NCBI RefSeq assembly: GCF_014192335.1
Contig: NZ_JACHXU010000009.1
Location: 62,001 to 126,000 of the forward strand
Direction: 5' to 3'
DNA: 64,000 bases
From: Aporhodopirellula rubra
GTDB lineage: Bacteria > Planctomycetota > Planctomycetia > Pirellulales > Pirellulaceae
The notes under the pieces were generated by a model. The model saw nothing but the letters and a program-made list of their open reading frames with translations, did no database searches and was not told where the DNA came from. Below, one piece after another: positions 1 to 64,000 of this stretch. Position 1 is the first letter of the stretch, and the number at the start of each line of letters is the position of its first letter. The position numbers and the translations under genes are program-made.

Positions 1-266
1 ACGATCATCGGGCGGGAGAAGTGATTCTAAAAATTGTCAATCCGAATGCGGTTCCGGTCGACGCACGCATCAAGCTTGCCGGTGCCCGCAAGGTTGCTTC
101 CGAAGCAAAACTCATCTCGCTATCGGGTGCCAAGGATGCCACGAACACGTTTGATCAGCCGACGAATGTTGTCCCCTTGGAAAGCACGATCCCCGCTGGT
201 CCCGAAATGACGCACAAAGTCCCGGCGTTCGCTGTCGAGATCATCCGCGTACCGGCAACGCTTTAA
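1..266 (+). CDS. GH51 alpha-L-arabinofuranosidase, C-terminal end (partial at window edge)
   Basis: The reading frame is already open at base 3 and runs to a TAA at 264-266, so only the last 87 or so residues are visible. The text DHRAGEVILKIVN, followed by a beta-rich stretch ending AFAVEIIRV, matches the C-terminal beta-sandwich of family GH51 alpha-L-arabinofuranosidases, which remove terminal arabinofuranose from arabinoxylan and arabinan. The catalytic barrel lies upstream of the window. It is followed on the same strand by GH27, GH43-GH10 and GH127 genes, which fits a shared role in arabinose-rich polysaccharide breakdown. Family assignment is by motif recognition only. Confidence 0.75.
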   Translation, partial: DHRAGEVILKIVNPNAVPVDARIKLAGARKVASEAKLISLSGAKDATNTFDQPTNVVPLESTIPAGPEMTHKVPAFAVEIIRVPATL

Positions 267-469
267 TTGAAATGGTATTGCGTTCACAGGTCCGACAGCG
301 GCCGGCTAAAGTCGGTACTCCAACATGCGTCGTTTCGCCGCTGTCAGGCAGCATTGCCAAACCTCTCTAGTGGATGACGCGAGGAGTCACTCGCCTCTTT
401 TTGAGGATGGTGATTCGTTGCCTCGTCCACCACCCAAAATCAAAAATTGATGGACTGCCCGAAACTCCT

Positions 470-2290
470 ATGACAACTATTCACCTTCTCGTCATTGCTC
501 GCTCATTGCTGCTTTCCAGTCTGTGTGCGTTGCCAGCCATGGCTCAAACAACGCCCAGTCATTGGCAATTTGCTCCGACACCGCCGATGGGTTGGAACAG
601 TTGGGACACCTTTGGCACTTCGATTACCGAAGCGCAAGCGAAGGCGCAGGTCGATGCGATGGCGGAGTATTTGCTGCCATCGGGATACGATGTCTTCACC
701 GTGGACATTCAGTGGTATCAACCAACTGCCAATAGCCACCACTACGATGTGAACGCGATTTACAACCTCAGCATGGATGAATATGGGCGTTTAACTCCCG
801 CAGTGAATCGATTTCCGTCTGCAACCGGTGACTTGGGATTCAAGCTTCTGGCGGACTATGTGCATTCTAAAGGACTGCGATTTGGCATCCACATTATGCG
901 AGGGATACCCAAGCAAGCGGTCAAGCAGAACACGCCGGTGCTGGGCACGGACCTGCGAGCCAAGGACATTGCTCTCACCAGCTCCACCTGCCCGTGGAAC
1001 CCGGATATGTATGGCGTGGACGCCACTAAACCCGAAGGCCAAGCCTACTACGATTCGATCGTCAGCATGTATGCCTCTTGGGGTGTGGACTACATCAAGT
1101 GCGATGACATCTCGCGACCTTATGACAATGTTCAAAAAGCCGAGATCGAGGCGCTGCGCAAAGCCATCGACAAAACCGACCGTCCGATCGTACTGAGTCT
1201 TTCCCCTGGCGCGACTCCGCTGTCGTCTGGCGAGCATGTGATGAACCATGCCAATTTATGGCGAATCACTGATGACTTTTGGGATCGCTGGGGATTGCTG
1301 CGCGAAATGTTTGAACGCGTGCATGCGTGGCAACCGTATCGCCACCCCGGTGCATGGCCGGATGCGGATATGATTCCGATCGGAATAGTGGATTTCGGTC
1401 GCCCGACCAAATTCACGCCTGACGAGCAAGTCACGTTGATGAGTTTGTGGAGCATCGCCCGCTCGCCACTGATTTTTGGAGGCGATATGACCAAGCTTGA
1501 TGACTTCACTCTCGGCCTTTTGACGAATCGTGAAGTGATCTCGGTGAATCAAGCTAGCACCAACAACCGGCAAGTATCTCGCAAAAACAACCTGATTGTC
1601 TGGGCAGCTGATGTGCTCAATAGCGGCGATCAATATGTGGCTTTGTTCAACGCCCAAAGCTCCGGTGACAACACTGACTTTGCGTTTGCGGACTACGCAA
1701 GCCCGGTCATTGCTGGCGAAGGCAACTCACAGGAGATCAGTGTTTCCGTCAAGGGCGGAAAGAGGTTGGTGCTGTTCGTCAAAAATGGAGGCAACGGCTT
1801 TGAGCATGACCATGCCGTTTGGGTCAATCCGGTATTGCGTGGGCCGCAAGGCGAACGCAGTCTAACAAGCCTCAAATGGACGCATGCTGACTCCGGTTGG
1901 GGTTCGCCTCGCGTGAATCGAACGTGCGAAGATCAACCGCTGTTAGTGAACGGTGAATCGGTGACCGGCATCGGCACTCATGCGGATTCGACCATCATCT
2001 ATGAGTTACCCGAAGGCTATGAAACTTTCACGACGAAGGGTGTAGTGTCCCGCAATGGCTCGGTGGTGTTCGGCGTATTGGTCGACCGTGGCGAACAAGA
2101 GATCACGGATCAAAGTGACGTGTCGGTAAATCTCGCAGACCTTGGGATCAGCGGCAACGTGACGGTCCACGACCTTTGGTCGGGCAAGAACTTGGGAATG
2201 TTTAAAGACCGTTTCAGTCGTGAATTGCCGTTACATGGTGCGGGGCTGTATCGCCTTACACCGCAAAGCAGTCAGGGCACCGCAAGATAG
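470..2290 (+). CDS. Secreted GH27 alpha-galactosidase with C-terminal NPCBM-like domain
   Basis: This 606-residue enzyme should cleave terminal alpha-galactose. I start it at the ATG at 470, not at an upstream in-frame codon at 374, because 470 opens a clean signal peptide (LLLSSLCALPAMAQ, cleavage near residue 26). The GH27 entry motif PPMGWNSWD follows at about residue 39. YIKCDD carries the expected nucleophile Asp212, and RITDDFWDRW is the likely acid/base region. After the barrel, roughly residues 440-560 (WVNPVLRG, GIGTHADSTI) resemble an NPCBM carbohydrate-binding module. A short beta-sandwich with HDLWSGK, typical of GH27 C-termini, ends the protein. It lies 54 bases before the GH43-GH10 gene on the same strand. 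Exact substrate cannot be told; alpha-galactose or beta-L-arabinopyranose side chains are both possible in this family. Confidence 0.9.
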   Translation: MTTIHLLVIARSLLLSSLCALPAMAQTTPSHWQFAPTPPMGWNSWDTFGTSITEAQAKAQVDAMAEYLLPSGYDVFTVDIQWYQPTANSHHYDVNAIYNLSMDEYGRLTPAVNRFPSATGDLGFKLLADYVHSKGLRFGIHIMRGIPKQAVKQNTPVLGTDLRAKDIALTSSTCPWNPDMYGVDATKPEGQAYYDSIVSMYASWGVDYIKCDDISRPYDNVQKAEIEALRKAIDKTDRPIVLSLSPGATPLSSGEHVMNHANLWRITDDFWDRWGLLREMFERVHAWQPYRHPGAWPDADMIPIGIVDFGRPTKFTPDEQVTLMSLWSIARSPLIFGGDMTKLDDFTLGLLTNREVISVNQASTNNRQVSRKNNLIVWAADVLNSGDQYVALFNAQSSGDNTDFAFADYASPVIAGEGNSQEISVSVKGGKRLVLFVKNGGNGFEHDHAVWVNPVLRGPQGERSLTSLKWTHADSGWGSPRVNRTCEDQPLLVNGESVTGIGTHADSTIIYELPEGYETFTTKGVVSRNGSVVFGVLVDRGEQEITDQSDVSVNLADLGISGNVTVHDLWSGKNLGMFKDRFSRELPLHGAGLYRLTPQSSQGTAR

Positions 2291-2344
2291 CAAGAGTGCA
2301 GAGTAGTTGAGTCACTTGTCGTCCCCGTACAAGAAGGACAGATC

Positions 2345-4993
2345 ATGAACAAATATCAGTTGATCCGTTTAGTCTGTGTGTGTGCCTGCGTTCTAGCGAA
2401 TGTCGCCGCGTCCGCGCAGCCCGCGAAGAATCCAATCATCTGGGCCGATGTACCAGACGTAGCGGTAATCCGCGTCGACGATTGCTACTATATGAGTAGC
2501 ACGACGATGCACATGAGTCCTGGACTGCCGATCATGAAGTCCCAGGATCTCGTAAGCTGGCAACTCGTCGGATATGCCTACGACACGCTTGCGGAAAACG
2601 ATGCCCTGACGTTGAAAAACGGTCAAGACGCATACGGAGCAGGTTCATGGGCGAGCAGTCTGAACTATCACAACGGAAAGTTCTATGCATCCACGTTCTC
2701 CGCGACGACTGGCAAAACGCACGTCTTCGTGACGGAAGACATCGAAAACGGCCCCTGGCGGGAACACTCTTTCTCGCCGGCATTACATGACCACTCGCTG
2801 TTCTTCGACGACGACGGACGCGTCTACATGGTTTACGGTGGTGGTGATCTAAAGCTTGTCGAGTTGACAGCGGATGCTTCGGCAATCAAGCCCGGCGGCG
2901 TGGACCAAATCATCATTCCCAACGCCAGTCATGTGGCTGGCCCGAATGTCGGATTGGCGGCCGAGGGTTCGCAACTGAGGAAGATCAATGGAAAGTACTA
3001 TGTCATGAATATCACCTGGCCTCGCGATGGGATGCGTACGCAAATCATTCACCGGGCCGATCAGATCACGGGCCCTTACGAAGGCCGAGTGATCCTGCAA
3101 GACCGCGGGGTTGCTCAAGGTGGGTTGATCGATTCGCCGCAAGGTGACTGGTACGCGATGATGTTTCAGGACCACGGCGCGGTTGGTCGGACCCCGTATC
3201 TCGTGCCAATGAAATGGCGAGACGGTTGGCCCGTCCTGGGCGATGAAGGCAAACTCCCAGACCACCTGCCAATCCCCATCAACAGCGACAGTGTCTCAGC
3301 GATCGTGGCGTCCGATGAATTTGAAAGAAAGCCGGACGAACCCGAACTTCCTCTTCAGTGGCAGTGGAACCATAACCCGGACCATGAACATTGGTCGGTA
3401 ACCGACCGTCCAGGTTGGCTGCGTTTAACCACGGGCCAGACCACGACGGACCTTCTGCATGCGCGTAACACACTCACGCAACGAACCTTCGGCCCCGTAA
3501 GTACTGCGACAACGACCATTGATGTAGCCAACATGCAAGACGGTGACGTCACCGGACTGGCCGTGCTGCAACGAAAGTACGGCTTTGTCGGCGTCAAAGC
3601 CGAAGGACAAAGCAAGAAATCAATCGTGATGGTCAGTACGGAGAGCGACTCGCCGGTGGAACACGAATGCATCCCTCTGACTCAAGAAACCGTGTTCTTT
3701 AAGGTGCACTGTGATTTCAGAGACGGCGAGGATAAAGCGTACTTTTTCTTCAGTCTCGATGCGAAACAGTGGACCAAAATCGGCGATCCAGTCCAAATGG
3801 TTTATACGCTGCCACACTTCATGGGCTACCGCTTCGCACTGTTCAACTTCGCCACCAAAAACACTGGTGGATCGGTCGACTTCAATCGCTTTCGGGTGAG
3901 CGGTCGACAATCAACGCAGCACCATTCGTCACTGAAAAAGGCGGTGGGAGGAAGATTCAAAATCGGCGTCGGCACCGATTTCGATGTCTTGCGCCGCTCA
4001 GATGACCTTGCTTTGATCAAGCGAAATTTCCAAATACTGACGCCCGAGAACAGCATGAAACCGAATGTCGTCCAAGCTTCAGAGGGCGAGTTCGACTTTG
4101 CCAATGCTGACGCGCTGATGGACATCGCCGAAGCCAATGAGCTTGAAGTCGCTGGGCACTGCTTGGTCTGGTCGCGACCGGGGACGACCCCGGCGTGGTT
4201 CTTTCGAGATGGGAATCAAGAGGCATCAAAGGATCTTGTACTGAGCCGGCTCAAGACGCACATTGCCAACGTGGTTGGACGCTACCGAGGCCGGATCGAC
4301 ATGTGGGATGTCGTCAACGAAGCACTCGCGGATTCGGACGACGAATACCTGCGAGACATCGAGTGGTCGCGTATTACGGGCGAGGAATTCATCGTGAAAG
4401 CCTTCCAATACGCGCGCGAGGCTGACCCTGACGCATTGCTGGTTTACAACGATTACAACTGCACCCAACCCGGCAAATTGAAGAAACTGGTTCGTCTCGT
4501 TAAGTCTGTCAAAGCCCAAGGCGGCCCCATCGACGCGATTGGCCTGCAAGCTCACTACGAGTACGGAAAGATCCCCTACGAGGGAATCGAGGCGGCACTC
4601 ATCGCGATGCGCCAAATCGGCGTCAAGGTCATCTTTTCGGAGCTTGACATGGACGTGGTTACTCGAGCCCGATGGTATGCCGATGACGGAGTGCACCGAG
4701 CGGAATTGGCGGCATCGAATCCCTATCCCCACCATAGCCCGCCGGATGTACTAGAAAGGCAGGCTGAACAATACGCCAAGCTGTTCGACGTAATCGAACA
4801 CTATTCGGATGTGGTCGTGCGGGTCACTTTTTGGAATCTCCACGATGGCCAGAGTTGGCTGAACGAATGGCCCTGGCAACGTACGAATCACCCGCTTCTG
4901 TTCGACCGCGATCTCAATCCCAAACCCGCCTACCACGCGGTCATCGAGACATTAATCCGGTCCGATTCCTCTCCATCACATCCGTCGCCGTGA
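2345..4993 (+). CDS. Secreted bifunctional GH43 xylosidase/arabinofuranosidase - GH10 endo-xylanase fusion
   Basis: This 882-residue exported protein (signal peptide ending VAASAQ, residues 1-25) joins two glycosidases. Residues about 30-310 are a GH43 five-bladed propeller: WADVPDVAVIRVDD with the base Asp, HDHSLFFDDDGRVYMVYGG with the modulator Asp, and AAEGSQLRKINGKYYVMN with the acid Glu. Residues about 320-520 form a beta-sandwich of the kind that follows many GH43 enzymes. From about residue 536 a complete GH10 barrel begins (KIGVGTDF), with acid/base Glu659 in WDVVNEA and nucleophile Glu766 in IFSELDMD. A purine-rich ribosome site (aagaagga) precedes the ATG. The pairing suggests backbone cleavage of xylan plus removal of xylose or arabinose in one molecule. 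Both active sites look intact. Confidence 0.9.
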   Translation: MNKYQLIRLVCVCACVLANVAASAQPAKNPIIWADVPDVAVIRVDDCYYMSSTTMHMSPGLPIMKSQDLVSWQLVGYAYDTLAENDALTLKNGQDAYGAGSWASSLNYHNGKFYASTFSATTGKTHVFVTEDIENGPWREHSFSPALHDHSLFFDDDGRVYMVYGGGDLKLVELTADASAIKPGGVDQIIIPNASHVAGPNVGLAAEGSQLRKINGKYYVMNITWPRDGMRTQIIHRADQITGPYEGRVILQDRGVAQGGLIDSPQGDWYAMMFQDHGAVGRTPYLVPMKWRDGWPVLGDEGKLPDHLPIPINSDSVSAIVASDEFERKPDEPELPLQWQWNHNPDHEHWSVTDRPGWLRLTTGQTTTDLLHARNTLTQRTFGPVSTATTTIDVANMQDGDVTGLAVLQRKYGFVGVKAEGQSKKSIVMVSTESDSPVEHECIPLTQETVFFKVHCDFRDGEDKAYFFFSLDAKQWTKIGDPVQMVYTLPHFMGYRFALFNFATKNTGGSVDFNRFRVSGRQSTQHHSSLKKAVGGRFKIGVGTDFDVLRRSDDLALIKRNFQILTPENSMKPNVVQASEGEFDFANADALMDIAEANELEVAGHCLVWSRPGTTPAWFFRDGNQEASKDLVLSRLKTHIANVVGRYRGRIDMWDVVNEALADSDDEYLRDIEWSRITGEEFIVKAFQYAREADPDALLVYNDYNCTQPGKLKKLVRLVKSVKAQGGPIDAIGLQAHYEYGKIPYEGIEAALIAMRQIGVKVIFSELDMDVVTRARWYADDGVHRAELAASNPYPHHSPPDVLERQAEQYAKLFDVIEHYSDVVVRVTFWNLHDGQSWLNEWPWQRTNHPLLFDRDLNPKPAYHAVIETLIRSDSSPSHPSP

Positions 4994-5070
4994 AGGCAAA
5001 GTGAAGAGTGGATTTCTGGTGAAATCAACTTCGAAAAACGATTTCCGTGAAACGAAAACGAGAGACATGC

Positions 5071-7470
5071 ATGATGGCGAAATGGATAATGGGATTGATG
5101 ATCGCGAGTTTGGCTTCGCTGGCGCATGCGCAGGATACTCGCCAGCATTTTGCGGTTGCCCCGACACAACCCGCGGAACTGTTTCCGCTCTCCGCGGTTC
5201 GCTTGCTCAGTGAAAGCCAACTCAGTGCTGCGGTGAACGCGAATCGAGAGTATTTGCTCGCCCTTGAACCCGATCGATTGCTGGCTCCGTTTCTTCGCGA
5301 GGCAGGCCTCGAGCCGAAAGCGGAATCCTATGGCAATTGGGAGAGTAGCGGGCTTGATGGGCACACGGGCGGTCACTACTTATCCGCCCTGTCATTGATG
5401 GTGGCTGCCGGTGCCGACACCAGCGATGGGGAGCTAAACCGTCGTTTGGACTACATGCTCGATGAATTGGAACGTTGCCAGAACGCCGATGGCGGCGGCT
5501 ATATCGGTGGGGTGCCGGGAAGTCGAGAATTGTGGACGAAGGTGGCAGCGGGTGATACAGGTGCGGTCTGGAACAAATGGGTCCCCTGGTACAACGTTCA
5601 CAAATCGTTTGCTGGTCTACGTGACGCTTATCTTGTTGCGAACAAGGAAAAAGGACGCAAGTTGCTGGTGCGTCTCGGTGACTGGTGTGTCCGCGTCACC
5701 GCCGATCTGTCTGACGACCAGATGCAAAGCATGCTCAACAACGAGTACGGCGGAATGAATGAAGTGATGGCTGATATCTATTCCATCACCGGTGATAAAA
5801 AATACTTGAAGACTGCCGCACGATTCAACCATCGGGCGGTCTTCGATCCGCTGATAGCTCACCAAGACCGGCTGACCGGTCTGCATGCGAATACGCAAAT
5901 CCCTAAAATCATCGGCATGGAACGCATCGCCGCGCTGATCGGCGATCCGCGGGAACATGACGGAGCCCGCTTCTTCTGGGACACGGTATCAAAGAACCGA
6001 TGTGTGGCGTTCGGTGGCAACAGCGTACGAGAACATTTTCACCCGTCCGACAATTTCATCGAATTGCTGAAGGACCGGGAAGGTCCGGAGACCTGCAACA
6101 CATACAACATGCTGCGTCTGACGGAGCAGCTATTCACGGCCGACCCGAAGGCTGTCTATGCCGACTTCTACGAGCGAGCGTTCTTCAACCACATCATCTC
6201 GGCGATCAATCTTGATAAGCCGGGCTACGTTTACTTCACGCCGATCCGTCCTCAACATTACCGCGTTTATTCGCAGCCCGAGAACTGTTTCTGGTGTTGT
6301 GTCGGCACTGGAATGGAAAACCCCGGTCGCTACGGGCAGTTCATCTACGCAAAAGCGAACGACGGCGTTTATGTGAATCTGTTCATTGCTTCCGAACTGC
6401 AAGTGAATGACCGTTTCGCAATTCGTCAACAGACAGCGTTTCCGTACGAATCGGTGACACGGCTAGAAATGAAGCTGAAACAACCTCAGGAGCTGACGCT
6501 CTATCTTCGACATCCCGAGTGGGTCAAGACGCGACAACTGACCGTCAAAGTCAACGGCCAACCTGTCGCCGTGGAATCGACGCCTTCGTCGTATGCCGCA
6601 GTGCGTCGCTTGTGGAAACAGGGAGATGTCGTGGAGGTCGAATTGCCGATGCACACCCGCGTCGAGCGTCTCCCGGACGGATCCGATTGGGTAGCGTTGT
6701 TGCATGGCCCGATTGTGTTGGCGAGCCCGACCGGAACAAAGGACTTGCCCGGTTCGTTTGCCGATGGAGCTCGGATGGGCCATGTGGCAAACGGGCCGAT
6801 GGTTCCGCTCGATGAAGTACCAGTATTCTTCGCGACGGACCAAGAACTTCCCCGTCACGTTGTGCGGGATCCTTCGGGCAAACCGCTGCATTTTCGTGTT
6901 AAAGACGTCGTGTCTCCGGACTCGCCGGGCGGGATCTCGCTGAAGCCGTTTCTCAGTCTGCATGAGCAGCGATACCAGATGTATTTTGAACTCACGTCGC
7001 CCGAAAAAATGTCAGCATTGAAGGAGCAACGTGCAGAAGAAGATCGAACGCGTGCGACTCGCGAAGCCGCCACAATCGATCAAATCACAATTGGTGAACA
7101 GCAACCGGAAGTGGAGCATGATTTCAAAGGTGAGGACACCGAAACCGGAATGCACGAAGGCCGTAAATGGCGGCATGGATCCATAATACAGTACACGTTG
7201 AACACTCGCGGTGAAAAAGCAGCGGAACTGGAGGTAACCTACTGGGGCGGTGATAGCGGTCGGGCATTTGACATCTTTGCCGGTGGAACCAAGATTGCGT
7301 CGCAAGAATTAACCGGCGACCAACCTGGAAAGTTCATTTCGATAAGGTATCCAATTCCGGCAATGGCGTTTGCGGATGCAAAAGACCATACGCTGACCGT
7401 GAAGTTCATCGCTACCAAGTGGCTTGCAGGTGGCCTGTACGATGTCCGTCTGATGAAACCAACTCGATAA
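5071..7470 (+). CDS. Secreted GH127-family (DUF1680) beta-L-arabinofuranosidase
   Basis: About 799 residues from the ATG at 5071; a second ATG at 5074 and a GTG at 5047 are possible starts. MAKWIMGLMIASLASLAHAQ is the signal peptide. The alpha/alpha-barrel is followed by beta-sandwich domains. Zinc-thiolate chemistry typical of GH127 is visible: Glu340 and Cys342 in GPETCNTYN, then Cys406, Cys409 and Cys410 in ENCFWCCVG, one of which would be the nucleophile. A tail after about residue 650 has a charged linker (residues near EEDRTRATREA) and a further beta domain. Family members remove beta-L-arabinofuranose from plant glycans; the related family GH146 cannot be excluded. It is the last enzyme of the left glycosidase block, 78 bases after the GH43-GH10 gene. 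Confidence 0.87.
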   Translation: MMAKWIMGLMIASLASLAHAQDTRQHFAVAPTQPAELFPLSAVRLLSESQLSAAVNANREYLLALEPDRLLAPFLREAGLEPKAESYGNWESSGLDGHTGGHYLSALSLMVAAGADTSDGELNRRLDYMLDELERCQNADGGGYIGGVPGSRELWTKVAAGDTGAVWNKWVPWYNVHKSFAGLRDAYLVANKEKGRKLLVRLGDWCVRVTADLSDDQMQSMLNNEYGGMNEVMADIYSITGDKKYLKTAARFNHRAVFDPLIAHQDRLTGLHANTQIPKIIGMERIAALIGDPREHDGARFFWDTVSKNRCVAFGGNSVREHFHPSDNFIELLKDREGPETCNTYNMLRLTEQLFTADPKAVYADFYERAFFNHIISAINLDKPGYVYFTPIRPQHYRVYSQPENCFWCCVGTGMENPGRYGQFIYAKANDGVYVNLFIASELQVNDRFAIRQQTAFPYESVTRLEMKLKQPQELTLYLRHPEWVKTRQLTVKVNGQPVAVESTPSSYAAVRRLWKQGDVVEVELPMHTRVERLPDGSDWVALLHGPIVLASPTGTKDLPGSFADGARMGHVANGPMVPLDEVPVFFATDQELPRHVVRDPSGKPLHFRVKDVVSPDSPGGISLKPFLSLHEQRYQMYFELTSPEKMSALKEQRAEEDRTRATREAATIDQITIGEQQPEVEHDFKGEDTETGMHEGRKWRHGSIIQYTLNTRGEKAAELEVTYWGGDSGRAFDIFAGGTKIASQELTGDQPGKFISIRYPIPAMAFADAKDHTLTVKFIATKWLAGGLYDVRLMKPTR

Positions 7471-7483
7471 CCGATCAGTCCCA

Positions 7484-7664
7484 TAGCACCGGCCCCAAAC
7501 GCCGCAGGATCTCCGAAGAAAAGATCAACCAGATTCGCAACCTCCTCACCAAAGACAACGTCAGCATGCGAGCGATCGCCCATCAGATCGGTGTGACCCA
7601 CTGGACGGTTCGCCACGAGGCTAAGGAGCTGTTCGGAAATAACTTCGGGATTTCATGCTGGTAG
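7484..7664 (+). pseudogene. Helix-turn-helix domain fragment
   Basis: Directly after the GH127 stop the plus strand encodes GPKRRRISEEKINQIRNLL and then MRAIAHQIGVTHWTVRHEAK, a clear helix-turn-helix of the resolvase/transposase type. No credible start codon precedes it; the frame simply runs back into the end of the GH127 gene. It is followed at once by a transposase relic on the opposite strand. I read it as a broken remnant, with the 3' part probably lost where the mobile element joined. Its parent protein cannot be identified. Confidence 0.45.
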
Positions 7665-8152
7665 CAATAGTTGAATTGACCGAGAGTTTCATCACGCTCT
7701 GTCGGTTCGTTTTGACGAAATTCGGCTGCTGTTTTGATGCCGGTTTGATAAGTTTTGCGAGCTAATTCGCAAATGACTCGGAGTCCGGTTCGCGTGCTGA
7801 CTTTGGAGAACAGCAACTGCATCCAGGAAAGTGACTCGACCAAGCGACCGCTGATCGCCTGTGTCAGATGACAGAACAGGCGGTGATCAATCGGATTGTA
7901 TTTGCTGCAGTACGGCGGGAGGTGAGCGACTCGGATTGGAATGCCCAGCAGCTGGGCCACTCGATGAAGTCGTTCTCGATACAGTGGAACTCGGTATCCG
8001 TTGCTGCCACCACAATCAGCCAGTGCTAAAATCCCCCCGCCCCCAGAGTAGCGTGACTGTCCCATTCGATACCAGTAACGACGAACTGCGTCCGCAGCCA
8101 ACTCGCCCGTATCTGCTCCAGTAGGTACGTCGTTCAGGACTAGCTCAAGGCT
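7583..8152 (-). pseudogene. ISAzo13-family transposase, C-terminal remnant
   Basis: On the minus strand about 190 residues match the last half of the DDE transposase of family ISAzo13 (Pfam DDE_Tnp_ISAZ013, common in Rhodopirellula). The markers are VPTGADTGELAADAVRRYW, LADCGGSNGYRVPLYRE, HLPPYCSKYNPIDHRLF, and TRTGLRVICEL with TYQTGIK. The N-terminal half is absent: upstream the frame meets a TAA close to the end of the neighbouring kinase gene. No terminal inverted repeats could be recognised. This is a dead copy that marks insertion and decay next to the glycosidase block, and it may also have truncated the flanking kinase. Confidence 0.8.
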
Positions 8153-8189
8153 TGGTCTTTCGTGGCATCTGGGGATCCTTGAGTTCCTT

Positions 8190-9026
8190 TCAGTTTAAGG
8201 ACTCACGTGGCCCCCGAAACCCAGGCCACCTCACTGTCCCCAGCAAGCCTCGCAATTGAGTTGCTAGGTCTCCGGCGGTGGTTTGTCGATCGGGATAGTC
8301 CTTGGACAGCGTTTGCACGCAAATGCTGTCCAAATCCATCGGCAGATTCGGCACCAGTTGCCGCGGTGGCTGTGGATCGTCCTCACGGATCTGACGTTTC
8401 AGTTCGGCAGCGTCGTCGCAGTGAAAAGGCAATCGACCTGTCAGCATTCGATACAGGACGACGCCAAGCGAATAGATATCCGTTCTTCCGTCGAGCCGAT
8501 GCCCTTCGCCGATAACTTGCTCGGGCGACATGTAGGCCAGCGTTCCGGCAAAGTCCCCTTTCAAATTTTCAGCCCCCGAGGTTTCGTCGACCGCCAGATC
8601 AAAGTCGACCAATACCGGTCGATCGGGCTCTACCAAGATGATATTGGCTGGCTTGATATCCCGGCGGATCACACGATGAGCATGGGCGTGTGACAGTGCC
8701 TCCGCGACGGCGATTACGATCCTGACCGATTGAATCCAATCGAACGACGGTGACTGCAACGCGGTCTCGAGATTGGGACCGGTTGTGTATTCAGATACCA
8801 AGTAATGAAGATCGCCGTCGCTGCCTACCTCAAGCATGGAAACAATTCCAGGATGATTAAGTTGAATCAACGAACGTCCCTCGGCAAGCACTCTTCGGTC
8901 GTTGGCGTGGTGGGCGATCTTGATCGCAACGGGATCGCTTGATTCGGTATTTCTTGCCAGATAGACGCGACCGAACGCACCGTGGCCGAGTTCTCGAATC
9001 ACCTCATAGGGACCAATTCGCTTCAT
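8190..9026 (-). CDS. Degenerate or truncated Ser/Thr protein kinase domain
   Basis: The ATG at 9026 (MKRIGPYEVIRELG) gives 278 residues, essentially one kinase domain. Visible motifs are the glycine loop GHGAFGRVY, VAIKIA with the ATP lysine, Glu in the C helix, RRDIKPANI, DFDLAV, and GTLAYMSPEQ. Two positions deviate: HRD is RRD and DFG is DFD. The catalytic Asp and metal Asp are kept, so activity is possible but doubtful. The protein ends just after the domain (FRGPRESLN) without the transmembrane segment and sensor region usual in planctomycete kinases. The stop abuts the ISAzo13 relic, so 3' truncation by that element is likely. Upstream it faces an integrase remnant. Confidence 0.75.
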   Translation of the reverse strand: MKRIGPYEVIRELGHGAFGRVYLARNTESSDPVAIKIAHHANDRRVLAEGRSLIQLNHPGIVSMLEVGSDGDLHYLVSEYTTGPNLETALQSPSFDWIQSVRIVIAVAEALSHAHAHRVIRRDIKPANIILVEPDRPVLVDFDLAVDETSGAENLKGDFAGTLAYMSPEQVIGEGHRLDGRTDIYSLGVVLYRMLTGRLPFHCDDAAELKRQIREDDPQPPRQLVPNLPMDLDSICVQTLSKDYPDRQTTAGDLATQLRGLLGTVRWPGFRGPRESLN

Positions 9027-9062
9027 CGTGCATTCTGCGGGTTCAAAGACATCTTGAGTGTG

Positions 9063-9458
9063 CGCAACAGGTTGAGATGGCTTGGGAACTACCCCGCCAA
9101 AGACGTAACCAGCTGGCTTGGCAATTCTCCAGACGTAGCGAACAAGCACTACGCCATGACGATGCAGACGAGCTTCGACCGAGCTGTCATCGAAGGCGTC
9201 AAGATGCCGAGTGCGGCGACGGCGACCGTAGCAGAACCGAAATCAGCCTCCCATCACGTTATGGATGACGAAGAAAAGGCAGCTGAGCTGGAACCACAAA
9301 AAACACCACAAAATCCACCACCGACGGTGCAGGACAATGGCAGACATTCCGGGCCAAAGAAAAAAGCCGATTCAGAAAAACCCGTAAATAACTGGGTTTG
9401 TCTTGCATCGGCTTTGAATGTCTTACCTCTAGATGCCCCCACTAGGACTCGAACCTAG
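9063..9458 (+). pseudogene. Tyrosine recombinase (integrase) C-terminal remnant adjoining tRNA-Lys
   Basis: The plus strand carries YPAKDVTSWLGNSP and then VANKHYAMTMQTSFDRAV. This is the end of a tyrosine integrase, including the box with the catalytic Tyr (KHYA). A low-complexity tail follows (many Lys, Pro and Glu), and the frame stops at 9456-9458 inside the 3' half of the tRNA-Lys gene. All upstream catalytic boxes (R, HxxR) are missing; that space is taken by the start of the kinase gene on the other strand. Integrase C-termini ending inside a tRNA are what is seen when an element uses the tRNA 3' end as attachment site. The original element would lie to the left of the tRNA, where the glycosidase block is. 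Confidence 0.65.
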
Positions 9459-9506
9459 GACCCAATGATTAAGAGTCATTTGCTCTACCAACTGAGCTAT
9501 AGGGGC
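9434..9506 (-). tRNA. tRNA-Lys (anticodon CTT)
   Basis: Read on the minus strand this folds into a standard 73-base tRNA. The acceptor stem GCCCCTA pairs with TGGGGGC (one G-T pair). The D arm GCTC...GAGC has loop AGTTGGTA. The anticodon stem AATGA/TCATT encloses the loop CTCTTAA, giving anticodon CTT. The T arm is CTAGG-TTCGAGT-CCTAG, and the discriminator is A. CCA is not encoded. The 3' end faces the integrase remnant on the left, so it is the probable attachment site. Confidence 0.96.
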
Positions 9507-10556
9507 GGTTGTGGTGGAAGCCACATTGGTGTTTTCGCGCAGTTGAGAAAGATACCCGTGGGCCGCTCTCTCGTCGCGAATCACCAATTTTGCAATCTCC
9601 CCATCGATTGGTCAATCGGTGGGGGATCACAAGAGTCGGCGGTCGGATCCGAACCTTTTAATCGGGGAGTTGTGATCTGCTCCCTGCAGGCTGAAACCAC
9701 GACGCGTCCTCTTTTGAGCCGGGAATTGTAGCGTTTTCGAAAAACAGTGAAAGCCCCGATTCGCCTAATTTGGACACTGGATCCCACCTCGCCGCTCGTG
9801 ATTTGCATGACGGTTGATTCTAAAAAACGCCGTATCTCGGCATTCAGGATCCATTCAGGTCAGCAACGAAAGAAGCGATGGCACTTTCGGATGAAAAACG
9901 CAAACGAACTTTGGAGTGGGAGCGCGAACCCGGAAAAACCGTGGGGAGACAGTTGCTGACCGGCGAAAAGCGTAAGAACCTCACCGTGATCGAGGATAGA
10001 ACCATCGAAACGGGCAATCGGAGCACAACCATGCCGATCAATGAAACCCGTTGAAGTCGCCTCGAAAATTTAGCCCCCTACGACGGTCCCGATCGCTGCA
10101 TGGGGTCCACCAAAAATGAGCCGATGAGAACAACAACGATCAACCGATCGCCCCTCTAACCAATTGGGCAAACAGCCAATTTTGTAACCGTACGCGACTC
10201 TCCGATTTCCGCCGGATATATGTCGTCAGCGATGTCGCCGTTTTCTCCCACTCGCTGAATGGATACTCTGCTATGAAACCGCACTCAGCCCACACGCGAA
10301 AACCGAAATCGTCTACGCGAGAGCCAACTCGGCTACAGCATTTCCAGCGATGATGTGCCCGTTCACCGTAGCTGGACTCAACCGAACTCAGCCTCCAACA
10401 CTCAGCGACGTTTCTTGACAACGCTCGTAGGTTCAAACGCGGAGGCAAAGACCTTCAGAATTTGGTCAACCCAGAAATCCAAACCGAATACGTACGCAGA
10501 GCGACAACGTGCAACCGGAGAGATCGGCGCACACCATTCGTCAATGATGACCATCT
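9507..10556. other. Non-coding stretch between tRNA-Lys and the XylR-like gene
   Basis: About 1.05 kb without a convincing gene. Short open frames exist on both strands, but none shows a recognisable domain, a ribosome site or a plausible composition. Around 10,145-10,175 (minus strand) a short piece resembles a tRNA D arm, but no T arm or anticodon arm accompanies it. The stretch may be decayed island DNA. Confidence 0.5.
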
Positions 10557-11711
10557 CTAATTCAATTCTTGACGGAACGTATTGGGAGGAATTCCCGTCA
10601 GCCGTTTGAAGAAGACCGTCATGTATTCGGTATGTTCAAATCCGGTCAGGCTGGCTATTTCCGCAAGTGGCAATTCGGTGGTGCGGAGTAGCGTTTTGAT
10701 TCGCCGCAATTGGGTAACGCGGATTTCCTGCTGGGGACTATGACCAACGACCTGCCGAAACCTCCGTTCCAATGTGCTTCGTGAGACGCCAAGCCGTTTG
10801 ACTAAGTCTTGTACCGAAATTCCCAGACAAGCTAAATCTCGGATCAGAACAATCGCTTCGACAACCAGGTCATCATCAATCCCAAGCGCATCAGTCGACG
10901 CCCGCACGACAACTTCGATGGGTTCGATTAGCCGGAGTTGTTCCGAACAGGTTTGTCCTGACATGAGACGATCCAACAACTCCGCAGATTCAAACCCGAT
11001 ACGCTGTGGATTGGGCCGAACACTGGAAAGTGGTGGATCACTGAAACTGCACAACAGCTGATTATTGTCGACTCCGATCACAGCCACTTGCTCCGGGACA
11101 TAGATCTCCGATGCCAGGCATGCATTCAAAATCTGCTGTCCACGCACATCGTTGCACGCCATCAGTCCAAGTGGTTTGGGAAGAGACTGTAACCAGTCGG
11201 TTAACTGCCTCTGGTCAACGTCCCAAATCGGCGCGGACTTGCCACGCCACACCGACCGGTAGACCGCTGCATCAAAACCAAGGTCCAACAAATGATTCCG
11301 AAATCCTTCGCAGCGTTGATCCGACCAAGTCTCGTGGTGGAATCCACAGAACGCAAAATTGCGAAATCCGCGTTCGTATAAATGTGCGGCTGCAAGGCGT
11401 CCAATGGCTCGCATATCAGATTGGATGCGTGGCAGTCCCAAATCATCGTAGAGGTCATTTAGATCGACCGTGGGAATCTGTTTCGCCAAAATCTGAGCCG
11501 CCAACTCCGGAGTCGTTGTCCGGCAGATAACCCCATCCCAATCTCGATCGAGCAGCCACTTCGGTGGCGCCGCACCGAGTTCTCGCTCATCAGTGAAGGT
11601 CGACCAGCGGGCTCGGGTGCTCTGGTATCGAGCAATGCCCTCCAAAATCTCGCGGCCGTAGGTTGTCGCGGTCTCCACCAACAGGGCCACTCGAAGCTTC
11701 CGTTTCACCAT
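10557..11711 (-). CDS. XylR-like AraC-family regulator with periplasmic-binding-type sugar sensor
   Basis: I start at the ATG at 11711 (MVKRKLRVALLVETATTYG), preceded by a G-rich ribosome site, rather than the codon 45 bases upstream; this gives 384 residues. Residues about 5-270 form a LacI/GalR-type sugar-binding fold (DWDGVICR, IPTVDLND, MACNDVRGQQIL, VAVIGVDNN, and SSVRPNPQRIGFESAELL). Residues about 285-384 form the double AraC helix-turn-helix (LGVSRSTLERRFRQVVG and LTGFEHTEYMTVFFKRLTG). This is the layout of E. coli XylR, which activates pentose genes. It is divergent from the GH51 gene at 11974 across 262 bases and is the obvious candidate controller of the right glycosidase block. 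The ligand is unknown: xylose, arabinose or another pentose. Confidence 0.88.
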   Translation of the reverse strand: MVKRKLRVALLVETATTYGREILEGIARYQSTRARWSTFTDERELGAAPPKWLLDRDWDGVICRTTTPELAAQILAKQIPTVDLNDLYDDLGLPRIQSDMRAIGRLAAAHLYERGFRNFAFCGFHHETWSDQRCEGFRNHLLDLGFDAAVYRSVWRGKSAPIWDVDQRQLTDWLQSLPKPLGLMACNDVRGQQILNACLASEIYVPEQVAVIGVDNNQLLCSFSDPPLSSVRPNPQRIGFESAELLDRLMSGQTCSEQLRLIEPIEVVVRASTDALGIDDDLVVEAIVLIRDLACLGISVQDLVKRLGVSRSTLERRFRQVVGHSPQQEIRVTQLRRIKTLLRTTELPLAEIASLTGFEHTEYMTVFFKRLTGIPPNTFRQELN

Positions 11712-11872
11712 GGGAACCCCCTGTGGCATCTGACGCAAAAACTCTCCTGCCGGCACGCTACAGACAGCTGACGGAGCAAGGGCATTTCCGGATGCGGCCT
11801 TAAAGCTCCTGCAATAGCTTGCTCTTGGTGCCTGGGCAGGTCAATCTCCAACTTTCCCGTGTGACAAAAAAA

Positions 11873-11898
11873 CTCATGCGAGACACAACGTTCTCATG
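11873..11898 (+). promoter_or_regulatory. Possible AraC/XylR operator: two CTCATG direct repeats one helical phase apart
   Basis: In the divergent region between the XylR-like gene and GH51, the hexamer CTCATG occurs at 11873-11878 and again at 11893-11898. The spacing is 20 bases, close to two DNA turns. AraC-family regulators usually bind tandem direct half-sites about 21 bases apart. The position, 75-100 bases before the GH51 start, suits activation. No -35/-10 pair can be assigned with confidence. This is inference from spacing only. Confidence 0.3.
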
Positions 11899-11973
11899 GT
11901 CATGGAGTGACATCCAATCCAGAATCTCTAGCCTCAAGTTCGCACATCCCCCTGCAACTCCCGAAGAACGAAG

Positions 11974-14475
11974 ATGCTACTCCCACACCGACCTTTGATT
12001 GGATATTTAGTCGCGGCGATTTTGATTACGACGTGCGCCGAAGGATTCTCACAAGATGTCGTGCTGCACGTGGATGCCCAGCAACGGTTGAAATCGGTGT
12101 CACCCTGGTTAACAGGGGCATGCATCGAAGATGTCAATCACGAGATCTACGGGGGGATCTACAGCCAAATGATTTTTGGCGAAAGCTTTCAAGAACCGGG
12201 CGACGTGAGTCCGCTACAGGGCTTCAGCGGTTACGGAGGTCAATGGCAGTTGACGACCGGAGGCGTGTTGGTCGGTTCACCAGGAGATGGCCCCAAGTTG
12301 ATTTGCGATGGGCCATCCATTCATCGGGGCGAAGTCAGTGTCGAAGTCAGATTTGCCGACGACAGGGAAGGCAACGGTGGTCTGCTTGTCGCTACCAATC
12401 ACGCGAAGGTAGGAGCAGACAATTTTGCCGGCTATGAAATCTCGCTCGACAGCAGGAATGACCGCTTAGTCGTCGGCCGACACGACCGAAACTTCGAACT
12501 GCTTGCGCACCAACCGGTCTCGGTTCCGACAAATCAATGGTGTCGCCTGCGTGTGCAACTCAAGGAAGATCACTTTGTAGTCTTTGTCAACGGCGAACGC
12601 ATCGCAGAAGTCCACGATCCGAATCCGCTGCCCACCGGAAACGTTGGACTGCGGCAATGGCATAAGGCGACAGAGTACCGCGATCTCAAAATCATCAACG
12701 GCGAAAAAGAACAAACGGTCGAATTTACGAGAAGAGATACAAGCCTCGAAGTCAGCGGAATGTGGGATGCACTCAGTGCACCCACGGCGGTTGGGAATTT
12801 CGATCTCGTCTCCACGGATCCGTTTATTGGCAATCAAAGTCAGCGTGTCTCGTTTGTTCAAGGATCCGGTTACGTCGGCATCGCGAACCGCGGCCTCAAT
12901 CGTCGCGGCATGCACTTTCGCAAGTCAAAACCGTATGAAGCCCGCCTATGGTTGCGCACTGCGAAGGCAACAGAAATCATGGTGTCGTTAGAGGATTCTG
13001 AGCGCAATGCTTGTTTAGCGGAAACGACATTGACGACGGGGCCAAGCCAAGAATGGCAAGTTCACGATTTTGAGATCACTCCAGACGGCGAGACCGAGCA
13101 AGGGCGTTTTGTCGTGCGACTCACCCAACCTGGACAAGTCGAGGTGGGATACGCATTTTTGCAACCGGGATCCTGGGGACGCTACCAGGAACTGCCCGTT
13201 CGCCGCGATGTGGTCGAAGGACTGATGGACCAGGGAATCACGGTCTTGCGTTACGGCGGCTCGATGGTCGACAACCCGCCCAATTATCGGTGGAAAAACA
13301 TGATCGGGCCGCGTGATTTTCGGCAACCCTATGACGGCCATTGGTATGACTTCTCAACCAATGGCTGGGGGATTATCGATTTCCTCAACCTTTGCGACGC
13401 AACAGGATTTCAAGGAGTCCCCTGTTTTAGTATCGATGAATCACCACAGGACATGGTCGACTTCCTCGAATACGCCAATGGAAGTGAAAACTCTTCTTGG
13501 GGAGCTAAGAGAGTGGCAGACGGTCACGCATCAGCCTATGGAATCAGATATCTCCAACTCGGCAACGAAGAGTCTGTCGACCAAGCCTACTGGGAACGCT
13601 TCGAGCCGATTGCTAGAGCGTTGTGGAATCGAGACCCGAACCTGATTCTCATCGTCGGTGACTTTCAATATGACGAACCGATCCTTGATCTCTACTCAAT
13701 CTCCGGTGCAGCGGGCGGAATCCACTCGCTCAAAACGCACCAGCAAATCCTTCAGCTTGCCAGAGAGCTCGGGACAGAAGTTTGGTTCGACGTTCACATG
13801 TGGACCGATGGTCCTGAACCTACCAATTCCATGAATGCGTTTTTCACTTTTGTCGATGCTCTGGAAAAATTAGCTGACGGCGCCGCACATCGGGTCGTCG
13901 TCTTCGAATTCAACGCAAACAATCACCGACACCGTCGCGCGTTGAGTAACGCCGAGATGATTGGTCGGATCATGCGAGATGGCCGAGTCCCGATGGCATT
14001 GTCCGCGAACTGCTTGCAGCCTGACGGACAAAACGACAACGGCTGGGATCAAGGTCTCCTTTTTCTCAATCAGTCCAAGGTTTGGTTACAGCCACCTGGC
14101 TATGTGACCCAAATGATCTCCGAGGCATACCAGCCATGGCTGTTAAAGTCCAACGCAACCGCGACCAACGGCAACGATCCCCCGGACACACTGGACATCG
14201 TTGCCACCGGCAATGAAAAGACCGATACGGTTGTCATTCAATTGGTCAACCGAAGCGCTCATTCGCAGACAGTTTCTCTGCATATCGACGGGATGAATCC
14301 ACAAAACCAGGCTGCCGAAATTGTTTCACTAGCGGCTTCCCTGGATGCAGGCAACACGGCCCGCAACCCTGGCTCGGTTCGCCCCGAAACAACGCAAGTA
14401 CCGCTTCAACATCCCGAGTGTTCGGCCAACGTTGAGCTAAAACCGTTCTCATTCACCACCATTAGCGTCAAATGA
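11974..14475 (+). CDS. Secreted GH51 alpha-L-arabinofuranosidase with internal LamG-like domain
   Basis: 833 residues with a signal peptide (about residues 1-26, ending in EGFSQ). After SPWLTGACIEDVNHEIYGGIY, the GH51 start, residues about 90-230 form a concanavalin/LamG-like beta-sandwich (GGLLVATNHAKVG, WCRLRVQLKEDHFVVFVNGE). A further beta domain precedes the barrel. The catalytic pair is Glu532 in LQLGNEES (acid/base) and Glu645 in VVFEFNAN (nucleophile). The C-terminal sandwich ends LKPFSFTTISVK. It would release alpha-L-arabinofuranose outside the cytoplasm. It opens a same-strand run with two SDR genes and GH127, and is divergent from the XylR-like regulator. It is distinct from the GH51 whose tail starts the window. 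Confidence 0.9.
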   Translation: MLLPHRPLIGYLVAAILITTCAEGFSQDVVLHVDAQQRLKSVSPWLTGACIEDVNHEIYGGIYSQMIFGESFQEPGDVSPLQGFSGYGGQWQLTTGGVLVGSPGDGPKLICDGPSIHRGEVSVEVRFADDREGNGGLLVATNHAKVGADNFAGYEISLDSRNDRLVVGRHDRNFELLAHQPVSVPTNQWCRLRVQLKEDHFVVFVNGERIAEVHDPNPLPTGNVGLRQWHKATEYRDLKIINGEKEQTVEFTRRDTSLEVSGMWDALSAPTAVGNFDLVSTDPFIGNQSQRVSFVQGSGYVGIANRGLNRRGMHFRKSKPYEARLWLRTAKATEIMVSLEDSERNACLAETTLTTGPSQEWQVHDFEITPDGETEQGRFVVRLTQPGQVEVGYAFLQPGSWGRYQELPVRRDVVEGLMDQGITVLRYGGSMVDNPPNYRWKNMIGPRDFRQPYDGHWYDFSTNGWGIIDFLNLCDATGFQGVPCFSIDESPQDMVDFLEYANGSENSSWGAKRVADGHASAYGIRYLQLGNEESVDQAYWERFEPIARALWNRDPNLILIVGDFQYDEPILDLYSISGAAGGIHSLKTHQQILQLARELGTEVWFDVHMWTDGPEPTNSMNAFFTFVDALEKLADGAAHRVVVFEFNANNHRHRRALSNAEMIGRIMRDGRVPMALSANCLQPDGQNDNGWDQGLLFLNQSKVWLQPPGYVTQMISEAYQPWLLKSNATATNGNDPPDTLDIVATGNEKTDTVVIQLVNRSAHSQTVSLHIDGMNPQNQAAEIVSLAASLDAGNTARNPGSVRPETTQVPLQHPECSANVELKPFSFTTISVK

Positions 14476-14665
14476 GAACGGCGTCTTTTACAGCCTGTTG
14501 ATCTTCGGCAGTCGTTACCCCCAAGAGACTTCGTTTGCTCCACAAAAGCGAGGTTGTGAAACGCTGCTGACGCGGGTCGAAAAGCCCGCTTTGAAACCAA
14601 CAGGCAGCTAGCATCGCATTGACTCATTGACCCGCAACCCTTTGCAGTAAAAGTAGAACCTATCG

Positions 14666-15436
14666 ATGGACATACGACTTCACAACAAAGTTGCAATCGT
14701 AACAGGGGCAGCGGGCGGTATTGGGCTCGCAACGGTCTTGCAGTTCTTGGAATCAGGGATCGCTGGAGTGATCGCGGTGGATATCGCGGAGCACTGCCCA
14801 CCGAAACTGCAATCTCATTGCGATGGCGAAACGGGACGCGTGACTTACATTCAGGGAGATGTCGCAAGAACCCAAACAGCAGAACGATTTACATCGGCGG
14901 CCATGCAACGGTTTGGAAAGATTGACTTATTGTTCAACAATGCAGGCACCAGTGCCGTCAAACCCATTCACGAACATTCTGAAGACGAATGGGATCGGAT
15001 TATGGACACAAACGTCAAAGCACTTTTCCAAGCAGCTCGGCAAGTCATCCCCGTCATGATCCGACAGGGAAACGGATTGATCTTAAATTCCGGATCGATC
15101 TCGGGACTCGTGGGCATCCGGGGCCAGGGTGCGTACGCAGCTTCCAAAGGTGCGGTGCATCAGATCACTCGTCAAATGGCCATTGAATACGCGGGACAAG
15201 GCATTCGCGTCAACACGCTCGCACTCGGCACGGTCGCAACCCCGATCCTAGAAGAATCTGCTCGACAAACCAAAGACCCCGCGGGTTTCATTGATGAATT
15301 ACGCAACCAGCATCCTATCGGTCGCATTGCAACGGCCGAGGAAGTGGGAAAGTTTGTGACTTTCCTCGCTAGCGATTCGGCCACATTCTTCACCGGGGCG
15401 ACTTTGTCTTTAGACGGTGGTTTCACAGCCTGGTAA
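14666..15436 (+). CDS. SDR-family NAD(P)-dependent dehydrogenase 1
   Basis: 256 residues, classical short-chain dehydrogenase. It has the cofactor motif TGAAGGIG at the N-terminus, NNAG near residue 92, catalytic Ser in LNSGSISG, YAASK with the catalytic Tyr and Lys, and a C-terminal LSLDGG. It lacks a signal peptide, so it acts in the cytoplasm. It sits between the GH51 gene (190 bases upstream) and a second SDR gene only 12 bases downstream. The context suggests oxidation of a released sugar such as L-arabinose, L-fucose or D-galactose, but substrate cannot be read from sequence; family members such as FabG-like reductases look the same. Confidence 0.85.
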   Translation: MDIRLHNKVAIVTGAAGGIGLATVLQFLESGIAGVIAVDIAEHCPPKLQSHCDGETGRVTYIQGDVARTQTAERFTSAAMQRFGKIDLLFNNAGTSAVKPIHEHSEDEWDRIMDTNVKALFQAARQVIPVMIRQGNGLILNSGSISGLVGIRGQGAYAASKGAVHQITRQMAIEYAGQGIRVNTLALGTVATPILEESARQTKDPAGFIDELRNQHPIGRIATAEEVGKFVTFLASDSATFFTGATLSLDGGFTAW

Positions 15437-15448
15437 AGGAGTTCAAAC

Positions 15449-16255
15449 ATGGATTTACGATTGAGTGGGCACTCCGCATTAATCACTGGAGGTGCCAGCG
15501 GTATCGGCTTGGCTACAGCTCGGCTGTTCTGTGATGAGGGCTGTTCGGTTGAACTCTGGGATGTCTCACCCGGTGTAGAGGGGATCGCTCAAGAGTTGCG
15601 AACCTTGGGAGCGAGAGTCACGACACAGATCGTCGACATTGTCGATTGCGACCGAGTTGAGCAGGCGACCGACGCTTGCCTGGCCACACATGGAAGCATC
15701 AACCATGTGGTGCACTGCGCGGCAATTGGTTCTGGAAAGTTTGGGTTTCCGTTTACGGAACTCGCTCCGCGTGATTGGCAGCGGACAATTGAGGTGAACG
15801 TCCTCGGAATGGCAAACGTGGCCCATGCGTTGACGCCGCCGCTACTCAATCAACGCTTTGGCACCTTTGTATTCCTTGCGTCCATTGCCGGCCAGATTGG
15901 CTCGCAGACCGACCCGCCCTACAGCGCTAGCAAAGCCGCCAACATTAATTTTGCCCAATGCATGGCGAAAGACTTGGCACCCTACAACGTGCGCGTCAAC
16001 TCAGTCTGCCCCGGCATGGTCAAGACACCACTGAACCGCTCTGTCTGGCAAGCATGGTTTGACCGCACGCCGCCGAAGCACCAACTCTCTTACGAAGATT
16101 GGGCGGAGCAAAAGATAAAGAGCGTGATCCCACTAGGACGCTGGCAGACGTGCGATGACGTCGCCTCCATGATCGTTTTTCTTTCTTCCGACCGGACCAA
16201 AGAGGTCACCGGTCAGACGATCAATGTTGATGGTGGTTGTGTGATGCATTGCTAA
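15449..16255 (+). CDS. SDR-family NAD(P)-dependent dehydrogenase 2
   Basis: 268 residues, starting at an ATG with a ribosome site (aaaggag) that overlaps the end of the previous gene's region by close spacing. The motifs are TGGASGIG for cofactor, a shifted NNAG equivalent (HCAAIG), FLASIAGQIG with the catalytic Ser, YSASKAA with Tyr and Lys, and INVDGG at the end. Its N-terminus (MDLRLSGHSALITGG) parallels SDR1 (MDIRLHNKVAIVTGA), so the two may be old paralogues. They probably form an operon and could act on the same sugar pathway, for example successive or alternative oxidation steps of pentoses. No specific substrate is supported. Confidence 0.85.
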   Translation: MDLRLSGHSALITGGASGIGLATARLFCDEGCSVELWDVSPGVEGIAQELRTLGARVTTQIVDIVDCDRVEQATDACLATHGSINHVVHCAAIGSGKFGFPFTELAPRDWQRTIEVNVLGMANVAHALTPPLLNQRFGTFVFLASIAGQIGSQTDPPYSASKAANINFAQCMAKDLAPYNVRVNSVCPGMVKTPLNRSVWQAWFDRTPPKHQLSYEDWAEQKIKSVIPLGRWQTCDDVASMIVFLSSDRTKEVTGQTINVDGGCVMHC

Positions 16256-16361
16256 ACAACCACTTGGAACTTTGCTGTTTATCAAATTTGCTGGCCCACG
16301 TTCTGCCAACCGAAATACGCAATCTAAGCTTACATAACTCTAGGACCACATCGCTTTCATC

Positions 16362-18887
16362 ATGCTACAGCCAACTCTCAATTCATCCCGGGCAACCCGC
16401 AGTTCATTCTCGGCAGTTCTCCCCGACAAGTGGAATACACTCCAACGAAAAACCTGCTCGCCGGATCTGATTCGGTCACTGCCGATCCTACTGGCACTGT
16501 TTCTGATTGCATTGGTTGCTACGCCAGCAAGTGCCCAAACCGGCGCGTTGCCAGTACCGCTCAACCGGGTTTCGGTCGACGACGCATTCTGGTCACCTAA
16601 GAGGCAGGTTTGGCAAACGGTCACCATTGTTGACTGCCTCGACAAATTCGAACGTGATGGTGCGTTTCGCAACTTCAGAAAGATCATTGAGGGACGTGGA
16701 GGAACGCATGAAGGTGAACCCTGGTTTGATGGTTTGGTCTTAGAGGTGATTCGCGGTGCGAGTGATTTTCTCATAAGCCATCCGGACGCAGCACTCCAGC
16801 AGCGCATCGATGGATACGTCGACTTGATTTGCACTGCCGCCAAAGCTGACCCGCATTGCTTTCTCAGCACCTACACACAATTAGAAAGCCCCAACCAACG
16901 CTGGGGACGCAACGGTGGCGACCTGCGTTTGCAACATGACATTTATAACGCAGGTTGCATGTTCGAAACTGCGGTGCACTACTATCGCGCCACGGGAAAA
17001 AGGAACTTGCTGGAGGTCGCGGTCCGCCTCGCAGATCACATGGCCAATCTGTTTGGGCCAGCACCCAAAATGAATGTTGTTCCGGGGCACGCGTTGCCCG
17101 AAGAAGCGCTCATCAAGCTTTATGGACTTCTGAAACAAGAAGCTGATTTAGCGGAGCAAATCGCCGCAGGAATCGATGTCGAAAAACTACTGGCACTTGC
17201 GGAATTCATGGTTCAGGGCCGTGGTCACTTCCAGGGACGCGAATCACTCGGCGAGTACGCACAAGATGGCGTCCCCGTTTTCGAGCAGCAAAAGATTAGT
17301 GGTCACGCAGTGCGAGCAACCTTGCTGTGCGTGGGACTCGCTGCGATTGCCACGGAACGTCCAGCCGAACCGTATTATGAAGTCGCAGAGAGATTGTGGC
17401 GAAATATGACCGAGCGCCGCATGTATCTCACCGGGGGCGTCGGTGCGATCAAGCACGACGAGAAGTTCGGAGCCGATTTTGAGTTGCCTCACGACGGGTA
17501 TCAAGAGATCTGTGCTGCCGTCGGCGCGGGTTTCTTTCACCTCAACATGCACCGAGCATCCGCCCAAGGTAGGTATATCGATGAATTCGAACGAACCTTG
17601 TACAACGCCGCACTTTCAGGGGTTTCTTTGCGAGGCAACCAGTATCTCTATGAGAGTCCGCTGACTTCGTCGAGTCACGCGGAACGGTGGGACTGGCATC
17701 CTTGCCCCTGCTGTCCGCCCATGTTTCTCAAACTGATGGGAGCTCTCCCTCAGCACATCTACTCTGAGTCTGACGATGCGATTTATGTCAATCTATTTAT
17801 CGGTAGTCACGCAACCCTGCACACGGCAGAGGGAAAGATCGATGTGACTCAGTCCACGGACTATCCGTTCGGTGAGAACATTCAAATCAGGATCGATCCC
17901 GAACCGGAACTGGTAGCAGAAACGACGCTGAAACTGCGAATCCCTGGCTGGTGCTCCGGCGTGACACTTCGACTCAATGGCCAACCGCTGGCGTCACCGA
18001 CGGTCAACCATGGATACGCGGTCGTCTCTAGGAAATGGAACGCAGGCGATGTGATCACACTCAACCTGCCAATGCCAGTCACTGCGTTGACCGCGAACCC
18101 TCGGGTTCAAGCCGCTGCGGGCCAGGTCGCCTTCCAGAAAGGCCCGATCGTCTTCTGCTTTGAAGACATTGACAATTCCAGTCAACTTGATGCCGCCTTT
18201 GTCACGAACTTCAACGACGTTCAGGTCGTGGACCGGCCAGACCTGTTCGATGGCGTGCAGACGATTGTCGTTCCCGCACATCGACGAAAGCCTCGCAATC
18301 CTGATGACAAACTTTACCAACCGCAGAAGTCGTCCAACACGATCGATCACGTCAACCTGACCGCCATCCCCTTTTTCGCTCACTCCAATCGAGCAGCAAC
18401 CGCACGGAAGGTTTGGTTGCCGACCTCACTCTTGATGGCAACAGAACCGACGGTGCCGACGATCGCGAGCCGTGGCAACTGGACGGCTTCGTTCAACGGC
18501 GACGGCACCGTCCAAGCAATCTTTGATCAAGCAGAGACAAACGGATCCGACGACGAGACGATCCCTCGTTTCACCTGGTGGGACCATCGTGGCACCTTGG
18601 AATGGATTCAGTGTGACTTCGCCGAGCCCGCGGAGATTAGCGAAGTGAGTGTTTACTGGTGGGACGAGCGACGCATCCATCGGCATTGCCGCGTTCCGAC
18701 CCAGTGGCGAGTCCTGCAGTCGTCGGGCGATGAGTGGATTCCGATCCCTGAACAATCTTCGGGCCCCACCGAGATTGACCAATTCAATACCATCCGATTT
18801 CCAACGACGACGATTGACCACCTCCGTATTGAAGTCGAATTGCAAACCGATTGGTCCGGTGGTGTCCTTGAAGCAACGATTCGCTAG
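16362..18887 (+). CDS. Secreted GH127-family beta-L-arabinofuranosidase with C-terminal carbohydrate-binding-like domain
   Basis: 841 residues. An unusually long leader of about 40 residues precedes the hydrophobic core ILLALFLIALVATPASAQ, so the true start may be internal. The DUF1680 barrel starts at VSVDDAFWSPK. The zinc-thiolate set is present as Glu382 and Cys384 (QEICAA) and Cys448, Cys450 and Cys451 (HPCPCCPP). The last 120 residues or so (LEWIQCDFAEPAEISEVSVYW) resemble a discoidin/F5-8-type binding domain. It is clearly a different branch from the GH127 at 5071, because the cysteine motif and tail differ. It ends the right glycosidase block and lies 106 bases after SDR2. Confidence 0.87.
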   Translation: MLQPTLNSSRATRSSFSAVLPDKWNTLQRKTCSPDLIRSLPILLALFLIALVATPASAQTGALPVPLNRVSVDDAFWSPKRQVWQTVTIVDCLDKFERDGAFRNFRKIIEGRGGTHEGEPWFDGLVLEVIRGASDFLISHPDAALQQRIDGYVDLICTAAKADPHCFLSTYTQLESPNQRWGRNGGDLRLQHDIYNAGCMFETAVHYYRATGKRNLLEVAVRLADHMANLFGPAPKMNVVPGHALPEEALIKLYGLLKQEADLAEQIAAGIDVEKLLALAEFMVQGRGHFQGRESLGEYAQDGVPVFEQQKISGHAVRATLLCVGLAAIATERPAEPYYEVAERLWRNMTERRMYLTGGVGAIKHDEKFGADFELPHDGYQEICAAVGAGFFHLNMHRASAQGRYIDEFERTLYNAALSGVSLRGNQYLYESPLTSSSHAERWDWHPCPCCPPMFLKLMGALPQHIYSESDDAIYVNLFIGSHATLHTAEGKIDVTQSTDYPFGENIQIRIDPEPELVAETTLKLRIPGWCSGVTLRLNGQPLASPTVNHGYAVVSRKWNAGDVITLNLPMPVTALTANPRVQAAAGQVAFQKGPIVFCFEDIDNSSQLDAAFVTNFNDVQVVDRPDLFDGVQTIVVPAHRRKPRNPDDKLYQPQKSSNTIDHVNLTAIPFFAHSNRAATARKVWLPTSLLMATEPTVPTIASRGNWTASFNGDGTVQAIFDQAETNGSDDETIPRFTWWDHRGTLEWIQCDFAEPAEISEVSVYWWDERRIHRHCRVPTQWRVLQSSGDEWIPIPEQSSGPTEIDQFNTIRFPTTTIDHLRIEVELQTDWSGGVLEATIR

Positions 18888-19216
18888 CTGTGAATTTAAA
18901 AAAGTGGTGTCATTCTTGAATTGATGCCAAGTGCCCGAGCCTCGTTTATCGGTTCCTGATTCGGTTGATTCATGCTCGAAAACACAGTCGCCCGCGCAGA
19001 CAAGAGTGACGTGCGAGCGGCTTTCGATGGCTGCAATTTGCTGTAGTCGAATTGGCGAGAGGGAGCAGCGACGCGGCACTGCTCCGCCAACACGCCGTCA
19101 ACGGCCGCGATGTTTTCTCCTTGATTGCCGCAGGTGCGATCCACTGGGCTCCCCGCCTGCGGTTCAGTCACCGTGACGCCGTTTTTCGCTTGATGGATTT
19201 CGGCGTGGCCGAGAAA

Positions 19217-19247
19217 TTTCAGACGCAGGTCGCGACGACGTCTGAAA
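19217..19247. repeat. Inverted repeat with nested palindrome
   Basis: TTTCAGACG at 19217-19225 is matched by its exact reverse complement CGTCTGAAA at 19239-19247. The 13-base interior contains the self-complementary octamer GTCGCGAC (19229-19236), almost concentric with the outer arms. It could be a factor-independent terminator for GH127 (330 bases upstream), a small-RNA hairpin or a protein-binding site. Confidence 0.5.
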
Positions 19248-19446
19248 ACGGCATTTGGCGGCCGCCCGTCCGATACTCGGCAGCGCGCCGATCAGATTCC
19301 TGAATCGAAGTTTTCGATCCATGGGGGGCCGAGGTAGAAATCGCGGTCGCTGAGGGTCACCAGGGCTGGTCCGGAAGGCCAGTGCTTTCGGTGCTTTGGG
19401 ACAGCTCGAGAGAGTTTGGGCACGGTAACGCTTTGCCGTTAAAACC

Positions 19447-19468
19447 CAAAACGGTATTTACCGTTTTG
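19447..19468. repeat. 22-base palindrome with 10-base arms
   Basis: CAAAACGGTA at 19447-19456 and TACCGTTTTG at 19459-19468 are exact reverse complements separated by TT. It lies about 87 bases from the 3' end of tRNA-Cys. The two-base gap makes it a better dimeric protein site than an RNA hairpin, though a terminator for the tRNA transcript (which runs leftward into it) is also possible. Confidence 0.5.
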
Positions 19469-19554
19469 CGCTTCGAAGAAAACGCCGCGCTGCCAGAACT
19501 CGGCAAGTCACCCGGAGGTGTTTCGGCAATAAAGAAAACCCGCCTATTTGAAAG

Positions 19555-19627
19555 AGGCGACGGTGGGATTCGAACCCACGAATAAAGGATTTGCAATCCT
19601 TCGCCTTAGCCACTTGGCCACGTCGCC
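19555..19627 (-). tRNA. tRNA-Cys (anticodon GCA)
   Basis: Minus strand, 73 bases. The acceptor stem GGCGACG pairs with CGTCGCC. The D arm is GCC...GGC. The anticodon stem AAGGA/TCCTT has loop TTGCAAA, giving GCA. The T arm is GTGGG-TTCGAAT-CCCAC, and the discriminator is T (U). CCA is not encoded. It marks the right edge of the accessory region; core genes begin with thioredoxin 219 bases further on. Confidence 0.96.
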
Positions 19628-19846
19628 TTCCTGAACCGTTGACCCTCCTCCGGTTGGGAGAAGTCTCGTGTGAGAAAAACGTTTTCGAAGAGAACGTTTG
19701 GGTCAACGACAAACTTTGCAGAAATTGTTCCGTTTAGGAAGACCGGGTTGCCCCGTTTTTTTCCTTCATCGTCTCAATCTCGGTGATAACCGTCTATTCG
19801 ACACTTTCATGCCAGAGCTTGAATTCCCTCGCACGAAAATTTCGAA

Positions 19847-20170
19847 TCAGACCGACGAGATCGCTTGCTGGAGGGCAGCCTTCGGGCGAATCCCGACGAA
19901 ACTTTCGGAGACTTCGCCGTTCTTGAACAACAACAGCGTTGGGATGCTGTTGATGCCGAACTTTTGCGCGACGCCTGGGTTCTCGTCGATGTTGACTTTG
20001 CCGATCGACACACCGGGGTTTTCGTCAGCCAATTCGTCGATCATCGGAGCGATCTGACGGCAAGGGCCGCACCAAGGGGCCCAAAAGTCGACGAGGACAG
20101 CCGAATCGCTGCTGAGGACTTCGGAGTCGAAATTTGCATCGGTGAATTCTTTTACGGCTTCTGACGCCAT
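19847..20170 (-). CDS. trxA: Thioredoxin
   Basis: 107 residues, the normal length. It is a cytoplasmic disulfide reductase fed by thioredoxin reductase. The active site WCGPC has Cys34 and Cys37. It is preceded by LVDFWAP and followed by the cis-Pro motif SIPTLLLF and the usual C-terminal helix. The start is the ATG at 20168-20170. It stands alone: the Nudix gene upstream on the same strand is 126 bases away. Nothing is unusual. Confidence 0.95.
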   Translation of the reverse strand: MASEAVKEFTDANFDSEVLSSDSAVLVDFWAPWCGPCRQIAPMIDELADENPGVSIGKVNIDENPGVAQKFGINSIPTLLLFKNGEVSESFVGIRPKAALQQAISSV

Positions 20171-20295
20171 GATTGGATCCTGTAGATGTAGTTGAGAGTT
20201 GGAGAGAATTGTCCAGTGATGTCAAACGTGGTTCACAAAGATGTCGTTCCGAGTCCACGCATGTGATTCCGAGCCGAGGTCTCAGAAGACACAAT

Positions 20296-21363
20296 TTACC
20301 GTCTCAATGTTCGCACACCAGAGGCGTCCGCCGACGGAAGCGTCTCGGCCAGCCAAGTTGGCAGGGTCGGAGGCCGATCGAGACGAGCCCGACGTGGCAG
20401 CAAACACTGGGCCAACTGATCCAGGATCACCGCAGTGGCCCCCCAGATCCGGAGCGATTGGTATTCAAACGCGGGGGCACTGAACCGAATTTGGGCGACT
20501 TCTAAGGCAGGATTCGACGCGGCGTGGACTGACCTTCGGTGCCACATGAGACGAACCCGCGATTGCTCGAGGACGGCCGCCAACGGCAAATGGATCACTT
20601 CGTCGACTTCGCCGGGATCTGGATTCCAAGGCTGGTCGGGCAGGCGCAGGACGCAAACCACTGGGGTTACCTCGTTGTCGCTGGCGTAGACAAACTGCAG
20701 TGGCAAATTGCCGCACACCCGGTGCACGTCGGCAGGAAGGCCGAGTTCTTCTTCGAATTCGCGAAGCGCCGCTTCGGCGGGAGTTTCGCCACGTTCGATG
20801 CGTCCACCAGGAAAACAGATCTGTCCCCCGTGATGCCGCAGGGTGTTGGGACGCCGGGTCAACGGAAAAATCCAGCCGTGTTGGGGATCGTAAAATATCC
20901 CCACCGCCACTGCGGCACGTCTGGATTTCAAACGCGAGGGACCTCGGTGTCGTCCGTAGGCGAGCTGCGGGGTCATGTTCCAATCAAGCGAGTCGGACGT
21001 CGTGGAGTCCTCGATCCGCTGCAAACGTTCGGCGAGAGTCTCGGCCATTTGTACCGCAAGACGCTCCACCGTTTGATCCGTTGAAGCACGTTTCAGCTGA
21101 CTCAGCGGGCGGCCTGCTGACGCGTTTGCGGGACCATTTTCGGCTGTCACAGCCGAATCGCGTGCGGGCGTGTTCCCCGACTGTTTTGTCGGGTGCTCGG
21201 CGGTCTGGAATTCTTTGCCGACCTGCAATTCTCCGGCTACCTGAGACGCTTCGAGCCGGTTGCTCCTCGCCCCCGTGCGACGGTTCCCGGCAACGACACC
21301 GTGGGGGAGAGAAGCGTCGCGGGGGAGGGAAGCGTTGTTCGGCTGGGGCGTGTTGAGGTTCAC
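20296..21363 (-). CDS. Nudix hydrolase, CoA-pyrophosphatase-like, with long N-terminal extension
   Basis: The Nudix box is complete (GGRIERGETPAEAALREFEEELGL in sense, read in two parts as GGRIERGETPAEAALRE and FEEELGL). It is preceded by LTRRPNTLRHHGGQICFPGG, the LRxHxGQ/xxFPGG signature of CoA and ADP-ribose pyrophosphatases (NudL type). The nominal GTG start at 21363 gives 355 residues. The first 100 or so are low-complexity and polar (ASLPRDASLPHGVV), so translation may begin at the in-frame ATG at 21048 (MAETLAERLQ), giving about 250 residues, nearer the family size. It begins 7 bases after the sugar epimerase-like gene on the same strand, so the two are probably co-transcribed. Confidence 0.85.
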   Translation of the reverse strand: MNLNTPQPNNASLPRDASLPHGVVAGNRRTGARSNRLEASQVAGELQVGKEFQTAEHPTKQSGNTPARDSAVTAENGPANASAGRPLSQLKRASTDQTVERLAVQMAETLAERLQRIEDSTTSDSLDWNMTPQLAYGRHRGPSRLKSRRAAVAVGIFYDPQHGWIFPLTRRPNTLRHHGGQICFPGGRIERGETPAEAALREFEEELGLPADVHRVCGNLPLQFVYASDNEVTPVVCVLRLPDQPWNPDPGEVDEVIHLPLAAVLEQSRVRLMWHRRSVHAASNPALEVAQIRFSAPAFEYQSLRIWGATAVILDQLAQCLLPRRARLDRPPTLPTWLAETLPSADASGVRTLRR

Positions 21364-21370
21364 CGGAGTG

Positions 21371-22150
21371 CTAAATCAAAGATTCGAGCAGGCGACGCAG
21401 TTTGCGAAGCTCGACACGATGGTCGTGATCATCCATCGGCACCATGTCGACGGTCAAAGCACGATTATATTTCTCGCGTTCCAACTGGGTGACGATTTTT
21501 CCATAATCGATTTCGCCTTGCCCGACGCTGACTTGGAATTTGTCTTTGCTGGTGTCACGCAATTGCACGTTGGTGACAAATTTGAGCAACTGATCGAAAC
21601 CTTTGCCGACGGCCATCGCTTTGGCCACGGCGGGGTTTTCGGCCGAGGCGATCAACGCGACGCTGGGGTCGAGCGAGATGCCGAGCCCGTCGATATTGTT
21701 ACACAGCACGAGCAGCGTATCGGGGTCTTCGCTGAGGCATCCGAGCATGCATCGCACACTCAAACGCACACCTTCGCCTTCGGCGATCGCGACGAGTTTT
21801 TTCAGGTGTTCGACTTCTTCGTTGAACGGGGTTCCCTTTTCCGCGGACGGCACCGAAATATTCACCACTTTGGTGGCCTTTGCGATTCGGCACATCATGT
21901 GGAATTGTTCGTAGTGCTCGTCGCCGGTGCTGGCGAGTTCGAGGCGGTATCCGCTGATATCCATCCGGTGTGTGTATCGGAGGAGTTGAATCGCGCGGTC
22001 CTCATCGACCAGTATTTCGCTGGGTTTTGCGGGTCCGATGGATTCCTGGACGGCGATTTCGACGGCGGTGAAGTCGAGATCCTGAAGCAGCTCGATCGCA
22101 GCCTGAAGTTCCAGATCGGGCCAACATAGAGTCGAGGCGGCAACAAACAC
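21371..22150 (-). CDS. Sugar phosphate isomerase/epimerase-like TIM-barrel protein
   Basis: 260 residues starting at a GTG at 22150. The pattern of the xylose isomerase-like TIM barrel (AP endonuclease 2 superfamily) is clear: FVAASTLCWPDLELQAAIELLQ, then FTAVEIAV, a central metal-site region, and GQGEIDYGKIVTQLE near the C-terminus, which is a standard motif of these enzymes. Expected metal ligands are partly visible (VEIAVQE, GISLDPS, VSVGQGE) but cannot be assigned one by one. Such proteins act on inositols, keto-sugars or unknown sugars. It is divergent from the GH32-like gene at 22380. Confidence 0.75.
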   Translation of the reverse strand: MFVAASTLCWPDLELQAAIELLQDLDFTAVEIAVQESIGPAKPSEILVDEDRAIQLLRYTHRMDISGYRLELASTGDEHYEQFHMMCRIAKATKVVNISVPSAEKGTPFNEEVEHLKKLVAIAEGEGVRLSVRCMLGCLSEDPDTLLVLCNNIDGLGISLDPSVALIASAENPAVAKAMAVGKGFDQLLKFVTNVQLRDTSKDKFQVSVGQGEIDYGKIVTQLEREKYNRALTVDMVPMDDHDHRVELRKLRRLLESLI

Positions 22151-22379
22151 GCGGTGCGTCCTTTCGAGTGAGCAAGCAGTTAAATCAGTGATGCCGGGCT
22201 TGACCTAAATTGCCTAGCCCAGAGGCTTTCACTCTACCGTGACTCTGCCTCGCAAGTCCAGCCGAGTCGGGGGAATCTCAAAAGCGACTCTCGGGCGAGT
22301 AATCTGATTGCGGCCGGGGCTCGACGGACGCCCTACTATTTTCACGTCAATCTATTCATTGCGATGATTCGAGCAAAAC

Positions 22380-23972
22380 ATGTTTTCGGAAACTGACGGC
22401 AGCCGGAAGGCGATCGGCGATGTCGATGTGCTCTACCACGATGGGCTGTACCACCTCTTTCATTTGGTCCTTCCCAATCACGACTTTATCGCCCACGCGG
22501 TGAGCACGGACGCGTTGAATTGGCGGCGAGTCCGAAATGCCCTCTTCATCGGCGACCCCGGCAGTTGGGACGATTTGATGCTGTGGACAATGCACGTGTC
22601 GCCGGATCCGCACCAATCGGGACGGTGGCGGATGTTCTACACGGGATTGTCGCGGCGCGACCAAGGCAACTACCAACGGATCGGCATGGCGGTCAGCGAC
22701 GACCTGATGCATTGGCACAAATCGCCGGTCCACTGGGTCGACCGTCGCGGCCCAAACGATCCACAACGAGTCAAAGAGGCACTGGAGCTCAGCCGCTCCC
22801 AAGTGACGCCTGCCGAGGACGCTCCGTTCGACGAGAACAGTTGCTTCCCACTGCAACCCGATCCCGCGTATTACGAGGCCTCACTCGACGAAGGACGTCA
22901 GTGGATCAGTTTTCGAGACCCGTATTACTACCACGACGGTAAAGACGGATGGTTAATGGCATCGGCTCGGGTTAATCACGGCCCGATCGTTCGCCGCGGC
23001 TGCGTGGCGTTGATGAAGGAGGTCGAGCCGAATCACTTCGAAGCGATGCCGCCGCTTCACCACCCGCGTCTGTACGACGACATCGAAGTCCCCAATCTGA
23101 TTTGCTTTGACGAAGATCACTACCTCATCGGCAGCATTCGTGAAGACGCCAAGATTCGGTATTGGCATTCGGATCACCTGCGTGATCGATGGCAGAGCTA
23201 TCACGACAACGTGTTGCTGGCACAGGGCAACTACGCAGGCCGCGTTTGCCGCGACGACAAAGGATGGCTGTTGTGGAATTTCTATTCGATGAGTACGGCC
23301 GACCGCCTTTCCAACAATATCATGCCGCCGCCGAAACGCTTGTGCCGTTCCAAAGACGGGCTGCTGCGAGCGGTCACCTTTGAAGGGATTGAAGCCTACG
23401 CACGCGAGTCAATCGATGCCGACTGCGTTCACGGCCTGATCGAAGATCTTGATGACGCCGGAGACCATTGCCTGCTTGGTGACCGTCAACTGGAAGTCGC
23501 CTGCGAGAGTGGTTTCCAAGCGTTCGTGTTTGACGGCGAGATGGAACACTTTCGGTTTTCCGCGAATCTGTGTTTGCAGGGACTCGGCAAGTGCGGATTG
23601 GTGTTTCGAATCGATCCGGAAACGCGGGATGGGTACTACTTGTCACTCGATCTCTACAAAGGCGTGGCGCAGCTTCGCGGATGGGGCACCGACGACCAGA
23701 GCAGCGGTGAACACATGATGCAGTTCGACTCGTTGCAGTCGGGATTTTGGCATGGCAAGTCTCGCGGCCGAGCGGACGTGACTCTGATCGCATTCGGCAG
23801 TTACATCGAATTGTCTATTGACGGACGCGTTGTCCTTTCCCTCGCGGACCACCGGTTTTCACGCGGGCATCTCGGCATATATCTCGAAACTGCGGTCGTG
23901 CGGCTCTCTGATATTGAGATCATCCGACTCGCGTCGCCGAGCCAGACGGACGAACACCTGACCAGCGGTTAA
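22380..23972 (+). CDS. GH32-like five-bladed propeller glycoside hydrolase
   Basis: 530 residues, no signal peptide, so cytoplasmic unless the start lies elsewhere. The N-terminal 340 residues are a five-bladed propeller with the GH32/GH68 triad pattern: Asp near residue 16 ([10 protein letters not shown]), Arg179-Asp180 (SFRDPYYY, the RDP motif), and Glu236 (DIEVPNLI, at the place of the EC motif). The typical WMNDPNG start of invertases is absent, so substrate may not be fructan. Residues about 380-520 ([21 protein letters not shown]) form a C-terminal beta-sandwich. It is divergent from the TIM-barrel gene across 229 bases. The family call is moderately sure; the substrate is unknown. Confidence 0.72.
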
Positions 23973-24240
23973 TGAAGAACGACAAAAAAGAAACAGCACG
24001 CCACCGATTGGCCACCCAATTCATGCGGAGGTGGACCGAGTGAAACCCCGGCGGCGGTGGATGATTGCGTGGGTCCCAACGGACTAGTAACTTGAGCGGC
24101 GGGGACTACGATACGCTCGTGGCTCCCGGCCGATCCGTAGCCGCGACGTGTTACGATAACCGTGACATCCCGCCGGTGCGCAACCTCTGCACCGCCCTCA
24201 CCTTTCAAAATCCTACCTCAATCGTTTGCTGGAGTCGTCG

Positions 24241-24969
24241 ATGATTCGTGAAGCTTCCCTTGCCACTTTGTTGATCCTTTGTGCCAGTGTCCCGAGTTGG
24301 GCGGATTCGCCCGCGGCGTCTACCGATTCGCAAATGAAGACCATCTTCAATGGCGAAAACCTCGAGGGATGGAGCGGTGACCCACGACTATGGTCAGTTC
24401 GCGACGGCGTCATTCACGGCGAAACCACGCCTGAAAATGCGGCCAAGGGGAACACGTTTCTGATCTGGCAGGACGGGAATACTGCTGATTTCGAATTGAC
24501 GTTGTCGTTTCGCTGCAACGCGACCAACAACTCCGGCATCCAATATCGGTCCGAACACAACACGGCAGCCAACGCACCGAACAAATGGTCGCTCAAGGGT
24601 TACCAGCACGAAGTTCGCAACGAAGAAGGTTTCCCCAACATCTCTGGGTTCATCTATGGCGAACGCCTCAACCGCGGACGCATCTGCCTGGTCGGCGAAA
24701 AGGCAGTCCAGGAAGGTGACAAGAAAAAAGTCCTGGAGACATTGATCACGCCTGAAGAGTTTAAAGAGTTGTTTCGCCTGGACGATTGGAACGATGTCCG
24801 AATCGTTGCCAAGGGTCGTAACGTCCAGCACTATCTCAACGGTCGGTTGATTCTCGATTTCACCGATTCGCCTGAGCAAGCCCGTCTCGATGGGGTCCTC
24901 GGCTTGCAACTGCACGCAGGCAAACCGATGTGGGCGGAGTTTAAAGACATTCACTTCCGTTCGCTGTAA
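24241..24969 (+). CDS. Secreted DUF1080 (3-keto-disaccharide hydrolase domain) protein
   Basis: 242 residues from the ATG at 24241; an upstream TTG in frame is less likely. MIREASLATLLILCASVPSWAD is a signal peptide. The rest is one DUF1080 concanavalin-like domain: TIFNGENLEGWSGDPRLWSVRDG, then NNSGIQYRS, GYQHEVRN, DWNDVRIVAKG, HYLNGRLILDF and GVLGLQLHAG. Domains of this kind are greatly expanded in planctomycetes, and some members cleave 3-keto-glycosides. It acts in the periplasm or outside. It stands alone between the GH32-like gene and the UbiD-type gene. Confidence 0.9.
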   Translation: MIREASLATLLILCASVPSWADSPAASTDSQMKTIFNGENLEGWSGDPRLWSVRDGVIHGETTPENAAKGNTFLIWQDGNTADFELTLSFRCNATNNSGIQYRSEHNTAANAPNKWSLKGYQHEVRNEEGFPNISGFIYGERLNRGRICLVGEKAVQEGDKKKVLETLITPEEFKELFRLDDWNDVRIVAKGRNVQHYLNGRLILDFTDSPEQARLDGVLGLQLHAGKPMWAEFKDIHFRSL

Positions 24970-25076
24970 TTCTTTGCCAATAGGGCGACTGACACTTCTC
25001 TACGAGATGACGGGTTCGTTGACGGCCGGTTATGATTTTGGCGTGCGAGTAGTCCCCATCATCCAAAGCCGGCCCG

Positions 25077-26909
25077 TTGAAACATCGCAGTACCCGAGAA
25101 GTTGTCGAAGACCTCCGTCGTGGCCAACGTTTAATCGAGGTCACTGATGAGGTCGACCCGCATTTGGAGATCGCGGAAATCCAGCGCCGGGTGTACGCAA
25201 ACGGCGGGCCGGGACTGTTGTTTTCGAACGTTCGTGGCTGCCGTTTTCCGATGGCGTCGAACCTGTTCGCGTCGCTCGAGCAAGCCCGCTATCTGTTTCG
25301 CGATACGCTCGAATCGGTCCGCCGCCTGATCGAAATCAAGCTAGATCCGTCGGCGTTGCCGAAACATCCGGTGCGGTACGCGGGCGTGCCATTGACCGCG
25401 ATGACCATGTTGCCGCGAAGGGTCCGCCGCGGTCCGGTGATGGCGAATGCGTGCCCCCTTTCCGACCTGCCGCAGTTAAAATGCTGGCCTGACGACGGCG
25501 GTGCGTTCGTGACACTGCCCCAGGTGCTCAGCGCCGATCCGTTGGCACCGGACAACCTGATGCGAGTGAACCTCGGCATGTACCGGGTGCAATTATCAGG
25601 CAACCAATACGATCCTCAATCACAAGTCGGCCTCCACTACCAAATCCATCGTGGCATTGGAGTGCATCACCGAACCGCAATGGACCGCGGTGAAGAACTG
25701 CGAGTCGCGATCACGGCGGGCGGCTCTCCTGCGATGAGCCTGGCGGCGGTGATGCCGCTCCCCGAAGGTCTGACTGAACTGACATTCGCCGGGGCGCTGG
25801 CGGGACGCCGGACTCGCATGATCCGTGGGGATCACGCGCCGGTCTATGCGGATGCGGACTTCGCGATCGTCGGTCGGATTGACCCAACCGCGACGATGCC
25901 CGAAGGTCCGTTCGGAGACCATCTCGGTTACTACTCGCTCGAACACCCGTTTCCGTTCATGCGGGTCGAAAAGGTTTGGCACCGTGACGACGCGGTGTGG
26001 CCGTTCACCGTGGTCGGTCGACCTCCTCAAGAGGACACGACATTCGGACAATTAATCCATGAGCTGACCGACCCGATTATCCCGAGCGTGATTCCGGGAG
26101 TCAAAGCCGTGCATGCGGTCGATGCAGCAGGGGTCCACCCATTGTTGTTGGCGATCGGCAGCGAACGATACATGCCGACCCTCGACGCGGCTGAACCTCA
26201 AGAGTTGCTCACACAAGCCAACGCGATCTTGGGCAACGGGCAATTGTCGCTCGCGAAGTACTTATGGATTACCGACGACCCTGAAAACAAACTCAAAATC
26301 CATGACGTCGAGCGATTCATCCGCCACATTCTGGAACGTGTCGATTGGCGTCGAGACCTTCACTTTCACACGCGGACCACGATCGACACGCTGGATTACT
26401 CCGGCACGGGGTTGAACCAAGGATCGAAAGTCGTGATCGCCGCGCGCGGTTCGGCGTGTCGCGAGCTTCCGCATGAAGTGCCGACGGATTTATCGCTCCC
26501 GCACGGTTTCGAAAATGCTCGGGTGGTGATGCCCGGTGTGCTCGCGATTGGGGCGCCGAAATACAGCGCAGACGCAGGAGCCCACGAAGCAAACGAACTC
26601 GCAAGTGCATTATCTTCACATGAAGCCGCTAAATCGTTTCCGCTAATCACGATTTGCGATGATGCGGACTTTGCATCCGCGAACGCAAACAATTGGTTGT
26701 GGCTGACGTTCACCCGCAGTAACCCCGCAACAGACATTTGCGGTGTGGATGAATTTGTCCTGGACAAACACTGGGGATGCCGGGGTCCGCTGCTGATTGA
26801 CGCACGCGTGAAACCTCACCACGCGCCGCCATTGATTGAGGACCGCGAAACATTGGCGAAGGTCGACGCCCGGGCGGCACGCGGCGGACCACTGGCGGCA
26901 TATCTCTAG
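25077..26909 (+). CDS. UbiD-family decarboxylase
   Basis: 610 residues, from a TTG at 25077 (TTG AAA CAT CGC); no better in-frame ATG precedes the conserved region. The sequence follows UbiD-type prenylated-FMN decarboxylases: GPGLLFSNVRG, the central NLGMYRVQLSGN and HYQIHRGIGVHH, ITAGGSPAMSLAAV, MPEGPFGDHLGYYS and a C-terminal LDKHWGCRGPLLIDARVKP. Possible roles are ubiquinone-type or menaquinone (futalosine) synthesis, or aromatic acid turnover. Length exceeds the 490 or so of E. coli UbiD, as in many planctomycete homologues. No UbiX flavin prenyltransferase is in the window. It is followed 279 bases later by psd on the same strand. Confidence 0.88.
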   Translation: MKHRSTREVVEDLRRGQRLIEVTDEVDPHLEIAEIQRRVYANGGPGLLFSNVRGCRFPMASNLFASLEQARYLFRDTLESVRRLIEIKLDPSALPKHPVRYAGVPLTAMTMLPRRVRRGPVMANACPLSDLPQLKCWPDDGGAFVTLPQVLSADPLAPDNLMRVNLGMYRVQLSGNQYDPQSQVGLHYQIHRGIGVHHRTAMDRGEELRVAITAGGSPAMSLAAVMPLPEGLTELTFAGALAGRRTRMIRGDHAPVYADADFAIVGRIDPTATMPEGPFGDHLGYYSLEHPFPFMRVEKVWHRDDAVWPFTVVGRPPQEDTTFGQLIHELTDPIIPSVIPGVKAVHAVDAAGVHPLLLAIGSERYMPTLDAAEPQELLTQANAILGNGQLSLAKYLWITDDPENKLKIHDVERFIRHILERVDWRRDLHFHTRTTIDTLDYSGTGLNQGSKVVIAARGSACRELPHEVPTDLSLPHGFENARVVMPGVLAIGAPKYSADAGAHEANELASALSSHEAAKSFPLITICDDADFASANANNWLWLTFTRSNPATDICGVDEFVLDKHWGCRGPLLIDARVKPHHAPPLIEDRETLAKVDARAARGGPLAAYL

Positions 26910-27188
26910 CCTCAGAACAATCCAACAGCCCGTTCAACGATGAATGCGGCGGCTGCACCGCGTTCTCTCTCTGCGCCGCTTTGAGGACACCCGGTGCTGT
27001 TGCCTTTCCTGAGTGTCTGCCACAATGCAGAGCGTGTGGATGGTTGATCGACATGCCCGCCTCGCCAGCAAGAGAATCCGATGTGCCCCCATGCGATTCA
27101 ACTTGCATTCGTCGTTTGGCGGAGGTGATATCGACTCAGTCCACACCCCGCGTGCCGAATACTACTCATCGCTGACACAGATGCGTCC

Positions 27189-28085
27189 ATGGATGAAATC
27201 CTTTATTACGACCGATACGCCAAGGAAACTCGCACCGAGAAGGTGTACGGAGACAAGGCGTTGCGTTGGACGTACGGAACGATCGCGGGAAAGATTTCGC
27301 TAAACGCGTTGGTGAAGCGTGCCGCGTTTTCGCATTGGTACGGATGGCGAATGGATCGTCCGTCAACGCGTGAAAAGATCGCACCTTTTATCCAAGAGTA
27401 CGAACTAGACTCGTCGGAATTTGTGCGTGATGTCGATGAGTTTGCAAACTTCAACGAGTTCTTTTATCGCGAACTCAAACCGGACGCTCGCCCGATCGAT
27501 TCGAATCCAAATTCGGTGGTTTTTCCCGCCGATGGTCGCCACCTGTGTGTGCCCGACTTGTCTCAGTGTGATGGATTGTTCGTGAAGGGCGAAATGTTCG
27601 ATCTGGACACTTTGCTCGACGATCACTCGCTAACAAATCGATACGCCGCGGGCAGCCTGCTGCTGTCACGATTGTGCCCAGTCGATTATCACCGTTTTCA
27701 CTTTCCCGCCGCCGGAGTTCCGGGACCAACGAAACTGATCAACGGGCCGTTGTACTCAGTAAACCCGATCGCGCTTTGCCAGAACATTCAAATTCTCGCG
27801 ACGAACAAACGATGCGTCACTGAGTTAAGAACGGAGAAGTTTGGGAATATTTTGCTGCTGGAAATCGGTGCGACGTGTGTGGGTAGCATTTGCCAAACCT
27901 ATGCGGACGGACAGCCCGTCGAGAAGGGTGCGGAGAAGGGGTATTTCCGCTTTGGCGGTTCCTCCACGATCACGATTTTCGAACCCGGTCGCATCCGTTT
28001 TGATCGCGACCTGATCGAGAATTCCCAGAATCAGCGAGAACTCTACGGGCGGGTCGGCGACCGCATGGGCGTGCTCTGCGAGTAA
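27189..28085 (+). CDS. psd: Phosphatidylserine decarboxylase proenzyme
   Basis: 298 residues. It makes phosphatidylethanolamine from phosphatidylserine at the inner membrane. The proenzyme self-cleaves at a G-S bond to form a pyruvoyl group: here FGGSSTITIFEPG near residues 255-268 is the cleavage site, with Ser258 the likely pyruvoyl precursor. Other family marks are FNEFFYRELKP, VDYHRFHFP and the VGSI segment. The usual L/G-G-S-T reads GGSS. The start is the ATG at 27189. It is monocistronic as far as spacing shows. Confidence 0.92.
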   Translation: MDEILYYDRYAKETRTEKVYGDKALRWTYGTIAGKISLNALVKRAAFSHWYGWRMDRPSTREKIAPFIQEYELDSSEFVRDVDEFANFNEFFYRELKPDARPIDSNPNSVVFPADGRHLCVPDLSQCDGLFVKGEMFDLDTLLDDHSLTNRYAAGSLLLSRLCPVDYHRFHFPAAGVPGPTKLINGPLYSVNPIALCQNIQILATNKRCVTELRTEKFGNILLLEIGATCVGSICQTYADGQPVEKGAEKGYFRFGGSSTITIFEPGRIRFDRDLIENSQNQRELYGRVGDRMGVLCE

Positions 28086-28214
28086 GCGGCATTCCCGCTC
28101 GACCATCGCGATAGCAGGCGTACCAAAGTTATCGCACCGTGGAGCGGCAGCACGCCCCCCGGGCGGAAATCGGTTTTGTCAAAGTTTTCCGATTGGCGTG
28201 TCGATAACGCTTCC

Positions 28215-28943
28215 ATGGCTGCGTTTTCATCTAACGTTAGCGTGGTTCCCCGCGCGCCGAATATCGCCTCCCATGAGATGGTACTGACTATCCCTGGCTT
28301 CCTTGCCGGCCGCGGCAGCATGGAGCGTGTGGGTGATTCGCTGCGCCAGGCGGGTTTCCGGTGGCGGCACTGGGACTACGCGAGCTTGCGTGGCTCGTTG
28401 ATCGAGCATGCTCACCGGCTCAGTCGCGATCTTCACGAACTGGCGGAATGCACCAAAATTTCACGGATCCACTTCGTCACGCACAGCATGGGCAGCGTCA
28501 TCGCTCGCGCGGCGATTCATGAGTCGCAGTTAGAAACACGCTTCTCACCGAAGTGCGGCCGCATCGTGATGATGGCGCCGCCGAACGCGGGATCGAAACT
28601 GACACGCATTCCGTTAGGGCCATTTGCACCGTGGTTCCCACAACTGCGTGAACTATCGGAATCTCCGGACAGCTACGTACGTCGACTCCCGCCGTTACAA
28701 CTCATGCCGGTGGGCGTGATTGCGGCGGAGCAGGATTTTGTCGTTGCCCCCGAAGCCACGCACTTATCGGGCGAACAAGACCATGCCACGTTGCCGACCA
28801 CGCACCAAGCATTGATTTCGGCTCCCGAAGCGATCGAAATGTCGATTCGCTTTCTACGGTCCGAACGGCTAACGGCGGCCCCGGCAACGATCCGTTTCCC
28901 ACACGTCGCTCAGCGTCGCCCGGTCCATTCAGCAGCGGCATAG
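28215..28943 (+). CDS. Alpha/beta hydrolase, lipase-like
   Basis: Chosen start ATG 28215 (MAAFSSNVSVV) gives 242 residues. An in-frame TTG at 28176 and an ATG at 28278 are alternatives, and no strong ribosome site decides. The fold is shown by VLTIPGFLAG (oxyanion side), FVTHSMGSVIAR with the nucleophile Ser in an HSMGS elbow, APPNAGSK as in bacterial lipases/esterases, an Asp candidate in AAEQDFVV and a His in PTTHQAL. No signal peptide. Substrate unknown, probably an ester or lipid. Its last 34 bases overlap the convergent lipoate-ligase gene. Confidence 0.8.
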   Translation: MAAFSSNVSVVPRAPNIASHEMVLTIPGFLAGRGSMERVGDSLRQAGFRWRHWDYASLRGSLIEHAHRLSRDLHELAECTKISRIHFVTHSMGSVIARAAIHESQLETRFSPKCGRIVMMAPPNAGSKLTRIPLGPFAPWFPQLRELSESPDSYVRRLPPLQLMPVGVIAAEQDFVVAPEATHLSGEQDHATLPTTHQALISAPEAIEMSIRFLRSERLTAAPATIRFPHVAQRRPVHSAAA

Positions 28944-29779
28944 CGTTGCTGACGGATTCGTTTACTCGCGGTCAGTTCACTGTCGGTGAGATCGCCCGAT
29001 TGCCAATCGATCCCCATTGCGGTGCCGACCTTTGCGGCGATGGACGCTTCGATTTCGTGCGGCTCGATCGCGACGGACGACAACTCGTTGATTCCGGGTA
29101 ACGAAGGTGCGTGCCGAGACACGCGAAGCAGCAAACTGCCGTGCTGCAGAACACCGCCGCGAACCCGACGCTGGGCACTGCCGGCGATTTTATATCCGCC
29201 GCAAATCAGATCTTCGTCCGTTCGCCGTTGAAAACAAAGGAACGGTTCATCGCGTTTGGAACGCAGCCCTGTGTTTGAATCCGAAACGGCGTCACGCGAC
29301 AGTTTCTCTGCCGCAGCAGTGGTATCTCGATAGGGCATCGCGGCGACGCCGACATCGGCCAACGATTCGATCACGCACTGATGCACGGTTTGATAAACAC
29401 ATTCGCGTGCACCGGGTCCGGTATCACTGAGCGGCAGCGACAACGAATACGTCAATTCAAAATGATGCAGAATTGCTCCGCCGCCGGTTGAGCGACGAAC
29501 AATGTCCACACGGCCATCGTCAACGATACCACTCAACGTGCCATCTGCTTTGGATGCGACACAACCGGTCGGATCGGACCAAGGCGTGGCATCGTTGAGA
29601 GATTGAAAATACCCCAACGACAACGTGGGTCGGGACCATCCGTAAAACCGCAGCGTCGGAGCAACATCCTTCAGGGCGACCGCTTCGGCGATCGCCTCGT
29701 CGGTTGCCATATTCGCGGCAGCATCGTGCAACGCGAACGGCAACAGCCGGCCACGTGTCGGAGAAGCGGCTTGAGTCAT
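28910..29779 (-). CDS. Lipoate-protein ligase family protein
   Basis: From the ATG at 29779 (MTQAASPTRG), about 290 residues; an ATG 39 bases upstream is possible. BPL/LplA-fold marks are FYGWSRPTLSLGYFQ, RRSTGGGAILHHFELTYS (the RRxSGGGAV loop) and ICGGYKIAGSAQRR with the adenylate-binding Lys. It attaches or transfers lipoate or octanoate to a carrier domain. The neighbour upstream on the same strand is gcvH, whose product is a lipoyl carrier, followed further up by gcvT, so GcvH is the likely partner. Its 3' end overlaps the convergent hydrolase gene by 34 bases. Whether it uses free lipoate (LplA) or octanoyl-ACP/GcvH (LipM/LipL) cannot be told. Confidence 0.85.
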   Translation of the reverse strand: MTQAASPTRGRLLPFALHDAAANMATDEAIAEAVALKDVAPTLRFYGWSRPTLSLGYFQSLNDATPWSDPTGCVASKADGTLSGIVDDGRVDIVRRSTGGGAILHHFELTYSLSLPLSDTGPGARECVYQTVHQCVIESLADVGVAAMPYRDTTAAAEKLSRDAVSDSNTGLRSKRDEPFLCFQRRTDEDLICGGYKIAGSAQRRVRGGVLQHGSLLLRVSRHAPSLPGINELSSVAIEPHEIEASIAAKVGTAMGIDWQSGDLTDSELTASKRIRQQRYAAAEWTGRR

Positions 29780-29889
29780 CGCGTGGCCAACCCACATGCG
29801 TGATGCAACGAATCGCATTGAGAGAGGTCAGGCCGAACGATCACGACGGGGTCATGCCCGTCGTTAGCAAACAGAGTCAGCAACTTGAT

Positions 29890-30282
29890 TTAGCCTGCTT
29901 CCGAACACTGTTTTTCGTACGCGGCGTAATCCATCAACGTGTCGGGCAAATCGCCATCCAGTTTGACTTTAACGATCCAACCAAAATCGTAAGGATCGTC
30001 GTTGAGGCCTTCGAGATTGTCGGGCAAGTCCGAATGAACCTCGACAACTTCACCTGACACGGGACTGTACAGAGGGCTGACCGCTTTGACGGATTCGACT
30101 TCGCCAAACTCGTCACCGACCTTGAGAGTCCGGCCGACTTCGGGAAGGTCCATGTAAACGAGATCGTTCAACGCTTCGATTGCGAATTTCGAAATGCCGA
30201 TGGTTGCGATTCCGTCGTCTTGGGTGACATCGACCCATTCATGAGTTTCGGCGTATCGCAGTTTGGTGGTGTCGCGTGACAT
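29890..30282 (-). CDS. gcvH: Glycine cleavage system H protein
   Basis: 130 residues, normal length. It is the lipoyl carrier that shuttles the aminomethyl group between the P, T and L proteins. Lys66 in VESVKAVSP is the lipoylation site. The sequence starts LRYAETHEWV, contains LGDLVY-like LNDLVYMDLPEVG, and ends with the acidic C-terminal helix. It lies about 100 bases downstream of gcvT and 110 bases upstream of the lipoate-ligase gene, all on the minus strand. Confidence 0.96.
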   Translation of the reverse strand: MSRDTTKLRYAETHEWVDVTQDDGIATIGISKFAIEALNDLVYMDLPEVGRTLKVGDEFGEVESVKAVSPLYSPVSGEVVEVHSDLPDNLEGLNDDPYDFGWIVKVKLDGDLPDTLMDYAAYEKQCSEAG

Positions 30283-30383
30283 GGATTCTCTCTCGAGGGG
30301 AACAAGACAAATAATGAAAGCTCGACGCGCCGGATATTCTACTCCAGAAGAGCGGCAACGTTCAGGCGTCGAAACCGAGCGAC

Positions 30384-31619
30384 CTAAGAAACAGCTCGTC
30401 GATAGAACGGCAATTTAGTCGGCTTCGCGACCGTTGTCCGCCCGCGGATGTCGACCTGGAATTCTGAATCACCGGCATGCTTGGCGTCGACCATTGCCAT
30501 GGCGATCGGCACTCCCAGCGTCGGCGATGGCCCACCACTGGTGATCTCACCGATCTTTTCTCCGTTTTGATCGAGCACACCACAACCTTCACGAGCGGGA
30601 CGTTTCCCTTCGGGAAGCAAACCGATGCGGACGCGAGCGGGACCTTGCTGCTTAATCTGCTGCAACGCTTCGCTGCCGATGAATTGACGGTTGGGCAAAT
30701 TAACAGCGAAGTTCAAACCGGCCGAAATCGGATCGACCGTTTCGTCGAGCTCATGACCATAGAGAGGCATCCCGGCTTCCATTCGCAAGGTATCGCGTGC
30801 ACCGAGCCCGGCGGCGGTGAAGCCTGCGTCACGCCCCGCCAACAGAATGTTTTCCCAAACTCGCGTGGCCTCTTCGGCACGAACGATGAGTTCCAATCCG
30901 TCTTCGCCGGTGTACCCGGTACGGCTGACGATGACGGGTTTCGCGAATTGATCCGTGATCCGAGCCTGATAGTTTTTTAGTCGTGACGGATCGAACGAAA
31001 ACAGTTTTTTACAAACCTCCATCGCCAACGGGCCTTGGACCGCAATCATCGCAGTCAATTCGGTCCGGTCGGACATGGTGACGGTGGGAAAATCCGCGAG
31101 GTGAGGTTCAATCCACTTTAGAATCTTCGCACGGTTGGACGCGTTGACGACCAACAGATGAAACCGGCGTTCCGAAGGCGTCTCGAGATGCGAGACAAGA
31201 ACATCGTCGAGCACTCCGCCTTCGGCGTTGCACACCATCGAGTATCGCACTCCGCCGACGGGCAGATCGGTCACACGACGCGTCAGGATATGGTCCAGGA
31301 ATTCCGCGGCACCATCGCCATCGAATCGCAAACGGCCCATGTGCGAAACATCAAACAGGGCGGCTTTGTTTCGACACGCGTGATGCTCAGCAACAATGCC
31401 TCCGACCGGTTTCGCGACGCCAGTTGACGCTCCGTCAACATCCGCACTGCCGGTGGATTCGGGAGTCGCGTACTGGATCGGCATCTCATAACCCGCGAAG
31501 GGAACCATTTTCCCGCCCATGCGGCGGTGCCATTGGTCGAGCGGAGTCTTTGCGAGACTGTCGGTTACCGCTGGCTCGTGCGATGCGGATGCGGAAGAAT
31601 CGGTCATGGGCGGATTCAT
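30384..31619 (-). CDS. gcvT: Aminomethyltransferase, glycine cleavage T protein
   Basis: I choose the ATG at 31619 (MNPPMTDSS), with a G-rich stretch at the ribosome-site distance. The ATG at 31607 is an alternative, and the longer frame to 31748 looks like leader. About 411 residues. T-protein marks are LDQWHRRMGGKMVPFAGYEMPIQY, FDVSHMG, GGVLDDVLV, RTGYTGEDGLEL, GLGARDTLRMEAGMPLYGHEL and the C-terminal GEITSGGPSPTLG. It transfers the methylene group to tetrahydrofolate. An insertion near residue 50 (TGSADVDGASTGVAKPVGG) is longer than in E. coli GcvT. P and L proteins are not nearby. Confidence 0.95.
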   Translation of the reverse strand: MNPPMTDSSASASHEPAVTDSLAKTPLDQWHRRMGGKMVPFAGYEMPIQYATPESTGSADVDGASTGVAKPVGGIVAEHHACRNKAALFDVSHMGRLRFDGDGAAEFLDHILTRRVTDLPVGGVRYSMVCNAEGGVLDDVLVSHLETPSERRFHLLVVNASNRAKILKWIEPHLADFPTVTMSDRTELTAMIAVQGPLAMEVCKKLFSFDPSRLKNYQARITDQFAKPVIVSRTGYTGEDGLELIVRAEEATRVWENILLAGRDAGFTAAGLGARDTLRMEAGMPLYGHELDETVDPISAGLNFAVNLPNRQFIGSEALQQIKQQGPARVRIGLLPEGKRPAREGCGVLDQNGEKIGEITSGGPSPTLGVPIAMAMVDAKHAGDSEFQVDIRGRTTVAKPTKLPFYRRAVS

Positions 31620-32017
31620 TTGCGCACACCCCGCCCGAAAAAATGCCAACGGGTCGAGGCAGCAAGGAGACGTTCGAGATGAAAAAGATCTGTGCATCAC
31701 CAGTCGGCACACGAATCCAAGATTCGGACTCAGCGGGTGAGCGAGCACGAGTTTACCAAGTCAATACGAGGCAACTACCCCTCGTGCGAATGTTGTTTGT
31801 CGAAAACCGCCTACGTCGATGACAGCGCATAACATGGCTCACTTTGGCCGAGTTATTCCCGTCTCAACAATTGAGACGCGCCAACGATCGCGATTGTTGC
31901 GGCGATGTTGGCAGTCAATGCGAACGCACCTCAGTGCGGCGAGTCATCGGGAACTCAATGAACGACAAAATCCATCCATAGCGTAGAATGTTCCGATCGG
32001 GTTCAATAATTGACACC
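31620..32017. other. Divergent intergenic region gcvT / M41 gene
   Basis: About 400 bases carrying both promoters. I looked for a glycine riboswitch, common upstream of gcvT, and could not recognise its conserved core. A small stem (ACGAGG at 31766-31771, CCTCGT at 31780-31785) is the only structure seen. Confidence 0.4.
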
Positions 32018-32584
32018 ATGACCGATCCCCAATCCGAATCTTCTCCAATCAACGACGGCGATCCGCCTTCCGAAACGGAAGGTACGGAGTCGATCGCCCA
32101 TCGCAACGAGTTGATTTCGACGGCACACCATGAGGCGGGCCATGCCGTGATGGCCGTTTCTCTCGGACGAACCATCCACAAAGTCAGTATCGCGCCAGGC
32201 AAACCGCAATTCGGTGCCGCGAGATTGGGGCATTGCGAAATCAAAAAAGGCGGTTCGAAAGGTTCGCACGACCGACTCGAAGACGACGTGTTGATCTTGT
32301 TGGCCGGCATGGTAGCCGAGGCCCAACTGACCGGACGATATTGCCAACGCGGTGCCGCCCGTGACCTGAAGGACGTCGCAAACTTGCTATGCACCCGTGC
32401 GGCCTCGCCGCGACAACACGAAACGTTACAACGCCGCATGTTGTCAAAAACGGAACATATCCTCAGTGACGCCGCTCACGTCGAAGCGATCAAAACGATT
32501 GCAAACGAATTGCTAACCAAAACAACAATTAGCGGCCGATTGGTTCGACATCATTTCCAACAAGCTCAACAACGAAAACGTTAA
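32018..32584 (+). CDS. Stand-alone FtsH-type M41 zinc peptidase domain protein
   Basis: 188 residues from the ATG at 32018; an ATG at 31988 is also in frame. After a polar acidic leader, residues 36-46 read AHHEAGHAVMA, with zinc ligands His38 and His42 and catalytic Glu39. KVSIAPG and LAGMVAEAQLTG match the M41 peptidase helices. GAARDLKDVANLLC supplies Asp116, placed like the third zinc ligand of FtsH. The AAA+ ATPase and the transmembrane part of FtsH are completely absent, so it is not a truncated ftsH gene in the ordinary sense; the frame is intact and compact. It ends 3 bases before tex, implying co-translation. Confidence 0.8.
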   Translation: MTDPQSESSPINDGDPPSETEGTESIAHRNELISTAHHEAGHAVMAVSLGRTIHKVSIAPGKPQFGAARLGHCEIKKGGSKGSHDRLEDDVLILLAGMVAEAQLTGRYCQRGAARDLKDVANLLCTRAASPRQHETLQRRMLSKTEHILSDAAHVEAIKTIANELLTKTTISGRLVRHHFQQAQQRKR

Positions 32585-32587
32585 ATT

Positions 32588-34750
32588 ATGGCTACCCCTA
32601 ACGCCACTGATCCCCAGATCATTGACGCCATCTCGCGCGAGTTGAACTTACCCGTCAAGCAAGTGACCGCTGTGGTGGAACTACTCGCGGCAGGCAACAC
32701 AATTCCGTTTATCGCTCGCTATCGTAAAGAGGTGACCGGCGGCCTTGACGAGATCGCGTTGCGTGCGATCGAAGACGGATTGGAAAAAGCGACCGCCCTC
32801 GCGGCACGAAAAGCAACTGTGCTGAAAACGATCGAGGAACAGGGCCTACTGACCGACCTATTGCGACGACAGATTGAAGCCTGCACGGATCTTCGATCAC
32901 TCGAAGCGATCTACTTACCTTACAAACCCAAACGCCGCACCCGCGCGACGATCGCTCGCGAACGCGGCCTGCAACCGCTCGCCGATGTGCTGCTGAGTCA
33001 ATCCAAACTCGATCGATCAAAGCAAGCGATTCTCGAATCCTTTGTCAACAAAGAACTCGACGTTCCCGATACCGAAACCGCGATTGCGGGCGCCATCGAT
33101 ATCATCGCCGAACAATGGAGCGAGGACGCGGAGGTGCGTCAGTGGATGGTGGAGAAAGGTTCCAAGTTCGGACAAATCACGTCCCAGGTGAAACGAGGCA
33201 AGAAAGACGAAGCGGCCAAGTTCGAACAGTACATGGACCGTCAAGAATCCGCGGCACGAATCCCCGGACACCGATTGCTCGCGATGTTGCGCGGCGAATC
33301 CGAAGGCGTACTTAAAGTGGGCCTCGCAATGGAAGAGGACCGAGCGATCTCGCACGTGAAGTCCAGGTTCATCAAGAACCCTTCGTTCGAATTCAATCGC
33401 GAACTGCATACCGCGGCAGAAGAGTGTTTCAATCGACTGCTCCAACCGGCAACTCAATCAACGGTACTGCAGATGTTGAAAGAACGGGCCGACGAAGAAG
33501 CGATCAGCGTGTTCGGTAAAAACCTGCACGAATTGTTGATGGCGGCACCGGCAGGCCCGCGAACGACGATCGGGATCGACCCAGGTTTCCGAACCGGATG
33601 CAAAGTCGCGGTGGTCGACGGAACGGGCAAATTCCTAGCCAACACTACAATTTACCCGACGCCGCCCAAGAGTGATGTCGCGGGAGCGGGGAAGAGTTTG
33701 TTGGCGTTGATCAAAAAACACAACGTCGAACTGATTGCGATTGGGAACGGCACCGCGTCGAGGGAGACCGATTCCTTCGTCGGGGAGTTGATCGCGGAAC
33801 ACAAACTCGACGTGACCAAGGTCATGGTCAGTGAGTCGGGAGCCTCGATCTACTCGGCCAGCGAATTGGGGGGCAAGGAATTCCCGGATCTCGACATCAC
33901 GGTTCGCGGCGCCATCAGTATCGCTCGTCGCCTGCAAGATCCGCTCGCCGAATTAGTCAAAACCGACCCAAAGTCAATTGGCGTTGGACAGTACCAGCAC
34001 GACGTCAACCAGACGCAACTACGCAAGTGCCTCGATCGCACTGTGGAATCGTGTGTCAACCGGGTCGGAGTCGACCTAAACATGGCGAGTGTCCCCTTAC
34101 TGGCACACGTCGCTGGCATCGGCCCGAAGCTCGCCGAGAACATTGTGCTCTACCGAGACGCCAACGGACGTTTCGAAAGCCGCATGGAACTGACGAAAGT
34201 TCCCAAGCTCGGCAAGAAAGCGTTTGAGCAAGCCGCAGGGTTCCTGAGGATCCGAGGCGGCAAAGAACCGCTGGACAACTCCGCCGTCCACCCCGAAAGC
34301 TACTCTGTTGTCGGCCGCATGGCGAAAGAATTGAAAGCGGATGCGAAAACGTTGGTCGGCAATTCGACCCTGAGTCAGAAACTAAAACCGGAACAGTTCG
34401 TCGACAGCCGCTTCGGTCTGCCGACGGTCCAGGACATCATTGCCGAACTCGCCAAACCGGGACGCGACCCGCGTAGCGAATTCAAGGTCGCGCAATTTGA
34501 TTCTTCGGTCAACTCGATGGAAGACCTCGCCATCGGCATGGTGCTCGAAGGCGTGATCACGAACGTCACACACTTCGGCGCGTTCATCGATCTCGGCGTT
34601 CACCAAGATGGCCTGATTCACATCTCACAATTGGCCAACACCTTCGTCAGCGATCCGAATGAAATTGTTTCAGTTGGCGATGTGGTGAAAGTGAAAGTGC
34701 TCGAAGTGGATCTGGACCGGAAACGGATCGCGGTGACGCGAAAGTTCTGA
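32588..34750 (+). CDS. tex: Tex-family transcription accessory / S1 RNA-binding protein
   Basis: 720 residues. Domains in order: the N-terminal helical Tex domain (LNLPVKQVTAVVELLAAGNTIPFIARYRKEVTGGLDE), a central RNase H-like YqgF domain (TTIGIDPGFRTGCKVAVVDGTG), a helix-hairpin-helix pair (VPLLAHVAGIGPKLAENIVLYR), and a C-terminal S1 domain (GMVLEGVITNVTHFGAFIDLG). It binds nucleic acid and is linked to transcription in other bacteria. Length is slightly below E. coli YhgF (773). It follows the M41 gene with a three-base gap. Confidence 0.95.
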   Translation: MATPNATDPQIIDAISRELNLPVKQVTAVVELLAAGNTIPFIARYRKEVTGGLDEIALRAIEDGLEKATALAARKATVLKTIEEQGLLTDLLRRQIEACTDLRSLEAIYLPYKPKRRTRATIARERGLQPLADVLLSQSKLDRSKQAILESFVNKELDVPDTETAIAGAIDIIAEQWSEDAEVRQWMVEKGSKFGQITSQVKRGKKDEAAKFEQYMDRQESAARIPGHRLLAMLRGESEGVLKVGLAMEEDRAISHVKSRFIKNPSFEFNRELHTAAEECFNRLLQPATQSTVLQMLKERADEEAISVFGKNLHELLMAAPAGPRTTIGIDPGFRTGCKVAVVDGTGKFLANTTIYPTPPKSDVAGAGKSLLALIKKHNVELIAIGNGTASRETDSFVGELIAEHKLDVTKVMVSESGASIYSASELGGKEFPDLDITVRGAISIARRLQDPLAELVKTDPKSIGVGQYQHDVNQTQLRKCLDRTVESCVNRVGVDLNMASVPLLAHVAGIGPKLAENIVLYRDANGRFESRMELTKVPKLGKKAFEQAAGFLRIRGGKEPLDNSAVHPESYSVVGRMAKELKADAKTLVGNSTLSQKLKPEQFVDSRFGLPTVQDIIAELAKPGRDPRSEFKVAQFDSSVNSMEDLAIGMVLEGVITNVTHFGAFIDLGVHQDGLIHISQLANTFVSDPNEIVSVGDVVKVKVLEVDLDRKRIAVTRKF

Positions 34751-34835
34751 CGCGTGAGTGTTTCGCCGAACCAAAACGTTGAGCCACTCAAATCGGCCCG
34801 TTCGAGCCTGAACACTCGATGACACGGCATCATCT

Positions 34836-35645
34836 TTAAGAACGCAATGCTTTTGCGAGCGGGCAAAACTGCATCGCGTTTGCCGCACCGCTGCGATACT
34901 TCTCGAGCAGTTTGCGTGACTGCGCGGCGAGTTGCCGGCGGACCTCGCGTCGTTCACCTTTCACGCGAGCGATCGCCATGTTGTCGTAGGCGGTTGTTTG
35001 GTGCCGCATCCACGCGATCACTGCAGATTCGGCGCGACGTTCAATCGGAATGCGCTGAGTTCTCGCGACTGTGCCACTGCCCACGGGCGTTGCATGCTCG
35101 GTGACTGCGGACGCTAACCGTTTTCCGATCGCTGCGTAGTCGGAATGAAAATTCAAGAATGCGACCACGGCCGCGTGGAAGTCTTCCACATACTCTTCCT
35201 GCTTTTCCTCGCGTCGCACCTTCGCGGCGGCTTTTGCTTTCGCGTACTGCGGGGTACTGCGAGTCGACTCCATTGCCTCTTTCGCGGAGTGGATTTGCGC
35301 GGCATCCGCCCACAAGCCTTTGGAAAACTCGCGGCGTCCTTTCCGCTCCTTCATGGTCCACGTCGGACCGGCGGCCTTCACTCGTCGTGTCACCCCTGCG
35401 TCACCAGGCGGCAACAGCGACCAAGCATCCGGAACAGCGACGACATCACCCGACGGCAAACACACGGTGCGGTCGCTTGGCCCTGGACCAACGACGAGTG
35501 TTTGCTGCGGCAGCGGCAGATTGGGATCCGGGTCGGGATGCTTTGTCGCACCGGGACGTTTTGCCTGGCCGGACCGTTTTGCAGGATTGGGTCGTTTTGC
35601 CGAGTTGGGGCGGGCTGGTTGCGCAGACGTTTTTTTTCTTGGCAT
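34836..35645 (-). CDS. DUF2293 domain protein with lysine/proline-rich N-terminal repeats
   Basis: From the ATG at 35645 (MPRKKTSAQPARP), 269 residues; a start 63 bases upstream is possible. Residues about 8-40 are a degenerate repeat of the type xxAKRP (NSAKRPNPAKRSGQAKRPG), strongly basic. A central part (VCLPSGDVVAVPDAWSLLPPGDAG) is followed by a charged coiled region. The C-terminal AVIAWMRHQTTAYDNMAIARVKGERREVRRQLA is the DUF2293 signature. Function unknown; the basic tail could bind nucleic acid. It is convergent with tex, 85 bases apart. Confidence 0.75.
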   Translation of the reverse strand: MPRKKTSAQPARPNSAKRPNPAKRSGQAKRPGATKHPDPDPNLPLPQQTLVVGPGPSDRTVCLPSGDVVAVPDAWSLLPPGDAGVTRRVKAAGPTWTMKERKGRREFSKGLWADAAQIHSAKEAMESTRSTPQYAKAKAAAKVRREEKQEEYVEDFHAAVVAFLNFHSDYAAIGKRLASAVTEHATPVGSGTVARTQRIPIERRAESAVIAWMRHQTTAYDNMAIARVKGERREVRRQLAAQSRKLLEKYRSGAANAMQFCPLAKALRS

Positions 35646-35962
35646 CGTTTCTATATTTGAGCCCGTGGTTTCAGCGCGAGAGCAATGCGTTGATTGCGAT
35701 CGACACATTACGCGATCAGCGTTGATGACAAAACCGTTTTCATCTGTTAGCTGGGAGACTCGCGCGAAACGAGGGTTTAGACAGACCGCAGGTTGAGAGA
35801 TGCAGCGAACCGGGAATACAGTTATGCCCTAACGTACCGTGATCTCCGCACGCGGCAGCGGCCACTCCTCCGAAAAGGAGGACCGATTCATTCCCGCAGA
35901 CGCAACGATCGCCTACGCGATCCGCTGCGAAACTGGACCGTAACGATCGATCGCAAGATAGA
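35646..35962. other. Intergenic stretch upstream of the DUF2293 gene
   Basis: About 320 bases between the DUF2293 start and the end of the dehydrogenase gene on the same strand. It would hold the DUF2293 promoter and the end of the lpx-cluster transcript. I see no gene and no clear hairpin. Confidence 0.4.
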
Positions 35963-37066
35963 CTACGCAGCGCGACGTGTGGCGCGGTCTTGTTCGATAC
36001 GGCGACGAGGAATGGCATTGGCCCCGACTTCGTCTTGGTTTGGGAACGCGTACCAGGCACGTTGATCGATCGCTTGTAGAATCGATTCCGCAACGGCGAC
36101 GGCACGTGCACCGGCGGATCCGTCGACAACGGGCACGCCACCACACTGAACACTGATAACAAAATCGTGCAGCTCGTCGAGGATCGCGTTTCGCGGCTCG
36201 AGTTCACGAACTTCGCATTGCAGGTGCTCTGCGAAAAGCGTGTCGGCATACTTCAACGGGTTGTCGGTATCGGTACCGAGGTCGAACTCGCGTCTGGTCA
36301 ACGAATCGCTCGCACGAACGGTAGCCAAAGCGGGTTTACCGAAATCGATTTGAGCAAAACCCGCAGGACTGTAGAGAACCATATCTCGCGCCGGCAGCGG
36401 GCTCACTCGAGAAGCTTTAAGGTTGGCGACCAACCCGCACTCGAATTCCAAACGAGCTTCAGCGATATCTTCATGATTCGAAACGACCGATATGCCGCTC
36501 GCGGCGATCGACCGGACGGGAGCACTCGTCAGGGACAGAACCAAATCCAGATCATGAATCATCAAATCCATCACGACACCGACATCGAGGCAACGCCCCG
36601 GAAATCGCGATGCCCGAGTGGCTTCGACGTATTTTACGTCCACACCGAATTCTTCCAACGCGGTGAACGCGGGGTTGAATCGTTCGACGTGCCCAACTTG
36701 CAGGACGAGGCCGCGAGTTGAGGCCTGCAACGCCAACCGGCGCGCATCGTCGGATTCGTGGGTGAGAGGTTTTTCAACAAAGAGGTGCTTACCGGCTTTG
36801 ATGAGAGCCGTCGCGATGTCAGCATGACACTGCGTTGGCGCCGCAATCACGGCGGCGTCGAAGGAGTCGATCGCGTCACGATAGTTTGCGTGAGCGGCAA
36901 CCGGCGAGTCGTCCGAATGATGCGTTGCGGCGATCGCTTCGGCCGCCTGCAGATCCGGATCGCAGACCGCGGTCAACGTAGCGCCGTCGACCTGGGTGAG
37001 TAATTTTGCGTGGATTCGTCCGAGATGTCCGCCGCCGATAACGGCGACGCGTAGTTCACGGCTCAT
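35963..37066 (-). CDS. Gfo/Idh/MocA-family oxidoreductase coupled to lpxA
   Basis: 367 residues starting at the ATG at 37066, whose first bases overlap the lpxA stop (ATGA), so the two are translationally coupled. The N-terminal Rossmann domain starts LRVAVIGGGHLGRIHAKLL, and HLFVEKPLTHESDDARRL is the EKP motif. The C-terminal Gfo/Idh domain includes ASRFPGRCLDVGVVMDLMIHDLDLVLSL with the HD pair. The family oxidises or reduces sugar carbons with NAD(P). Coupling to lpxA suggests a nucleotide-sugar role. GnnA, which oxidises the 3-position of UDP-GlcNAc for 2,3-diamino lipid A, belongs to this family, but no GnnB aminotransferase is adjacent here. Confidence 0.85.
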   Translation of the reverse strand: MSRELRVAVIGGGHLGRIHAKLLTQVDGATLTAVCDPDLQAAEAIAATHHSDDSPVAAHANYRDAIDSFDAAVIAAPTQCHADIATALIKAGKHLFVEKPLTHESDDARRLALQASTRGLVLQVGHVERFNPAFTALEEFGVDVKYVEATRASRFPGRCLDVGVVMDLMIHDLDLVLSLTSAPVRSIAASGISVVSNHEDIAEARLEFECGLVANLKASRVSPLPARDMVLYSPAGFAQIDFGKPALATVRASDSLTRREFDLGTDTDNPLKYADTLFAEHLQCEVRELEPRNAILDELHDFVISVQCGGVPVVDGSAGARAVAVAESILQAIDQRAWYAFPNQDEVGANAIPRRRIEQDRATRRAA

Positions 37067-37872
37067 GCTGCTTTCTTTCGGCGGTCCCGGCCTCGTCCGG
37101 CCCGACCACCACATGTGGTTTCTAAACAATCAAACAAGTGTCGGAGTACGGGACGAATCGGTCCCGTTTTGAACATCTCAACGCGAGAAGGCTCGATACC
37201 GATGCGTTGGCGGTACAACAAGCGGAACGCCTGCGTCAGCACCGCGATGTCGTCTTCGGTGTAGTCGTGTCGTTTCAGCCCGACGGTGTTGATGCACCGT
37301 GGCTTGGCGTCGTATCCCTCGATAATCACGTAAGGAGGAACGTCTTGCAGGATGCGGCTCATCGCACCAACAAACGCGAGCGTTCCGACGGAAACAAATT
37401 GATGGATCCCGGCACCGCCCGCGATCGTTACGTCGTCGTGAACGTGTGCGTGACCAGCGATCATGCAATTGTTCGCCATCACGATCCGGTTTCCGATGTT
37501 GCAATCGTGTGCGATGTGCGTTCCGGTCATCAGATAGTTCTGATTGCCGACGCGAGTGACGCCGTCTTCCTTCTCACTCGCACGATTGATCGTGACCTGT
37601 TCGCGGAAGACGTTGCCGTCGCCGATTTCGACGCGGGTCGGAGTGGCACGATAGCTCACGTCCTGCGGATGCGATCCGATAGAGCAGTGCGAGAACACCT
37701 GATTGTCGTTGCCCAACCGAGTGACACCGGTGACGGTCACATGGTCTTCGATACGGCAACGGTCACCAATGGTGACATCGGGTCCGATCACGCAAAAATG
37801 ACCGACGCGAACGTCTTTTCCCAATTTGGCTTTGGGGTCGACCACGGCGGTGGGAGCGATCACGACACTCAT
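37063..37872 (-). CDS. lpxA: Acyl-ACP--UDP-N-acetylglucosamine O-acyltransferase
   Basis: 269 residues. First step of lipid A synthesis, cytoplasmic homotrimer. The left-handed beta-helix hexapeptide repeats run through residues 5-180 (VIAPTAVVDPKAKLG, VRVGHFCVIGPDVTIGD, HDCNIGNRIVMANN). TGTHIAHDCNIG carries the catalytic His122. The C-terminal helical part contains GLKRHDYTEDDIAVLTQAFRLLY. A basic tail (GGRAGRGRDRRKKAA) is unusual. It is 63 bases downstream of lpxC and overlaps the dehydrogenase gene by four bases. Confidence 0.95.
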   Translation of the reverse strand: MSVVIAPTAVVDPKAKLGKDVRVGHFCVIGPDVTIGDRCRIEDHVTVTGVTRLGNDNQVFSHCSIGSHPQDVSYRATPTRVEIGDGNVFREQVTINRASEKEDGVTRVGNQNYLMTGTHIAHDCNIGNRIVMANNCMIAGHAHVHDDVTIAGGAGIHQFVSVGTLAFVGAMSRILQDVPPYVIIEGYDAKPRCINTVGLKRHDYTEDDIAVLTQAFRLLYRQRIGIEPSRVEMFKTGPIRPVLRHLFDCLETTCGGRAGRGRDRRKKAA

Positions 37873-37935
37873 CGGGGAGTCCTTAGTGAAAGAGCTATCA
37901 TTCGAGGCGGGATTATTAGTGTGTTTTGATGTGTC

Positions 37936-38850
37936 TTAAGCGACACGACGAATGTTCGGGGTCGACTCGCGTTGATCGGCGAGTTGAATCGGGTTCGCGT
38001 TTTGGGCGACCATTTGTGCGAGTTCCTGAGCGAGCATTCCGTTGAGGCGATGCCCTCCACGCTCGGACACAAACTGTCCTATCAAATCGACGCCCACGAG
38101 TGAAAGATCACCAATGAGGTCGAGTGTCTTATGTCGGGCGCATTCGTTGCGAAATCGGAATGCATTCTCGACGGGCCCGTCAGGACCGATCACCAGCAAT
38201 TCCTGGTTCGAAACGTGCTGTGCGACACCGTTGGCTCGCAGTTGCTGTGCTTGCTCGAGGGTCACGAATGTTCTTGCTGCGGCAACTTGCCGCGTGAATT
38301 GGCGAGGCGTCAAATCAAACCGGAATGCTTGGCTCGAGACGACACTGTCGGGTCCGTAGTCGAGCCGGTATCCGTAGTGGGAACGATTGCCGTCACACGG
38401 AAAGACTTCGATACTGGCGTCGCCTTGGCGAACGCGTAGCGGTTGCTCGATCACCAACTGCTGCTTCAACGCAGCTTGGATGACCAACCCTGCGGACTGC
38501 AGAACGCGAACGCACTCTTGGCTACTGCCATCGAGTCCAGGCATCTCTTCGGCGTCGGCTTCGACAACGCAGTTATCGATTTCGAGTCCCGCGAGCGCGG
38601 CCATGATGTGTTCGACCATGGCGAAACTCGCGTCGCCGTTTTGCAAATTCGTCCGGAACTGGACACTGTCGGCAAACTCAATGCGGGCCGGGCATTGGGG
38701 GTGTCCGGGCAAATCGGTGCGTACAAAGACGATGCCGGTGCCAGCCGAAGCAGGTAGAAAACGGAGGCTGACAGATTGTCCGCTCCAGTACCCGCGGCCG
38801 GCGACCATGCAGGTCGACGCAATGGTATGTTCGTTTCGATATCCGATCAC
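37936..38850 (-). CDS. lpxC: UDP-3-O-acyl-N-acetylglucosamine deacetylase
   Basis: 304 residues. Committed zinc-dependent step of lipid A synthesis. Zinc ligands are His81 in MVEHIMAAL, and His and Asp in RHKTLDLIGDL. GGHRLN has the catalytic His near the C-terminus. PGLDGSS and the AARTF motif are also present. The N-terminus (YRNEHTIASTCMVAGRGYWSGQ) fits the family start. Unlike in Bacteroidetes there is no fused FabZ. It lies in a minus-strand cluster after the Skp/OmpH gene (194 bases) and before lpxA. Confidence 0.94.
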   Translation of the reverse strand: MIGYRNEHTIASTCMVAGRGYWSGQSVSLRFLPASAGTGIVFVRTDLPGHPQCPARIEFADSVQFRTNLQNGDASFAMVEHIMAALAGLEIDNCVVEADAEEMPGLDGSSQECVRVLQSAGLVIQAALKQQLVIEQPLRVRQGDASIEVFPCDGNRSHYGYRLDYGPDSVVSSQAFRFDLTPRQFTRQVAAARTFVTLEQAQQLRANGVAQHVSNQELLVIGPDGPVENAFRFRNECARHKTLDLIGDLSLVGVDLIGQFVSERGGHRLNGMLAQELAQMVAQNANPIQLADQRESTPNIRRVA

Positions 38851-39044
38851 GGCGTGGGCCTCCTTGCCGCGCCAGGGACCGCCACTTCAGGTGGCACCCC
38901 GCTCCACGATTAACTAGGTTCGACGATGCGACGAACCGATTTAACAATTTGATATGTCGGTGAACACATCAACGACAACGGCCTCATGCCGTTGCCGTAA
39001 CTTGGTCATGCTCAATCGCCGAATCAGCGATCGAAGCGAATGAA

Positions 39045-39686
39045 CTACTGACGTGCAGCGCCTGCTTTGCCTGCAACGAGAACCTTGTCGAGGTACTGCA
39101 TCACGCCGGGTGTCATGTCGAGAGCTTCGTCGTGATAGACGATGTTCTTCATGACGCCACGAATGACGGACTCACCTTTTTCGAGGTCCATGTCTTCGCT
39201 GTTGTAACGAAGCACCAAGTTGATCTTGTAGTGCTGGGCCAGAACTTTGACACCGGCAGCGATGTGCTGATAGTTGTCGTAGTAGATTTTGGCTTCGCGA
39301 TCAGCGAGTTCTTTGCGTTTGCGAGCCATGTCGAGACGGAGTTTGGATTCCATCGATGCGACACGCTCTTCTTGAGCGGTGTACTCAGGCGAACCGGGTT
39401 GGTACGTCTTGAGTTTTTCGGCGGCTGCCTTCAGCTCGTTTCGCTTGCCTTGCAGCTCAGCGTCAAACGACTTGAGGTTTTCCTCAACCTGTTTGACTTG
39501 GGATTTGATCCCTTCGTTGTTCTTGAAGATGTAGGCAACATCCACCACGGCGATCCGGTGTCCACTATCTTGAGCGGACGCGGCGGTCGGGGCGAGAACG
39601 GTGAGGGTGGTGATGGCCAGGGCTAAGGCCGAAAGAACAGATAGTCGCACGTCCGCTACTCCTTGCGTGGTGAATGCGAATTTCAA
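39045..39686 (-). CDS. OmpH/Skp-family periplasmic chaperone
   Basis: 213 residues with a signal peptide (LSALALAITTLTVLAPTAASAQ, cleaved near residue 39). The mature part starts IAVVDVAYIFKNNEGIK and continues as a long alpha-helical coiled coil (residues about 60-145, rich in Lys and Glu), then KINLVLRYN, which is the Skp/OmpH pattern. Skp holds unfolded outer-membrane proteins in the periplasm. Placement before lpxC and lpxA matches the envelope cluster of many Gram-negatives. Confidence 0.87.
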   Translation of the reverse strand: MKFAFTTQGVADVRLSVLSALALAITTLTVLAPTAASAQDSGHRIAVVDVAYIFKNNEGIKSQVKQVEENLKSFDAELQGKRNELKAAAEKLKTYQPGSPEYTAQEERVASMESKLRLDMARKRKELADREAKIYYDNYQHIAAGVKVLAQHYKINLVLRYNSEDMDLEKGESVIRGVMKNIVYHDEALDMTPGVMQYLDKVLVAGKAGAARQ

Positions 39687-39906
39687 AACCGTGTAGTCGT
39701 TTAATCAAAGTCAGCGTCCTACGCCGATAATCAAACGTCTCCGAAAGGAATGACGTCAATCTGCGTCGGTAAAACGCACGCCATGCCAATGTGGTCTCGA
39801 ATTGTGTCACTCGAGGGCGAATCGGGCAAGACTGATCTGTGCCGTTTTTCGCCCTGCCAAAAAATATTTCCAAAGTCTTCGAAAGCGATTTCCCAGGGAA
39901 ATCCAC

Positions 39907-42312
39907 CTATCGAGGACGTAACTTGATCTTCAACTGCAGCTCCTCGTCTCCTCGACGAACAATCAATGGCAATTGATCACCAGGCGCTCGGAGACGCAAT
40001 TGATCCATGAACTGCTCGATAGTGGAGATGGGTGTTTTACCTACCTTGACCACTCGATCTCCAGCGAGCAAACCACCCTCTTGAGCCGGGCCAGATGCGA
40101 GAATTGACGAGAGTACCACCTCGGACGGTTGCTGAGACAGTGTCACCCCCATGACGACCGTCAATTGCCGACGGATTTGGACGTTTGCTTCTGTCTTCAC
40201 GTAAACCGGACGCTCAGGCACTGTCGCCAATCGCTCGCTGACCTGAGAGATCATATCGGTTATTCGATCCATACCGTCCAGGTTTAGTTTGTCAAAATCA
40301 TCGCTTGGACGGTGATAGTCCGCATGCAACCCGGTAAAGAAAAATAGCACCGGAATCCCTGCCTCGTAGAACGACGCATGATCGCTCGGCCCGTATCCGC
40401 TGGGCACCTCGACAATGCGAAAACGTGTCGTTTGGTTGGCCTGCTCGAGCAGTCCGGGAAAACTCGCCGCCGAACCCGTTCCATAGACGGTCAATTCGTT
40501 GTCATTGAGGCGCCCGACCATGTCCATGTTGATCATGGCCACCGTCGACGAAAGCGGATAGCGAGGATGCTGCACATAGTGCTTGCTGCCCAACAGCCCG
40601 CGTTCTTCCCCCGTGAACGCGATGAACACGATACGTCGATGATTGGCGGGTCGCTGCGGCCCCGACAAAGCCTGTGACAATTCGCCGGCCACTCGCAACA
40701 ACGCCGACGTGCCGCTGGCGTTATCGTCGGCACCGTTATGGATTGCGATGGTATCTGGCGCCAGCGATCCGAACTCTCCCATACCGACATGATCGAAATG
40801 GGCGCCAATCACGAGGGTTTCCTCCGCGAGCGCGCCACGACCGGGCAACACCGCGACGACGTTGGGGCTCGGCACCTTCGACGGTGAAATCTCCACACCG
40901 AGTCGCACATTGGCGCCCGACAACGGAAAACTGCGTGGCTGGTAATTGGAATCGATTTCGGCTTCGATCTGTTCGATCGGTGTGGGCATCCAACGTCCCG
41001 CCAATTCTCGCGAGATGCTTAAGACGGGAATCGGTGGACGGGTGGTTGTCTCCCCGGTCGCGGGATCGACGATCTTTTCGACACCGCCTCGGGGGCTCAA
41101 TCCGGCGCCGCCGATGTTGAGCAGCCCACGCCGGGCGACTTCGATTTGCCCCCCTATTTCACCGAGCATCGCTTCGATCCGGGCGATCTGGCTGCTCAAC
41201 TTTTCGCGAGAGTTGACTGCATCTTCGGGCAACGCGTGCCAGCGTTCCTGGATTTTGGCCAATCGTTTTTGTTCGGCGTCACGACGTTCCCGAACATCAT
41301 GAACCATCCGTTCAATACTATCGGGATCATTGACGATGAGGACTGCCGCAGCCCCCTGATCGATCGCCGTACTGACTTTGGTATCGAAGTAGGCGTGCCG
41401 CGAATTTTCGATTCCGTCGAAAGGACTGGTGGGATCGCTCACCCCGGGTTCTTTTCGCAGCATCATGACGACCTTCCCCTTAACGTCGACACCCTCATAG
41501 TCGTCGTAGCGGTGTTCGGGAGCACGGATCCCGTAACCCACCCAAACCAAGTCGCCCTGAGCCGTGCCCGAACTGGCACCAACGGCCAATGGGGTAAAGT
41601 CGCGTTGGAGACGAAAATCAACCGACGACGTCTCATCGGCCGCGGCCTTCGGTTCATCCGTGCTAACGGGCCGCCCGGATGCTGCGATTCGAAGGTAGTT
41701 TTCCTCCGTCGACGTGACCTTGGGACCGACGGAGATCTCTACCGTCTGGAGCGCTGATTCGTCGAAAACGTTGGTCTCAAGCCCCATCGCGTGGAAACGC
41801 TCACTCAGGTATTCAGCGGCTTGGAAGATCGTTGGATCGACGCTGCTCCGTCCTTTCAGTTCCTCGCTGGTCAGAAATTTCAAATCCTCAATCATCGAGG
41901 CGCGGAGGTCGTCGTTGGCGCGGACGTTTGCCGTCAGTGCGGACAATTCACTCGGTTCGGCGGAATCCCCCGGAGTTGCAAGTCCCCCCGCAATGGCCAG
42001 CGACCAGATCACCACCCATGCCGTTGCAAACGTCCGCGGAAGACGCCGACGTTGAGCAGCGGTTTGCTTCGTGCGCGGTCGTGGCAGATGCCGGTCATCC
42101 GAACCGGCACTCGACTCGTCACCCACTCTTTGGGAGGGCGGTGAACAGCAAAGTGAGGACAATCGCAAACAGCCTCGTCGCAGGAGTCCGGTCAAACGAC
42201 CGATGTTGAAGATTCGGAGCGAGCAGAAAAGCGGTCGGATGAATCCAGTCTGAACAGGCATTCGCGGCTCAACAGAGTAGGCGTGAAAGAGCGGAGGAGA
42301 AATGTCCGCCAA
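39907..42312 (-). CDS. Secreted M28-family zinc aminopeptidase with PA and PDZ domains
   Basis: Up to 801 residues. The start is unsure: ATGs at 42312 and 42261 both leave an unusually long basic leader before the hydrophobic export signal TFATAWVVIWSLAIAGGLA (about residues 94-112). A PA-domain insertion (about residues 240-340, VWVGYGIRAPEHRYDDYEGVDVKGKVV) splits the peptidase. M28 metal ligands are visible in GAHFDHVGM, HNGADDNASG, FTGEERGLLGS, NMDMVGRL and GLHADYHRPSDD. The last 90 residues or so (VVMGVTLSQQPSEVVL, GGLLAGDRVVKVGKTPI) are a PDZ domain. It is divergent from rnc. Confidence 0.9.
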   Translation of the reverse strand: MADISPPLFHAYSVEPRMPVQTGFIRPLFCSLRIFNIGRLTGLLRRGCLRLSSLCCSPPSQRVGDESSAGSDDRHLPRPRTKQTAAQRRRLPRTFATAWVVIWSLAIAGGLATPGDSAEPSELSALTANVRANDDLRASMIEDLKFLTSEELKGRSSVDPTIFQAAEYLSERFHAMGLETNVFDESALQTVEISVGPKVTSTEENYLRIAASGRPVSTDEPKAAADETSSVDFRLQRDFTPLAVGASSGTAQGDLVWVGYGIRAPEHRYDDYEGVDVKGKVVMMLRKEPGVSDPTSPFDGIENSRHAYFDTKVSTAIDQGAAAVLIVNDPDSIERMVHDVRERRDAEQKRLAKIQERWHALPEDAVNSREKLSSQIARIEAMLGEIGGQIEVARRGLLNIGGAGLSPRGGVEKIVDPATGETTTRPPIPVLSISRELAGRWMPTPIEQIEAEIDSNYQPRSFPLSGANVRLGVEISPSKVPSPNVVAVLPGRGALAEETLVIGAHFDHVGMGEFGSLAPDTIAIHNGADDNASGTSALLRVAGELSQALSGPQRPANHRRIVFIAFTGEERGLLGSKHYVQHPRYPLSSTVAMINMDMVGRLNDNELTVYGTGSAASFPGLLEQANQTTRFRIVEVPSGYGPSDHASFYEAGIPVLFFFTGLHADYHRPSDDFDKLNLDGMDRITDMISQVSERLATVPERPVYVKTEANVQIRRQLTVVMGVTLSQQPSEVVLSSILASGPAQEGGLLAGDRVVKVGKTPISTIEQFMDQLRLRAPGDQLPLIVRRGDEELQLKIKLRPR

Positions 42313-42495
42313 GTGACGATATTATTGAATACTGGTGAAGGGTGCTGTGTCCAGCCGAGCGTCCAATCATAACACCGAGACGGGCGCGACAACGCTCTGG
42401 CGGGGTGACGTATCCTCGACTATTCTGGACAACATGACGCAGTCACTCACCGGTGGCCGAAAACATTGATTCGGCCACCGGCGCGGGACTGAAGC

Positions 42496-43467
42496 TTGGC
42501 GGATGAAATTTCGTCTCTTCAATCTACCCATGGTTTTCCCTTGCCCTCTTCCGATTCTGACCCGGCATCTTCGGATGCTAAGACCGCCCCTACCGTTTCG
42601 CACCCACCGACGTCTGACTCAGACCTCGCGGGACCGGGACAATTTGTGGCCGACCAACGCACCAAACACCCGGGTTCGATCCACCTCGTCGACGCTTCGG
42701 CTGCCGACCAGCCTTATGCGGACTCGGACGCGAAACTGAAACGTTGCCAGGAAATTCTGGACTACGAATTCAATGACCAATCGCTTCTTAAAGCCGCATT
42801 AACTCACGCTTCGGGCGCGGCCAATCGGCTATCGAGTAACGAGCGTTTGGAATTCCTCGGCGACGCCGTATTGGGGATGACCGTCTGCCAGTGGTTGTTT
42901 GAAGAGTATCCCGAATACAGCGAAGGGGATTTGACGAAGATCAAATCCGCCGTTGTCAGTCGCCGGGCCTGCGGTCGAACGGCAACCCAACTCGGGTTGG
43001 ACGAATGTCTTATCGTAGGACGTGGTGTCACACGTAACCGCAGCTACCCACGTTCGTTGGTCAGCGACGTGTTTGAATCTGTGATCGCAGCACTGTATCT
43101 CGATGGCGGTGCCGAAATCGTTCGCGATCGATTGAAGCAATGGCTCGCCGAAGAAGTCCGTTTGGCCGTCGACACACAAGGATCGGGTAACCATAAGTCT
43201 GTACTGCAACAGTACGCACAGCGTGAACTCTCATCGACGCCGGTCTATAAACTGATTCGCGAGAGCGGCCCCGATCATCGCAAGACCTTCTTAATCGGCG
43301 CGGTCGTCGACCAGAGAGCGTTCCCGCCGGCGTGGGGAAACAACAAAAAGGACGCCGAACAGCGTGCCGCCGCGAATGCCCTCGCCGAACTGCACCAACA
43401 ACCGATTCCCCACCGTTGTGAGGAATTGAACGATACGGCGTCAGACAACAAAACGGCGTCTCCCTAG
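42496..43467 (+). CDS. rnc: Ribonuclease III
   Basis: Nominal TTG start at 42496, 323 residues. The first 75 or so are a polar, low-complexity leader (SSDSDPASSDAKTAP), so an in-frame GTG at 42646 (VADQRTKHPGS) giving 273 residues is a serious alternative. The RNase III core starts LKRCQEILDYEFNDQSLLKAALTHAS. The signature ERLEFLGDAVLG and the metal residue Glu in DVFESVIAALYLDGG are intact. A C-terminal double-stranded RNA-binding domain follows (NHKSVLQQYAQRELSSTPVYKL). It processes rRNA and structured RNA as a dimer. Confidence 0.93.
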   Translation: MADEISSLQSTHGFPLPSSDSDPASSDAKTAPTVSHPPTSDSDLAGPGQFVADQRTKHPGSIHLVDASAADQPYADSDAKLKRCQEILDYEFNDQSLLKAALTHASGAANRLSSNERLEFLGDAVLGMTVCQWLFEEYPEYSEGDLTKIKSAVVSRRACGRTATQLGLDECLIVGRGVTRNRSYPRSLVSDVFESVIAALYLDGGAEIVRDRLKQWLAEEVRLAVDTQGSGNHKSVLQQYAQRELSSTPVYKLIRESGPDHRKTFLIGAVVDQRAFPPAWGNNKKDAEQRAAANALAELHQQPIPHRCEELNDTASDNKTASP

Positions 43468-43868
43468 CCGCCAACGCGGCTGTCCCGTCTGGCCGCGACG
43501 CTGTGCATCTCTTTGCCCCGTGCCAGCATAATTCAGCAACTCCCGCAACGTGCCGAGAGCCGACTCTCTCACCTTTGAAACCCGACCGTGGCGTCGCCAC
43601 CGCCACCCTCGCGACGATGGGTCGCCCTAGCAGCGTGGCAAATCTGGGAATCTCTTCCCTGCCAATCGTTACAGGTTGTCTATCCGGACGTTCACCTGTC
43701 TTCTGCAGCAGGTTTCTATCGCGGCAACGGACGTCGTCGTGAATGTTGATGACCTAGGCTTGATCGAGTCTCTCCTCCGGCGTGCTGCGCCGATGGCGAT
43801 GGTCGCCACTTACATCAAGTTCAGATTGCAACCTATTCCGAACACCTGATTACCTACCGAGTTTGCGG
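43468..43868. other. Intergenic stretch rnc / TadE-like gene
   Basis: About 400 bases. An upstream in-frame ATG at 43782 could extend the TadE-like gene, but its leader is poor. No RNA gene or repeat is recognisable. Confidence 0.4.
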
Positions 43869-44342
43869 ATGTTCGCACGCACCACTTCCTTCCTGCATCG
43901 GTTCACGCAGCGACGCGAGAATCGTTACCGCCCTGCCCAAGCCAATCGTTCACACTGCCGTCGTGCCCGACGCGGAATTGCCGTAACCGAACTCGCCGTC
44001 GGACTGCCCGTTGTACTGTTCGTTGCGATGGGCACGATGGAGATGTGTACCGTCATCCGCCTTCGTCAAAAGCTCAAGATGATTGCGTACGAAGGCGCCC
44101 GTGTCGGGGTCTTGCCGGATGCGGGAGCGGAGAACGTGGATTGGCAATGTACCACGCTGTGTACCGATCAATCGATCGAAGAGACAACGATAGAGATGAC
44201 GCCATCGGATCCCTCAAGCCTCGAATCGGGAGACTGGTTTCAAGTCAGTGTTGCGGCGCCGTTTACCGCCAATTCACTCACCGGTGCCTGGATGATCGAC
44301 TCCTTCGTGCTCAACGAATCCGTCACGTTACAGAAGCCATAA
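43869..44342 (+). CDS. TadE-like pseudopilin 1
   Basis: From the ATG at 43869 (MFARTTSFLHRF), 157 residues. A basic N-terminal region is followed by RRGIAVTELAVGLPVVLFVAMGTMEMC, the TadE-type transmembrane segment with the conserved Glu. Then KLKMIAYEGARVGVLPDAG and a periplasmic beta-rich tail follow. TadE/TadG proteins are minor pilins or assembly parts of Flp/Tad pili. No Tad secretion ATPase, prepilin peptidase or Flp pilin is in the window. It heads a three-gene run with the VWA protein and a second TadE-like gene. Confidence 0.82.
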   Translation: MFARTTSFLHRFTQRRENRYRPAQANRSHCRRARRGIAVTELAVGLPVVLFVAMGTMEMCTVIRLRQKLKMIAYEGARVGVLPDAGAENVDWQCTTLCTDQSIEETTIEMTPSDPSSLESGDWFQVSVAAPFTANSLTGAWMIDSFVLNESVTLQKP

Positions 44343-44436
44343 TCGTTGTCCCGTTCGTCATCCACGTCGAACGCATGCTGCGACTGAAAAGACGTTCGCC
44401 CCGAAAACCTCGAGCCCAGCCCCACTTGAGACACTA

Positions 44437-45579
44437 ATGCCATCTACCAATCCCATCGCACTTTTGCCGCGACAAGCACGCGCCGGCTCGGTGACTGTTT
44501 TGCTGGTCGTGTTGCTTCCCGTGCTATTCATGCTTTCATCCTACGCGATCAACATCGCCTACGTTGAAGCCGTGCATGCGGATGTTCAGATAACGACCGA
44601 CGCGGCGGTGCAGGCAGCGGGGCGTGCCTACATTCAGAGCGGCGATGAAAATGCCGCGTTGCTGGCCGCTCAAGACGCGGCGGCACGAAACCCCGTTTCA
44701 GGCAAAACGATACCGATTGTGGCGTCAGATCTCGAATTTGGATCGAGCTTACGTACATCCATGTCGACCGGCTATGACTTCACACCGGTATCCGGCGAGG
44801 AGGAAGGCAATGCCGTGCGATTGACGACCAACAATCTTCGCAACGCCACCACGCCAATATTCTCGCCGGTCTTTCCCACGATGGGCGTCGACTTGCAAAT
44901 CCGGCCTCACCGCACCGCGGTAAGTACGCAGAGCACGATGGACGTTGCCTTGGTACTCGACCGAAGTGGCTCGATGGCATTCGCCAGCGACGAGGTCGCC
45001 GATCCCTACACAACTCCCGCCGCAGCGCCTGCCGATTGGTGGTTCGGCGACCCGGCACCACCGAACTCTCGTTGGCTCGATGTGATCGCGTCGGTCCAAT
45101 CATTCAAAAACTATCTCGAAGCGTCACCTCAGAAAGAAAAGCTATCGGTGTCGACCTATTCCGACACCACCTCAACCGAACAAATTCTAACCTTCGATTA
45201 TCAACACATTCTCGACGGCTTGGGGCAGCACACCGGCCAGTTCAATGGCGGGGGAACCGCCATCGGAAAAGGACTGCAAGAAGGCCTCGCCGCGATCACC
45301 GACGCCTCCGTCGCCCGGCCCTATGCGGTCAAGGTGATGATTCTGCTGACCGATGGGATCCACAATACGGGAACGAGCCCCGAATCGGTTTCATGGAGTC
45401 TAAAAAATGCAGGTGTCACCCTTTTCACGATCACCTTCAGCAACGAGGCCGGACAGAATCGGATGAAGAACCTCGCCGAGAATTGTGGCGGGCTGCACTT
45501 CCACGCGGTCGACGCGACTCAACTCACTACCGCGTTTGAAGACATTGCTCGGCGACTCCCATCACTCATGACACAATGA
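44437..45579 (+). CDS. TadG-like membrane protein with von Willebrand A domain
   Basis: 380 residues. The N-terminal transmembrane segment GSVTVLLVVLLPVLFMLSSYAINIAYVE is typical of TadG/Flp-associated proteins (pfam TadF/Flp pilus assembly). A linker follows, and then a VWA domain from about residue 165. Its MIDAS motif is complete: DVALVLDRSGSM, the Thr in GGGTAIGKGL, and LLTDGIHNTG. It is probably an extracytoplasmic adhesion or assembly component anchored at the N-terminus. The stop overlaps the start of the next gene (ATGA at 45576-45579). Confidence 0.85.
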   Translation: MPSTNPIALLPRQARAGSVTVLLVVLLPVLFMLSSYAINIAYVEAVHADVQITTDAAVQAAGRAYIQSGDENAALLAAQDAAARNPVSGKTIPIVASDLEFGSSLRTSMSTGYDFTPVSGEEEGNAVRLTTNNLRNATTPIFSPVFPTMGVDLQIRPHRTAVSTQSTMDVALVLDRSGSMAFASDEVADPYTTPAAAPADWWFGDPAPPNSRWLDVIASVQSFKNYLEASPQKEKLSVSTYSDTTSTEQILTFDYQHILDGLGQHTGQFNGGGTAIGKGLQEGLAAITDASVARPYAVKVMILLTDGIHNTGTSPESVSWSLKNAGVTLFTITFSNEAGQNRMKNLAENCGGLHFHAVDATQLTTAFEDIARRLPSLMTQ

Positions 45580-46217
45580 CCATGATCCCACTCTCAATAA
45601 ATCGTCGCCGATCTGATTGCAACGTGGGGAATTCACGCATGGGCAATCGTGTCGGTGCAGCCGCCGTTGAAATGGCAATCGTGTCGGTCGTTCTATTTGC
45701 CGTCATCATCAGCAGCATCGAGATGTCTCGAATGTCGATGCTGCGTCATTCGGCAGACTACTCCGCCTACCTCGGCGCCCGCGTCGGGATCATCACCGGC
45801 GCCAACACATCGGATATCGAAGCCCGAGTTGACGATCACCTTTCGAAGATCGGTGTTAAAAATGCGGTCGTCACGGTCACTCCCGCAACGATCACCGAGG
45901 CAACCACTCAGGTCAAAGTTGAAGTCGCGATCCCGGCGACCGGAAATAGCTGGATCACACCGAAACACTTCACCGGTTCGGTGGTGGGACGTTGCACACT
46001 GCTCACCGAACGGTCGGCAATGGTGATGAGCCAATCGATGCCAACACCCCCTCCGCCACCACCGGAACCCGAGCCAGAGCCGGAACCAACGCCTGATCCC
46101 GAACCGACTCCCGATCCGGAACCCACTCCCGATCCGGAACCGACACCTACCCCCGATCCTCCGGCACCGGATCCGGAACCCGAACCAGATCCGGAACCAC
46201 CGCCACCGATGCTGTAG
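45576..46217 (+). CDS. TadE-like pseudopilin 2 with proline-rich C-terminal repeat tail
   Basis: 213 residues, starting inside the stop of the VWA gene. RVGAAAVEMAIVSVVLFAVIISSIEMSRMSML is the TadE-type membrane segment with its Glu, followed by SADYSAYLGARVGIITGAN and a short periplasmic domain. The C-terminal 58 residues or so are made only of Pro, Glu, Asp and Thr with PTPDPE-type units. Such a tail, rigid and acidic, is not part of the normal TadE fold. It could span the wall or periplasm. The three genes form one transcription unit, closed by a hairpin at 46230-46261. Confidence 0.82.
   Translation: MTMIPLSINRRRSDCNVGNSRMGNRVGAAAVEMAIVSVVLFAVIISSIEMSRMSMLRHSADYSAYLGARVGIITGANTSDIEARVDDHLSKIGVKNAVVTVTPATITEATTQVKVEVAIPATGNSWITPKHFTGSVVGRCTLLTERSAMVMSQSMPTPPPPPPEPEPEPEPTPDPEPTPDPEPTPDPEPTPTPDPPAPDPEPEPDPEPPPPML
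46041..46214 (+). repeat. Tandem repeats coding for a Pro/Glu/Asp/Thr tail
   Basis: A 174-base stretch inside the second TadE-like gene built from near-identical units of the form CCGACTCCCGATCCGGAA, with shorter CCGGAACC units at both ends. It encodes (PxPDPE)n. Such DNA is prone to unit gain or loss, so length may vary between strains. Confidence 0.85.
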
Positions 46218-46229
46218 TGCAGCCGTTAC

Positions 46230-46261
46230 GCCTCCGCGGACAGAATCCTGTCCGCGGAGGC
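46230..46261. terminator. Strong hairpin, probable bidirectional terminator
   Basis: A perfect 14-base stem: GCCTCCGCGGACAG at 46230-46243 pairs with CTGTCCGCGGAGGC at 46248-46261 around the loop AATC. It lies 12 bases after the TadE-like gene and between two convergent genes. No T-run follows on either side, so it is either an atypical terminator or a 3'-end stabiliser. Confidence 0.75.
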
Positions 46262-46339
46262 CGTCCCAGACAAAACGTCGAACGCGAATGCATGATCTCG
46301 CGAGACGATTCCGTTACGCGAGGTGACGGGTTGTTGAAC

Positions 46340-47077
46340 TCAACCGCCGAACATGGCAATGGCACTATCGACCTCTTCGATCGTCAGGCTGGATTGTCGG
46401 CGTGACTCGGGATCAACGCAGGTGTCTCGCAGAAGCGGTGTGTCGAGACTGCCCAAACCGCGGTGGCGAATTTTCTGAAAACCAGTGACGCCGTGTCTCC
46501 GCAGCGTCTCTTCAATCCCATTAGCGTGCTCGGGACTCGATGCGACAGGCCACTGTGAGGGATCACGCTCAACATCGCCGGGCAAACGGAACACAAACAT
46601 CGGTGGACGGACCACATGCACGCGTCCCGATCGAATCAAGTCGGGAGAAAACTTTCGAAAGAAAGCCATCATCAGAACACCACAGTGGATGCCGTCGGCA
46701 TCAGGATCCATCAACAGAATGATGCGTTCATAGACGCACTGCTGCGACGACGCCAACTTCGACCTTGCGTCGTCCGCACCCTGAGCATCGGCCGGGCGGA
46801 AACCGAGTAGCGTTTCAAAGATTCGTGTGAAGACTTCGTTTTTCGATACCGCCTCACGTCCCGCCTTGAGTGCATTGAGCGGTTTGCCTTGCAGCGCGAG
46901 GATCGATTGAAAACGATCGTCACGAACTTGGTCGACTGATTTCGCAGCACTATCGCCTTCGACGATCAGGCATTCGGTCCCCGCAACGGTGGTACGGATA
47001 CCAGGTGAGGCGGCCGAACCGACCGCCCCAACAGCCCCGCACGGGTAGTGGGTCGGCTGTCTTCCATACGCGATCAA
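46340..47077 (-). CDS. Orphan GyrB/ParE-type TOPRIM protein lacking the ATPase domain
   Basis: 245 residues starting at a TTG that overlaps the kinase stop (TTGA at 47077-47074). The sequence parallels only the second half of type IIA topoisomerase B subunits: ECLIVEGDSAAKSV (Glu40; compare EVEGDSAGGSA in GyrB), FQSILALQGKPLNALKA, LLMDPDADGIHC with Asp124, Asp126 and Asp128 of the metal site, FSPDLIRSGRVHVVRPPMF, and RHRGLGSLDTPLLRDTCVDPE, which matches the KGLGEM tail. All metal-binding acids of TOPRIM are kept. The GHKL ATPase and transducer domains are missing, and no GyrA partner is nearby. It is probably co-translated with a Ser/Thr kinase. Function unknown. Confidence 0.82.
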   Translation of the reverse strand: MIAYGRQPTHYPCGAVGAVGSAASPGIRTTVAGTECLIVEGDSAAKSVDQVRDDRFQSILALQGKPLNALKAGREAVSKNEVFTRIFETLLGFRPADAQGADDARSKLASSQQCVYERIILLMDPDADGIHCGVLMMAFFRKFSPDLIRSGRVHVVRPPMFVFRLPGDVERDPSQWPVASSPEHANGIEETLRRHGVTGFQKIRHRGLGSLDTPLLRDTCVDPESRRQSSLTIEEVDSAIAMFGG

Positions 47078-48039
47078 ATCAGTTCCCGAAGATCCGCGAG
47101 CAAATCCCGCATTGACTGATATCGCTTTTCAGGACGCTTTTGAAGCGCTCGTGCCACGATGTCATCAATCGCTTTGGGGATATTGTACTGGGGCGACCTC
47201 TCACTCGGCGGTTCGATCTCACGATGCCGGATGTTTTCGAACGTTTCGTCGATCGTTTTGCCTCGAAACGGTTCACGAATCGCCATGACTTCGTACAAGA
47301 CGACACCGACGCTGAAAATATCCGTCCGTTCGTCAATCGTCCGGTTGCCGACGATTTGTTCGGGCGACATGTACAACGGCGTGCCCGGTCGTTGCCCACC
47401 GCCGGTCAGGGTTTGCAGTTGCGGCGTGTCGATTTCCGGTCGCAGTTCGAGCGAGCTTTCACGGATCGGCTCGTTATCGTCGGCATGTCCCCATACTTTG
47501 GCGACACCCCAATCGAGCAAAATCACCTCACCAAAGTTCCCAACCCAGATGTTCTCGGGTTTCACATCGCGGTGGATCACGCCTCGAGCGTGGGCATAGG
47601 CCAATGCCTGGCATGCCGCCCCGACAATTTCGATCCGGCGTGAAATCGGGAACGCCTCGATCGCCTGTTCGTCGCCACGAGCGATCCGTTTCAAGATTTC
47701 GAAAAGGTTCTCGCCTGAAATCCTTTTCATGACGAAGTAGACACCATCGATGTCATCTTCGCCGATGTCGTATACTGGGACCGTGTTAGGATGCTGCAAT
47801 TGAGCCGTCACACGGGCTTCCCGCAACAGTCGACGCCGTTCACGACGGTCGAATTTTGTTTCGGGCAGCAGCTTCTTGATTGCGACCGTACGTCCCGTCA
47901 CCGGGTCGAACGCGGACTGCAAGACTCCGGTACCTCCCCGCGCCATTTCTCGCGGCCCCGTGTATCGTTTTAGCCCGCGAGGCACATCCTTCGGCAAATC
48001 GGGATCGGTTCCCGACAGAATGATGGTGGGTTCGTTCAT
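47074..48039 (-). CDS. Ser/Thr protein kinase, cytoplasmic, coupled to the TOPRIM gene
   Basis: 321 residues. A full protein kinase domain is visible: ARGGTGVLQSAFD (glycine loop), VAIKKLLP (ATP Lys), HRDVKPENIWV (catalytic loop), LLDWGVAKVW (DWG for DFG, frequent in planctomycete kinases), GTPLYMSPEQ, and DERTDIFSVGVVLYEVM. About 45 residues of the activation region carry an extra acidic insert (HADDNEPIRESSLELRPE). There is no transmembrane segment and no sensor domain, so it is soluble and about domain-sized. It is translated just upstream of the GyrB-like TOPRIM gene, with overlapping stop and start, and is divergent from the DUF2007 gene. Confidence 0.92.
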   Translation of the reverse strand: MNEPTIILSGTDPDLPKDVPRGLKRYTGPREMARGGTGVLQSAFDPVTGRTVAIKKLLPETKFDRRERRRLLREARVTAQLQHPNTVPVYDIGEDDIDGVYFVMKRISGENLFEILKRIARGDEQAIEAFPISRRIEIVGAACQALAYAHARGVIHRDVKPENIWVGNFGEVILLDWGVAKVWGHADDNEPIRESSLELRPEIDTPQLQTLTGGGQRPGTPLYMSPEQIVGNRTIDERTDIFSVGVVLYEVMAIREPFRGKTIDETFENIRHREIEPPSERSPQYNIPKAIDDIVARALQKRPEKRYQSMRDLLADLRELI

Positions 48040-48125
48040 GGTACTGGTATTGTATCGTGTCGCTCGCCCGCATGGGTGAGCACAACAATCTCGGTTTGAA
48101 AATTAGAACTCAAAAGAACTCAACG

Positions 48126-48383
48126 ATGAACATGCCCGCCGATGACAACGACGAACAGCTCGACGATGCCAATTTAGTGACCGTCGCGGAGCGTGCCAAC
48201 GAGATCTCTGCGGGCGTCTTAGTGAATATTCTGGCCGACGAGGGAATCCGGGCGATCTCTGTCGGAGGCTTTACTGCCGGTTTTCGTGCCGAAGCACCGG
48301 GTTGGGTGCAAGTGAAAGTGTTCGAGCGGGATGCCAAACGGGCTAAAAAAATTATTGAAGAAATTAAACCTGAGCATGAGTGA
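48126..48383 (+). CDS. DUF2007-type small protein
   Basis: 85 residues from the ATG at 48126 ([11 protein letters not shown]). The core [32 protein letters not shown] and [20 protein letters not shown] is the ferredoxin-like DUF2007 fold, sometimes called a putative signal-transducing protein. No enzyme motif. Its last eight bases overlap the start of pdxA, so both are likely made together. It is divergent from the kinase gene. Confidence 0.75.
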
Positions 48384-49413
48384 GTCGGTCCCCAAGCTAG
48401 CGATCACGATGGGCGATAGCGGTGGCGTCGGCCCCGAATTGGCCTTGCGTGTTTGGCAACACCCCGCAGTCCGAGAAGCAGGCATCCCGTTGTTGATGGG
48501 AGACGCTCGACTGTTCGCGCGTGTCGCCAAAACTTGTCGCATCCCACTCCCCGAGACGATCACTCTTTCGCAAATTGTTGATCTCCCATCGGATTCCGAA
48601 GGTTGCATCGTTGATGTCGGTCATTTAGAAGCCGAAACCGTGACGCCGGGGTTCTACTCGGCTGAAACCGGCCGCGCTTCTTATGAAACCATGTGCGTGG
48701 CAATCGATGCGGCCATTGCAGGCACAGTCGACGCGGTTGTCACCGGACCGATTCAAAAGGAAGCATGGATGCAAGCCGGCATTCCCTTCCCCGGTCACAC
48801 GGAACTACTCGCTCATCGTGTCGGCGAGGCAAACGGAACGGGTCCCATCGACGTGCGCATGATGCTGGCCAGTGAAACGATTGCATGCGTTCTGGAAACG
48901 ATTCATGTCCCCCTGGCCGATGTGCCTGGAATGCTGAATTCGGAATCTCTCGCCCACACGATCGAAATGGCGGGCAGAGCGATGCAGCGTCGCAACCGCC
49001 GCCGAGGCAGCCTGTTGCCACCACGGATCGGCGTCTGCGGGCTGAACCCACACGCCGGTGAGCACGGCATGTTCAGTCACGGTGAAGAAGAACGCATCGT
49101 CGCCCCCGCAATCGAAACGGCCCGCCGAGGCGGATGGGATGTGCTCGGCCCGCTACCCCCGGACACCGCATTCACGCCCGTCATGCGTGACCGCATCGAC
49201 GTCTACGTTTGCCTGTATCACGACCAGGGGCTGATCCCCTTGAAAGCTCTTTCGTTTGATGACGCGGTCAACGTGACACTCGGTTTGCCGATCGTGCGAA
49301 CAAGCGTCGATCACGGCACGGCGATGGACCTCGCATGGAAATCAATGGCCTCGGAGAAAAGCCTCATCGCCGCCATTCGATTGGCCTCTGAATTGGTCGA
49401 GTCGACGCCATGA
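48376..49413 (+). CDS. pdxA: 4-hydroxythreonine-4-phosphate dehydrogenase
   Basis: 345 residues starting at the ATG at 48376 within the end of the DUF2007 gene. It catalyses a step of pyridoxal phosphate synthesis. Family marks are [17 protein letters not shown] (normally GDPAGIGPE; here S-G replaces P-A), [10 protein letters not shown]-like [23 protein letters not shown] with metal-binding His, [14 protein letters not shown], and [15 protein letters not shown]. The stop overlaps the next gene by ATGA. The SG substitution near the N-terminus is a small oddity. Confidence 0.92.
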
Positions 49414-51092
49414 GGAAGCATCCCGAGCGATGGATTGGCTGGGCGGTGCTCGTCGGGTTGTTCTTTGTTTACGCGGGCGACGCACCACCGGGCGTCAACG
49501 AAGCCCACTATCTCGCCAAGGCGAAGAACTTTTGGGATCCGAGTTGGTGCGCCAATGATTTATTCGTTGCCTCCGGAAAAGCACATTGGCTGTACTACTG
49601 GGTCTTCGGTTGGCCGACGCTGTTCTTTTCGCTTTCGACGACCGCCTGGATCGGACGCCTGATCGGATGGGGCTTTTTGGCAGCGGGCGTAACACGGCTG
49701 TGTCGCGAACTGCGTCTGCCCCCTTTTTATACCCTGATCATTTCGATCATTTGGATCGCAGGAATTCAAGAAGGTAACCTCGCCGGTGAGTGGGTTGTCG
49801 GAGGGATCGAAGCCAAGGTTCCCGCCTACGGACTCGTCCTGTTTGGACTCTCCGAACTTCTGCGACGCAACTGGAATGGCGTTTGGTTGTACTTTGGCAG
49901 CGCCGCGGCGTTCCACGTACTGACAGGTGGTTGGTCCGTCGTCGCCGGCGGAATCGCGTTTGTTTATCTCGAGCGAATTCGCCCTCGCAATCGGGACACT
50001 CCCCAACGTTTTTTCACGCCCGCGTTATTCGCCGGAGGTGCAATCTCCTTGGTCGGGCTTTTGCCAGCCGCAGCGATGTCCGCGGGGGCCACTTCCGCTG
50101 AAGCGACGTCGGCGGCAAGGGTATACGCGTATTTTCGAATTTCGCACCACCTGCTGCCATCCGCTTTTCATCTGGACTGGTACGTTCGTCACGCGCTACT
50201 GACGCTCCTCACGATAACGCTACTGAGAGCTGATTGGCGTCTGGCCGTCCCTCGTCGACGTCGGCGGATTGCCGCGATGGCAGCTTTCTTCGTGGGAGCC
50301 CTCACGATCAGCCTGTGCGGTTTAATCGTCGGAACGGTACCAGCCCTTGCACCGGACTGGGGCGCGAAGTTACTGAGGTTCTATTGGTTTCGGCTCGCCG
50401 ACGCGATCACTCCGTTGGCCCTCGCATGCAGCGTTGCGGGTGTGCTGTCGGGACTCGCACGACATTGCGAGAGCGCGACTCCCACATCGATCGGAAAACG
50501 TCTGCGAGAGTCGATTCATTGGAACTCAACGGGAATGGCTCGTGTCGCCAGCCTCATGGTGCTCGCCGCGGCAACGTGGTGTGTGGGCCGCTCGACATGG
50601 CAACGGATCTACGACAACGTGCCGATTTCACACAGCAACCGATTGCTGGGGTTGCATAGCAACGCCGCCTACTGGGAGCAACGTCGCACCATGTCGGATT
50701 GGATCGACGTCTGCCGGTTTGTCCGAGCGAACACATCGAATGATGCGATTCTGTTAACTCCACGCCATCAGCAATCGTTCAAGTGGTATTCTCATCGCGC
50801 CGAAGTGGTCAATTGGAAAGACATCCCGCAGGACGTCGAGCATCTTCGTAAATGGGCTCGCCGTTTTATCGAAGTCTATCCCGTGGAACTTTCGACGATG
50901 CGTGTCACGATTCGATACGATCGTCTGAGAGAGTTCCGATCGAAGTACGGTGTTGATTGGATGGTGGTTGATCGCCGGGTCGTTGGGCCACATCTTCCGC
51001 TCGTGCAGGTCTACCCAATTGGGGACGAACGCAACGCCACGTACGCGATTTACCGTTTACCGTCTGTTCGTCCGTCGCCGACCGAAAACTAA
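49410..51092 (+). CDS. Polytopic membrane protein, DUF6798-like
   Basis: 560 residues with about ten hydrophobic segments (for example [73 protein letters not shown]). The N-terminus resembles glycosyltransferase-C or DUF6798 membrane proteins ([19 protein letters not shown]). A soluble C-terminal part of about 130 residues ([31 protein letters not shown]) is extracytoplasmic by analogy. It may transfer sugar from a lipid donor, but no catalytic residue can be defended. It is translationally coupled to pdxA by ATGA. Confidence 0.65.
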
Positions 51093-51119
51093 CCAGCACT
51101 GCATCCAGGATCCCCACCG

Positions 51120-52133
51120 ATGATCTCTTCGCAATCTCGGACGGTTTGCCCCCAGTGCTACGCCGTTCTCGAAATCGGCCGCCCGGCGGACTCCGTCGCG
51201 ATTAGATGTGGTGCCTGTGACGCTGCGTTCGAATCGACGGCGGCCGATCGCACCTCGCAACGCCTGCTCAATCAAGCGGCACCTCACCTTTCGGTGATGC
51301 GGTCTCTCGACGTAGACACATCGCTGGATTCGCTGTTTGTTAGTGCCATCGCTTGCTTGCATAAGCACTGGTTACTGTTGTTGATGACATCGATTGTTGT
51401 GAACTTAGTTTGGTTTGCAACAATCGGATTTCCAATCGATGCGTTGGTCGGAGGATGGCGTCAATTGACCAGCGGCACCGCCGACTCCGGTGCGATCACA
51501 GCCACACTCGCCGGCACGGTTTTGGTCAGCGTCTTGGCTACTCCCGTTTCCGCCTATTGCATGATCGTGCTCGTCCGTTTGACGCTCGCGATCACACGGC
51601 ACGGCAAATCACCTCAAGGCCGAGGCGTGTTGGCGAACGTGATGGCGTCGCTGCGAGTGCCCTTTTGGTCGGTACTTCGGCTGTCAGGACTCTTTCTCAT
51701 CGTAGGCATCTCAATGGGTGCCCTGTTCGGCATAGGAATCATTGCGATCGTGGGTCTCTCGTTCACCATGGCCCCGCAGACGGCGATTTGGGTCGGCACG
51801 CTGAGCGTTGGCTCAGTGCTCATTGCCGCAGTATTCGTGCTGCAATGGCTGCTGTGGCCGGCAGTGTTCGTTATCTCGGACGGTCGCGCAGACTTAATGA
51901 CGAGCCTGTCCTGGGGTGCCCGTCTCGCGATGCGTCACCGCAAGCTCACGCTGTCCCTAGTCACGGTCTACTTTGTGCTCGCAACCGCCGGATCACTGTT
52001 GTTCTACGTCGGCCAAATCATCACCACACCGCTCGCGATGCTGCCCCTGGCGATTGGCTACCTTCGGATGACAGGTGGAGAAACAGAGCCACCGGCGCGT
52101 TCTAAGACGCCTGCGATACCAGATCCGAAATGA
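51120..52133 (+). CDS. Zinc-ribbon membrane protein of unknown function
   Basis: 337 residues. Cys10, Cys13, Cys30 and Cys33 (VCPQCYAV and RCGACDAA) form an N-terminal zinc ribbon. About five membrane segments follow from residue 80 ([110 protein letters not shown]). The layout is frequent in planctomycetes, but I do not recognise a characterised relative. Its last 32 bases overlap the end of the convergent lpxK gene. Confidence 0.7.
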
Positions 52134-53166
52134 GCCCTTGCAGAACGTCTTCGTTGGCCGTGTAGGCGAGATCGATTTGCAGGTAACCGAGCGTGACGCC
52201 CGCGATTTGATCCACGTCGAGTTTGACCGCGTCTTTGTGAGTACACAGAATCAATTCAGGAACATTGTTCGCGTTCAGTTCGGTGACCCATCGCTGTAAC
52301 TCCTGGCGTGCTTCCCGCTCGTACGGATCGTGGTCCGGTAACCTCCGATGCCCGACAACGGTCGCTCCACAATCGCGAATCGTTTGTTCGAACGCGTCGG
52401 GGTTGCCGATTGCAGACACCAGAGCGACACGTCGACCGGCGAGCGACTGGATCGACTCAGTGCGGCCTCGGTCCATCACGATACTCGCAGGTCGGTGGGT
52501 TGTTTCGATCAGCGGGCGTTGTCCGATGTAGTCTCTGATCCGATCGCGGATTGCACTCCGCGTCGACTCGTCTACTTGATCAGACCGCGTGACAATCACG
52601 GCGTCCGCACGACGCAGGCTGCTGACAGGCTCTCGCAGGTACCCACGGGGCAGAAGGTAACCGAAACCAAACGGGCAAGTCGCATCAACAACGACGAGAT
52701 CGAGGTCACGGTGCAGTCGACGGTGCTGGAAACCGTCGTCCATCACCAGCACCTCCGCCTCGAGTTCGTCCACCGCGATGCGAGCCGCTTCCACACGGTC
52801 AGGATGCTGCACATGAGGAACGTCGGGCAATCGCTCTGCCAATTCCATGGCCTCGTCGTTGACGCCCGATTCTCCGGCCCCATAGCCGCGACTGATGATC
52901 GCGACGCGAATTCCGAGACCACGTAATCGAATGCAAAGATCGCAGACGATCGGTGTTTTCCCTGTTCCGCCGGTGGTCAAATTCCCAACGCTGACAACCG
53001 GCACGTCGGCATGTTCAATCGCTTTGCGTCCCGCGTCGTACTGATAGCGACGGACTCGCGCGGCGACACCATAGAGCACACTCGCCGCCCGCAATGAAAG
53101 ACGCGCAGAGGCCGCAACGGGTCCGGTCTTATTTCCGCTGAGCAAGGCGCGGTGATCAAGATTCAT
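52102..53166 (-). CDS. lpxK: Tetraacyldisaccharide 4'-kinase
   Basis: From the ATG at 53166 ([11 protein letters not shown]), 354 residues. It phosphorylates the lipid A disaccharide at the inner membrane. The Walker A loop is in [15 protein letters not shown]. Other marks are [31 protein letters not shown] (the conserved DDGFQ) and [10 protein letters not shown]. The C-terminal Rossmann-like part ends with an acidic region. Together with lpxC and lpxA elsewhere in the window it shows a functional lipid A route. The 3' end overlaps the convergent zinc-ribbon gene. Confidence 0.94.
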
Positions 53167-53274
53167 GGGCGGCACGAAATGCAAACGGAAACGCGTTGCA
53201 GAAAACCCGCCGAGCCGAGTGAGGACGCGACGAATCGATCAAGCGGAATTCAGAAGCGGCACAAACAGGAAACA

Positions 53275-53314
53275 TCGTTTGTCCGGAACACCCAAGGGCA
53301 TCCCGGACAAACGA
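53275..53314. terminator. Hairpin downstream of gltD, probable terminator
   Basis: TCGTTTGTCCGG at 53275-53286 pairs perfectly with CCGGACAAACGA at 53303-53314. The 16-base loop contains CCCAAGGG, which could extend the structure. It lies 35 bases past the gltD stop (minus-strand transcription) and before lpxK. No T-run follows. Confidence 0.7.
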
Positions 53315-53349
53315 GTGAATCTCATACCACATCGATAACAGCGTCGGCT

Positions 53350-54852
53350 TTAAACGCCAGCGAGTGACGTCCCGAGGGTCAAACCGGGTGCCGGAAGGCA
53401 ACTCGACCCTTCGAGGAACACGTCGATCGCACGAGCAGCACCGCGACCTTCGTTAATCGCCCAAACGACGAGGCTTTGACCACGACGACAGTCACCTGCC
53501 GCGAAGACTCCTTCGATGTTCGTCGCAAACTTGCCATGCTCGGCTTGGAAGTTGCTTCGACCGTCTGTTTCCAAACCGATTGATTCAGCGACGTATTGCT
53601 CTGGTCCCAGGAAACCCATGGCGAGCAAGATCAATTGCGCCGGCCATTCTTTCTCGCTGCCTTCGACCTCACTCATCTGCCATCCACCCTCGTCGTTCTT
53701 CGTCCATTCGACGGCGACGGTTTGGATGCCTTTGAGTTTGCCCGCATCATCGGTCAAGAACTTCTTGCTCAAGATTTGGTATTCGCGAGGGTCCTTGCCG
53801 AACTTCGCTTCCGCTTCTTCGTGACCGTAATCGACACGGAAGATCCGAGGCCATTCTGGCCATGGATTATCCGCACCGCGAGCCTCAGGAGGCTTCGGTA
53901 ACAATTCAAAGTTGACCACCGAACGGCAGCCGTGCCGGAGACTCGTTCCGATGCAGTCGGTACCGGTATCACCACCGCCGATGACGATCACGTCTTTGCC
54001 TTCGGCACTGATAAAGCGACCGTTCAAGCTGTCCCCGTGCACGCTCTTTTGCGTGTTCGCGGTCAGGAATTCCATCGCGAAATGAACGCCTTTGGCGTCG
54101 CGGCCTTCGATCGGCAAATCACGCGGTTTTGTTGCGCCACATGCCAACAGGACGGCGTCATAATCCTTGCGTAGATCTTCCGGTGAGATGTCTTTACCGA
54201 TGTTCACGCCGGTGCGGAATTCGATTCCTTCGGCGGTCATCTTGTCGACACGTCGCTGCACGGCCTTCTTCGACAACTTCATGTTTGGGATGCCGTACTG
54301 CAGCAACCCACCGATGCGGTCGGCACGTTCAAACACGGTGACCAAGTGACCGGCTTTGTTAAGCTGATCGGCAGCCGACAATCCCGCGGGTCCACTACCG
54401 ACGATCGCGACCTTCTTGCCGGTTCGCTCTTTCGGCGGTTCGGGTTTGATCCAACCTTCTTCCCATGCACGATCAACAATCGCGTTCTCGATGTTCTTGA
54501 TCGTCACCGGTGGATTGGTGATCCCCAACACGCACGCGCCTTCGCACGGTGCGGGGCAGGTCCGACCGGTGAATTCAGGGAAGTTGTTCGTCTTGTGCAA
54601 CCGCTCGATGGCTTCCTTCCAGCGGTTGTTGTAGACCAAGTCATTCCACTCGGGGATCAAATTATCGATCGGGCAACCGCTCGCCGATTGGCAGAACGGA
54701 ACACCGCAATCCATGCAACGGGCGCCCTGAGTCTTCAGTTGTTCCGTTTTATGCTCGGTGTAAATCTCGTCGTAATCGTTGATACGGACGACTGGCAAAC
54801 GCCATGGCACTTTTTCGCGATCGAACTCTTTGAATCCGGTGGGCTTACCCAT
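53350..54852 (-). CDS. gltD: Glutamate synthase (NADPH) small subunit
   Basis: 500 residues, family length. It passes electrons from NADPH through FAD and iron-sulfur clusters to the large subunit. The N-terminal cysteine groups are [19 protein letters not shown] and [14 protein letters not shown]. The FAD site is [16 protein letters not shown], the NADPH site is [18 protein letters not shown], and the C-terminal FAD clamp is [21 protein letters not shown]. It lies 117 bases after gltB on the same strand. Confidence 0.96.
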
Positions 54853-54969
54853 AGTAATGATCCTGGATGATGACGGGGGAGGCTGGGGGCTGAGTGGGGC
54901 GAGCGATTACCGGCCCCGCGGCGCCCATGACGAATCGTCACGGGCGGTTAATAAAAGGGAGATACAAAC

Positions 54970-57900
54970 CTACGCGTTTACAGCAACAGCGGCGGCTTTT
55001 TGCTTCTCGGCGTTCTCAAGCAGAACGCGTTTGTAGTCGGTCGGCATGACCTTGACACACTGGCTCAGGAACTTATCCCAGTCTGCAAGTGCTTCACCGG
55101 CAACTTCACTGGAGGTGAACTCTTGGTGACGTCGAATCATCTCCTTCACCATGGCTTCCTCTTCACCGGCTTCGATCTTCTCGAGTTCAACGGTTGCGAG
55201 GTTGCAGTTCAGATTGAAGTCACCATCACGGTCCCACACGTATGCGATCCCGCCGGACATGCCTGCGGCAAAGTTCCTGCCGGTCCAACCGAGAACGACA
55301 ACACGACCACCTGTCATGTACTCACAACCGTGATCTCCAACGCCTTCGACAACCGCGTTGGCACCACTGTTGCGAACACAGAATCGCTCGGCCGCACGTC
55401 CGCTGAAGAACACTTCGCCGCTAGTCGCACCGTACAGGCACACGTTGCCGACAATGATGTTGTCCACTGCCGAGAACGTTTTTTCACGCGGCGGATAAAC
55501 AACGATCCGCCCGCCCGAGAGACCTTTACCGACATAGTCGTTGGCATCACCTTCGAGTTCGATCGTGACACCGTGAGCCAAGAAGGCTCCCAGACTTTGT
55601 CCTGCCGAACCGGTCAGGTCGATATGCACGGTATCATCAGGAAGTCCTTGTTGACCATGAACCTTCGCGATCTCATGGGACAAGATCGTTCCGACGGTAC
55701 GGTTGATGTTGATGATCGGCGATGTGATGCGGACCGGTTCACCGGTGTCGATCGCGTTGCGGGCTTCACCGAGCAACTTCGTCATGTCGAGTGATTTCTC
55801 CAAACCGTGATCCTGAGCACGCGAGCAAATCACGCCGACATCTTCGTGTGGTTTGTTCGCCGGGTGCAGCACCTGGGTCAGGTCCAATCCGTCGCTCTTC
55901 CAGTGCTTGATCGCGTCATCGGTCATCAACACTTCGCTGCGTCCGACCATTTCATCGATCGTTCGGAAGCCCAGCTTCGCCATCAAACGACGGGCATCCT
56001 CGGCGACCATGAACAGGTAATTGACGACGTGTTCCGGTTTCCCTGTGAACATCTTCCGCAATTCTGGATCTTGAGTCGCAATTCCGACGGGGCATGTATT
56101 CAGGTGACACTTCCGCATCATGATGCAACCGAGCGTGATCAACGGAGCAGTCGAGAAACCGAACTCTTCGGCACCCAACAATGCGGCGATGACAACGTCG
56201 CGACCGGTCTTGAGACCACCATCGGTTTGCAAGACCACACGGCTACGCAGATCGTTCAACACGAGCACTTGATGCGTCTCCGCAATCCCGAGTTCCCACG
56301 GCAATCCGGCGTGCTTGATACTCGTCAGCGGCGATGCACCTGTACCACCGGTATCACCGGAGATCAGAATGTGGTCTGCGTGTGCTTTAGCAACACCCGA
56401 TGCAATCACACCGACGCCCACTTCGCTGACCAGCTTCACGCTGACTCGGGCGGCGGGGTTGCTGTTCTTGAGGTCGTGAATTAACTGCGCGAGATCCTCG
56501 ATCGAGTAAATGTCGTGGTGCGGCGGAGGACTGATCAAGCCCACACCCGGGGTGCTGTAACGAATCCCTGCGATGTAATCGTCCACCTTCTTACCAGGCA
56601 ACTCACCGCCTTCACCAGGCTTTGCACCCTGCGAGACCTTGATCTGCAACTCGTCCGCGTTGGTGAGGTATTCGATCGTGACACCGAAACGCCCCGACGC
56701 GATCTGCTTAATTGACGATCGCTTGGAATCACCGTTCTCCAGTGGCTTGAACCGAACCGGATCTTCGCCGCCTTCACCGGTATTGCTTTTCCCGCCGAGT
56801 CGGTTCATTGCGATTGCGAGTGACTCGTGTGATTCGGCACTGATACTGCCGAGGCTCATCGCACCAGTGCAAAAACGCTTGACGATTTCTTTTGCACTTT
56901 GCACTTCGTCGAGAGGCAATGACGGACCGGCAACGCCTTCTTTGAATCCGAGCAAACCTCGGAGCGTGCAGCGGGTGCGATTGTCTTCGTTGATCGCGTG
57001 AGCAAACTTCCAATAGGCGTCTTCGTTGTTATTGCGTGCGGCAACCTGCAGGCTCGAAATCGCCTGTGGGCTCCACGCGTGTTTCTCGCCTTCGGCACGC
57101 CAATGAAATTCACCGAGGTTTGGCAACGAAGGCAGCTTGTCATCGGCTTTGGTTGGGTAACCCAGCTCATGTCGTCGCAGAGTCTCTTCGGCAAGGATGT
57201 CGAACGACACACCTTGGATACGACTCGCCGTTCCGACGAAGCATCGTTCGATGATTTCATCACGAAGCCCCAATGCTTCGAAGATCTGTGCACCCTTGTA
57301 ACTTTGCAGGGTACTGATGCCCATCTTGGCCATCACCTTGAGCATGCCTTTGCCGACGCCCTTGCGGTAAGCGGCAACGATCTTGTCGTCATCGAGCGCG
57401 GCGGGCAACAACCCATCACGGTGAGCTTGCCAGAGGGCCTCGAACGCGAGGTAGGGGTTGATCGCGTCGGCACCGTAACCGATCAGCAAACAGTGATGAT
57501 GAACTTCGCGAGCTTCACCGGTTTCGAGAACCAATCCGACACGGGTTCGTTTCGCCTGTGCAACCAAGTGATGGTGCACCGCACCGGTGGCGAGCAACAT
57601 GCTAACTGGAACGCGACCGTGAGCGATTTCGCGGTCACTCAAAATAACCAACTCGATCCCGTCATCACACGCCGCTTCGGCTTCGGCACAGATTCGATCC
57701 AGTGTTTTCTGGACGCCGGCTTTGCCTTCACTGCGATCGAACGTGATATCGATCGTGCGACTGTTCCAACCTTTGTGGTTGATATGCTTGAGCGCGGCGA
57801 TCTCTTCGTTGGTCAGAATCGGGTGATCGACAAGCAAACGATGACAATGCTGATCGGTAGCGGCGAGCAGGTTCTGCTCGGGACCGATATAGCATTCCAA

Positions 57901-59547
57901 CGACATGATCACCTCTTCGCGGATCGAGTCGATCGCGGGGTTGGTCACCTGTGCAAAGAGTTGCTTGAAGTAGTCGTAAATCATCCGTGGCTTGTCCGAC
58001 AGACATGCCAACGCCGAGTCATTGCCCATCGAACCGACCGGGTCACGCAACTGCTCGACGAGCGGACGGAGCATGAAGTTCATCGTTTCGGCGGTATATC
58101 CGAACGCTTGCATGCGTGAGAGCAGCGTTTCGCCGTCGAAGCCGTGCGGTTCTTGCTCGGGATGCAAATCGGCCAAGCGGATACGTTGTTCTTTCAACCA
58201 TTTGCCATAAGGCATCCGGCTCGCAAAGGTACGCTTGAGCTCCTCATCCGGGATCAAACGTCCTTCCTCGAAATCGATCAAGAACATTTTGCCTGGCTGC
58301 AATCGACCTTTCTCACGAACGATCGAAGGATCCACCGGCAGCACGCCGACTTCGCTCGCCATGATCACACGATCATCGTGCGTGATGTAATAACGACTCG
58401 GACGCAGACCGTTGCGGTCCAACGTGGCTCCGATGTATTTTCCATCGGTGAACACGATCGACGCCGGGCCGTCCCATGGTTCCATCAGGCAACTGAAGTA
58501 CTCATAGAAAGCACGCTTCTCTTCCGGCATCGTTTGATGCTTTTGCCAAGCTTCGGGGACCATCATCATGATGGCCTCTTGCAAGGTGCGGCCGTTCATC
58601 AACAGGAACTCGAGCACGTTGTCGAACGTTCCCGAATCGCTCAGGTGAGGTTCGATCACGGGGAACAGCTTCTTCAGCTCTTCGCCGTAGATTTCGCTTT
58701 CGGCCATGCCTTCACGGGCACGCATCCAGTTTCGGTTGCCACGGAGCGTGTTGATTTCACCGTTGTGACTCATGAACCGCAGCGGTTGAGCACGGTCCCA
58801 ACTCGGGAACGTGTTGGTCGAAAACCGGCTGTGGACCATCGCGAGATGCGTCTCGAAATCGTCATCTCGGAGATCGGGGAAATAGGGCATGACCTGCGCG
58901 GGCGTGAGCATGCCCTTGTAGATGATGACCTTGGTCGACAACGAGCAGACATAAAACACGAGCGCTTGCTCGAGCGTTTCGCTGCCACGGAGTTGATGCG
59001 ACGCTTGCTTGCGGATCAGGTATAAACGACGTTCGAATTCCTCTTCGGAGATGCCATCGGCGGCCGCAACGAAGAGCTGCTCGATCACGGGTTCGCTGCG
59101 ACGAGCGGTCGGACCGACGTCTGCGGCATCGGTTTCTTGAGGAACGTCACGCCATCCGATCAAAGTCTGACCGGCATCGACGATCAGCTTCTCCATCGTG
59201 TCTTTGCAGATCTTTCGCTCGGCTTCGTCCGGTGGCAAGAAAATCAAACCGGCAGCGAACTTACCCGCTTCGGGCAAATCGACACCGAGGTCCGCCTTAG
59301 CGACCTTCCGAAGGAACTTGTGCGGCAAACCACACATGATACCTGAGCCGTCACCGGTGTTGGGTTCACAACCACACGCACCACGGTGATCCATGTTTTG
59401 CAAAATCGTGTCAGCATCGATCACGATCTGATGGCTGGGAGCACCCTTGATATGAGCGACGAAACCGACACCACAGGCGTCTTTTTCCATTTCTGGATCA
59501 TAGAGGCCTTGAGCGGGCGGCAAATGAAATCGGTTGAATTTGGTCAT
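54970..59547 (-). CDS. gltB: Glutamate synthase large subunit
   Basis: 1,525 residues, full length. It makes two glutamates from glutamine and 2-oxoglutarate. Cys25 in EKDACGVGF is the amidotransferase nucleophile, so a 24-residue propeptide would be removed. The class II glutaminase domain, central domain, FMN synthase barrel ([52 protein letters not shown]) and the 3Fe-4S motif [17 protein letters not shown] are all present. A C-terminal right-handed helix ends in [10 protein letters not shown]. The start is the ATG at 59547. It is 60 bases after the LysR gene. Confidence 0.97.
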   Translation of the reverse strand: [1525 protein letters not shown]

Positions 59548-59607
59548 CGTCGTTTGTATACAGTGAGGAGTGAAAACGATTAATCGATAAGGCGGCTGAT
59601 CTCCGTC

Positions 59608-60579
59608 CTAAATCAGCACGGACACGGCCCGATCCCTGGACTCGCTTTTTTCGCGGTCGGCCTTGGCGGCCTCCGTCTTACTGAGCAGGTCATGCTCCAT
59701 CTCGCGGCCCAATAACAGTGAGCCGAATTCGGTTGCGGCGCGGCTAAGCTTACCACGCTTGCGGAAAATGATACCCAACGGGCGTACCATCTGAATTTCG
59801 GGACACGCAACGACCCTGAGGCTGCCCGTGGCGGTCTCGCGCCGCACGGCCGCCTCGGGAACAATCCCGACGCCTCGGTTGGCCTGAATCGCACGCACGA
59901 TGGAATCGCAATTGTCAAATTCCATCGAAGTCAAAACGGTCACGCCGGCCGACTTCAGACATTGATCGATCGCTTGACGGAGCACCAACCCCTTCACGAA
60001 ACCGATCATTTCGATCCCTTCGAGACGTGATGCTGTGATCTCAGTCTCGTTCGCAAACGGGTGCTCGGCAGAACACACCAAACGCATTGGCTCCGACTGC
60101 CACGGGATCGCTCCAAGGGCTTTTGTCGCCCGAGGGAAGCTCACCAATCCAAAGTCGACTTCGTTGCTCAAAACCATCTCGACCACCCGCTGACTCGATC
60201 CGAACTCGGTTCGAATGCGAACGTCGCGGTGATTTTGCTCAAACGCCTGTTTCGCCTCGGGCATGTAACTCAGCCCGACCGAATACACGGCCCCCACCGT
60301 GACGGTGTCGATCAGCCGACGACCGTGCTGATGCACGCGGTCTTCGAGCTCTTTGTACTGGCGGACGATTTCCCGAACGCCATTGAGATAGATCTGCCCC
60401 GCCTCGGTCAACTTCAGTGGACGTTTGGAACGATCAATGAGGGTCGTTTCCAATGATTCCTCGAGGTGCCCGATCGATTGACTGACGGCACTTTGAGTAA
60501 CGCCACCAGCGGCGGCAGCTTTGGAAAAGCTCCGCTGGTCGGCGACGTGACAGAAAAGTTCGAGGGTTCGTAGCTGCAA
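59608..60579 (-). CDS. LysR-family transcription regulator upstream of gltBD
   Basis: 323 residues. The N-terminal winged helix is clear (LELFCHVADQRSFSKAAAAGGVTQSAVSQSIGHLEESL). The effector domain spans about residues 90-295. A polar, basic tail ends the protein (AAKADREKSESRDRA). It sits 60 bases upstream of gltB on the same strand. LysR regulators next to glutamate synthase genes often control them (GltC in Bacillus), but most LysR proteins are divergent from their target, so control of gltBD is only a guess. Confidence 0.9.
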   Translation of the reverse strand: MQLRTLELFCHVADQRSFSKAAAAGGVTQSAVSQSIGHLEESLETTLIDRSKRPLKLTEAGQIYLNGVREIVRQYKELEDRVHQHGRRLIDTVTVGAVYSVGLSYMPEAKQAFEQNHRDVRIRTEFGSSQRVVEMVLSNEVDFGLVSFPRATKALGAIPWQSEPMRLVCSAEHPFANETEITASRLEGIEMIGFVKGLVLRQAIDQCLKSAGVTVLTSMEFDNCDSIVRAIQANRGVGIVPEAAVRRETATGSLRVVACPEIQMVRPLGIIFRKRGKLSRAATEFGSLLLGREMEHDLLSKTEAAKADREKSESRDRAVSVLI

Positions 60580-61054
60580 ATGGCACCGTATTAAAATGAC
60601 TGATACTGCGAGCCGCGATCGTTAGATCGGCTAATGCGAGAAGCTTACTAATCATGCGCGATAACGTCAAGAGTCGCGATAACTTAGCAATACAGGACGG
60701 CTCGCCCGCGTTCCGCACGCCGGTGCGACTCCGCGAACCCCGCTCTCGCGGGCCAACCCTTAGGAGCACCGCAGAAGGGCCATCCCAAACGAGCAAAAAA
60801 GACAGCCAAGCTGAAAATACAGACGAGCCGACAGCGGGAAACGGTGAGAATTGCTCGGAACGATCACGGAACCGAGGTCAAGAGTGAAACTTAATGTGAA
60901 AAAAGCATTAACGGATCGGTACATCCGAGCACAAACCGCGTTCAGACTGCGACGAATTGCCGTCAAAACCGGGTTAACCCCACTGACACAACCGGCCCCC
61001 AAGCAGGTGTGGCAAGATTTGACAGTCGGGTCAACTTTGTTACCATAAGACACC

Positions 61055-61097
61055 TTTGGCGGATCCGTAGACTTCACAGCCACGGACATCCGCCAAA
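61055..61097. repeat. Stem-loop with 10 + 4 base-pair stem
   Basis: TTTGGCGGAT at 61055-61064 pairs with ATCCGCCAAA at 61088-61097. CCGT (61065-61068) and ACGG (61082-61085) extend the stem after a two-base bulge. It lies 230 bases upstream of the DUF1501 start and could be a terminator of a small transcript or part of a leader. Confidence 0.5.
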
Positions 61098-61188
61098 CAA
61101 TCCCACCTTCCGCCCGGAAATTTGCAAACAACCGTTTGCATCTGTTCCGAGCCCCCGCCTCACCAATTTGTTACTCACGCCTGCGAAC

Positions 61189-61218
61189 AAGCCTCGCGAA
61201 GACGCGTTGCGAGAGCTT
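61189..61218. repeat. Stem-loop with one-base bulge
   Basis: AAGCCTCGC at 61189-61197 can pair with GCGAGAGCTT at 61209-61218, leaving one bulged base. It lies about 110 bases upstream of the DUF1501 start. Confidence 0.35.
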
Positions 61219-61325
61219 TAACAAATTTCCCACCTCGAGTCTCGACCTCCCATTACCCCGGTACCGATCCGGATTGCACGGTGGGGATGGAGACTTCCCT
61301 TCGCTCTTGTTAGGAGCCGACAACG

Positions 61326-62645
61326 ATGATGTGTCAAGGAAATCCATTGACCCGCTCGGGCCTGTTTGGACGTCGCGGTTTTTTAATGGCTGGTGCCGCC
61401 GGTGGGCTAGGCCTTTCACTACCGGATTTTCTAATGCGGCGAGCGGCCGCTGAACTCAAACAATACGAGTTCATCAAGGCGCGAGCAAAAAGTGTCATCC
61501 ATATCTATTTGCCTGGCGGGATGGCGCAGCAGGAATCATGGGACCCCAAACCTTACAGCCCTCTTGAATACCGCGGCGAACTCGGCACGACGAAGACCAA
61601 CACCGGTGAGGTGATCTGCAATTCGATGCCCAAGTTGGCCAACCAAGCGGATAAGTACTGTGTCATCCGTTCGATGACGCACGGTGAAGCAGCCCATGAA
61701 CGGGGAACACACAATATGTTCACGGGCTACAAACCGAGCCCGGCATTGCAGTACCCGAGTTTCGGTGCGGTGGTCAGCCACGAATACGGGCCACGCAATA
61801 ACTTACCGGCCTACATCTGTATCCCGAATGTCCCCAACGAATTCGCGGGAACGGGTTATCTGCCGAGTAGTTATGGCGGATTCGCGTTGGGTGCCGATCC
61901 GGCACGTGACGACTTCCAAGTTCGCGACTTGAATCTCGCCAGTGGCGTCGACGCCGAACGTTTCGTTCGTCGCAAAGCGGCACTCGAAAAGATCAACCAA
62001 CGGTTCGTCTCAATGACGGCCGCGGACAACATCGGCGCGATGAACACGTTTTACGAGCGTGCCTACGACTTGCTCGACACGCCCGCCGCGAAGGAAGCGT
62101 TCGATCTCACGAAGGAAGACGGCAAGATGCGTGACCGCTATGGTCGCAATCAAGCGGGTGCGAGAATGTTGATGGCACGGCGGTTAGTCGAAGCCGGGTC
62201 ACGCCTGGTGACGCTGACATACGGCAGCTGGGACATGCACAACAACATCACCGGCGGCATTAACGGCCAAATGCCCGCTTTCGATCAGGGCCTCTCGGTA
62301 TTGCTCGAAGACTTGAGCGAACGCGGGATGTTGGACGAAACGCTGGTCATGGTCAGCAGCGAATTCGGACGGACGCCGAAAATCAACAACGACGCAGGTC
62401 GCGATCACTGGCCGAAGGTATTCAGCGTCATGTTGGCTGGTGGCGGCGTCAAAGGCGGCATGATCCACGGGGCGTCCGACGCAACCGCGACGGAACCTGA
62501 ATCAGATCCGGTTTCGCCCGCTGACTTGGCAACGACGATGTACCACCTGCTGGGAATCGTCGCGGACAAAGAACTCATGGCCCCCGGTGCCCGACCGATC
62601 GAAATCGTCGACGGCGGCAAGATCATCCAAAACATCATCAGCTAA
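61326..62645 (+). CDS. Tat-exported DUF1501 protein
   Basis: 439 residues; the ATG at 61326 is followed by a second at 61329 and preceded by AGGAG nine bases upstream. The N-terminus FGRRGFLMAGAAGGLGLSL is a twin-arginine signal. The body is a DUF1501 domain, a sulfatase/alkaline-phosphatase-like fold (IHIYLPGGMAQQESWDPKP, SMTHGEAAHERGTHNMFTGY, VMVSSEFGRTPKINNDAGRDHWPKVFSVMLAGGG with its Asp and His metal ligands). In planctomycetes these proteins are numerous and usually paired with DUF1549/DUF1553 or PPC-domain genes. Here a PPC-domain gene follows 15 bases later. Substrate unknown. Confidence 0.93.
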   Translation: MMCQGNPLTRSGLFGRRGFLMAGAAGGLGLSLPDFLMRRAAAELKQYEFIKARAKSVIHIYLPGGMAQQESWDPKPYSPLEYRGELGTTKTNTGEVICNSMPKLANQADKYCVIRSMTHGEAAHERGTHNMFTGYKPSPALQYPSFGAVVSHEYGPRNNLPAYICIPNVPNEFAGTGYLPSSYGGFALGADPARDDFQVRDLNLASGVDAERFVRRKAALEKINQRFVSMTAADNIGAMNTFYERAYDLLDTPAAKEAFDLTKEDGKMRDRYGRNQAGARMLMARRLVEAGSRLVTLTYGSWDMHNNITGGINGQMPAFDQGLSVLLEDLSERGMLDETLVMVSSEFGRTPKINNDAGRDHWPKVFSVMLAGGGVKGGMIHGASDATATEPESDPVSPADLATTMYHLLGIVADKELMAPGARPIEIVDGGKIIQNIIS

Positions 62646-62660
62646 GCAGGAGTATCTCAG

Positions 62661-64000
62661 ATGCGAATGATCTCCCTCGGCCTCTTGTTTCGGCGTCCCT
62701 TGCTTCAGCGTCCCGTCGCTACTGCCACACTATTGGCCGCCGCATTTTCACTCGGGTTGTTTTCTCCCGCGATGGCGGCGTTTCCGATCGTCACCTATCA
62801 CCAACCTCTCGGTGTAACGCGTGGCGGAGAAGCAACCGTTGTCCTGCATGGCGACCGACTCTCCGATGCACGTGAAGTCTTGTTCGACCAACCGGGCATC
62901 GAAGTTCTTGAGTGCAAACCGATCGACAACAAATCGGTCGAACTGAAGGTCAAAACCGAAGCGACGCTTTCGCCAGGCATGTATTCGTTTCGGGTCGTCA
63001 CCGCGAGCGGTGCAACGAACCTAAGATTTCTCAGCGTGGGCACCATGCCGACGGTCGACGAGGTCGAGCCGAACAACGACTTTGCATCGCCGCAAGAAAT
63101 TGCGATGAATCATACCGTTGAAGGAAACGTGGACCGCGAAGACGTCGACTGCTATCGCGTTTCGCTCAAGGCGGGCCAAAAACTAACAGTCGAAATTGAA
63201 GGAATCCGCCATCGATGGAGCCTGAACAACCGCGACATCCTCGATCCCTACATCGCCATCCTCGACGAAAAGCGATTCGAAGTCGCGGTCAGCGATGATT
63301 CGATGCTGTTCCAACAAGACGGTGTTTGTTCCTACACACCGGAAGAAGACGGCCAATACACGATCCTCGTCCGAGACAGCTCGTTCCTCGGCCAACGCAA
63401 CATCTGCCGCTATCGGTTGCATGTCGGTTCTTTCCCAAGGCCGACCACGGTGATTCCGTCAGGCGGAGTCCAGGGCGAAGTGCTCAAGGCGAAATTGATT
63501 GATATCGACGGAACCATCACAGACGCTACGGTGCAATTGCCGACCGATTTAATCACGGCAAAGAACAGTGCCGCGTCACCGACTCAGCCATACCCGGTGA
63601 TCACTGAGGATGCCTCTGGGATCTCGCCATCGCCGAACTGGATCCGCGTCGGCAATCTTCCGATCGTGACCGAGGTTGAACCCAACAACGATCACCGCAA
63701 CGCTCCCGAATGCACCGTTCCAGCTTTGTTATGCGGCGTCATTGGCGAACCAGGTGATTTCGATTGCTTTGCGTTTAATTGCAAGAAGGGCGAAAAGTAT
63801 CTCGTCAAACTCTACGCACGCGAGACGCTCCGTTCGCCTCTCGATGGCGTCATGAACGTGTTTGACGACAATGGCAAAACAATCAAAAGCAGTGACGACA
63901 GCGGTGGAAAGCTTGATGGCTTCTTTGACTTTACTGCCGCCAGCGATTCGAAACACACGATTCGCATTTACGATCACCTGCGTGGTGGCAGCCCACTGCA
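62661..64000 (+). CDS. Secreted protein with bacterial pre-peptidase (PPC) domains, 3' end beyond window
   Basis: The frame opens at the ATG at 62661 (ribosome site CAGGAG 9 bases upstream) and is still open at 64000, about 446 residues. The signal peptide is LAAAFSLGLFSPAMAAF. A beta domain follows (PLGVTRGGEATVVLHGDRL), and then two PPC-type modules beginning EVEPNNDFASPQEI and EVEPNNDHRNAPEC, each with the GDVDxDCY/F pattern (NVDREDVDCYRVSLKAGQKL and IGEPGDFDCFAFNCKKGEK). PPC domains occur in secreted peptidases and in planctomycete surface proteins. Likely co-transcribed with the DUF1501 gene. The catalytic or anchoring part is not visible. Confidence 0.85.
   Translation, partial: MRMISLGLLFRRPLLQRPVATATLLAAAFSLGLFSPAMAAFPIVTYHQPLGVTRGGEATVVLHGDRLSDAREVLFDQPGIEVLECKPIDNKSVELKVKTEATLSPGMYSFRVVTASGATNLRFLSVGTMPTVDEVEPNNDFASPQEIAMNHTVEGNVDREDVDCYRVSLKAGQKLTVEIEGIRHRWSLNNRDILDPYIAILDEKRFEVAVSDDSMLFQQDGVCSYTPEEDGQYTILVRDSSFLGQRNICRYRLHVGSFPRPTTVIPSGGVQGEVLKAKLIDIDGTITDATVQLPTDLITAKNSAASPTQPYPVITEDASGISPSPNWIRVGNLPIVTEVEPNNDHRNAPECTVPALLCGVIGEPGDFDCFAFNCKKGEKYLVKLYARETLRSPLDGVMNVFDDNGKTIKSSDDSGGKLDGFFDFTAASDSKHTIRIYDHLRGGSPL

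Follow-up and report, generated by a model that had tools for sequence, protein, structure and literature searches.

In E. coli, the complex GyrA2/GyrB47(2) is called 'topoisomerase II-prime'. In T4-like phages the large topoisomerase subunit is split into gp39 and gp60, and the ATPase half is also encoded. GyrA2 combined with the 47-kDa TOPRIM half of GyrB, corresponding to E. coli GyrB residues 393-804, is reported to relax DNA without ATP (PMC7897471). GyrB paralogues of another planctomycete have been described (PMC8567305), and these are distinct from the TOPRIM protein studied here. In the open-access literature we found no report of a stand-alone TOPRIM family of this kind or of a kinase-TOPRIM pair.

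The window, i.e. the whole 64,000-nucleotide stretch of Aporhodopirellula rubra DNA that was analysed, carries such a pair on its minus strand. A gene for a soluble Ser/Thr protein kinase (47074..48039, 321 aa) lies upstream of a gene for a stand-alone TOPRIM-and-tail protein, equivalent to half of GyrB/ParE (46340..47077, 245 aa, TTG start). Both open reading frames were located as the original prediction had described them, and the kinase stop and the TOPRIM start share the four bases TTGA (47074..47077, minus strand). The kinase scored 140.9 bits against the Pfam Pkinase model (cut-off 31.7). The predicted HRD and DWG motifs are intact, and the catalytic Lys, HRD and DxG of a Hanks-type Ser/Thr kinase domain are all present. 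The motifs VAIK, HRDVKPEN, DWG and SPEQ recur in the aligned kinase relatives. As judged by reading, a Tad/vWA-type cluster runs convergent to the TOPRIM gene; it includes a TadE-like open reading frame (window 45576-46217) with a C-terminal Pro-Glu-Pro-Asp repeat tail.

The TOPRIM protein scored 44.4 bits against the Pfam Toprim model (PF01751), above the gathering cut-off of 23.1, and 20.0 bits against DNA_gyraseB_C, below the cut-off of 29.8. Only the last third of the NCBIfam GyrB/ParE models aligned to it (for example 421-614 of 641), the listed models aligning from position 405 or later, and even the best score, 101.8 bits, fell far below its cut-off of 740. Neither a GHKL ATPase nor a transducer was found in the protein by the Pfam and NCBIfam scans, in agreement with the claim that it covers the TOPRIM and tail half alone. 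The predicted structure has a TOPRIM fold, and its best 50 fold matches were bacterial gyrase, topoisomerase IV or phage topoisomerase. A PDB sequence search returned type II topoisomerases only, and a viral fold search (BFVD) returned topoisomerases, with primases and unnamed proteins ranked lower.

The acidic metal site is complete in the window protein, as predicted, with Glu40, Asp124, Asp126 and Asp128 all found. Across 64 aligned TOPRIM proteins, Glu40 (VEGDSA, codon 46958..46960, minus strand) and Lys65 (QGKP, codon 46883..46885, minus strand) are conserved in 64/64, and so are D124, D126, D128 and H131 of the metal-site motif DPDADGIH (Asp124-His131 codons, 46685..46708, minus strand). 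Because 35 of these proteins were collected by the DPDADGIH motif itself, we also considered the 29 collected without motif selection, and the same four residues were invariant in 29/29. Other positions have changed. The Arg of the topoisomerase RGK motif is Gln in 60 of the 64 proteins, and the Lys of KGLGEM is Arg in all 64. The C-terminus extends 38-63 residues past RGL (median 44; 64 proteins), whereas four different ParE genes from this phylum have 65 residues there. The TOPRIM proteins are thus mostly about 20 C-terminal residues short relative to ParE, and the missing part may help to hold the A subunit. Compared with a type IIA B subunit (GyrB/ParE), the protein thus keeps the TOPRIM Glu and the DxDxD metal site and lacks the ATPase/transducer, a family-level score, the full C-terminal tail and a position in the same clade. 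Overall, the data support an orphan TOPRIM half whose metal site is complete and whose gene is coupled to a kinase gene.

In an unrooted tree in which several long rows were placed unsurely, one branch (support 100/100, length 1.76) split the 64 TOPRIM proteins from 16 GyrB and 6 ParE proteins. The dN/dS ratios were 0.05-0.20 for 12 close TOPRIM pairs and 0.016-0.032 for four kinase pairs, some dS values exceeding 1. The stand-alone TOPRIM proteins are therefore an old, separate gene under purifying selection in some planctomycetes. A profile search found the stand-alone form in 34/159 genomes of family f1, at 237-316 bits and in open frames of 218-386 aa, clearly separate from the ParE and GyrB matches at 176 bits or below. 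A degenerate copy in genome G251 (L182, about 6000-6620) was left out of this count. It is very diverged (end branch 3.36), has an in-frame TGA in the wider match, and is possibly decaying.

A nucleotide pattern built on DPDADGIH plus TG matched 53/296 genomes of the window's order, 16 in f1 and 37 in family f8; being exact, it misses diverged members such as those of G292 and G255, which the profile recovered. In a wider-phylum sample of 392 genomes, the DPDADGIH pattern gave a single match, the window's own, among the 12 genomes of the window's order and none among the 380 outside it. When named genome contigs were scanned, two loci emerged, one in Aporhodopirellula aestuarii (75%) and the other a full-length ParE in Ramlibacter. 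Matches in plasmids and phages numbered 173 and 743 records respectively. The best 10 of each were considered and two records examined, one carrying a full-length B subunit adjoining an A subunit and the other a stand-alone TOPRIM gene on the Thiodictyon plasmid pTs417 (L137:4956-5636, 226 aa, annotated merely as a toprim domain-containing protein). Among the matches listed, the Thiodictyon protein is the sole member of the family recognised outside the window's order, and the best 15 of the 173 plasmid matches held no second close relative of it. A viral origin was considered and rejected, since the DPDADGIH pattern had no match in viral contigs and none of 149 candidate stretches was confirmed.

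The original prediction regarded the partners of the TOPRIM protein as missing. This held for the locus and failed for the cell, since other parts of the window's genome encode complete GyrB and ParE proteins as well as two A subunits. The TOPRIM protein is therefore an extra rather than a replacement. We surveyed 49 chosen genomes, 31 with the TOPRIM gene and 18 without it. Each encodes one or two A subunits (PF00521), interpreted as GyrA alone or GyrA and ParC, and one or two B subunits (PF00204), all in open frames of at least 637 aa. A spare A subunit or a free ATPase half was thereby rejected as the partner in these 49 genomes. No A-subunit gene was recognised adjoining the TOPRIM gene in the loci read by eye. 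Within f1, where the genomes are related, ParE occurred in 31/34 genomes with the TOPRIM gene versus 35/125 without it; ParE is patchy in this family (66/159 genomes) and enriched among TOPRIM carriers. On the other hand, 6/6 TOPRIM carriers tested in f8, and three in genus g11, have no topoisomerase IV or ParE. ParC is therefore not required, and GyrA would be the partner that is always available. Outside the window's genus, clustering of 44 loci and reading the neighbours of 55 by eye revealed no functional partner recurrent across genera. The largest neighbour family was prepilin-like, in 13 genomes and varied places, and the other clusters came from near relatives or antisense open reading frames.

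Inside the window's genus the situation is different. The TOPRIM gene was present in 13/13 genomes examined, with the kinase directly upstream in all 13, and a four-base NTGA overlap joins the two genes in 12 of them; G001 has a 12-base gap. Residues near the overlap are conserved among genus members, and together these features point to more than a chance juxtaposition. Kinase identity within the genus is 75-93%, whereas TOPRIM identity to the window protein is 46-76%, which means that the TOPRIM protein evolves faster and, given this divergence across linked members, that the linkage is long-lasting. Tad-type genes follow the TOPRIM gene in the window, G001, G010 and G012 and are absent from the flanking sequence examined in the remaining nine genomes, and a divergent DUF2007-like gene is kept in 11/12 genus relatives (both gene types named by reading). 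The proposed coupling is thus conserved throughout the genus; the overlap is real and suggests co-expression.

Outside the genus this is not so. At E-values up to 1e-120, 43/159 f1 genomes have a close relative of the window kinase; six of the 43 are doubtful orthologues at 61-64% identity, a level also shown by the window genome's own paralogue (61%). Such relatives are found in 26 of the 34 f1 genomes with the TOPRIM gene, eight of which belong to the window's genus, and in 17 f1 genomes without it, including the six doubtful cases. In the other 18 genomes that have both genes, the two are on separate contigs or widely spaced in 18/18, and of 55 TOPRIM loci from other genera (44 plus 11 loci) none adjoins the window-type kinase. 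The expectation of a kinase neighbourhood conserved across planctomycetes therefore failed, and a kinase-TOPRIM system general to planctomycetes was rejected. Given these counts, the link to the kinase was added at the level of the genus and is not a defining feature of the TOPRIM protein. At 12 kinase loci outside the genus, the neighbours, named by reading, were genes such as asparagine synthase, glutamine synthetase and others.

One account of this addition is operon inertia, according to which the TOPRIM gene landed behind the kinase in the genus ancestor and the two share no function. This account concerns the kinase only and is compatible with any reading of the TOPRIM protein; we consider it plausible, its chances falling just short of even. 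The separation in the other 18 genomes favours it, and so does the persistence of the DUF2007-like gene. Kinases are also numerous (49-94 per genome in six genomes counted); if genes are taken to span 1,300 bases and 65% of them to share a strand, roughly 0.6-0.7% of loci should have a kinase immediately upstream on the same strand. Against it, the four-base overlap has persisted in 12/13 genomes despite the divergence of the TOPRIM protein and the changing downstream genes. In a second genus, g14, all three loci among the 55 (L050, L172 and L173) have an unrelated Ser/Thr kinase 168-184 bases upstream of the TOPRIM gene, of 823 and 853 aa in two cases and cut by the contig end in the third (L173). 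This could be chance, in view of the number of kinases per genome, the rate of about 0.6% per locus and some 20 contexts. At L050 and L172, an ECF-sigma-factor-like gene (by reading) stands ahead of the kinase. In G272 (L162), a relative of the window kinase lies 45 bases past ParC-ParE (about 81 if counted to the more probable start of the kinase), an arrangement that also speaks against inertia. The same adjacency is not seen in the genus-mates G737 and G752, and we gave it little weight because rough arithmetic puts the chance of one such case among 35 genomes at about 6%.

Concerning the TOPRIM protein itself, one alternative is a metal-dependent nuclease or nickase that works by itself on DNA or RNA, hydrolysing through the acidic site and having given up the A subunit. 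In its favour, the catalytic residues are retained in proteins that lack part of the C-terminus and carry altered RGK and KGL residues. Moreover, the Thiodictyon gene lies 30 bases past an RNB-domain ribonuclease gene that is itself preceded by a helicase gene, and this member is perhaps put to a different use. Nevertheless, no nucleic-acid gene recurs beside the TOPRIM gene across genera (44 loci clustered, and the neighbours of 55 read by eye), and the PDB matches and the best 50 fold matches all point to topoisomerases. We therefore judge a lone nuclease unlikely.

Less probable again is a decoy or dose-setting subunit, which would bind the A subunit, block GyrB/ParE and be tuned by the kinase. 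The absence of the ATPase and transducer, the coexistence in one genome with complete GyrB and ParE and a pair of A subunits, and the faster evolution of the TOPRIM protein than of the kinase would all fit. A pure decoy, however, has no need of catalytic residues, and their conservation leads us to favour an activity. Finally, the possibility that the gene is what is left of a recently decayed gyrB or parE is extremely improbable and was rejected (the original prediction had named decay of gyrB as grounds for its own refutation): although the protein aligns only with the last third of GyrB/ParE, it falls in a separate clade on a long stem, intact full genes exist in the same genome, and dN/dS indicates purifying selection.

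The likeliest reading of the TOPRIM protein, which we hold tentatively and at somewhat less than even chance, is an ATP-free, A-subunit-dependent cleavage or relaxing complex. It is preferred because GyrA2 with the 47-kDa fragment relaxes DNA without ATP and because the same half, the metal site and A subunits are all found here. The gene product would then be the TOPRIM half of a type IIA B subunit, standing alone with its catalytic residues conserved. It probably takes the place of GyrB/ParE on one of the cell's own A subunits (GyrA, or ParC in cells with topoisomerase IV), and the docked complex would carry out ATP-independent cleavage-religation or relaxation. In the window's genus, TOPRIM translation probably depends on kinase translation through the stop/start overlap, so that the latter would set the TOPRIM dose. 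The kinase may also phosphorylate either the TOPRIM protein or the A subunit paired with it. The short C-terminus, the changed RGK/KGLGEM residues and the absence of a recognised neighbouring A-subunit gene in the loci read count against this reading, as do the TOPRIM carriers without topoisomerase IV and the kinase in 17 genomes without the TOPRIM gene. The full combination, in which a natural ATP-free half topoisomerase borrows GyrA/ParC and is switched by a kinase in one genus, is accordingly doubtful.

Compared with known systems, the protein resembles the GyrB half of GyrA2/GyrB47(2) in having TOPRIM and tail without ATPase or transducer. By contrast, GyrB47 is a laboratory fragment, whereas the protein here is the product of a separate natural gene, and it mostly has a C-terminus about 20 residues shorter than that of ParE and altered RGK and KGL motifs. 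ParE of topoisomerase IV also has the GHKL half, and its signature is DADxDGxH rather than DPDADGIH(C). The T4-like split topoisomerase, which appeared among the PDB and BFVD matches, likewise distributes B-subunit regions over separate genes; it differs in that no orphan ATPase half was found here (PF00204, 49 genomes). The kinase shares the Pkinase domain and the usual catalytic motifs with Hanks-type PknB/PknD-like kinases. Compared with PknD, it consists of the kinase domain only (321 aa) and scored 220.2 bits against the PknD model, whose cut-off is 839. If our reading is true, a conserved natural half-GyrB gene that keeps its active site while the rest drifts would imply that ATP-free type II cleavage or relaxation is deliberate; alternatively, a topoisomerase TOPRIM would have been freed for another reaction. 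The TOPRIM gene locked to a kinase hints that a DNA-topology activity without ATP may be under kinase control, and thanks to the coupling in one genus, phospho-control of DNA topology can be tested directly on two small soluble proteins. What is new relative to these systems is that the TOPRIM half of a type IIA enzyme has a gene of its own, the ATPase-less GyrB half being known as a laboratory fragment.
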